DNA of 39,459 nucleotides from Candidatus Aenigmatarchaeota archaeon. GTDB taxonomy: Archaea; Aenigmatarchaeota; Aenigmatarchaeia; CG10238-14; SCSR01. The notes under the pieces were generated by a model. The model ran no database searches and had not been told where the DNA came from. It was given only the letters and a program-made list of their open reading frames with translations. Where the stretch lies: NCBI GenBank assembly GCA_014238095.1, contig JABABT010000025.1:1-39459 (forward strand). Direction: 5' to 3'. Shown in pieces: positions 1 through 39,459 of this stretch (within the stretch, counting starts at the first letter, position 1; each line of letters begins with the position of its first letter). Both the position numbers and the translations under genes were made by a program.

Positions 1-127
1 AATTAATATTACAATTATGTAAAATTATTGGTAAATAATAAGAATCTTTATAATGAAGATTTAACTTATTATGTTCTCCATATTTTTCCATATTTAATTC
101 TTTTTTATCCCAATTATCTGATCTCAT
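1..127 (-). CDS. Partial CDS running off the left window edge (MRSDNWDKKELNMEKYGEHNKLNLHYKDSYYLPIILHNCNIN...), unknown function
   Basis: Open frame on - strand from ATG at 127 to the window edge with no stop; not in the ORF track because it is truncated. Confidence 0.45.
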   Translation of the reverse strand, partial: MRSDNWDKKELNMEKYGEHNKLNLHYKDSYYLPIILHNCNIN

Positions 128-137
128 TATAATTTAG

Positions 138-153
138 AGTGTTTTAAAACACT
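138..153. promoter_or_regulatory. 16-bp perfect palindrome AGTGTTTTAAAACACT, possible operator/promoter of the left-edge gene
   Basis: Lies 11-26 nt upstream of the ATG at 127 (- strand); core TTTTAAAA is TATA-like. Confidence 0.35.
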
Positions 154-315
154 TAAACATATTATTTTTTAAAAAAATCTAATTAAATAATTAAAAATTT
201 TATTAATTAAAATATTAAGGAATAATATTTTAAATTATTATTAATTGTTTAATTAAAATCATATACTAAAGATTTACATATTATTTAAATTTAATTTAAC
301 AAAATAAAATAATAA

Positions 316-1023
316 TTATAAAAATTTAGTTAATCCTGGTTTAATATTATCAGTATTAATGAAAACTATATCTTTATTCACTGGAAAAGAAACGTTATAA
401 ATAGGAATTGAATTTAACCAAGCTGTTTTAATACCAAAATGACTATGACCATGAATAACAATATTTGGTTTTTGATTATTGATTATATTTTCATAAGTTC
501 TTGATCCCATTGTAGAATAAAATTTTGGATTTTCTCCTTCTAATGTCTTAAATGTTGGTACATAATGCATTAATAAAATTTTAAAATCAGTTTTCATTTC
601 TCTTAAAATAGATTCTGTTAATTGTATACGTTTTTCATATATTTTTTCAATATCTGGTATGTTTATTTTTTGCCAACTTGTTGCTTGTTCTAAACTTCCA
701 GTAGTTCCAAAAATTCCTACTGATTTTCCTTTAATATCAATTTTAAATGATTCATCTTCAAGAAATTTAATATCTTTATATCTTTTCTTTACATCTTCTC
801 TAAAATTTGGTAATTCTGTATTTCCAAAACAAGAAATTATTGGACAATTAAACTTCCCAAATATTATATTATAAAATTTATCAAATTCACTTAAATTTCC
901 ATTATTAACAATATCTCCAGCTAATAAAAATAAATCTGGTTTTTCTATCATTTTATCTATAGATTTTAAAAAATTTTCATATCCTTTTGGAAAATGAATA
1001 TCACTTGTTGCTGCTATTAACAT
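316..1023 (-). CDS. Calcineurin-like metallophosphoesterase
   Basis: Motifs ATSDIHFP, LAGDIVNNG, GNTE, HYVP and GHSHFG match the metallophosphoesterase signature. Confidence 0.9.
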   Translation of the reverse strand: MLIAATSDIHFPKGYENFLKSIDKMIEKPDLFLLAGDIVNNGNLSEFDKFYNIIFGKFNCPIISCFGNTELPNFREDVKKRYKDIKFLEDESFKIDIKGKSVGIFGTTGSLEQATSWQKINIPDIEKIYEKRIQLTESILREMKTDFKILLMHYVPTFKTLEGENPKFYSTMGSRTYENIINNQKPNIVIHGHSHFGIKTAWLNSIPIYNVSFPVNKDIVFINTDNIKPGLTKFL

Positions 1024-1061
1024 TATATATAAATTGATTTTAATTTAATTATATCTTTAAT

Positions 1062-1769
1062 TTATTTTTTTCTATGATTATATTTTACATATGGAATTTT
1101 ATTTATATTTAGATTATCATGCTCATTTGAAATTGATATTATTTCTGCAAAATTATTATGAAAATATATATTTTTTCCAATATCTCCAATTTTTTGTTTT
1201 AATTTATAATCTAGTGTTTTATAAAATGGTGGAACTTTCATATATTTTTGATTAGCTAAAATTATATTATTAGGATTTTTAAAATTTGAATCTCTTAAAT
1301 TACTATATAATTCTTCTTTATATTTTGAAAAATAATCACAAACTACTGTAGTAGCTATATTAATTTTATAATGATTAACATTTTTTAATTTTTCTTCTTT
1401 TTCAATAATTAGATTAGATAATTCTTTTGTTAATTTCTTATGGGTTTTTGGTTCATATTTATCTTTTCCAATTATAATTTCACTTTTTATTGTATTTTTT
1501 AATAATGTTTCATGAATATTTTCTGGATTATAATTAAGTATATCTTTTATTTGAAGATGTCCTAAACAAACTAAAAATCCTATATTTTGATTTGTTTTTT
1601 TATATAAAGGAGTAAATGATTCATAATTTTTTGGTATTTTATAATTATTCATATAATTTGGTTTTAAAACCATTTTAGGTATTGGTGTCTCATCAGCTAA
1701 AAATACATAATCATCTTTATTCCCTAATCTCTCAGAAAATAAATCTGAAACTAAATTTTTAGTTTTCAT
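1062..1769 (-). CDS. Uncharacterised protein, 235 aa
   Basis: Long ORF, no recognised motif. Confidence 0.65.
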   Translation of the reverse strand: MKTKNLVSDLFSERLGNKDDYVFLADETPIPKMVLKPNYMNNYKIPKNYESFTPLYKKTNQNIGFLVCLGHLQIKDILNYNPENIHETLLKNTIKSEIIIGKDKYEPKTHKKLTKELSNLIIEKEEKLKNVNHYKINIATTVVCDYFSKYKEELYSNLRDSNFKNPNNIILANQKYMKVPPFYKTLDYKLKQKIGDIGKNIYFHNNFAEIISISNEHDNLNINKIPYVKYNHRKK

Positions 1770-1867
1770 AATTAATTATAATATGTTAATTAATTATTTA
1801 TACTTATAATTAATCAAAATAAATGATTTAAAGCATAAATTTCAATTAAAGAATATTAATTTATATA

Positions 1868-1955
1868 GGGCGGGTAGCTTAGCCTGGTTGGAGCACAAAA
1901 CTTGCTTAATCGACTGATAATCGAGCGGCCGAGGGTTCAAATCCCTCTCTGCCCA
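1868..1955 (+). tRNA. tRNA-Ile(GAT) with a ~13-nt insertion between D-arm and anticodon arm (possible non-canonical intron, ~1897-1909)
   Basis: Acceptor GGGCGGG/TCTGCCC, D-stem GCTT/GAGC, loop CTGATAA, T-arm GAGGG-TTCAAAT-CCCTC; removing AAAACTTGCTTAA leaves 75 nt and restores a 5-bp CTCGA/TCGAG anticodon stem. Confidence 0.8.
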
Positions 1956-2091
1956 CTTAATTTTATAATAGATTTTATATGAATAATTTTAAAGAATTAT
2001 TATCATATTTATATAAATATAAAAATTATAAATATAGTTTATTATATATTTAATTAAAGTTTATAAATTTCTATATAGAATTTATTATTAT

Positions 2092-2206
2092 GCTCCTATC
2101 GTCTAGTTCGGTCCAGGACTCAGCCCTTTCGATTGACTTCGAAAGTTTCGACATATCGGATGAGAGAAGTAAGGCTGCGACGCGGGTTCAAATCCCGCTG
2201 GGAGCA
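2092..2206 (+). tRNA. tRNA-Glu(TTC) with ~40-nt intron at 37/38 (~2132-2171)
   Basis: GCTCCTA/TGGGAGC acceptor, CAGCC/GGCTG anticodon stem, CTTTCG...A loop, T-arm GCGGG-TTCAAAT-CCCGC; 75 nt after intron removal. Confidence 0.92.
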
Positions 2207-2223
2207 CTGACGTACATGTCAGT
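2206..2223 (+). terminator. Hairpin immediately 3' of tRNA-Glu (ACTGAC-gtacat-GTCAGT), possible 3' processing or termination structure
   Basis: 6-bp perfect inverted repeat followed by pyrimidine-rich TCCCTTTCCTTT. Confidence 0.45.
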
Positions 2224-2362
2224 TCCCTTTCCTTTATAAAAAAAAATTAATAAATAAATGGAAAATGGATTTAAAAATATTAATTGAAAAGAAAATAATT
2301 AATAATTACTATAAGAAATTTACTAAGATAAAGTATTTAAATATTAACTCCATTTTCTTATT

Positions 2363-2707
2363 ATGGGTATATCATATATGAAACCTATTTTTGAAAAAAC
2401 TAAAGTTGATATTAGATATATAGAAAATGAAAATAAAAATAAATCTATATCAATAGATAGTCTTGAAAATGAAAAAAAATATAATATTGAAATATCTTTT
2501 TTAAGAAATAGAAACGAAACAAAAAATGCTTATAATAAAGAAGAAATTATGAAATATAGAAATGAATTTTCATCAAATTATATTCATAGTTTATATAAAA
2601 AAGGTATGAAAGATTGTCAAATTATTGAATATATAGATAAATGTATGACTTTTTTAAAAAATAATGATATTATTAAAAAAGGGAAAATAGATTATTATAC
2701 AAAATAA
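2363..2707 (+). CDS. Uncharacterised protein, 114 aa
   Basis: ORF with ATG after an upstream AT-rich TTTAAATATTA element. Confidence 0.6.
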   Translation: MGISYMKPIFEKTKVDIRYIENENKNKSISIDSLENEKKYNIEISFLRNRNETKNAYNKEEIMKYRNEFSSNYIHSLYKKGMKDCQIIEYIDKCMTFLKNNDIIKKGKIDYYTK

Positions 2708-2743
2708 ATAATAAACATTTAAATTAAATAAACAATTATTCTT

Positions 2744-3370
2744 ATGAGAATTTTAGAAGATAAAATAAATTATAATAATATTAAATATTTTAAATTAATT
2801 AATGAAAATCAAAATTATATTCAAAATAAATTATATAAAAATTTGAATGAATATAAAAACAATTATAACTATGTAATAAATGAAATAGGAAAATATTATA
2901 TTAAAAATAATGAAAAAGAAAAACTTGAAACTATTGGATATAAAATTTACTCAATTTCAGAAAAAATTGAAAATGGAATAAAAGAATATTTAAAAATTGG
3001 TGAAGAATTAAATTATAAAAATCCTATTTATAATGAAAATGGAATAAAAGAAGATGAATATACATCACAATTAAAAAAAAATATAAGAAAAATTGAAAAA
3101 CTTGAACATAAATTAAATGAAGAAAAGATGAAGATGAAAAAAGATAGTGAAAGATTAAATAATCTTATTAAATCTGTTGATGAAATTTTTTATAATGTTA
3201 AAAATAATAAAACAATAACAAAAAATAAAGAAAAAATTGGAATTAATTTTAATTCATTTAATGAAGAAAAAATTGATATAAATGAAAAGAAAAATAATCA
3301 TAAAAATATATTAAGTATATTATTTGGATTTATTATAATAATAATATTTTATTCTTTTATATTTAACTAA
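2744..3370 (+). CDS. Coiled-coil protein with C-terminal transmembrane anchor, 208 aa
   Basis: K/E-rich helical central part; C-terminal ILSILFGFIIIIIFYSFIFN hydrophobic segment at the very end. Confidence 0.65.
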   Translation: MRILEDKINYNNIKYFKLINENQNYIQNKLYKNLNEYKNNYNYVINEIGKYYIKNNEKEKLETIGYKIYSISEKIENGIKEYLKIGEELNYKNPIYNENGIKEDEYTSQLKKNIRKIEKLEHKLNEEKMKMKKDSERLNNLIKSVDEIFYNVKNNKTITKNKEKIGINFNSFNEEKIDINEKKNNHKNILSILFGFIIIIIFYSFIFN

Positions 3371-3884
3371 CTTTAAATTCTATTTTAGTTTTAGGAGATA
3401 TTTTCAAACTTAATTTTTTTAAGGCTTTTTTTGCAATTTTAATATTTTCTTTATTCACTTGAACTCTAATCAATTTCTGACCAACTTTTGCTTGTATAGC
3501 TGTCCCTGTTGGTTTTCCAAAAGCATGAGCCATACCTTGTGAATAACGATCTGCTCCTGCACCTGTTGCAATTGGTTTTTCACGAATTACATGATGTGGA
3601 TAAGCAAGAATCTTCATAAAGAAACCTTCAGCAGTTAAATTATCTTCCAAAAATCTTGTAGCAACAATTCTTCCTGCTTCAACAGAATTATCACGAATTT
3701 GAACAGCTTCTTTTGAAATTAAATAAAATGTAGAATCAAATTTACCTTTTTTATTACCCATTTCAAATTGATGTGTTTTTGGAAAAGGAACTCCTTTTAC
3801 ATAAGATATTTTAGGTCTATGATGACTAACTCTAGTCCAAGGTCTTTCTATTTTTCTTACAACACGTCCTGGTCTTAAACCCAT
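3363..3884 (-). CDS. rpl10e: 50S ribosomal protein L10e (uL16 family)
   Basis: MGLRPGRVVRKIERPWTRVS, FPKTHQFEMGN, GADRYSQGMAHAFGKPTGTA. Confidence 0.95.
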   Translation of the reverse strand: MGLRPGRVVRKIERPWTRVSHHRPKISYVKGVPFPKTHQFEMGNKKGKFDSTFYLISKEAVQIRDNSVEAGRIVATRFLEDNLTAEGFFMKILAYPHHVIREKPIATGAGADRYSQGMAHAFGKPTGTAIQAKVGQKLIRVQVNKENIKIAKKALKKLSLKISPKTKIEFKVS

Positions 3885-4008
3885 AAAATCACTTTATAAA
3901 TTTTGTTTTTATTTGAATTTAAAGTTAATGTAATTTGTCTATAAAGTAAAGAAAATAATTATTTTATGGATAAATTAATTTTATGGGAAAATATACTAAT
4001 TATAAACC

Positions 4009-4016
4009 TTTAAATA
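4009..4016 (+). promoter_or_regulatory. Putative TATA box (TTTAAATA) of the small histone-like gene, with SD AGGAGTGA at 4038-4045
   Basis: AACCTTTAAATAGG context; same motif appears upstream of ORFs 6339 and 22840. Confidence 0.5.
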
Positions 4017-4051
4017 GGAAAATTGTTTATTATTTTTAGGAGTGATTTTAA

Positions 4052-4216
4052 ATGGCATTGTTTGTTAAATCGGCTATACGTTCTCAATTAAAAAATATGA
4101 GAGTAAGCCAAGAATTCTTCAAAGCTCTTGATAAAAATATTTCAGATAATCTAATAGCAGCAGTAGAAAGAGCTAAAAGTAATGGAAGAAAAACCTGTAG
4201 AGGATGTGACTTATAA
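4052..4216 (+). CDS. Small histone-fold-like protein, 54 aa (MALFVKSAIRSQLKNMRVSQEFFKALDKNISDNLIAAVERAKSNGRKTCRGCDL)
   Basis: Manual translation; AVERAKSNGRKT..DL resembles the helix2-loop of archaeal histone / DUF1931-type proteins; own SD, TATA box and terminator; absent from the ORF track (short). Confidence 0.8.
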   Translation: MALFVKSAIRSQLKNMRVSQEFFKALDKNISDNLIAAVERAKSNGRKTCRGCDL

Positions 4217-4221
4217 GTCAT

Positions 4222-4248
4222 AAGCCTCTTTCAGGCTTTTTATTTTTT
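4222..4248 (+). terminator. Intrinsic-terminator-like hairpin AAGCCT-ctttc-AGGCTT plus T-rich tract
   Basis: Perfect 6-bp stem followed by TTTTATTTTTT, just after the stop of ORF 4052-4216. Confidence 0.7.
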
Positions 4249-4270
4249 ATAAATTAGAAAAATATTATAT

Positions 4271-5485
4271 TTAATTATTCATTCCAGTAATTCTATTAAT
4301 AAATTTTCTTTTCTCTTGTTTTTCTTTTAATTCTTTTCTTCTTTGAATTTTAGAAATTTTTCTAATTAAAGGTTCAATTTTAATTGCTTCTTTCTTTGAA
4401 TTTCCTATTCCTGTACAATTTCCAACACCAATTATAATTATAGATCCCTTTTGTTTAGTATTTTTTATATTATCTTCAACAATTTCTAATACTCTAGGAA
4501 CTGTATTTAAAATTTCTTCACGCATTGGCATTATAGCTTCCTCATTACTCATTTTTACAACAATAGTATCAAGTGGTATATTTTTTACAGTTGAAATTCT
4601 TTCTATATGCTCTCTTTCAACACCTATACCACCAATAGCAACACCAACACCTTCAGCAATACTTCCAGTTTTTTCACCTTCAAATTTAGCAGATGCGTCA
4701 ATTGTTATTATTTTTGATATTTTATTTTTATTAAACAATTCTTGAACAGCAAATCCTAATTTTCCTAATCTACCACCTGGTCCTTTAGCACGTAAAATGA
4801 AAACATTTTTTCCTTTTATTTTCTTCTTAGCAAATAAAGTTTCATCATCTGCTATTTCTTTAGTTTTAGCATCTCCAATCAAATAAGATGCTATATGTGG
4901 TCCTATAGAATCTCCAACTGGCCAACCATTTGAAAATGCTTCTGTACCTTTTAACATAGCTTTAGAAATTTTCATAATTAATGGTAATTGCATTTGAAGA
5001 AGCATTGCAATTTGCAAATTTTTAGTTTTCTTAACAATTTCAACATAATGTCTTACAATTTTCATAATTTGATTTAATGATATTGCACCAGCAAGAGTCA
5101 TATTCATATTTGCTTTTTCTTCAGAACTTAATTTTGGAGCAACATTTTCAACAAAATATTTGAATCTTCTTTCACTTAGATTTGTTAAATGTTCTATTTT
5201 TTTCATAACTCCATAAGGATCCATACTTACTGGATTTATAACAAAAAAATTCATAAAATTCGAAATAGATTTTTTAATCTTTGAATTTGTACCATTTCCA
5301 GTTTTCTTTAAAGCAATATATTCTCCGGTTTTTGAAAATTGTTGTAATTGTTTTACTGTACGATCTAAATTAACAATTACTTGCATTAACATAAGTCTTG
5401 GATAAACAAAAATGAAAAGGAAAAATAATAGGAAAAAGAATATTTGAGATAAAAAATCTGTTCCTGTTCCAATTCCAAATACCAT
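4271..5485 (-). CDS. DUF1512-like archaeal membrane-anchored protein
   Basis: N-terminal TM segment; motifs IDASAKFEGEKTGSIAEGVGVAIGGIGVER and GVGNCTGIGNSKKEA recalled from the DUF1512 family. Confidence 0.75.
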   Translation of the reverse strand: MVFGIGTGTDFLSQIFFFLLFFLFIFVYPRLMLMQVIVNLDRTVKQLQQFSKTGEYIALKKTGNGTNSKIKKSISNFMNFFVINPVSMDPYGVMKKIEHLTNLSERRFKYFVENVAPKLSSEEKANMNMTLAGAISLNQIMKIVRHYVEIVKKTKNLQIAMLLQMQLPLIMKISKAMLKGTEAFSNGWPVGDSIGPHIASYLIGDAKTKEIADDETLFAKKKIKGKNVFILRAKGPGGRLGKLGFAVQELFNKNKISKIITIDASAKFEGEKTGSIAEGVGVAIGGIGVEREHIERISTVKNIPLDTIVVKMSNEEAIMPMREEILNTVPRVLEIVEDNIKNTKQKGSIIIIGVGNCTGIGNSKKEAIKIEPLIRKISKIQRRKELKEKQEKRKFINRITGMNN

Positions 5486-5542
5486 ATTAACAACTAATCT
5501 ATTTTAGTAAGTGATATATTAATTAATATGTATTAATTAAAT

Positions 5543-6283
5543 ATGATAAAATTGAAAAATATTTTTAATTCACCAAAGAAAATTCTTGGGAGTGTAATTA
5601 TCATTGGTATAATTATTTTAATATTATACTCTCCATCTATGGAAGATAATAAAAATTTATTTAATGAAAATTCATTGAATATAGAAAATAATAAATATTC
5701 TGGAATTTTTAATAAAATTTTTGAAAATGGTAAAAAAATAATTAATTATGAAAAAGATAAAGAAGAAATAATAAAAAATGATAATTTTGAATTTGAAATA
5801 AATATAGAAGGAAATCCTATTTTTGAATTTAGAGGAGTAAATATAAGTCTAAATATTATTGGTAATCATGAAACAATAATTAATAATATTATAGAAATTA
5901 ATTCTGAAAATGAAGAAATAGAATTTTCATTTAAAAATTTTGTAGGATTAATATCAATTAATGATAATTTGACACTTACTGGTATTACAGAAGAAATTAC
6001 ATTATCTAATAATCCATTAATATTAAAAAATAATGGAAATTTTGATATTATTTCTCAAATTACTCCTAAATCTTATATAATTGATGGAATTAAAATCAAT
6101 AGTATACAAATTTCTAAAATTAATGGTGATATTAAAAAAGGTGGAGATAGTAAATTTATTAGTGATTTGAATAATTCTACCATAAAAATTAATGATTTTA
6201 TAGGAAAAATTAGTTTTGATTCATCATACAAAATAGTTGGAAATTCTTCTTCTATTGAAAATGAAAATTTTAACCTAAAATAG
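5543..6283 (+). CDS. Membrane-anchored beta-strand-rich protein, 246 aa, unknown function
   Basis: N-terminal KILGSVIIIGIIILILYSP TM, then alternating hydrophobic/polar strands. Confidence 0.6.
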   Translation: MIKLKNIFNSPKKILGSVIIIGIIILILYSPSMEDNKNLFNENSLNIENNKYSGIFNKIFENGKKIINYEKDKEEIIKNDNFEFEINIEGNPIFEFRGVNISLNIIGNHETIINNIIEINSENEEIEFSFKNFVGLISINDNLTLTGITEEITLSNNPLILKNNGNFDIISQITPKSYIIDGIKINSIQISKINGDIKKGGDSKFISDLNNSTIKINDFIGKISFDSSYKIVGNSSSIENENFNLK

Positions 6284-6338
6284 ATATTAAAAAAACTTTT
6301 AAATATAGATTATCTGATTATTTTAGGAGAGTGATTAA

Positions 6339-6881
6339 ATGAGAATAATGAAAGAAGATAAAGAAGAAATGTCTAAAGATGAAAATTATTCATCAAATAA
6401 GAGAAGAGTTAATAAAAAAATAGAAATGACAAAAGTTAAACTGGATTCTGATGAAAAATCTGTAGCACTTTTTGTAGATGGTCCTAATATGCTTCGTAAA
6501 GAATTTATGATTGATTTAAGAGAATTAAAAAGAAGGGCTTCTAAATATGGTAGAGTAATTAGTGCTGAAGTTTTTATTAATCAGTTTGCACCTGAAAAAT
6601 TAATCGAGGCTATAATAAATGAAGGTTATAGAGTTGACATGACTTTAGCTGTTCAAGAAGACGATGCAAATGATGTGGATATAGCTGTTGCTACAGCCGC
6701 ATTAGAAGTAGCATTAACAAGAAATGATGTTGAATTCATTGCTCTTGCTACTAGAGATGCCGATTTCTTACCAGTAATACAAAAATCTAAAAAATACGGT
6801 AAAAAGGTCATAATATTTGGTGCTGAGCCAGGATTTGGTTCTAGTCTAAGACATGCTGCAGATTTCACTGAGGTAATGTAA
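6339..6881 (+). CDS. NYN (PIN-like) domain nuclease family protein, TIGR00288-like
   Basis: VALFVDGPNMLRKE, DDANDVDIAVATAALEVAL, FIALATRDADFLPVIQKSKKYGKKV. Confidence 0.9.
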   Translation: MRIMKEDKEEMSKDENYSSNKRRVNKKIEMTKVKLDSDEKSVALFVDGPNMLRKEFMIDLRELKRRASKYGRVISAEVFINQFAPEKLIEAIINEGYRVDMTLAVQEDDANDVDIAVATAALEVALTRNDVEFIALATRDADFLPVIQKSKKYGKKVIIFGAEPGFGSSLRHAADFTEVM

Positions 6882-6893
6882 ACCTCAGTGAAA
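6863..6893. terminator. 12-bp perfect inverted repeat spanning the stop codon of the NYN gene
   Basis: TTTCACTGAGGT-aatgtaa-ACCTCAGTGAAA, followed by ATATTTTTTG; lies between convergent genes. Confidence 0.6.
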
Positions 6894-6954
6894 CTGAAAT
6901 ATTTTTTGATAAAAATAACTTTACAATAAAAATATATTTATTAATTAAATATAA

Positions 6955-7356
6955 TTAAATTTTTTTGTATCCAAATTCTTTCAATATTTCAGTTATATTT
7001 TTTCTTTCATCATATTGTTTTTGAATATATTTTTCTGTATTATGAATTTTCAATTGAAGTCCATAAAATTCAGTATGTTTTAATATTGGAAATGATGTTA
7101 TAGTAATTAACTCACTAAAATAAGATGGGATTTCTTTATCATATTTAGATAATAATTTATCTTTTATTTTGTCTATATCTGAACAAGATTGTTCATATGT
7201 TTTTTGATTAAATGATGTAAATGTTTCTACTTTTTTATACATTTTTTTTGGTTTATTTTTTGAAATTATATAACCTAAATTTTTTATTTCTTTATCTGTC
7301 ATATTATTTATTGAACGTTTTACTTCTTGATTTAAAGTGTTTTTGGAATTACTCAT
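6955..7356 (-). CDS. Uncharacterised protein, 133 aa
   Basis: ORF only. Confidence 0.6.
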   Translation of the reverse strand: MSNSKNTLNQEVKRSINNMTDKEIKNLGYIISKNKPKKMYKKVETFTSFNQKTYEQSCSDIDKIKDKLLSKYDKEIPSYFSELITITSFPILKHTEFYGLQLKIHNTEKYIQKQYDERKNITEILKEFGYKKI

Positions 7357-7498
7357 TATTAAATAATGTACAATAATATTTAAATATGTATCATTTATAT
7401 TGAATAAATACTGAATTTTTGCTTAATGAAAATTTAATTGTTAAATAAATAATTATTAAAAGCTTAAATTACTCTAAATTATATTATTTTTAGATATA

Positions 7499-7834
7499 AT
7501 GATAATAAATAAATTATTTAATAAAATAATACCGAAAAAAAATGAAGAAGAACCAGTTGAACTTGAAGTTAATGAGGAATATAGAGAAAGAGTAAATGTA
7601 CGTATTGAGAATTTGACTAGTTTAGATGATGTTGATTTTATAATAAAACTTGTACGTGATGGAAATATAATATTTCTTAAAACAAAAAATATTCAAAATA
7701 AAGATTTAGGACAATTTGAAACATCTATACAAAAATTGAAAAGAAGTTGTATGAATTATGGATATGATATAGCAGGTACAGAAGAAGGATATATGATTAT
7801 AACACCTAAATTTGCCAAGATTTCAAGAGAGTAA
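7499..7834 (+). CDS. sepF: SepF-like cell-division protein (DUF552)
   Basis: VNVRIENLTSLDDVDFIIKLVRDGNIIFLKTK, GYDIAGTEEGYMIITPKFAKI match archaeal SepF pattern. Confidence 0.85.
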   Translation: MIINKLFNKIIPKKNEEEPVELEVNEEYRERVNVRIENLTSLDDVDFIIKLVRDGNIIFLKTKNIQNKDLGQFETSIQKLKRSCMNYGYDIAGTEEGYMIITPKFAKISRE

Positions 7835-8465
7835 AAATAGATTTGTGATTTTTAAAAGCAAATTTTCCTCCATGTTTTTTTAACTCATTAGCTGAATAAA
7901 ATCCAGTATAAATACCAATAGGTAATATTTTAGCATTTTTAGCAGAAATCATATCAAATTTTGAATCTCCAATATAAATACAATCTTTTGGTTTTAATTT
8001 TAATTTTTTCATAGCCAAAATTAATGGATCTGGATTTGGTTTGTGTTTTTTTGTATCATCTGATGCAATAATTATATCAAAATATTTTTTTAATTTTGTT
8101 TTCTTTATATTAAGATTAATACCTTTTCTAGATGATGAAGAAACAATACCAATTTTGATTTTATTTTTCTTTAAAAATTTCAATAAATTTTCTATACCAT
8201 CTATGGTTTTAACTTTTTTATTTGTTGATATTTCTTTATAAATTTTTTCCCTATATTTAATCAATTTATTAAATTCTTCTTTTGTTATTTTTGGAAGTAA
8301 TTTCTTTATAATATCTCCAACTGACATTCCCATCATTCTTGAAATTTTTGTTGTGTTTAATTTTATTCCAAATTTCTTAGCAGTTATAATTGAAGCCTTA
8401 ACATAATCAAGATTGGAATGAATTATAGTATTATCAAAATCAAATAAAACTGCTTTATATTTCAT
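7806..8465 (-). CDS. HAD-family hydrolase (phosphoglycolate phosphatase-like)
   Basis: LFDFDNTII, IVSSSSRKG, KHKPNPDPL, YIGDSKFDMISAKNA. Confidence 0.9.
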   Translation of the reverse strand: MKYKAVLFDFDNTIIHSNLDYVKASIITAKKFGIKLNTTKISRMMGMSVGDIIKKLLPKITKEEFNKLIKYREKIYKEISTNKKVKTIDGIENLLKFLKKNKIKIGIVSSSSRKGINLNIKKTKLKKYFDIIIASDDTKKHKPNPDPLILAMKKLKLKPKDCIYIGDSKFDMISAKNAKILPIGIYTGFYSANELKKHGGKFAFKNHKSIFTLLKSWQI

Positions 8466-8512
8466 TATAATTATTGTATTTAATATATTAAGTTATTATA
8501 CTAAATAATTAT

Positions 8513-9979
8513 TTGGTATTTAAAATTAAAAAATTCTATATAACAACACCATTATATTATCTAAATAATAAACCGCATATAGGTACTGCTTATGCTACAA
8601 TATCAGCTGATGTTATAGCAAGATGGCATAGAATAAATAATGAAAAAGTGTTTTTTTTAACTGGTACAGATGAACATGGAGAAAAGGTAAAAAGAGCTGC
8701 TGATGAAAAGGGGCAAAATGTGAAAGAATTTGTAGATAATCTTTCTTTAGAATTTAAAAAAACTTGGGATTATTTGAATATATCATATGATGATTTTATT
8801 AGAACAACTGAAAATCGTCATAAAGAAATTGTAAAAAAATTCATTGAAATAGTTGAAAAAAATGGTGATATTTACAAAGGTAAGTATGAAGGTAAATATT
8901 GTATTGGATGTGAAAACTATAAAACAGATTCTGAATTAATTGATGGTAAATGTTCAGATCATAAAAAATCACCAGAAATAAGAAAAGAAGACACATATTT
9001 TTTCAGATTAAGCAAATATCAGAATAAAATTTTAGATTTTTATAAAAATAATCCAGATTTCTTATCACCAAATCAAGCAAATGAAATTAAAAATAGAGTT
9101 AAAGAAGGTTTGAAGGATGTAAGTATAACAAGAATTAATGTTGATTGGGGAATACCATTTCCTTCTGATAAAAATCATGTAATATATGTTTGGTTTGATG
9201 CGTTGATTAATTATGTATCTGCACTTGGAGATAAAAATTGTTCAAAATTTAAAGATTTTTGGCCAGCCGACTTGCATATTATAGGAAAGGAAATAAATTG
9301 GTTTCATTCTGTTTTATGGCCTGCAATATTATTTTCTATTGGTATAGAACCACCAAAAAAAATATATGTAAATGGGTGGTTACTTTCTGAAAATAATAAA
9401 ATATCAAAAAGTTTAGGAAATATAATTAATCCTATTGATATAGCTAATAAATATTCAGTTGATTCTTTAAGATATTATTTAATTAAAGAAACTCCTTTTG
9501 GATTAGATGGAAATTTTTCAGAAAATAAACTTATTCAAAGAATTAATGGTGAACTTGTATCTGATTTAGGCAATCTTGTTTATAGAGCTTTTTCTTTAAT
9601 TGAAAAATTTGATGGGGAAATTAAAGGTGAACCTTCTGAAAATTTAGAAAATCAAATTAAAATAATTTCTGAAAATATGGAAAAACTTCAACTTAGTTAT
9701 GCTTTACAAAATATTTGGAAAATAATTAGAAATACTAATAAATATATTAATGAAAAAGAACCTTGGAAATTATCTGGTGAAAATTTAGGAAATGTTCTTT
9801 ATAATTTAGTTGAAAGAATAAGAATAATTGCTATTTTACTTTCTCCATTTATACCAAAAACTTCAGAGGAAATTTTTAATCAATTGGGATTAAAACCTCA
9901 AAAAATAAATGAATGTAAAATGGGAGAATTTAAAGGAAAAATAAAAAAAGGTTCTTATTTATTCAATAAAATAGATTAA
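8513..9979 (+). CDS. metG: Methionyl-tRNA synthetase catalytic subunit (TTG start)
   Basis: FYITTPLYYLNNKPHIGTAY, TGTDEHGEKV, KISKSLGN. Confidence 0.95.
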   Translation: MVFKIKKFYITTPLYYLNNKPHIGTAYATISADVIARWHRINNEKVFFLTGTDEHGEKVKRAADEKGQNVKEFVDNLSLEFKKTWDYLNISYDDFIRTTENRHKEIVKKFIEIVEKNGDIYKGKYEGKYCIGCENYKTDSELIDGKCSDHKKSPEIRKEDTYFFRLSKYQNKILDFYKNNPDFLSPNQANEIKNRVKEGLKDVSITRINVDWGIPFPSDKNHVIYVWFDALINYVSALGDKNCSKFKDFWPADLHIIGKEINWFHSVLWPAILFSIGIEPPKKIYVNGWLLSENNKISKSLGNIINPIDIANKYSVDSLRYYLIKETPFGLDGNFSENKLIQRINGELVSDLGNLVYRAFSLIEKFDGEIKGEPSENLENQIKIISENMEKLQLSYALQNIWKIIRNTNKYINEKEPWKLSGENLGNVLYNLVERIRIIAILLSPFIPKTSEEIFNQLGLKPQKINECKMGEFKGKIKKGSYLFNKID

Positions 9980-10033
9980 TTTTTAATTATGAAATAATCT
10001 TCTTATTATAAAGAAATAAAAAGTAATAATATA

Positions 10034-10360
10034 ATGGAAAATGTAAACATTAATGACTTTTCAAAACTAGAATTTAGAGTTGGATTAATTAAATTAGTTG
10101 AAGAAATTGAAAATTCTAGTAAATTATTTAAGCTAAAAGTTGATTTTGGAGATGAAGAAAGACAAGTTGTATCTGGTATTAAAAAATGGTACTCAATTGA
10201 TGAAATTTTACAGAAAAAATTTATATTTATAACAAATTTAGAAAATAGAAAAATTATGGGTATAGAATCTCAAGCAATGATTATGGCAGCAGAAGAAGAT
10301 GGAAATGTTGTTCTTATTCAACCAGAGAAAAATATAAAAGAAGGAAGTAAAATTAGGTAG
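10034..10360 (+). CDS. Stand-alone tRNA-binding (EMAPII/MetG-beta) domain
   Basis: FSKLEFRVGLIKLVEEIENSSKLFKLKVDFG...ESQAMIMAAE. Confidence 0.85.
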   Translation: MENVNINDFSKLEFRVGLIKLVEEIENSSKLFKLKVDFGDEERQVVSGIKKWYSIDEILQKKFIFITNLENRKIMGIESQAMIMAAEEDGNVVLIQPEKNIKEGSKIR

Positions 10361-10365
10361 ATTTT

Positions 10366-10833
10366 ATGAAATATGTTGAAAATTATATGCAAAAAGATAT
10401 AGTAACTTTTTCTCCACATGATTCACTTTATGATATTGCTAACATATTCCAAGAAAAAGATATATCATTATCACCAGTAATTAATGGTAATAATATAGTC
10501 GGTATAATAAGTATATCAGATATTATAAAATTTCTTGAATTAAAATTACCTAAAACTGAAGAAATTATAAAAGATTCACATTCAATATTATTTACAATAA
10601 TTGCATTTTTAAGAAATAAAATTAATATGAATATTGAAATGAAGAAAATTTTAAATAGTATGGTAATGGATTTTATGAATAAAGACATTGTTTCAATAGA
10701 GCCAAATAAAACATTATTTGAAGCTTCTGATATTATGGAAAAAAATAACATATCAAAACTTTTAGTTATTGAAAATGAAAAACTAAAAGGAATAATATCT
10801 CAAAAAAATATATTGAAAGCTATGTTGGAGTAG
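10366..10833 (+). CDS. CBS-pair domain protein
   Basis: Two CBS repeats: YMQKDIVTFSPHDSLYDIANIFQEKDISLSPVI and FMNKDIVSIEPNKTLFEASDIMEKNNISKLLVI. Confidence 0.9.
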   Translation: MKYVENYMQKDIVTFSPHDSLYDIANIFQEKDISLSPVINGNNIVGIISISDIIKFLELKLPKTEEIIKDSHSILFTIIAFLRNKINMNIEMKKILNSMVMDFMNKDIVSIEPNKTLFEASDIMEKNNISKLLVIENEKLKGIISQKNILKAMLE

Positions 10834-10838
10834 ATAAA

Positions 10839-11153
10839 ATGTATGAAGTAAAATTGTTTCAAGATAGAAGAATTTATATTATGATTATATTCGTTATTAT
10901 GACAAATTTAGTAGGTGTTGGTTTCTATAATCATTATGAAGGGTTAAATTATTTAGATGCTTTATATTTTAGTTCTATGACTATGACAACTGTTGGATAT
11001 GGAGATATAGTTGTAAAAACTGATATTGGTAAAATATTTACTATATTTTATTCTTTTATTGGATTAGGACTAATTCTAACTATGTTCAAAATAATTGGAG
11101 ATCATACTAAATTATTTATTGTACCAAGAAAAAGAAATAAGGTAAAAAAATAA
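10839..11153 (+). CDS. Two-TM potassium channel-like protein
   Basis: Selectivity filter TMTTVGYGDI between two hydrophobic segments. Confidence 0.9.
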   Translation: MYEVKLFQDRRIYIMIIFVIMTNLVGVGFYNHYEGLNYLDALYFSSMTMTTVGYGDIVVKTDIGKIFTIFYSFIGLGLILTMFKIIGDHTKLFIVPRKRNKVKK

Positions 11154-11154
11154 G

Positions 11155-11238
11155 CGCCCAGAATGGGATTTGAACCCACACATCCATAAGGAAGCAGCCT
11201 TTCCAGGGCTGTGCCATACCAGATTAGGCGACCTGGGC
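11155..11238 (-). tRNA. tRNA-Ser(GGA)
   Basis: GCCCAGG/TCTGGGC acceptor, CAGCC-CTGGAAA-GGCTG anticodon arm, long variable arm, GTTCAAATC T-loop. Confidence 0.93.
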
Positions 11239-11269
11239 ATTTTAATAAATAATATTTGTTAAAACTTTC

Positions 11270-12574
11270 TTATAAATCCTTTAATTTAGTTCCTTCTTCC
11301 ATAACTTTATATTCTGTTTTTTTCAAAGAATCAAATATATTTTTTTTCTCTTTATTTAATTTTTCTAATTGAATTTTTACTTTTTCAATTTTATTTTCTT
11401 TTTCAATTATTTTATGTTCAATATTTTTTAATTCTTCAGTATATTTATTTTTTATAGATATTACATCAGAAGATTTCATTTTTTCTAATAAATTTTTTTG
11501 ATTTTCTTCTAATTCAGAATAATCTTTTCTTAATTCAATTATAATATTTCCATAATTTATTGATATAAGTTTATCTAAAACTTTTTTATTTGATCTATCA
11601 TCTAAACCTAATTTAGCATATTCTGCAAGATTTTTAATTTTTAAAAATATATTTTTAATTGCTATTTGACTACTATCTTCTAAAAAAGCAGATATAGGAT
11701 CCTTAATATAAAAATCTAGTAAATTAGAATATTCAAAATATTCTTTACCATCTAATATTAATTTTTTGAATTTTTTCATTGATTTTTCAAATGATGATAT
11801 ATTTTGTAAGAATACATATTTAACATCAGATTTTTTCTGTTCAATTATATCAAACTCTTTTTTATTATTATTAAAAGAAATCCATTCTTCATTATTTTTA
11901 AAATTAGATATTTTATTATATAATTTTTCTTTATCTGAAATATTTTGTTTTAAATCTATTTCATAGTATTTTAATTCTTTTTCTGTATTTGATACATTTA
12001 TCAATATATAATTAAATTGTTTTGCAATTTTAAGAGAATCTATAAATGGATTTATTTCTTTTGTATTATCTTCTAAATCTACACTAACATTTCTAATAAT
12101 ATTATTAAGTTTTTTTGATTTATTATTTACATTAATCATAGATTTTGAAAAAATTTCATTTAATGGTTTAATAAATTTTGTTACACTATTCTCAGTTTTA
12201 TCTAAAATTTCTAAACATTTATTAAAATAATTTCTAAAATCTATTATTGTGTAATTAACTGGTCTATTAAATTCTATAAATACTATATTAAAGTTTTTAA
12301 TAAATGATTCTCTATAACTATATACAACATCTTTTAATCTACTATCAATTTTATTTGGACCTTTTGATTTTTTAAATTCTTCAATTGATTTTTGGAATTC
12401 TTTAGAAGATTCTAATATTTTATCATGTATCTTTTTAAAATTTTTTTCTAAATCAGAATTTTTTAAATTTATTTTATTCTCTAATATTTTAATAAAAGTA
12501 TCCAAATCTATTTCATTATTTTCTGATTTTACTTTTATTTCTTTCTTTTTGAATAATTTTGAAATCCATTTCAT
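11270..12574 (-). CDS. Long coiled-coil protein, 434 aa, unknown function
   Basis: K/E/N-rich heptad-like sequence throughout, no catalytic motif recognised. Confidence 0.65.
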   Translation of the reverse strand: MKWISKLFKKKEIKVKSENNEIDLDTFIKILENKINLKNSDLEKNFKKIHDKILESSKEFQKSIEEFKKSKGPNKIDSRLKDVVYSYRESFIKNFNIVFIEFNRPVNYTIIDFRNYFNKCLEILDKTENSVTKFIKPLNEIFSKSMINVNNKSKKLNNIIRNVSVDLEDNTKEINPFIDSLKIAKQFNYILINVSNTEKELKYYEIDLKQNISDKEKLYNKISNFKNNEEWISFNNNKKEFDIIEQKKSDVKYVFLQNISSFEKSMKKFKKLILDGKEYFEYSNLLDFYIKDPISAFLEDSSQIAIKNIFLKIKNLAEYAKLGLDDRSNKKVLDKLISINYGNIIIELRKDYSELEENQKNLLEKMKSSDVISIKNKYTEELKNIEHKIIEKENKIEKVKIQLEKLNKEKKNIFDSLKKTEYKVMEEGTKLKDL

Positions 12575-12603
12575 AATTATCTACTACTTAATTAATAATA
12601 TAT

Positions 12604-13650
12604 TTATCCAAAAGTAAATGAATATATTTTAATATCTTCTTCGAATTCAATTCTCAATGTATGTATATTATATTCATCTAAAGAAATAATATTATACAAT
12701 TTATATTCATTTATTTTTATTTTTTCTTTGTTAATACCATCAAGATAAACATTTATTGTACCATTTCCACCAGCAACTATATTGACATTTTTAGAATAGT
12801 AAATTATTTCAATAACACCATTATCACTTATCAAATCAGAATAATCTTGAGTTATCAACCACTCTCCATCTAAATAAGCTGTATTAAATTTTAAATTATT
12901 AGGTAATTTGTAAGTAAAAATTTTATCAATTCCTTCAATATTAAAATTACCAATATAATTTCTATTTAAAAAGAATTTATAACCAAAATAAATTTCTGGT
13001 GACTTTATTTGACTGAAATTAACATCAAATATATTATTTGGTATACTAATTTCATTATCTATTTCTTCCAAATTATATTTTAATGCTCTTTCATTTAATA
13101 ATTTTTTAATAAAAATTTCTGTTTCTTCATAACCACCTTCACCTATTTTATCATAAACTATTTTTCCATTAATATCTATTAAATATTTTCTTGGCCAATA
13201 ATTATTTTTAAATTCTGTCCATGTTTCATAATTATTATCTTGAACAACAGGATATTCTATTTCAAATGTTTTTACTGCATCTAAAACATTATTATAATCT
13301 TTTTCAAATCCAAACTCAGGTGTATGAACTCCAATTATAACTAAACCTTTATCTGAATATTTTCTATCCCATTCTTTTAAATATGGTAATGTTCTTTTAC
13401 AATTAATACAAGAATATGTCCAAAAATCAATTAAAACAACATTTCCATCTTCTATTAATTTTTTTATACTAATATTTTCATCTGTATTTATGTAACCTGA
13501 AATTCCCTTTAATTCAGGAGCATCTTCTAAATTATTTGATTTATAATCAACATTATCTAAATAAATATTTGTTAATAATAAAATAGAAATTAAAAATATC
13601 AAAATTATTAATGGATTTTTATATTCAATTAAATTATATTTTTTCTTCAA
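12604..13650 (-). CDS. Membrane-anchored thioredoxin-like protein with C-terminal beta domain (DipZ extracellular-part-like)
   Basis: N-terminal TM, FWTYSCINCKRTLPYLKEWDRKYSDKGLVIIGVHTPEF, YPVVQDN, YWPRKYLIDINGKIVY, GEGGYEETE. Confidence 0.88.
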   Translation of the reverse strand: MKKKYNLIEYKNPLIILIFLISILLLTNIYLDNVDYKSNNLEDAPELKGISGYINTDENISIKKLIEDGNVVLIDFWTYSCINCKRTLPYLKEWDRKYSDKGLVIIGVHTPEFGFEKDYNNVLDAVKTFEIEYPVVQDNNYETWTEFKNNYWPRKYLIDINGKIVYDKIGEGGYEETEIFIKKLLNERALKYNLEEIDNEISIPNNIFDVNFSQIKSPEIYFGYKFFLNRNYIGNFNIEGIDKIFTYKLPNNLKFNTAYLDGEWLITQDYSDLISDNGVIEIIYYSKNVNIVAGGNGTINVYLDGINKEKIKINEYKLYNIISLDEYNIHTLRIEFEEDIKIYSFTFG

Positions 13651-13654
13651 TTAA

Positions 13655-14365
13655 TTACCCACCTAATAACATTGTTTCAATATTAGTAAAAATATTTAAT
13701 GAATTTGAAACTATTCCAATATATCCTGTAATTACAGATATTCCAATTATTATAAGAATTATTCCCATTAAAACTGTAAAATATTTCATAAACTTTGTAA
13801 ATTTTTGTATGAATTTTGAAAATTGTGATATGAATAAACCTGCAATAAGAAATGGTATTCCTAAACCTGCTGAATAAGATAACATTAAATTTAATGCAGA
13901 TGTTGGATTAACAATTGCAATTGTTAATATACCACCAAGTATAGCACCTATACAAGGTGTCCATCCTGCAGCAAAAGCAACTCCAAAAACAAAAGATGTT
14001 AGATAATTTGATTTAAATCTTTTTGGTCTAAATCTTTTTGTTTGATTAAGGAAAGGTATTTTTAAAATACCTGTTAGATAAACTCCAAAAAATATTATTA
14101 CTGCACCACCAATATATGATAAATATATTCTTGCATCTAGAGCAATTGAACTTAAAACACTTGCTAATAAAACACCAATTAATGAAAATATAATTACGAA
14201 TCCTAATACAAAAAATATAGAATTTATGAATATTTTTGTTCTTGATATTTTATTAGCATTTCCTACTAAATAAGACATAAATGCTGGAACTAAAGGTAAT
14301 ATACAAGGTGATAAAAATGATATTATTCCTGCTATAAATGCTATTGGTATTGTAATATTTTCCAT
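13655..14365 (-). CDS. ccdA: CcdA/DsbD-type transmembrane electron transporter
   Basis: FLSPCILPLVPAFMSYL, AAGWTPCIGAILGGIL, multiple TM. Confidence 0.93.
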   Translation of the reverse strand: MENITIPIAFIAGIISFLSPCILPLVPAFMSYLVGNANKISRTKIFINSIFFVLGFVIIFSLIGVLLASVLSSIALDARIYLSYIGGAVIIFFGVYLTGILKIPFLNQTKRFRPKRFKSNYLTSFVFGVAFAAGWTPCIGAILGGILTIAIVNPTSALNLMLSYSAGLGIPFLIAGLFISQFSKFIQKFTKFMKYFTVLMGIILIIIGISVITGYIGIVSNSLNIFTNIETMLLGG

Positions 14366-14369
14366 TAAA

Positions 14370-14999
14370 TCACAACTCTAATAATTTTTCTGTTAATTTT
14401 TCAGAATTATGGGTTTTTAATGATTGATATATTTCATTACCTTGTTTATTAATAATAATATGAGTATGTTGAGAGAAAACACCATATTTTCTTGTTATTT
14501 CCCTATCTTCTTCTGTATCTATACCATCATTAAAATGAACTTCAAATCCTATAATATCTTCTCTTTCTAAATTATTAAAAGTTTTAAATATATTATTTCT
14601 TTCATAAACACAAATAGGACACCATACTGCATAATAATAAAGATAGATAATTTTATTTTCTTTTATTGCATTGTCATAATCTTTTTTATTGTATCTAACA
14701 TAAGGTGTAATTTCAGTTCCACTAATTATTTCACCTTCATAAAATATTACATTATTTTCTAACTCTTTTAAATTAATTTCTAATTCATTTTGATTCTCAA
14801 TTATTGATGTTTGATTATCTGATATTATAATTGTTGATTCTTGTGTTGTAAATTTTTCAATACTCAATGTTTGATTATTTAATGATACTAAAACTGTTAC
14901 TATTATAATAATTAATGATATTATGAATATTGTAATGTAAATATAAGGTTTTTTCTTCATTAAATTTACATTTATTTTTAATTCTTTTTCTTTTTTCAT
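14370..14999 (-). CDS. Membrane-anchored thioredoxin-like protein (WCPIC)
   Basis: N-terminal TM; IIYLYYYAVWCPICVYERNNIF; GNEIYQSLKTH. Confidence 0.8.
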   Translation of the reverse strand: MKKEKELKINVNLMKKKPYIYITIFIISLIIIIVTVLVSLNNQTLSIEKFTTQESTIIISDNQTSIIENQNELEINLKELENNVIFYEGEIISGTEITPYVRYNKKDYDNAIKENKIIYLYYYAVWCPICVYERNNIFKTFNNLEREDIIGFEVHFNDGIDTEEDREITRKYGVFSQHTHIIINKQGNEIYQSLKTHNSEKLTEKLLEL

Positions 15000-15083
15000 A
15001 AATATTTATTTATTTTCTTATTATTAAAATATTTTTCTAACAATTTCTTTATAAACTCTGAAAGTAATTATTCTTAGATAAAT

Positions 15084-15299
15084 ATGTTTGGTAAGAAAAA
15101 AACAACAAAAACTACTAAAATTACTAAAACTAAAAAGAAATCTACTGTTAAGAAAAAAGCTTTTGGTGGATATTGTATTAATTTCGCTGGAAGAACAGAA
15201 ACAGTAGAACAAGTTTTTGGAAAAAATAATTTAGCACCAAGTCAAATGACAAAAAAGATTTGGGAATTTATTAAAACAAAAAAATTAGCTTCTAAATAA
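15084..15299 (+). CDS. Small basic protein with Lys/Thr-rich tail and SWIB-like C-terminal region (tentative)
   Basis: MFGKKKTTKTTKITKTKKKSTVKKK tail; LAPSQMTKKIWEFIKTKKL resembles a SWIB helix. Confidence 0.65.
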   Translation: MFGKKKTTKTTKITKTKKKSTVKKKAFGGYCINFAGRTETVEQVFGKNNLAPSQMTKKIWEFIKTKKLASK

Positions 15300-15324
15300 A
15301 TTAAACATTTTTTTATTTTTTTTA

Positions 15325-16074
15325 TTATTCATCAGATACTCTAGGAGCTAAAATAAATTGAAGTGAATAATTATCATCAGATTTAAAGGAAATTTTTAAA
15401 GGATAATTTTTTCCAAATTGTAAATTTATACTATCTGACATTTTTCCGGCTTTCATTATTTTTTTCAAATAATCAAGAGGATATCTAGATTTCACATTAG
15501 ATGATTTAATATTAGTTAAATCATCACTTACATTTTCAATTTCTAATTCTGAACTTGAAATATCACCTTCTGATCTCATTATAAATTTTCCATCTAAACA
15601 TTCTAAAAGAACAGAATCAGATACTATTTCTGCATCATCAATACCTGATTGTAAAATTTTAGATTTTATATCTAAATTAGAAGTAAATTCAAGTGATTCT
15701 GTTTGAGGAACTTCTTCCTTCTTAAGTTCTAATAAAGGTACAATAAATTTCCTCTTACTTGAACCAATAATTTCAATTTTCAATTTATTATCTTTTAACT
15801 CAAATTTTAATATATCATTTAATGTTGCCCTTTTTAAAACTGAAAGTAAATTACCCAAACTTAAACTAATTTCTTGATCATCATCAAGTTCATAATTTTT
15901 AAAAGCTGATTTTGATAAATGAAAGTTTACAACTGCTACCATTGCACGATCAGCTGCTGATAAACTTATTCCTGTAGATGTTATCTTAAATGTACCTTCA
16001 TCTATTATTTCTGATATAGATGAAAGTGAGTTAACAAATAATGAAATATTTTCTATTGTTGCATTAAAAGTCAT
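15325..16074 (-). CDS. pcn: Proliferating cell nuclear antigen (sliding clamp)
   Basis: FKITSTGISLSAADRAMVAVVNFHLSKSAF, LQFILAPRVSDE. Confidence 0.95.
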   Translation of the reverse strand: MTFNATIENISLFVNSLSSISEIIDEGTFKITSTGISLSAADRAMVAVVNFHLSKSAFKNYELDDDQEISLSLGNLLSVLKRATLNDILKFELKDNKLKIEIIGSSKRKFIVPLLELKKEEVPQTESLEFTSNLDIKSKILQSGIDDAEIVSDSVLLECLDGKFIMRSEGDISSSELEIENVSDDLTNIKSSNVKSRYPLDYLKKIMKAGKMSDSINLQFGKNYPLKISFKSDDNYSLQFILAPRVSDE

Positions 16075-16373
16075 ATTCTAACCTTCCTATAAAGTTCTTC
16101 TACTTTATGATAAAAATTAACATCTAATCCATTTAAAGGTTGAACTATATCTGCTTTCAGTGTTTTTGAATTAAATGTACAAAAAACTCTAACAAGAGAA
16201 TTATTATTTATAGGGTAAGTTGAAGATATATCAATTTTTCCAGATTTATCTTCAATTTTAAAACCATTCTCATAAACAGAAATAATTTTACCAATAATAG
16301 AAATTTTAGAATCTGATTCAATTATTTCTGAAATTATTTTAGGTACATATCTTTTAGTTAACATTTTAACCAT
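16071..16373 (-). CDS. OB-fold nucleic-acid-binding-like protein, 100 aa
   Basis: Start taken as MVKMLTKRYVPK at 16373 (the longer track ORF would overlap TFS out of frame); ISIIGKIISVYENGFKIEDKSGKIDI is OB-like. Confidence 0.75.
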   Translation of the reverse strand: MVKMLTKRYVPKIISEIIESDSKISIIGKIISVYENGFKIEDKSGKIDISSTYPINNNSLVRVFCTFNSKTLKADIVQPLNGLDVNFYHKVEELYRKVRI

Positions 16374-16689
16374 AATTTCTCCAAGAATGATTACATTTTT
16401 TACATTTATAGAACATTGTTGGTGGTTCATCTGCAGAACGTGTTTGTTGCATCCACCAAAATGCTTCAGTATATTCACATTCAGGACATAATATATGAGT
16501 TGAAGGAAGTTCTTTTTGTAATTCTTCCTTTCCTATAATTACAACTTCTTTTTTAGGTTTATGTTTTATTTCTTTTATTGTTAATTTTCCTTTTACTTTA
16601 TTTTCTTTACCACATTTTCTACAAACTGAATGAATAACTTTTCTTCCCTTCTTTGGGATTAATAATCCACCACACTTACAAAACTCCAT
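16366..16689 (-). CDS. tfs: Transcription factor S (TFS)
   Basis: N-terminal C.CG and CRKCG zinc ribbon; C-terminal CPECEYTEAFWWMQQTRSADEPPTMFYKCKKCNHSWRNYG. Confidence 0.95.
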   Translation of the reverse strand: MEFCKCGGLLIPKKGRKVIHSVCRKCGKENKVKGKLTIKEIKHKPKKEVVIIGKEELQKELPSTHILCPECEYTEAFWWMQQTRSADEPPTMFYKCKKCNHSWRNYG

Positions 16690-16701
16690 TTTATTTCAAC
16701 T

Positions 16702-17319
16702 CTATATTGGTAATAACAACCTTAAATATCCTAGGTATGGTATGATAAAAATAGATTTTCCTCTTATTTGGGAATTTTGGATATCATTTTCATAAGAATT
16801 CTGAATTGGATTATGATCTCCTTTTGTCATATATATTCCATTTTCAATTTTTACAATTCTATGAATTATTGGAATATTTTGATTTTTAGCGTCATAAACA
16901 ATTATATCGCCAACAGCAATTTTATTTGAATTCTGTAAAAATGCTATATCACCTTTTTTAAATCCGTTTGAAAATGGAAATTTAATAAATTGTTCTTTCG
17001 TAATTCCAAATTCTCTATAAGTAGATTCACATTTAGACCACCAAATATCAAAATTATTACTATTTCCACCAATATTATTTCTACATGGATATCCAGCCTC
17101 ATTTAATCCATGATCCATTGATCCACTAATAACTGCAACTATAGGAATGTTTGTTTGAAGTATTAAAGACAATATACCAGTTACAAGAAATGCAGCCATA
17201 ATACCAAGTAAAATATAAAATATGTAACCAATTAAACCATTATTTAAAATATTCCAAATTTTTGAAAAAATATTTTTATTTTTTTCTTTCATCATAAAAC
17301 TAAAAATAATTGTTTTCAT
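16702..17319 (-). CDS. Signal peptidase I (archaeal S26 type)
   Basis: VVAVISGSMDHG-like IVAVISGSM, GDIIVYDAKNQNIPIIHRIV, KGDHNPIQN. Confidence 0.88.
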   Translation of the reverse strand: MKTIIFSFMMKEKNKNIFSKIWNILNNGLIGYIFYILLGIMAAFLVTGILSLILQTNIPIVAVISGSMDHGLNEAGYPCRNNIGGNSNNFDIWWSKCESTYREFGITKEQFIKFPFSNGFKKGDIAFLQNSNKIAVGDIIVYDAKNQNIPIIHRIVKIENGIYMTKGDHNPIQNSYENDIQNSQIRGKSIFIIPYLGYLRLLLPI

Positions 17320-17396
17320 TTATATAAAATATTTCCTATAACATTAAATTAAATAAAATATTTAAACATAATAAACAAATTCAATTAAGTGATAAT

Positions 17397-17567
17397 ATGC
17401 CTAAAAAAACTTACCCTGAAGCAATGGAAAGAATTTTTAGAAGAGTTTTTGTTTGTAGAGTTTGTAAAACAAAAAAAAGAGCAGATAGTATTAAAGTAAA
17501 AAATAAAGAAATAAAATGTAGAAAATGTAAATCAACTGCACTTAGACCAAAAAAAAGACCAATTTAA
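17397..17567 (+). CDS. rpl40e: 50S ribosomal protein L40e, 56 aa
   Basis: Manual translation MPKKTYPEAMERIFRRVFVCRVCKTKKRADSIKVKNKEIKCRKCKSTALRPKKRPI; absent from ORF track. Confidence 0.9.
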   Translation: MPKKTYPEAMERIFRRVFVCRVCKTKKRADSIKVKNKEIKCRKCKSTALRPKKRPI

Positions 17568-17622
17568 ATTTTTAAATAATTTAAAGAAAACTTTAATTAC
17601 TCAAAATTAAAATTAATAAATA

Positions 17623-17904
17623 ATGACACTTGAATATATTACAATGAGAATTTTAGAGAGTAAATCTACAAAAAATAAAGGTAAAGTAAAAATTTTTAAA
17701 TTAAAAGAAGATAATTTTGCTACAATAGAAATAGAATGTCCTAATTGTAATAAAAAAGAAAATAGAAAGGAAAAATGGGTTGAACCATTTGTAAGTGGAG
17801 AAAAGATGAAAAGAGCATTTTTTGTAAAATGTAATTTCTGTGATTTTATTGCAAAAATTATAAAGTTAAAAAAACAAGCAAAGAAAGAAATGAAGAAAAA
17901 ATAA
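17623..17904 (+). CDS. Small zinc-ribbon protein (start may be ATG at 17644)
   Basis: IECPNCNKKE...FFVKCNFCDFIAKI two CxxC knuckles. Confidence 0.7.
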   Translation: MTLEYITMRILESKSTKNKGKVKIFKLKEDNFATIEIECPNCNKKENRKEKWVEPFVSGEKMKRAFFVKCNFCDFIAKIIKLKKQAKKEMKKK

Positions 17905-17970
17905 TTATTTTTTATTAAAAATTTTAATTAATTATATATTTTTAAATTCTAGAAACGAACTTTTAAAAGT

Positions 17971-18042
17971 GCTGGGGTGGCCGAATGGTAAGGCAGTCGC
18001 CTGCAAAGCGAAAGATTGGGGGTTCAAATCCCCTTCCCAGCT
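17971..18042 (+). tRNA. tRNA-Cys(GCA)
   Basis: GCTGGGG/TCCCAGC acceptor, TCGC-CTGCAAA-GCGA anticodon arm, GGGGG-TTCAAAT-CCCCT T-arm. Confidence 0.93.
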
Positions 18043-18085
18043 CTTTTAAAAAAATTGTTATATTAAAGAAACAAAATAATTTAAC

Positions 18086-19510
18086 ATGTCAATCAAAATT
18101 TTTAACACATTAACAAGGAAAAAAGAAATTTTCAAACCTTTAAAAAATAATAAAGTAAATATTTTTGTTTGTGGAGTAACAGAATATGATTATGTTCATT
18201 TAGGACATGCAAGAACATATTCATTTTATGATACTATGATAAGATTTATGAAATATATGGATTATAAAGTAACTTATCTTCAGAATATAACAGATGTTGG
18301 TCACTTAGTAAATAATTCAAATGAAGATAAAGTAGAAAAAAAAGCAAAAGAAGAAAAGAAAACACCAAAAAAAATAGTGAAATATTATTTAAAAAATCAT
18401 TTAGAAAATTTTGACAAAATAAAATTATTAAGACCAGATATAATGGAGAAAGCAACGAATAATATTAATGAAATTATAGAACAGATAAAAATAATTTTAA
18501 AAAATAATTATGGATATATTTCAAATGGTTCTGTTTATTTTGATGTTTCTAAATTTAAAAAATATGGAAAACTTTCAAATAAAGTTATAGAAGAATTAAA
18601 ATCTGGTACTAGAATTAAAGAAAATTTAGAAAAGGATGATCCACATGATTTTGCGTTATGGATTAAGGCTAAAAAAAATCATCTACAAAAATGGAAATCT
18701 CCATGGAGTATTGGATATCCTGGATGGCATATAGAAGATACAGCAATAGCAATGAAACATTTTGGAAAACAATATGATATTCATGGTGGAGCAATTGAAC
18801 TTTCATTCCCACATCATGAAGCTGAAATAGCACAAGCAGAAACAATAACTGGAAAAAATAATTATGTAAAATATTGGGTTCATACAGGAATACTTACTAT
18901 TGAAAACGAAAAAATGTCTAAATCTACTGGAAATTTTATAAAATTATCAGACTGTTTAAAAGAAAATAAACCAGAAGTTCTTAGATTATGGATTGCTTCA
19001 ACACATTATAGAAAACCTCTAAATTATAATAAAAAAGAAATATATGATGCAAAAAAGAAAATTGAAAAATTGAAAAATTTATTTGAAAATATAAAATCTG
19101 TAAAAAAAACAAATAAAAAAGAAAATAAAAAATTTAAAAATGAAATAAATAAAATTAAAAACAAATTTATTAAATCAATGGAAAATGATTTTAATACACC
19201 ATTAGCCCTTACTTATTTATTTGAAATGATTTCATTTACAAATAAACATATAATAGAATCAAAAGGTAATTGTTCAAAAAATGAATTAAATATAGCTGAG
19301 GAAAATATTAAAAAACTTTGTGATTTTTTCCAAATAATTCCTAAAGGTAAAAGTAAAATAAATAATGAAATAAAAAAAATGATAAATCTTCGTGAAAAAT
19401 TTAGGAAGGAAAAGAATTGGAAGAAAGCAGATGAAATTAGAAACAAATTAAATTTAGAGGGGATAATTCTTGAAGATACTAAAAATGGTGTAAAATGGAA
19501 AAAATATTAA
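18086..19510 (+). CDS. cysS: Cysteinyl-tRNA synthetase
   Basis: FVCGVTEYDYVHLGHARTYSFYD, WHIEDTAIAMKHFGKQYDIHGGAIELSFPHHEAEIAQ, EKMSKSTGN. Confidence 0.95.
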   Translation: MSIKIFNTLTRKKEIFKPLKNNKVNIFVCGVTEYDYVHLGHARTYSFYDTMIRFMKYMDYKVTYLQNITDVGHLVNNSNEDKVEKKAKEEKKTPKKIVKYYLKNHLENFDKIKLLRPDIMEKATNNINEIIEQIKIILKNNYGYISNGSVYFDVSKFKKYGKLSNKVIEELKSGTRIKENLEKDDPHDFALWIKAKKNHLQKWKSPWSIGYPGWHIEDTAIAMKHFGKQYDIHGGAIELSFPHHEAEIAQAETITGKNNYVKYWVHTGILTIENEKMSKSTGNFIKLSDCLKENKPEVLRLWIASTHYRKPLNYNKKEIYDAKKKIEKLKNLFENIKSVKKTNKKENKKFKNEINKIKNKFIKSMENDFNTPLALTYLFEMISFTNKHIIESKGNCSKNELNIAEENIKKLCDFFQIIPKGKSKINNEIKKMINLREKFRKEKNWKKADEIRNKLNLEGIILEDTKNGVKWKKY

Positions 19511-19585
19511 TTATTATAACGAAGTTTATTAAATACAATATTCAATAATTTTATGAGGGGTTATTTAACTTCTTAAGAGATTAAA

Positions 19586-20911
19586 ATGGAAATAGATTTT
19601 ACAAGAGTTTGGAATTGGTATTCAAGAGAATCTGTACAAAATGCATTAATTTTTTCTGGAAAAGGACGTGAAGTTGCTTCAATATATAGAGATGGAAATT
19701 TTGGTAATAGGCCAAATATAATTAATTATCCTGGAGATATTTTACAAGCAGTTGCTGAAGGAACTGTATCATTTCATGGTTCTGTTGAATTGTGGTCAAA
19801 TCCTATGAAACTTGAACCTAATATGCAAAAAGATGAATTAGATAATTTAAGAAATGGTTGGGATATTTTAATTGATCCTGATGTACCAGATTTTGAAATT
19901 TCTAAAATAACCGTTAAAAATGTAATTGAAGCTTTGAAAGATCATGGAATTAAAAGTTATTCTATAAAATTTTCAGGTGGGAAAGGTTTTCATATTGGTA
20001 TTCCTTTTAATTCTATTCCTAATAAAATAAATCTTAAACCAAGTAATAAAATGTATCCAGAATTATTACAAAAAATTATTGAATTTTTAAAAGATTATAT
20101 AAAAGACTCTTTAAAAGAATCTATTTTATCTTTAGGACCATTAGAAGTTATATCCCAAAAAATAAACATACCAAAAAATAAAATAACAAATGAAAAAGGA
20201 TTAGATCCATTTAAAGTTGTAAATATGGATATATTTTCATCAAGACATTTATTTAGATTACCATATAGTTTACATGAAAAAAGTTTATTAGTAAGTTTGC
20301 CTTTGAAATATGAAAAACTTGAAAAATTTGAGAAGGAAATGGCTAAACCAGAAAAGGTAAAAGTGGATGAAAATTTTCTTAAAAAAGAAGATACTTCACA
20401 TGATGCAGAAGCTTTAATTATTCAATCATTAGATTGGGCAAATAAAAATAAAATTGAAATAAAAGAAACTATTTCAAAAAGACCTAAGCATAAAAATACA
20501 AAAACAAAATATATTTCGGAAAATTTATTTCCACCATGTATAAAAAATATGCTAAATAATGGATTATCTGATGGAAAAAAACGTGGTATATTTGTTTTAA
20601 TTAATTTTTTAAGAAATATGGGATGGACTCAAGAACAAATTGAAAAAAGGATTTTTGAATGGAATGAAAAAAACATACCACAAATTAGAAGAAATTATTT
20701 ACTTGGTCAATTAAGATGGCATTTTAGAAATGAAAAATCATTATTACCTCCAAATTGTTTAAATGAAAATTATTACAAATCATTTGGATGTTATGAATGT
20801 TGTAATAATTTACATCAATCTGGAATTAAAAATCCTGTAAGTTATCCTTTTAGAATTTTAAAATCGAAAAGTAATTTGAAGAAAAGAAGGAAAATAATTA
20901 GAAATAAATAA
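19586..20911 (+). CDS. Fused DNA primase: PriS catalytic core plus PriL-like Fe-S C-terminal domain
   Basis: ILIDPDVPDFE, KFSGGKGFHIGIPF, SSRHLFRLPYSLHEK (PriS motifs); LFPPCIKNMLNNG...PPNCLNE...FGCYECC (PriL-type Cys ligands). Confidence 0.85.
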   Translation: MEIDFTRVWNWYSRESVQNALIFSGKGREVASIYRDGNFGNRPNIINYPGDILQAVAEGTVSFHGSVELWSNPMKLEPNMQKDELDNLRNGWDILIDPDVPDFEISKITVKNVIEALKDHGIKSYSIKFSGGKGFHIGIPFNSIPNKINLKPSNKMYPELLQKIIEFLKDYIKDSLKESILSLGPLEVISQKINIPKNKITNEKGLDPFKVVNMDIFSSRHLFRLPYSLHEKSLLVSLPLKYEKLEKFEKEMAKPEKVKVDENFLKKEDTSHDAEALIIQSLDWANKNKIEIKETISKRPKHKNTKTKYISENLFPPCIKNMLNNGLSDGKKRGIFVLINFLRNMGWTQEQIEKRIFEWNEKNIPQIRRNYLLGQLRWHFRNEKSLLPPNCLNENYYKSFGCYECCNNLHQSGIKNPVSYPFRILKSKSNLKKRRKIIRNK

Positions 20912-20935
20912 ACATTCTACTAAAGAATATCATAT

Positions 20936-21472
20936 ATGGTAGAAGAAACTATAACATTTGAATTAATCCGTGGTATACAAAGAGAAGAACAAAGAACACC
21001 TAAATTATCTATAATACAGGATAATTTTTACAAAACTGTTGTTGAATATATTCAAACTAAAAGAAAATTAATTCAAAAAGATAGAAAAGGTTCAATTGAA
21101 GTTAAAAGTATAGAAAGACTTGTTCAAGATATATTTGATAGACGTGAAAGGAAAATAATTACTTTTGCTGTAAATGCTGCTAGAACAAACATACAACCTG
21201 AAAATATGTTAGATGAAGAAAAAGACTTTTTTGATTTAATAACCGTAACAATAAAACAAAGACGTGATGAAAATTTTAAAAAATTCTTTAAAGAAGAAAA
21301 AATTTTTAAAACTGATTTAATTGTTTTTAAAGACAATGTACCTAAATTTGTTGGAAGTGATATGAAAAATTATGGTCCATATAAAAAAGGAGATATAGCA
21401 AAAATTCCTAATGATAATGTAAAAATATTATTAAACCAAGGTGTAATTGAACAATTTGAAATTTCTAAATAA
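20936..21472 (+). CDS. GINS-family replication protein (Gins15/51-like)
   Basis: LVQDIFDRRERKIITFAVNAAR; C-terminal VPKFVGSDMKNYGPYKKGDIAKIPNDNVKILLNQGV. Confidence 0.85.
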   Translation: MVEETITFELIRGIQREEQRTPKLSIIQDNFYKTVVEYIQTKRKLIQKDRKGSIEVKSIERLVQDIFDRRERKIITFAVNAARTNIQPENMLDEEKDFFDLITVTIKQRRDENFKKFFKEEKIFKTDLIVFKDNVPKFVGSDMKNYGPYKKGDIAKIPNDNVKILLNQGVIEQFEISK

Positions 21473-21486
21473 GTTTGTAAATAAAA

Positions 21487-21909
21487 CTATCTTTTACTTC
21501 TTTGTTTATGTCTTCTAGAACCTCTTTTACTTGCTCCATTTCCATGATGAGATTCATTTCTTCTAGGATCAATAATAAGTAATCCTCTATCATAATTTAA
21601 GAATTTTTGTTTTATTTTTTTATCTTTAGAAAAATTAATTATACCACGTGCAATAGACATTCTAATTGCTTCGGTTTGACCAATAGCACCACCACCACTT
21701 GCATTTATTTTAAAATCTAAATTATTTGCAATATCTTCAGCTAAAATTATAGGTTCTCTAACCCAAAGTCTTCGTGCTTCATCTCCCCAAAATTCAAATG
21801 GAATAGAATTAATAAAAATTTTTCCAGAACCTTCTGATATTGTTGCTCTTGCAACAGATTTTCTCCTTTTACCAATTGAAAAATTTTTTTGTATGTTTTT
21901 CTTTACCAT
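21487..21909 (-). CDS. rps9: 30S ribosomal protein S9
   Basis: GKRRKSVARATISEGSGKI...KRGSRRHKQRSKR. Confidence 0.95.
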   Translation of the reverse strand: MVKKNIQKNFSIGKRRKSVARATISEGSGKIFINSIPFEFWGDEARRLWVREPIILAEDIANNLDFKINASGGGAIGQTEAIRMSIARGIINFSKDKKIKQKFLNYDRGLLIIDPRRNESHHGNGASKRGSRRHKQRSKR

Positions 21910-22334
21910 CTTTTTTTAGCTCCTATAGCTTCTGAAATTTTACCAATAATTATTGTTTTTGATTTTAATTTTTCAGAATCTGCATATTTTATTTTTTCAA
22001 ATTTCTTTCCTTTAAATTCTTCAGGTATTCCTACATAAACATGTAAATTTTTATAAGCATTTCTACCACCAGATTTGTGCCATGGAATCATTCCTCTAAT
22101 AACTCTTCTAAATATTCCATCTGGTTGTTTTGGAAAATAAGGACCATGTAATGGGTTACCTCTGTTAATTCTTTGTCTATAAAATTCTATTTTCATTTTT
22201 GGTTTTCCTGAAAAAACTGCTTTTTCACAATTAACAACAATTATTTTCTCTCCAGATAAAATTTCTTTTGCTATTGTTGTTGCCATTCGTCCTACAATTT
22301 GTTTTTCAGCATCATAAATTTTCATATAAATCAT
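21903..22334 (-). CDS. rpl13: 50S ribosomal protein L13
   Basis: DAEKQIVGRMATTIAKEIL, RRVIRGMIPWHKSGGRNAYKNLHVYVGIP. Confidence 0.95.
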   Translation of the reverse strand: MIYMKIYDAEKQIVGRMATTIAKEILSGEKIIVVNCEKAVFSGKPKMKIEFYRQRINRGNPLHGPYFPKQPDGIFRRVIRGMIPWHKSGGRNAYKNLHVYVGIPEEFKGKKFEKIKYADSEKLKSKTIIIGKISEAIGAKKRW

Positions 22335-22693
22335 ACCATTATTTTAACATCTGTTCCTTTTGGATTTTCTTTTTTTAATTCTTCAATTGTCATAATTTTT
22401 GAACCAGTATTGGAAATTTTTCTTTTAGCTTCTTTTGTAAATCTCCATGCAGCTATTTTAATTTTTTTATTTAAATTTCCAGAAGACATAACAACTCCAG
22501 GAACAATTATAGTTTGTCCATCTTTAGAATTCCTATTAATTTTAGATATATTTACTTGAACTCTTGATCTTGTTGATTTTGATAATTTTTTTGAAATATC
22601 TTCCCAAAATGGATATTTTTCAATAGAATTTCTTCTAATAGAATCTATTAAAAATCTCAATATTGGATTTGATGGTCCAGTTCTCTTCCTCAT
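22331..22693 (-). CDS. rpl18e: 50S ribosomal protein L18e
   Basis: TGPSNPILRFLIDSIRR...VPGVVMSSGNLNKKIKIAAWRFTKEAKRKI. Confidence 0.93.
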   Translation of the reverse strand: MRKRTGPSNPILRFLIDSIRRNSIEKYPFWEDISKKLSKSTRSRVQVNISKINRNSKDGQTIIVPGVVMSSGNLNKKIKIAAWRFTKEAKRKISNTGSKIMTIEELKKENPKGTDVKIMV

Positions 22694-22839
22694 AATATCA
22701 AAATAAAATAGTTTTTAGATGTTTTTAAAGTTTAATTTTTTTCAATTTAATTATAATTATAATTAATTTAGTTAATTTTCTGAAAATAATTTTCCAAATA
22801 AAACAAAAAACTTTTAAATAACTAAAATAATTAATTATA

Positions 22840-23043
22840 ATGGTAAAAAGTAAAAATACTAGAAAAATGAAAAGAAAATTGAATAAAAAAACTAAATCAA
22901 CAAAAAATTCTATTTTAGACTTGAGAAAGGAAATTAGTCATGTTATGGAACAAAAAATACAATTTGGTACTATGGTAATATTACTTGCTATTGTTGCTTC
23001 TATTTTAGTTATTGTTTCTAACACATTAGTACCTGTTTTTTAG
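22840..23043 (+). CDS. Small basic single-TM protein, 67 aa
   Basis: Lys-rich N-terminus, C-terminal FGTMVILLAIVASILVIVSNTLVPVF; TATA CTTTTAAATA ~20-29 nt upstream (leaderless). Confidence 0.65.
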   Translation: MVKSKNTRKMKRKLNKKTKSTKNSILDLRKEISHVMEQKIQFGTMVILLAIVASILVIVSNTLVPVF

Positions 23044-23055
23044 AAGGTATAATTA

Positions 23056-23751
23056 ATGCCTAAAAAATATAAAAAAAAATCATCTAAAAAAATAAATAAT
23101 TCTAATATTATTACTGACTCATTTTATTGGGTTAAAAATATTATACTAAATCCAGCAACAGTAACAAAAAATGATATGGAATATAGAGATTTCTTCAAAA
23201 AACTTATTATATTATCAATTATTCCTGGTGTTTTATCTTCAGTAATTTCTTATTATACAAATAATTTATTATTATTTACATTAATAATTCCATTATCAAT
23301 TATATTTTCTATAATAGCTCCAATAATTTTTTCTGCTATTGCACATTTCTTTGGGAAAGTTTTATTTAGAATTGTTAATGGAAATTATAAAAAAACTTAT
23401 AATTCATATGCTTATTCATATTCCATTTATTTATTAACTTATTGGATTCCATTTATTGGACCTATAATTTCATCAATTTGGAGTTTATTCATCGGTATAC
23501 ATGCTGTATCTAATCAACATAAAGTTTCTAAATTACGTGCTCTAGTATTTTTAATGCTTCCTGTAATAATAATTATTTCTATTTTTTCTCTAATATTTAC
23601 AATATATTTTACTACATTATCTGATGAGTATGGAAAAGAATCTTTTGAAAATATAATAAAATCTGAAATATTAAAAGAAGGAAATTATGAAAATGAAGTT
23701 CTAGAAAATGATATTGATTATAATTATAACTATAATGAGAGAAAATATTAG
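23056..23751 (+). CDS. YIP1-family-like membrane protein
   Basis: NIILNPATVTKNDMEYRDFFKKLIILSIIPG plus ~5 TM segments and YWIPFIGPIISSIWSLFIGIHAVSNQHKVSKLRAL. Confidence 0.7.
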   Translation: MPKKYKKKSSKKINNSNIITDSFYWVKNIILNPATVTKNDMEYRDFFKKLIILSIIPGVLSSVISYYTNNLLLFTLIIPLSIIFSIIAPIIFSAIAHFFGKVLFRIVNGNYKKTYNSYAYSYSIYLLTYWIPFIGPIISSIWSLFIGIHAVSNQHKVSKLRALVFLMLPVIIIISIFSLIFTIYFTTLSDEYGKESFENIIKSEILKEGNYENEVLENDIDYNYNYNERKY

Positions 23752-23805
23752 AATATATTTATTAAATTTACAAAAATATTTATTACTAATTATTTCTATG
23801 ATAAT

Positions 23806-25239
23806 ATGAAATTATTAACAAAATCAAAATATTTAATTGGAATGAAATGTCCAAAACATATGTGGATGTTAATTAACAAAAAAAAAGAAATACCTGAATT
23901 TAACATTTTTACAAAATTTATATTTAATCAAGGAAATGAAGTTGGAAAATTGGCTCAAAAAATATATCCAGATGGTAAAAATATACCAATTGAAGATTTT
24001 ATTTTTAATTTAAAAGCTTCTTCTGAATATTTAGAATATAAAATTCCTTTATTTGAAGCTGGTTTTAAATATCATAACTGTTTTTCTAGAGCAGATATTC
24101 TTGTTCCTGTGGGAAATAAATGGAATATAATTGAAGTAAAATCAGGTACAAATGTAAAAAATGAAAATTTACATGATGTTAGCTTCCAAAAATTTTGTTA
24201 TGAAGGTAATGGAATTAAAATTAATAAATGTTTTTTAATGCATTTGAATTCAAATTATATACTTGATGGTAATGTTAATATTAAAAAATTATTTGTTAAA
24301 AAAGACATTACAGATAAAGTAAATGAATTAATGAAAGATGTTGTTGAAAGAATAGAATATTTTTCTAATATAATAAATAATAAGAAATATATTTTGGATG
24401 AAATTCCTAAATGTAAATGTCCAAAAAATTGTAAATTAAATTTATGTTGGAATTTCCTTCCAAATAATAATGTATTTGAATTATATAATGGTAAAGAAAA
24501 ATCAATTGAATTATTCAAAAAGAATATTTTTAATATTAAAGATATTCCCAATGATGAAAAATTAACTCCAAGACAATTCATTCAAAAAAAATGTTCAAAT
24601 GGAAAAGTTCATTATGAAATGGAGAAAATTAAAGAATTTTTATATAATTTAAAAAAACCAATTAATTATTTAGATTTTGAAACATTTAGTACAGCTATAC
24701 CAATATTTCAGAAAACAAAACCTTATTCTAATATATGTTTTCAATATTCTTTACATATTGAAAATAAACATTTTGAATATTTATATAATGGAAATAAAGA
24801 TCCTAGAAAAGAATTTATTTTATCTTTAAAGAAAAATATTGGAAAAGAAGGAAGTATAGTAGTTTATAATAAAAATTTTGAAATTAGTAGATTGAAAGAA
24901 CTTGGTTATTTATTTCCAGAATATAAAAAATTCATAAAAGATATTATTAATAGGGTTGTAGATTTGAGCACTATATTTACAAATTTTCATTATTATAATT
25001 CTAAACAAAAAGGATCTGCTTCTATTAAAAATATTTTACCTATTTTTTCTGATAAAAAATATTCTGATTTAAATATAAATGATGGTTCAACTGCTTCTGT
25101 TATGTTTTTCTATTCACATTATAAAAATATTGGAAATAAAGAAAAAATCCGTAAAGATTTATTAGAATATTGTAAATTAGATACTCAAGCTGAAATTGAT
25201 ATTATTAAAAAATTAAGAAAATTAGTTAATTTCAATTAA
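23806..25239 (+). CDS. DUF2779-like dual nuclease: Cas4-like PD-(D/E)XK region plus DEDD/RNase H-fold exonuclease-like region
   Basis: LTKSKYLIGMKCPKHMWM; RADILVPVGNKWNIIEVKSG; Cys cluster CKCPKNCKLNLCW; LDFETFSTAIP...YNKNFEISRL...LLEYCKLDTQAEIDI. Confidence 0.82.
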   Translation: MKLLTKSKYLIGMKCPKHMWMLINKKKEIPEFNIFTKFIFNQGNEVGKLAQKIYPDGKNIPIEDFIFNLKASSEYLEYKIPLFEAGFKYHNCFSRADILVPVGNKWNIIEVKSGTNVKNENLHDVSFQKFCYEGNGIKINKCFLMHLNSNYILDGNVNIKKLFVKKDITDKVNELMKDVVERIEYFSNIINNKKYILDEIPKCKCPKNCKLNLCWNFLPNNNVFELYNGKEKSIELFKKNIFNIKDIPNDEKLTPRQFIQKKCSNGKVHYEMEKIKEFLYNLKKPINYLDFETFSTAIPIFQKTKPYSNICFQYSLHIENKHFEYLYNGNKDPRKEFILSLKKNIGKEGSIVVYNKNFEISRLKELGYLFPEYKKFIKDIINRVVDLSTIFTNFHYYNSKQKGSASIKNILPIFSDKKYSDLNINDGSTASVMFFYSHYKNIGNKEKIRKDLLEYCKLDTQAEIDIIKKLRKLVNFN

Positions 25240-25242
25240 CTG

Positions 25243-25394
25243 CGCCGAGGAAGGGATTTGAACCCTCATGTCCTTGCGGACGCTGGTTAACTAGACTCCA
25301 TCAACTCACCTCCGACTCATCATAATATCAGAGTCAAGCCATAATTTCATTAGAGTTTCAAGACCAGTGCACTACCAGATTATGCGACCTCGGC
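25243..25394 (-). tRNA. tRNA-Ser(TGA) with ~68-nt intron at 37/38 (~25289-25356)
   Basis: GCCGAGG/CCTCGGC acceptor, CTGGT/ACCAG anticodon stem, loop CTTGAA-intron-A, variable arm GTCC-GCAA-GGAC; 84 nt mature, the same length as tRNA-Ser(GGA). Confidence 0.9.
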
Positions 25395-25445
25395 ATTAAT
25401 ATAAATTTATCTTTAAAGAAATTAAGTTTTAGGAATATTTTATTT

Positions 25446-25730
25446 TTAAAGTGTTTCAAGTTTTCCATTTCTTGGTAGATTTAATTGTAATTTGTCTCTA
25501 AATTCAGTAACATATCCGCCTTCAAGTTTTATTTTATCACCTACTTTAATTGTATCTATTTTTTCTTCCCATAAAGAAAGATTAATTTGTCCTGTTTCAT
25601 CTTCTATTGAAAATTCTGCAACAGATTTTTTACCATATTTAGTATTAACTTCACGTTTTTCACCTTTTTCAATTACCTTTGCTTCAAGTTCAATACCACT
25701 TATACCACGAGTTATTTCATTTATTTTCAT
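25446..25730 (-). CDS. OB-fold single-stranded DNA-binding protein (SSB/RPA-like)
   Basis: GISGIELEAKVIEKGEKREV...VAEFSIEDETGQINLSLWEEKIDTIKVGDKIKLEGGYV. Confidence 0.85.
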   Translation of the reverse strand: MKINEITRGISGIELEAKVIEKGEKREVNTKYGKKSVAEFSIEDETGQINLSLWEEKIDTIKVGDKIKLEGGYVTEFRDKLQLNLPRNGKLETL

Positions 25731-25883
25731 ATATTAAATTCTAAATTATTATATTTAAAGATATTTATTATTTGGTCTGTTAACTTTTTAGGATATAAAA
25801 TAATAAATATAATAAAATAAAATAATATTATTTTATATTGGTAAAAATGGATTTAAAAAGAACAAAAAAATATTTTATAATTA

Positions 25884-26753
25884 TTAAATAGTTTTTATTA
25901 TTCTATCTGTTCTTATAGCAGTACCTTTTTTTCTTTTTAAAATTTCATTATTATTCATTCTAACAATTCCTATAGCAATTAATTCTCCTTTAGAAGATAT
26001 CATTGGAATTGTTTCACCTTTAATTAAATCACCTTCAATTTTTTCTACACCATTAACAGAAAGTGGAGCTCCATTTAATATATTATCAATTATATAATCT
26101 TTCATAAAAATTTTTTTCTTTTGTGGTAATGCTTTTTCGATTGGAATTAAAAATTTTCTTAAATATTTTTCATTACCATTTTTTGCAATTTCAAAAAAAT
26201 CTTTTAATTTTAACAATGATATTGAATTTTTTTCTGAAAATGATCCAACTTTAGATCTTCTAAGTTCTGTCATCTGAGCACCAACACCTAACATTTGACC
26301 CATATCATGACAAAGTTTTCTAATATAGGTTCCTGCTTCTGTTTCTGTTTTAAATAAAACTTCTCTACCATTGAATTCTATAACATTAAATGAAAATATT
26401 TCACGTTCTCTTTCACTTCTTCTAACTGCGGATTTTTTTGGAGGTGTTTGTTTTATTTTACCAATAAATTTCTTAATTACTTTATCCAAATTTTCTCTAG
26501 AAACTTCTTTATGTAATTGCATTATTCCTACATATTCTTTTTTTAAACCAACAAATAATGGCATAGTTTTTACAGAATTTTCTAATAAAACTGGTAATAC
26601 ACCAGTAACTGAAGGGTCAAGTGTACCAGTATGACCAACTTTTTTTAAATCAAATATATCTTTTAACCATCCTGATATTTGATGAGATGTAGGACCAGAA
26701 TGTTTATCAATAATAACAATAGAATTTTTAATAGTTTCCTTAAGATTTTTCAT
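25884..26753 (-). CDS. cbf5: Cbf5 tRNA/rRNA pseudouridine synthase
   Basis: VIIDKHSGPTSHQ, VGHTGTLDPSVTGVLPV, TYIRKLCHDMGQMLGVGAQMTELRRSKVG, C-terminal PUA-like region. Confidence 0.95.
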   Translation of the reverse strand: MKNLKETIKNSIVIIDKHSGPTSHQISGWLKDIFDLKKVGHTGTLDPSVTGVLPVLLENSVKTMPLFVGLKKEYVGIMQLHKEVSRENLDKVIKKFIGKIKQTPPKKSAVRRSEREREIFSFNVIEFNGREVLFKTETEAGTYIRKLCHDMGQMLGVGAQMTELRRSKVGSFSEKNSISLLKLKDFFEIAKNGNEKYLRKFLIPIEKALPQKKKIFMKDYIIDNILNGAPLSVNGVEKIEGDLIKGETIPMISSKGELIAIGIVRMNNNEILKRKKGTAIRTDRIIKTI

Positions 26754-26759
26754 AATAAA

Positions 26760-27125
26760 TTATTTCTTCTTTATGTTTTTTACTTCTTTCTTTTCTTCTT
26801 TAGAAGCTGCTTTCTTAATTTCTTTTTCTTTTTTTGCTTTCATTTGTGCTGCTGATGGTAATTTTAAATTAAATTTTTTAATAAGACCAGATTTTTTCAT
26901 TTCTTCTATTACTTCTTCGTCAGTAGATTTTTCTGTGACTTCTATCATATGTTCTGTTGGTTTAAGATGTAATATGTTTGAATTTCTTCTTTTAACTCCT
27001 GTAAGAAATTTTGGTCCTGTTACAAATACCATATTATTTTTCTTTATATCTAATACAACACAATATCCACCCATTTCTCTTCCAACTGATTTTATACAAA
27101 CCCTTCCAGTTTTTATTGAAGCCAT
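26760..27125 (-). CDS. rpl14e: 50S ribosomal protein L14e
   Basis: ASIKTGRVCIKSVGREMGGYCVVLDI...VTGPKFLTGVKRRNSNILHLKPTEH. Confidence 0.9.
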   Translation of the reverse strand: MASIKTGRVCIKSVGREMGGYCVVLDIKKNNMVFVTGPKFLTGVKRRNSNILHLKPTEHMIEVTEKSTDEEVIEEMKKSGLIKKFNLKLPSAAQMKAKKEKEIKKAASKEEKKEVKNIKKK

Positions 27126-27342
27126 ACGAAGAATAGTATTTTGATATTTAAATATATTTCAATAATATAAATTTATCCAATAAATATTTTAAATTATACT
27201 TGAATTTGTATTAAAAGTATCTTTTGTATTTTCATGATTTTGTATTAAAATGGTCTAAATTTTAGACTTATAATAAAAAACAATTATACTTAATTATTTT
27301 TTTAAAAAATTTAATAATATAAATTATTACATTAATATTCAA

Positions 27343-27675
27343 TTAGCATTTCAACATTTTCTTCAAAATTTTATTTTTAGTATTTTCTAATTTTTTTTGT
27401 ATTTTTTCTGAAATTTGACCACAGTGTTCAACTACTTTATTTTTCTCTTTTGGAGAATTTCTTTCACTATTTTTTAATTTAAACTTTACATTATATGTCA
27501 TACAAAGAATTTTTAATTTTTGCAAATCAGTAACATCAATTATATCTTTACCACCAATTTCATAAACTTTTTGTTTATCATTTAAAAATTGATTTGTTAC
27601 AGATTTTAATACAGATCTTAAAACTTCGTTCTTTCCAATTCTATGAACATTATGATTATTGTATGTTTTTGTCAT
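27343..27675 (-). CDS. Uncharacterised protein, 110 aa
   Basis: ORF only, situated between DUF106 and L14e. Confidence 0.6.
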   Translation of the reverse strand: MTKTYNNHNVHRIGKNEVLRSVLKSVTNQFLNDKQKVYEIGGKDIIDVTDLQKLKILCMTYNVKFKLKNSERNSPKEKNKVVEHCGQISEKIQKKLENTKNKILKKMLKC

Positions 27676-27721
27676 TTAATTACCTAAAAATAATATTAGA
27701 ATACAATCTTAAATATGTAAT

Positions 27722-28345
27722 TTAAATATCGCTACCCATTATTTTTCTTAAAATTGTACCTACTGAAAATGCAGTTACAACATACCACCAAAACCATTTA
27801 AGTGAATCCCATTCAAGTATAGGAAGTGTAAATGGTAAATTAACAACAACAGATTCAGTATATTCATAACTAAGCCATGGAAAGAAAATAATTACTACAA
27901 ATATTGATACAAACATTATTCTAATAGTATGTTTCATGTATCTTCCATTAGCATTCATTAATTGATTATAATATTTTTTTTGTTCATCTTTATCACCATT
28001 TTTTTGAGACTTATTCCATTTATCTTTAATTTCTTGCATTTCTTCTTTTAATTTTATAAGAGCCTTTCTATTTACAATTAATCTACTTCCAAAAGTTATC
28101 ATGAGTGTTAATATTATAGATATAATTAATATCGCAATATGTGGAGGTAATATTGTTATTGGAGAGAAAATTGGGTCTAAAGCTTCTCCTAGTGGGTTAA
28201 GAATATCATATATTCCACCAGCTTCTTCAATGGAATTAGATGCATCATCTATTCCAATATCATCAACTTCTCTAACTCCATCAACTAAATTTTCTGCTAA
28301 ATTATCTGCAAAATTTTCTGATATATTATTTGATTCATTTACCAT
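27722..28345 (-). CDS. DUF106 / EMC3-TMCO1-like (YidC/Oxa1 superfamily) membrane protein
   Basis: LPPHIAILIISIILTLMITFGSRLIVNRKALIKLKEEMQEIKDKWN...NGRYMKHTIRIMFVSIFVVIIFFPWLSYEY; adjacent to secY. Confidence 0.88.
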   Translation of the reverse strand: MVNESNNISENFADNLAENLVDGVREVDDIGIDDASNSIEEAGGIYDILNPLGEALDPIFSPITILPPHIAILIISIILTLMITFGSRLIVNRKALIKLKEEMQEIKDKWNKSQKNGDKDEQKKYYNQLMNANGRYMKHTIRIMFVSIFVVIIFFPWLSYEYTESVVVNLPFTLPILEWDSLKWFWWYVVTAFSVGTILRKIMGSDI

Positions 28346-29875
28346 TTATTTTCCCTCTAATATTTTCCTTACTATTGGATGAGCTCCTTCAAGATCTTGA
28401 TTTCTAAGTTCTTCATAGTAATTATATAGAATCATAACTGTAAGAAGTATACCTACTCCTGTTCCAACAGCACCAACTGTATCTGCAAGTGCTGCAAGTA
28501 ATCCTACAAATATACCTCCTAATAATGTTAAATGTGGTATGTATCTATTCAATACAGATTCAATAATTCTTGGATCTCTTCTAAATCCTGGAACTTGCAT
28601 TCCAGCTCCCTGTATTTGCCGTGAAACAGATTTAGCATCCATACCCGAAGTTGTCATCCAAAATACCGCAAATACTGCTGAACCTGCTGTTAGGAATAAA
28701 GCATATGTTATTATTCTAAATATTTCTGTATTAACAAATGTTCCAGCAACTATATCGGTAACTATTCCACCAAAAACTCCATGAGATCCAGAACCTGGTG
28801 CTGATAGATAATAAAGAATTCCGCTTGTAGGACTTCCATTTTCATTTACACATCCAAGTGGTCCACATTGTAACCCAGTATTGGGATCAGGTGCCGCTCC
28901 AACAGTTGCTAATAATTGTAAATTAGCAAGTAATGCTGCTGTAAGAATTACCGGTATATTACTTGTATAAAATAATTTCAATGACCAATTTCTACCAAAA
29001 CCTCTTAATGCAGAAAAAGCAAGTGGAACTTCCACACGTATACCTTGTAAATATACTACTAATAAGAAAATTCCTATAGTTGTTAATATTGGAACAGAAG
29101 TTATCAAAATATTTGTTAGTGATGCTCCTGTAAATATACTAATTAATGTTTGCCATAATAACCCATTTGGACCATTTACATCATTAGGAAAACACGTCGC
29201 AAAATTAAATGCTTCACATCCAATTGTAAGTGGGGAAAATATACTCAATATTATCTGACTTCCTACACCTGCTGCTATAAATAAACTAATTCCAGAACCA
29301 AATCCCCATTTTTGTACTAAATCATCTAAAATAATAACTATAAATCCTCCCATCGCAAGTTGTGCCATTACAATTACCATAAAGGCTGGACCACCTGGTA
29401 TCATACCAAGTGCACCTAAAGATACATATACAATAGATTCAAGAATAGCAAATGTAACTGCAAGTACCTTACTTGTTGATTGGAATTTCTTTTTGGTTTC
29501 AGGTTTTGACATATCCCAATTAATTATTTTAGAACCAACCAAAAGTTGTAAAATAATTCCTGCAGTTACAATTGGTCCAATACCAAGAGTCATAATACTT
29601 CCAAATCTAGCACCTAAAATTATTTCAAAAAATCTATTTTGGAACGCTACTTCTTCAATTCCAAATACTTGTATGTTTGCAAGAATAAGATAAGCTATAA
29701 GAGCAAATCCAACCCACATTAAACGTGTGTTGAAACTTTGTTTGTAAAGTGGTTTAGTTACTGAATGTATGTAAGTTGAAATTTTTAAAATAATTGACAT
29801 TAAACTAAATTTTTCTTTTAAATTCTTTTTTTCATAATTATCATCAGAATTTTCTTTTGAATTATCATCGTTCAT
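28346..29875 (-). CDS. secY: Preprotein translocase subunit SecY
   Basis: LGIGPIVTAGIILQLLVGSKII, QLAMGGFIVIILDDLVQKWGFGSGISLFIAAGV, multiple TM. Confidence 0.96.
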   Translation of the reverse strand: MNDDNSKENSDDNYEKKNLKEKFSLMSIILKISTYIHSVTKPLYKQSFNTRLMWVGFALIAYLILANIQVFGIEEVAFQNRFFEIILGARFGSIMTLGIGPIVTAGIILQLLVGSKIINWDMSKPETKKKFQSTSKVLAVTFAILESIVYVSLGALGMIPGGPAFMVIVMAQLAMGGFIVIILDDLVQKWGFGSGISLFIAAGVGSQIILSIFSPLTIGCEAFNFATCFPNDVNGPNGLLWQTLISIFTGASLTNILITSVPILTTIGIFLLVVYLQGIRVEVPLAFSALRGFGRNWSLKLFYTSNIPVILTAALLANLQLLATVGAAPDPNTGLQCGPLGCVNENGSPTSGILYYLSAPGSGSHGVFGGIVTDIVAGTFVNTEIFRIITYALFLTAGSAVFAVFWMTTSGMDAKSVSRQIQGAGMQVPGFRRDPRIIESVLNRYIPHLTLLGGIFVGLLAALADTVGAVGTGVGILLTVMILYNYYEELRNQDLEGAHPIVRKILEGK

Positions 29876-30300
29876 ATTTTTATTGCCTTCCCACCATTTT
29901 CTTCAAGCTTCTTTTCAGCATTCTTTGAAAACATTTTTGCTTGAATTTCCATCTTAGACATTACTTTACCGTTTCCTAAGACTTTTTGGTATCCGGCTTT
30001 TAATAAATTTATTTTTAAAATTCCATTCTCATTTTTTGCAAAATTTTTCTTGATAAAATAATCAAACATTTCTTGTATTTTTCCAAGATTTATTGAATTG
30101 AATTTTTCTGAAGGTCTATTGAAACCATGTTTTCCATATCTTTCTTTATCATATTTTACAACATAACTCCATTTATGTTTATGACCTCCTGCACGACCTC
30201 TTCCACCACGGCTACCTCCACCTCTCCAATTTCTATGTGCACCATGATATGTTCTACGTCCACGAAATTTTCTATGTTTTTTTTGAATATTTATAACCAT
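29872..30300 (-). CDS. rpl15: 50S ribosomal protein L15
   Basis: KHRKFRGRRTYHGAHRNWRGGGSRGGRGRAGGHKHKW. Confidence 0.95.
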   Translation of the reverse strand: MVINIQKKHRKFRGRRTYHGAHRNWRGGGSRGGRGRAGGHKHKWSYVVKYDKERYGKHGFNRPSEKFNSINLGKIQEMFDYFIKKNFAKNENGILKINLLKAGYQKVLGNGKVMSKMEIQAKMFSKNAEKKLEENGGKAIKI

Positions 30301-30764
30301 TAAATCATCTTTTTAATTAAATTATTAATTTCTTTTCCTCTATGACCAAGAGCACCTTTTGGATATGTTTCTTTAATATTACCTTTAAACCCTTTTGATG
30401 GTGGTGTTAATCTAAAAACTGGATTCAATTTTGGTTCTTTATTTAATTTTATTTTATTTTGGATTATTGCATCTGCAAATGAGTCAAATGAATCAAAATT
30501 ACAAAACTTGTTTAAATTTTCTTTTGTGATTTTTTTTTGACCTTCTTTTGAACGTAATCTTTTCTCCAACATTTTTATTATAATTTCTTTATTAATTTCT
30601 CCCCATGTAATTAAATCTTTAGATTTTTGTAACATACCCTTTACATTAGAAGATTCTGGTAAAATTACACAACTATTTACTTTTTTTAATCTCAATAATT
30701 TTAATGTATTTTCAACTTTCTTCATTTTTTTTATTCCAGAACGAATTCTAATAACAGCAAACAT
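30300..30764 (-). CDS. rpl30: 50S ribosomal protein L30
   Basis: FAVIRIRSGIKKMKKVENTLKLLRLKKVNSCVIL, FRLTPPSKGFKGNIKETYPKGALGHRG. Confidence 0.94.
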   Translation of the reverse strand: MFAVIRIRSGIKKMKKVENTLKLLRLKKVNSCVILPESSNVKGMLQKSKDLITWGEINKEIIIKMLEKRLRSKEGQKKITKENLNKFCNFDSFDSFADAIIQNKIKLNKEPKLNPVFRLTPPSKGFKGNIKETYPKGALGHRGKEINNLIKKMI

Positions 30765-31519
30765 TACTTTCCACTCCTTTCATATTTATATAGATTTTTT
30801 AAAGCTTTAAAAATAGCATTTGCAAGATTAATTCTCATTCCAGTATTTCCTCTTGTATTAACCCAAGCATCTTTTATACCTGCAAGTTTTAGAATTTTTT
30901 TTGTTTCATCTTGTGCAACTATACCAACACCTTTTGGAGCAGGTAATATTTCAACAACAACAGACCCTGATTTTCCAGAAGTTTTGAATGGAACTGAATG
31001 ACCTTCAGTTGTACTTGATTCCCAACTACCTGAACCTCTTCTTATTTTTATAATGTTTGTTTTTGCTTTTGCTATTGCTTTATTAATTGCATCTCTTGTT
31101 TCAGTTGCTCTTCCAGTACCAATTCCAACAATTCCATCTTCATTTCCAACAACAACCATAGCATTCATATGAAATCTTCTACCAGATTTGTGCATAGCTG
31201 CTGTTATTCTTACTGGAATTCTTTGAGCTCCTCCACCTTTTCCACCTCTTCCACCAGTAAGTATTAATTCATTATTTAAATCGGGAAGAAGTTTATCAAT
31301 AATTTCTGGTTCTAAAATTTTCTTACTAGAATCAATAATTTCATATATATTTGTAATTTTTCCAGATAAAACATCTTTTCCTAATCTTGTTTTTGGTACC
31401 CATTTTTCTAACATTTCTGCTTGCAGAATTTTTTGATAATCTTTTTTAGATTTATTATTTCGATTTTGTTTATTAAATCTATATTTTGATTGGTTTTTTG
31501 TCTCATTAATTTCACTCAT
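30764..31519 (-). CDS. rps5: 30S ribosomal protein S5
   Basis: WVPKTRLGKDVLSGKI, RIPVRITAAMHKSGRRFHMNAMVVVGNEDGIVGIGTGRATE. Confidence 0.95.
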   Translation of the reverse strand: MSEINETKNQSKYRFNKQNRNNKSKKDYQKILQAEMLEKWVPKTRLGKDVLSGKITNIYEIIDSSKKILEPEIIDKLLPDLNNELILTGGRGGKGGGAQRIPVRITAAMHKSGRRFHMNAMVVVGNEDGIVGIGTGRATETRDAINKAIAKAKTNIIKIRRGSGSWESSTTEGHSVPFKTSGKSGSVVVEILPAPKGVGIVAQDETKKILKLAGIKDAWVNTRGNTGMRINLANAIFKALKNLYKYERSGK

Positions 31520-32043
31520 TTATTAACACCTTCAATTAATATTTTTTTTACTTCTTCAAATTTGTTTGGTAAATTTTTAAATTTTGAATTAAATGATGCT
31601 ATATGATTACCTGCTATTCTTTCATTAGATGGAAGAATATTTTCATTTACTGGAATTTTTAAACCAGCATCAATTACACCTTTAACAACAGAATAAATTC
31701 TATTTCCTTTTGTTGAACTATATAATCCTAAATCTAAAATAACTTCTTTAATATTATTTTTTAATGCTTCTTTTCCTATTTTTATACCAGTTAAATAAGC
31801 AGCAGATATATTATCACATGAAAAATTCCAACCTAATTTTTTAAGTGATTTACTATTTGAAGAGAATAAAGTTTTATCACCCTTTTCATCAAAATTAACA
31901 ATTTGAACTTGAATATAATTATTACTTCTTCTTACAACTAATCTAGATTTTCCTGAATTTAATAATTTCATTCTTCTTTTATAATCTGTTTTTCCTTCTT
32001 TTCTTCTTTTAAATTGGAATTTGAATGTTGGAGAAATTTTCAT
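31516..32043 (-). CDS. rpl18: 50S ribosomal protein L18
   Basis: FKRRKEGKTDYKRRMKLLNSGKSRLVVRRSNNYIQVQIV. Confidence 0.94.
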   Translation of the reverse strand: MKISPTFKFQFKRRKEGKTDYKRRMKLLNSGKSRLVVRRSNNYIQVQIVNFDEKGDKTLFSSNSKSLKKLGWNFSCDNISAAYLTGIKIGKEALKNNIKEVILDLGLYSSTKGNRIYSVVKGVIDAGLKIPVNENILPSNERIAGNHIASFNSKFKNLPNKFEEVKKILIEGVNK

Positions 32044-32118
32044 ATTAAATACCTTCTTTCTATTTCAAAAACTTTAGAATTTGTGTTTTTATGTTTTTGT
32101 TTTTAGTTAAATACTAAT

Positions 32119-32544
32119 TTATTCTTTTTTTAATAAATTATGTTGTTCCAAATATAAACGTAAGTGTGAACGATTTCTAAACATTCCACCCTTTGCTAAT
32201 AATCTCATTTTTCTGTATGTTTTATCTTCTATTTTTTGAGATGTTTTTAATACCTTAAGTTCTCTTCTAAGTGGTCTAATAGTATTAATCCATTTTCTTT
32301 TTGAAGTAATAATAGAATGTTTCTTTCCTTTTTTGGAACCATGTTTTCTTCTTTTAGTTTTATTTATCTTGGGTTTTTTAATTTTACTTGATTTTTTCTT
32401 TATAGTATTTTTCATAATTAATCTTCTTACATCAGCACGTGTTATTGCTTTTGAAATTTCTGATACTTTTTGTGGATTCATATAAACTTTTTTCTTACCT
32501 ACTTTCAAAATATCTGCTGCAAGTCTTTTTTGGAAATTTGTCAT
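32119..32544 (-). CDS. rpl19e: 50S ribosomal protein L19e
   Basis: QKRLAADILKVGKKKVYMNPQKVSEISKAITRADVRRLI...YRKMRLLAKGGMFRNRSHLRLYL. Confidence 0.95.
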   Translation of the reverse strand: MTNFQKRLAADILKVGKKKVYMNPQKVSEISKAITRADVRRLIMKNTIKKKSSKIKKPKINKTKRRKHGSKKGKKHSIITSKRKWINTIRPLRRELKVLKTSQKIEDKTYRKMRLLAKGGMFRNRSHLRLYLEQHNLLKKE

Positions 32545-32901
32545 CTAATTAAACCTATCCGTTTTATTTAATATTTTAATCTTCATTTCATTTGCCTTCT
32601 TTAAAATTTCAGTACGTTTTTTTCTACCAACAGTTGCAGATATTTTTACAGCATGAGTTTTTTTATCAATATTATTTAAATCATTAACACAACAAACAAC
32701 AATTTCATAAAATCCACTTGGATGAAGATTACGTGTAGCTGAATTAGAACCCCATCCAATACAAGGCATTTTAAATTTTCCTTTTTCATGTCTTATTATT
32801 TTATTTGTTTTTCCTCTTGGTCTTCTCCAACTTTCTGAAACTCTAGAATATGAATATGACATCCATCTTCTGAAACTTGGTTTTTTTCGAGAATTTACCA
32901 T
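32545..32901 (-). CDS. rpl32e: 50S ribosomal protein L32e
   Basis: FRRWMSYSYSRVSESWRRPRGKTNKIIRHEKGK, IGWGSNSATRNLHPSGFYEIVV. Confidence 0.93.
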   Translation of the reverse strand: MVNSRKKPSFRRWMSYSYSRVSESWRRPRGKTNKIIRHEKGKFKMPCIGWGSNSATRNLHPSGFYEIVVCCVNDLNNIDKKTHAVKISATVGRKKRTEILKKANEMKIKILNKTDRFN

Positions 32902-32944
32902 AAAATCACTTTTATTTAATTGTCAAACCTTATTTTTAAGTCTT

Positions 32945-33472
32945 TCAGTCATTTTTACTTGTAATATAAATCCCATCTTGAAATACTTTTTTATCATAAC
33001 CTACAATTCTACATGTTTGTTCTAAATTAGCTGCTGTTTGAGAAACCTCTTCTAAATTTCTTCCTGTTATAGTTACATCTTGTTTTTCAATTTTTACTTG
33101 AGTAGATCCTACAATTTTTGATATTCTAGGAATTCTTTCACCTAGAAAATTATTTATCATAATTTTATTGTTTTCAATTTTTATAGTAACTGGAAAATGT
33201 GAATATATAATTTTCATTTTATAAGTATAACCTTCAATTACACCATTAACAATATTTTTTGTATGTGCTATAATTGTTCCAACTTGAGCTTTTATTTTTC
33301 TTTTATCAGATTTTGAAGAAACTTTGAATTTTTCATTAATAATTTCTATTTTTATTTCTTTATTATAAATTAATTTTTTACGAACTTCATTATTAGATTT
33401 TTTTGCTATTATTTCATTACTAATAATCTCAACTGTTACATCTTTTGGTATAATATATTCTTTGGAAACCAT
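32945..33472 (-). CDS. rpl6: 50S ribosomal protein L6 (ATG at 33472 preferred over track GTG at 33481)
   Basis: VGTIIAHTKNIVNGVIEGYTYKMKIIYSHFPVTIKI...NFLGERIPR. Confidence 0.93.
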   Translation of the reverse strand: MVSKEYIIPKDVTVEIISNEIIAKKSNNEVRKKLIYNKEIKIEIINEKFKVSSKSDKRKIKAQVGTIIAHTKNIVNGVIEGYTYKMKIIYSHFPVTIKIENNKIMINNFLGERIPRISKIVGSTQVKIEKQDVTITGRNLEEVSQTAANLEQTCRIVGYDKKVFQDGIYITSKND

Positions 33473-33481
33473 TAAAATCAC

Positions 33482-33868
33482 CTAATAAACAAATGCAATT
33501 AATTTTCCACCATCACCAGATTCTTGAGCTTTCTTGTGATCAAAAATACCTTTTGGTGTTGTTACAATTAAAGTACCAAAATTTTTTGCTGGTAAAAATC
33601 TTTTTTCCCAATTTTCATATTCATCAACTTTAACAGAAAATCTTGGTTTTATAACATTACAATCAATAATTTTTCCATTAAGATCAATCTTAAATTTTCC
33701 AGACTTTCCATTTTCAATAAAATCAAATGATTTTATATAATTTTTAGATTTGAAAATATTTAGAACTGCTCTAATCATTTTACTAGCTGGAATAATACAT
33801 TCTCTTTTACCTATCTTGTCTGCGTTCTTAATTATAGACAACATATCAGCTAAATTATCATGTAACAT
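33482..33868 (-). CDS. rps8: 30S ribosomal protein S8
   Basis: DNLADMLSIIKNADKIGKRECIIPASKMIRAVLNIFK...GTLIVTTPKGIFDHKKAQE. Confidence 0.94.
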   Translation of the reverse strand: MLHDNLADMLSIIKNADKIGKRECIIPASKMIRAVLNIFKSKNYIKSFDFIENGKSGKFKIDLNGKIIDCNVIKPRFSVKVDEYENWEKRFLPAKNFGTLIVTTPKGIFDHKKAQESGDGGKLIAFVY

Positions 33869-33921
33869 AATATCAATTTACAATTTTAGAACTTAAAAAC
33901 TTTAATTTTATCTTATTTTAG

Positions 33922-33994
33922 TGCGCCGAACGGGATTTGAACCCGTGCAGCTAGCTTGGAAGGCTAGTGTACTACCAGACTATACTATCGGCGC
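33922..33994 (-). tRNA. tRNA-Gly(TCC)
   Basis: GCGCCGA/TCGGCGC acceptor, CTAGC-CTTCCAA-GCTAG anticodon arm, CGGG-TTCAAAT-CCCG T-arm. Confidence 0.94.
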
Positions 33995-34050
33995 CTAATA
34001 ATAACTTTTTAATAGATTTTAAATAATTATATATTTATTATTATCAAGAT

Positions 34051-34482
34051 ATGAATCATTTAGCAATAATGAATAAATCATTAGGATTAACATCAAAAAT
34101 TTTATCAGGACAAAAGAAAATAGATTCTAGATTTTACAAATCAAAATATGCTCCATGGGATAGAATAAAATCTGGAGAAATTATTTATTTTAAAAATTCT
34201 GGAAGTGAAGTTTCAGTTAAAGCAACAGTTTATAAAGTTATACAATTTTCTAATTTAACACCTAAAAAAATTAAAAAAATTTTTAATATTTATAAAAATA
34301 AAATATGTATTTCTATTGAAGATATTTCTAAATTTATTAAAATTAATGAGGAAAAGAATTATTGTATTTTAATATTTCTAAAAAATCCTAGAAAAATTAA
34401 ACCATTTAATATTAATAAAAAAGGTTTTGGAAATATGTCTAGTTGGATTTGTGTTGATAATATAAATGAAATAAAAATATAA
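34051..34482 (+). CDS. ASCH-domain-like protein
   Basis: KILSGQKKIDSRFYKSKYAPWDRIKSGEIIYFKNSG...VSVKATVYKVIQF resembles ASCH sG.K.iE.R pattern. Confidence 0.7.
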   Translation: MNHLAIMNKSLGLTSKILSGQKKIDSRFYKSKYAPWDRIKSGEIIYFKNSGSEVSVKATVYKVIQFSNLTPKKIKKIFNIYKNKICISIEDISKFIKINEEKNYCILIFLKNPRKIKPFNINKKGFGNMSSWICVDNINEIKI

Positions 34483-34673
34483 TTTAAATATTATATTGTT
34501 ATTATTTTTAATATTTGAAATTATTGGAAATATTTTGATAAATTATATTTTATTAATAATATTAAAAATATTATATACAAAATCTATTAATTTATTTACA
34601 ATTAAAATTTTAATAAATTAATATTTAAATGATTTATTTTTAAAAAAATATTAAAATATAATAAATTACAAAA

Positions 34674-35237
34674 TTAATTTCTTCTTCCTTTAATTACTTG
34701 ATTTTCCAAACTTTCTTCAAAATTTTTATGATCATCTTTAATAAAATCATCTACTATTGTTTCAATTTTAGATTCAGATATTTCTATATCTTCTTTCTCT
34801 TCTACCTGATATTCTACAGATTCTTCATTAAGTTCAGCTGCAATATTTTTCAACTCATCTTCTGATATTTTAATTGGATTATTTTCAATAAGTGGTTTTT
34901 CATTTTCATATATTGGATAAAGTCTAATATGAAAATGTTTTATATCTGGAATATTTATAATTGAAAGATTTACATTTTTAGCTTTTAATTTTTCTTTAAT
35001 TTTATTTGAAATTTTTTGAGCAACTTCAAAAAGTTTTTTAGAAATATCATATTCATCATTCATTTCATTAAAATGTTTTTTTGGAATAATAATTATCATT
35101 CCTTTAGAACGTGGATTAATATCTAGAAATGCTATACTATTAGAATCTTCATGAACTTTGAAAATTTTTACTTGATTATTTGATATGTTACAAAAAAGAC
35201 ATTGTGTTTCTTGATCTATTTTTTCTGAAAATTCCAT
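34674..35237 (-). CDS. HIT-domain protein with degenerate HIT triad
   Basis: CLFCNISNNQVKIFKVHEDSNSIAFLDINPRSKGMIIIIPKKHF; triad region IKHFHIRLYP. Confidence 0.8.
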   Translation of the reverse strand: MEFSEKIDQETQCLFCNISNNQVKIFKVHEDSNSIAFLDINPRSKGMIIIIPKKHFNEMNDEYDISKKLFEVAQKISNKIKEKLKAKNVNLSIINIPDIKHFHIRLYPIYENEKPLIENNPIKISEDELKNIAAELNEESVEYQVEEKEDIEISESKIETIVDDFIKDDHKNFEESLENQVIKGRRN

Positions 35238-35303
35238 AAAAATAGATGGTTGGGAAGCTTTTTATTGATTACTTGGTAAGAGATTATATCATAAGTTGAT
35301 AAT

Positions 35304-36278
35304 ATGCCTTCAATTAAAAGACCTAAAAGAGGTTCAATGGCTTACTACCCTAGAAAAAGGGCTAAACGTATTTATCAAACAATTAGTGCTTTTGCTAAAT
35401 CTGATAAACCAAAAACAGTAGGATTTGCTGGATATAAAGCTGGTATGACTCATACTATGATTGTAGATTCTAGAAAAACATCACCTACATTTGGTCAAGA
35501 AATTCAAATTCCAGTTACTATATTAGAATGTCCACCATTGAATATTATTGGTATTCGTGCTTATAGAAATTCTGTTGAAGGTCCAAAAGTTTTGAGTGAT
35601 ATAATTTCAAAAGAACTTCCAAAAAATATTTCTAGAAAAATTAAAATAGGTGATTATAAAACTGATAAAAAAATTGAATTTATTGAAAAGAATATTGAAA
35701 AAATTTCTGATTTGAAATTTATTGTTTGTACTTCACCAGAAAAAACAGCATTTGCAAAAAAAAGACCAGAAATTTTTGAAATTGGAATTGGTGGAAATAA
35801 TATAAAAGATAAATTAGAATTTTCAAAAACATTATTAGGTAAAGATATAAAAATTCAAGATGTTTTACAGGAAGGAGAAGCTATAGATACAATTTCTGTA
35901 ACAATTGGAAAAGGTGTTCAAGGACCTGTAAAAAGATTTGGTGTTGCAATTCAAAATAGACATGCAAAACAAAAACTTAGACACGTCGGTGCTATTGGTG
36001 GACAAATACCAGGAAAATTAAGATTTACTGTAAGACATGCTGGTCAGATGGGATATCAAAGAAGAACTGAATTAAATAAAAGAATAATGAAAATTGGATC
36101 AGGTAAAGAAATTATTCCAAAATCTGGTTTCCATAAATATGGTATTTTGAAAAGTGATTTTGTTCTTATTTCAGGATCTATTCCAGGTCCAAAGAAAAGA
36201 TTAATTTCTTTAAGATCTGCAATAAGACCTCCAAAAGTTAAAATTCAAATATCTGATATAAGATATATTTCTAAGTGA
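35304..36278 (+). CDS. rpl3: 50S ribosomal protein L3
   Basis: RPKRGSMAYYPRKRAKR, GFAGYKAGMTHTMIVD, GIGGNNIKDKLEFSK, RHVGAIGGQIPGKLRFTVRHAGQMGYQRRTE. Confidence 0.96.
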   Translation: MPSIKRPKRGSMAYYPRKRAKRIYQTISAFAKSDKPKTVGFAGYKAGMTHTMIVDSRKTSPTFGQEIQIPVTILECPPLNIIGIRAYRNSVEGPKVLSDIISKELPKNISRKIKIGDYKTDKKIEFIEKNIEKISDLKFIVCTSPEKTAFAKKRPEIFEIGIGGNNIKDKLEFSKTLLGKDIKIQDVLQEGEAIDTISVTIGKGVQGPVKRFGVAIQNRHAKQKLRHVGAIGGQIPGKLRFTVRHAGQMGYQRRTELNKRIMKIGSGKEIIPKSGFHKYGILKSDFVLISGSIPGPKKRLISLRSAIRPPKVKIQISDIRYISK

Positions 36279-36283
36279 TTTTT

Positions 36284-37075
36284 ATGAAAGCAAATATAAT
36301 TGATTTACAAGGTTCAAAGAAAGAAGAAATAAAATTACCAAAAGTTTTTAATGAACCTATTCGTGAAGATTTAATTAAAAGAGCTGTTTTAGTTATATGG
36401 TCAAATAAAAGACAACCTTATGGATCTGATAAAATGGCTGGGAAAAGAACATCAGCTCATTATCATGGTTATAGAAGACATAGATATACTATGATGAATA
36501 AAGAAATGGCAAGACTACCAAGACTTCATGGAAAAACTGTTCCATTCTTGAACATGACAGCTAGATTTGTTACAAGTACAAGAGGAGGAAGAACTGCTCA
36601 TGCACCATTGGTAGAAAAAATATGGAAAACTTCAATAAATAATAAAGAAAAAAGGAAAGCAATTAATTCCGCAATTGCAGCTACAGCAGAATCAGAAATT
36701 TTAAAGAAACGTGGACATAGAATTGGAAATATAGAAGTTCCAATAGTTGTTATTGATGATTTACAAAAAATTACAAAAACAAAAAACTTGAAAGAATTTT
36801 TAATTAAAATTGGTTTAGAGAAAGAAATTGAAAGAATTACAAAAAGAAAAATACGTGCAGGAAAAGGAAAATTACGTGGAAGAAAATATAAAAATAAAGT
36901 TGGACCATTATTTATTATTAGTAATGATGAAGGAATTGGAAAAGCAGTTAAAAATATTTCTGGTTCAAATGTATGTAGAGTTGAAAATTTATCAACTGAG
37001 TATCTTGCCCCAGGAGCAAAACCAGGAAGACTTACAATATTTACAAAATCAGCGATTGAAAAATTAGGTGAATAA
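36284..37075 (+). CDS. rpl4: 50S ribosomal protein L4 (ATG at 36284 preferred over track GTG at 36275)
   Basis: [48 protein letters not shown]. Confidence 0.95.
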
Positions 37076-37076
37076 A

Positions 37077-37337
37077 ATGGATGTATGGAAAACATTGAAA
37101 TATCCTCATATGACTGAAAAATCTGTTGGTATGGTTGAATCAGAAAATAAAATAGTTTTTATTGTAGATAGAAAATCAAACAAAATAAAAATTAAAAATG
37201 CTTTTGAGGAAGCTTTTAATGTTAAAGTTGATAAAGTTAATACGGAAATAACAATGAAAGGATTAAAAAAAGCTTACATAAAATTAAATAAAAAGAATAA
37301 AGCAATAGATGTTGCAGTAAAACTTGGTATGGTGTAA
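37077..37337 (+). CDS. rpl23: 50S ribosomal protein L23 (ATG at 37077)
   Basis: [56 protein letters not shown]. Confidence 0.94.
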
Positions 37338-37339
37338 AT

Positions 37340-38056
37340 ATGGGTAAAAGAATTATTCCACAAGCAAGAGGTGCAGGAGGACCACGTTATAGATCACCAT
37401 CACATAGATCTATTGGTAAAGTTAATTATTTACCTTTTGGAAATATGAAAGCAAAAGTTATTGATATTGATAGAGATGCTTTTCATTCAGCTCCTTTAGC
37501 AATTATTAAATCAGAAAAAGGGGATAAAATTATTCAAATTGCAACAGAAGGAATGCATATTGGAGATAATGTTATTTATGGGAAAAATATCAAAAATGGA
37601 AATGTTGTTTCTGTTTCTGAAGTTCCAGAAGGTGTAAATGTTTTTGCTATTGAAACTTTTCCAGGTTCAGGACCAAAAATTTGTAGAAGTAGCGGAACCT
37701 TTGCAACAATTTTAAGTAAAACTTCAAAAAAAGTTTTATTACAATTTGTAAATGGTAAAGTAAAAGAACTAAATCCATTTTGTAGAGCAACTGTTGGAAT
37801 TGCTGCAGGTGGTGGAAGAATAGATAAACCTTGGGTATCTGTAGGTCATCAATGGCATGCTAAACATGCAAAAGGAAAACTTTATCCAAGATCTGCTGGT
37901 GTTGCTATGACTCCAACTGATCATCCATATGGTGGTAGAAGTAAAAGACCTCGTCCAAGTAAAACAGTTTCAAGACATGCTTCACCTGGATCTAAAGTTG
38001 GAAGTATTGCAGCAAAAAGAGTAGGAATTAGAAAAGGAGCCGCACAGAAAAAATAA
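37340..38056 (+). CDS. rpl2: 50S ribosomal protein L2
   Basis: RIIPQARGAGGPRYRSPSHR, VGHQWHAKHAKGKLYPRSAGVAMTPTDHPYGG. Confidence 0.97.
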   Translation: MGKRIIPQARGAGGPRYRSPSHRSIGKVNYLPFGNMKAKVIDIDRDAFHSAPLAIIKSEKGDKIIQIATEGMHIGDNVIYGKNIKNGNVVSVSEVPEGVNVFAIETFPGSGPKICRSSGTFATILSKTSKKVLLQFVNGKVKELNPFCRATVGIAAGGGRIDKPWVSVGHQWHAKHAKGKLYPRSAGVAMTPTDHPYGGRSKRPRPSKTVSRHASPGSKVGSIAAKRVGIRKGAAQKK

Positions 38057-38068
38057 TTAGTGATATAT

Positions 38069-38452
38069 ATGCCTAGAGAATTTAAATTAAAAGGATTAAA
38101 TACTGAACAAATAAAAAAGTTAAGTATAGAAGAATTTAAAAAAATAATTGATTCAAGGTCTAGAAGAACTTTAAATAGAGGATTAAATACTGATGAAAAG
38201 ATACTTCTTGAAAAAATAAGAAAGAATCCAGATAAATTTCATAAAACCCATGTAAGAAATATGATTATTCTACCTGAAATGATTGGAATAAAATTTGGTG
38301 TTTATACTGGTAAAGAATGGTTTCAATTAGTAATAGAACCAAAAATGATTGGACATAGACTTGGAGAATTTGCTATTCCAGTTAAAACTGTAAATCATTC
38401 CTCTCCTGGTATTGGAGCTTCAAGAGGATCTAAAAATGTGTCGGTGAAATAA
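38069..38452 (+). CDS. rps19: 30S ribosomal protein S19 (ATG at 38069)
   Basis: KTHVRNMIILPEMIGIKFGVYTGKEWFQLVIEPKMIGHRLGEFAIP. Confidence 0.95.
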   Translation: MPREFKLKGLNTEQIKKLSIEEFKKIIDSRSRRTLNRGLNTDEKILLEKIRKNPDKFHKTHVRNMIILPEMIGIKFGVYTGKEWFQLVIEPKMIGHRLGEFAIPVKTVNHSSPGIGASRGSKNVSVK

Positions 38453-38818
38453 ATGCTTATTAAAAATGTAAGAGCAGAGTTTAAAGGAGAAAGAATATCT
38501 TTCAAAGAATCTATGAAAATTTCAGATACAATAAGAAAGAAAACATTGAAGAAAGCAAAAAATATTTTAAAAGATCTTTTAGACAAAAAAATAACACTTG
38601 ATGGAAAACAAATGCCAAAAACAACTCATGCATTTTTAACACTTTTAAAATCAGCTGAAGCAAATGCAAAACAAAAAAATATGGATACAGAAAAATTATT
38701 TATAAGAATAATAAAAGCAGATAGAGGTTTTAGATACATAAGACCTAAAAGTCTTGCAAAATATAGAGGAAGAGAAGCCAAAATTACAAATATATCTGTT
38801 ATATTGGAGGAAAATTAA
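38453..38818 (+). CDS. rpl22: 50S ribosomal protein L22
   Basis: VRAEFKGERISFKESMKISDTIRKKTLKKA, FIRIIKADRGFRYIRPKSLAKYRGREAKITNISVIL. Confidence 0.94.
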   Translation: MLIKNVRAEFKGERISFKESMKISDTIRKKTLKKAKNILKDLLDKKITLDGKQMPKTTHAFLTLLKSAEANAKQKNMDTEKLFIRIIKADRGFRYIRPKSLAKYRGREAKITNISVILEEN

Positions 38819-39450
38819 TGTCTATAGGAAATATTTTTGTTAAAGAAGGAATACATGAATCTCAAATTGAAGAATATATGAAAGAAAAATTTAACAGAGC
38901 TGGATATAGTCATACAACTATTCAAAGAACTTCACTTGGAACTAGAATTATAATATTTGTAAATAAACCAGGTATTGTTATAGGAAAATCTGGTAGAAAA
39001 ATAAATGAATTATCAAATGAATTAAAAAATAAATTCCAAATAGATAATCCTCTTATAGATGTTAAAGAAATTGAAGAACCATTTCTTGACGCAAATATAG
39101 TTGCAAACAAAATTGCAAAATCACTTGAAAAAGGAATTAATTTTAAAAAAGTTTGTAATTTCATTTTATCTGAAGTTATGAAAGCTGGTGCTATTGGAAT
39201 TTCAATTAGAGTTGCTGGAAAATTAGCTGGAAGTGAAAGATCTAGATTTCAAAAATTCCAAAAAGGATTTATAGCACATTCTGGTGATTATGCTGAAAAA
39301 CTTGTTGATAAAGGATATATAAGAGCATCAATGAAACCTGGTGTTGTTGGAGTAACAGTAAGAATAATGAAAAATTCTCCTAACGAAGTTATAATGAAAA
39401 ATAAAACAATTAAAGAAGTAACTGAAATAGATAAAATGAAAGAAAATTAA
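38818..39450 (+). CDS. rps3: 30S ribosomal protein S3
   Basis: RTSLGTRIIIFVNKPGIVIGKSGRKINELSNELK; AGAIGISIRVAGKLAGSERSRFQKFQKGFIAHSGDYAEKLVDKGY. Confidence 0.96.
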   Translation: MSIGNIFVKEGIHESQIEEYMKEKFNRAGYSHTTIQRTSLGTRIIIFVNKPGIVIGKSGRKINELSNELKNKFQIDNPLIDVKEIEEPFLDANIVANKIAKSLEKGINFKKVCNFILSEVMKAGAIGISIRVAGKLAGSERSRFQKFQKGFIAHSGDYAEKLVDKGYIRASMKPGVVGVTVRIMKNSPNEVIMKNKTIKEVTEIDKMKEN

Positions 39451-39459
39451 TTTATATTT

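Follow-up and report, generated by a model that had tools for sequence, protein, structure and literature searches.

A likely face-to-face (FtF) type, alpha3-truncated histone with a labile cysteine pair in a small-genome DPANN archaeon

The window analysed here, the whole stretch of 39,459 nucleotides of contig JABABT010000025.1, belongs to a genome of 516 kb in 39 contigs that is 93% complete. The host is a small-genome DPANN archaeon, Aenigmatarchaeota-like, and the closest named homologues of the histone described below include Candidatus Aenigmatarchaeota MAGs. This histone of 54 residues is encoded between a divergent and a convergent neighbour, with the following features:

3363..3884, minus strand: ribosomal protein L10e (PF00252), divergent neighbour
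4001..4016, plus strand: TATA-box-like TATAAACCTTTAAATA, a possible promoter element, read directly from the sequence and weak as evidence
4038..4045, plus strand: Shine-Dalgarno-like AGGAGTGA, 6 nt 5' of the ATG, read directly from the sequence
4052..4216, plus strand: gene of the alpha3-truncated FtF-type histone, 54 aa, ATG at 4052 and stop at 4214-4216, translation MALFVKSAIRSQLKNMRVSQEFFKALDKNISDNLIAAVERAKSNGRKTCRGCDL followed by the stop
4187..4210, plus strand: RxTxxxxD L2-loop motif, codons 46-53, R-K-T-C-R-G-C-D, with C49 and C52 at non-motif positions (motif definition from PMC11390915)
4222..4238, plus strand: terminator-like hairpin of 6 pairs with a loop of 5, AAGCCTCTTTCAGGCTT, followed by the T run TTTATTTTTT
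4271..5485, minus strand: DUF1512 protein (PF07431, PF23542), convergent neighbour

As the earlier note on this DNA had pointed out, the gene is missing from the open reading frame track; the frame is present, and its absence would be explained by a length of 54 aa, below the default cut-off of 60 aa. A single-sequence search detected homologues, with frames open throughout, in the genomes of 43 of 57 relatives, and a profile search did so in 94 of the 156 genomes of the class. Differences from the homologue at locus L006 number 17, 8 and 31 at codon positions 1, 2 and 3, and the nearest homologues in general differ mostly at third positions, with dN of about 0.26-0.43 and dS saturated or above 1. 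The gene is under purifying selection, and the open frames of the homologues together with the third-position bias argue that it is coding beyond chance. As for the clear TATA box, Shine-Dalgarno site and terminator that had been claimed, the second and third hold up as a Shine-Dalgarno-like site and a terminator-like hairpin (one such site in the histone region versus 0.1 expected from shuffles), but the first is uninformative, for the TATA-like strings at 4001-4006 and 4009-4014 mean little in DNA of 23% GC. Nothing in the analysis bears out the strong expression that these signals had been said to imply.

The L10e gene adjoins a histone homologue in about ten related loci too, as does the DUF1512 gene (tblastn synteny). 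In most of the related loci examined within the same taxonomic order, the homologue has one or both of these genes no more than 1.5 kb away. This conserved neighbourhood suggests vertical descent of the histone gene. The placement of an FtF histone beside L10e and/or DUF1512, which recurs in many related genomes (3363-5485 in the window; loci L006-L026), has to our knowledge not been described before. On the far side of L10e, and convergent with it, the window encodes at 2744-3370 a coiled-coil-like protein of 208 aa whose C-terminal tail is hydrophobic; we found no Pfam match for it and no similar gene beside the histones of relatives. Elsewhere in the same genome there are two PF00808 histones of nucleosomal type (G000:C36:22405-22587 and G000:C37:74684-74869), so that this genome probably has several chromatin proteins, the FtF histone among them. 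In one genome of the same family, a partial copy inside a long contig (L116 / L040, G014:C22:11197-11289) holds histone residues 1-31 only before the frame diverges, and reflects either a disrupted gene or a join made during assembly.

Searched as a single sequence, the protein matched no Pfam or NCBIfam model. Its best match in the PDB is 9F2C (phmmer, E 1e-4), the solved FtF histone HTkC (TK1040) of Thermococcus kodakarensis, which the histone profile finds at E 2.3e-16. A monomer AlphaFold2 model built on an alignment of 22 homologues (mean pLDDT 94.2) has alpha1 at about 6-12, alpha2 at 20-43 and a one-turn alpha3 at 51-53, the chain ending at 54. Foldseek again places 9F2C first (TMq 0.92, rmsd 1.1 Å), with E-values that are modest (best 1.7e-3) because the chain is short, followed by HBb (Bd0055, from the bacterium Bdellovibrio bacteriovorus) and HLp, the bacterial FtF histone of Leptospira perolatii (PDB 9QT0/9QT1/9QT2; TMq 0.91). 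All three are alpha3-truncated histones. Both the histone fold and the kinship to alpha3-truncated families proposed earlier are borne out. HTkC, the closest known protein by sequence and structure and of the same length class, shares the histone fold with one-turn alpha3, the GRKT motif and the equivalent of R40. However, identity in the structural alignment is only about 33%, HTkC has Leu for C49 and Glu for N44, and its L1 is longer by a few residues.

FtF histones have an alpha3 of only 3-4 residues, and the model shows this together with a shortened alpha2. Essentially all homologues end as the 54-aa protein does, the close ones at D-L/V/I. The earlier reading, that the protein stops short where alpha3 should begin, does not stand: the family ends at D-L (PMC11390915), and the invariant FtF motif residues and the alike endings of the homologues make of this "truncation" the normal end of the family. 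Membership of the HMf-type nucleosomal class was rejected, given that the full alpha3 of about 10 residues is absent and that TMq against HMfA/HMfB is about 0.5. The proposed match to DUF1931 also falls away. These proteins belong to the same histone-fold superfamily but form a different group, of pseudodimers (PMC12701072) with two folds per chain; here there is a single fold in 54 aa, and the corresponding model, PF09123, gives a weak match in 7 of 22 relatives and none for the window histone.

The assignment is strengthened by the residues that do not vary. We tallied 88 non-redundant homologues, counting from the C-terminus because of indels in L1, and R40, N44, R46, T48 and D53 are invariant in all of them. 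These are the counterparts of R41, N45, R47, T49 and D54, the FtF-defining residues of D4GZE0 from H. volcanii, and RxTxxxxD is the motif of FtF histones in L2/alpha3 (PMC11390915). The Arg and Asn of FtF tetramerisation are thus both present in 88/88 homologues as R40 and N44, although N44 is not decisive, HTkC itself having Glu at that position. Similarly, R40, S43, N44, R46 and D53 correspond to R49, S52, N53, R55 and D62 of HLp, which serve its tetramer and clamp; its tetramer interface includes R49, S52, N53, R55 and T61 (PMC12701072). All homologues carry a basic residue at position 10, either Lys or Arg (Arg here), which would be the likely counterpart of K11 on alpha1 of D4GZE0, the conserved DNA-binding lysine of FtF histones. 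We consider, with a probability of about 0.92, that the protein is an ordinary archaeal FtF, alpha3-truncated histone whose dimers, judging from its relatives, would assemble into a ring-shaped tetramer that wraps DNA.

The feature that had been singled out as unusual is the terminal C-R-G-C, said to replace the usual residues and to suggest metal or redox linkage. In fact the cysteines replace no conserved site but fill two of the four "x" positions between the T and the D of RxTxxxxD. Position 49 is Leu, Val or Ile in 82 of the 88 homologues (35, 34 and 13, respectively) and Cys in 6, while position 52 holds R (22), G (17), Y (13), C (12), A (9) and others including S and H. Both cysteines occur together in four homologues, C49 alone in two, C52 alone in eight, and neither in 74. 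The four with the pair all belong to the window's own GTDB family, and a DNA pattern search for N-x-R-x-T-C-x-x-C-D across the class found it in the same four of 156 genomes; a conserved CxxC is ruled out by these two surveys. Even close relatives essentially do not conserve the cysteines: CR[GA]C is carried by three (L006, L008, L014), whereas the same family also has members with one cysteine (L009, L012, L013, L015) or neither (L010, L011, L016, L017, L022, L023). By parsimony, C49 must have changed about 4 times and C52 about 9 times, a labile pattern that suggests tolerated positions. A different arrangement is seen in FtF homologues of another family of the class, f7 (L084, L086, L090, L092, L095, L096, L099, L105, L106 and others), which commonly carry CxxxxC at the L1/alpha2 start, for example MNCGGDFCEALDK, and do so more consistently than the CxxC occurs here.

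Could the pair nevertheless serve, in this family-level clade, as a metal site or a disulphide, stapling the tetramer together or putting DNA wrapping under redox or metal control? By alignment, C49 and C52 correspond to V58 and T61 of HLp. The former makes an L1-L2 contact inside the dimer and the latter belongs to the dimer-dimer hydrogen-bond network (PMC12701072), so C52 sits at an interesting place. The pair in 4/88 homologues also stands against a low cysteine background of about 1.4% of residues, with a naive Fisher p of 0.003 for association over all 88 rows, and CR[GA]C is repeated in three relatives. However, within the clade the association is not significant (p 0.077), and tree-based independent pairs offer too few contrasts to support coupling. 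Position 49 normally accommodates a hydrophobic residue, for which Cys is a mild substitution; the identity of the residue at position 52 is unconstrained, and C52 alone is the commonest cysteine-bearing state. Cysteines that come and go among relatives, with the pair confined to 4 of 156 genomes, make a poor case for a switch driven by metal or redox state, and the idea largely fails. We regard such a site as quite improbable, and the fuller version, in which one DPANN clade gained C49 and C52 near the dimer-dimer interface to bind metal or form a disulphide, lock the ring and couple wrapping to metal or redox state, as a shade less probable still. Our literature search on cysteine or zinc in archaeal histones returned nothing relevant. 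A 2026 survey (PMC13260811) reports an under-representation of cysteine in archaeal histones. The copper reductase of eukaryotic H3, with its C110, was set aside as an analogy, since that cysteine belongs to the end of alpha2 and not to L2/alpha3.

A second alternative, which we find less likely again, is that the protein stays a dimer and bends DNA as HBb does, instead of closing into an FtF ring. HBb is indeed among the closest folds (TMq 0.86-0.89), shares the alpha3-truncated fold and matches the profile at 1e-9. Yet it has Ser and Asp at the positions of R40 and N44, the tetramer residues kept by every homologue, and HTkC is the better match both by sequence and by fold. Lastly, the missing long alpha3 helix might suggest that the gene is a pseudogene-like remnant of a degraded HMf-type histone. 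This idea is refuted by a C-terminus that is conserved throughout the family, is disfavoured by purifying selection and by the two separate PF00808 histones of the genome, and can be dismissed.

Returning to the ordinary FtF histone, a mechanism can be proposed by analogy with its relatives. Two chains would form a head-to-tail histone-fold dimer, and two such dimers, joined to each other at either end, would make a ring-shaped tetramer held by the end of alpha2 (R40, S43, N44), R46 and the C-terminal residues. DNA would follow the rim of the ring, in contact with the alpha1 face and with the L1/L2 beta-bridges (T48), and would be wrapped non-specifically over about 60 bp, as reported for HLp (PMC12701072); wrapping of 50-60 bp has been proposed for the H. 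volcanii FtF histone (PMC11390915). HLp differs in being bacterial, in having an N-terminal tail and in having Val58 and Thr61 where the window histone has C49 and C52. C49 takes the place of the usual Leu/Val/Ile beside T48, and the position of C52, just ahead of the clamp aspartate, tolerates many different residues. The most likely function is that of a general chromatin protein, a tetramer that would wrap roughly 50-60 bp.

Had the cysteine pair bound metal, it would have been a rare redox or metal switch in a histone, and its distribution argues against this. The window histone is another member of the known FtF family. It adds a clear FtF histone, beside two nucleosomal-type histones, to a DPANN genome of roughly 0.5 Mb, and it does so through a 54-aa gene that is easily lost to length cut-offs, yet occurs in the majority of the genomes of the class.
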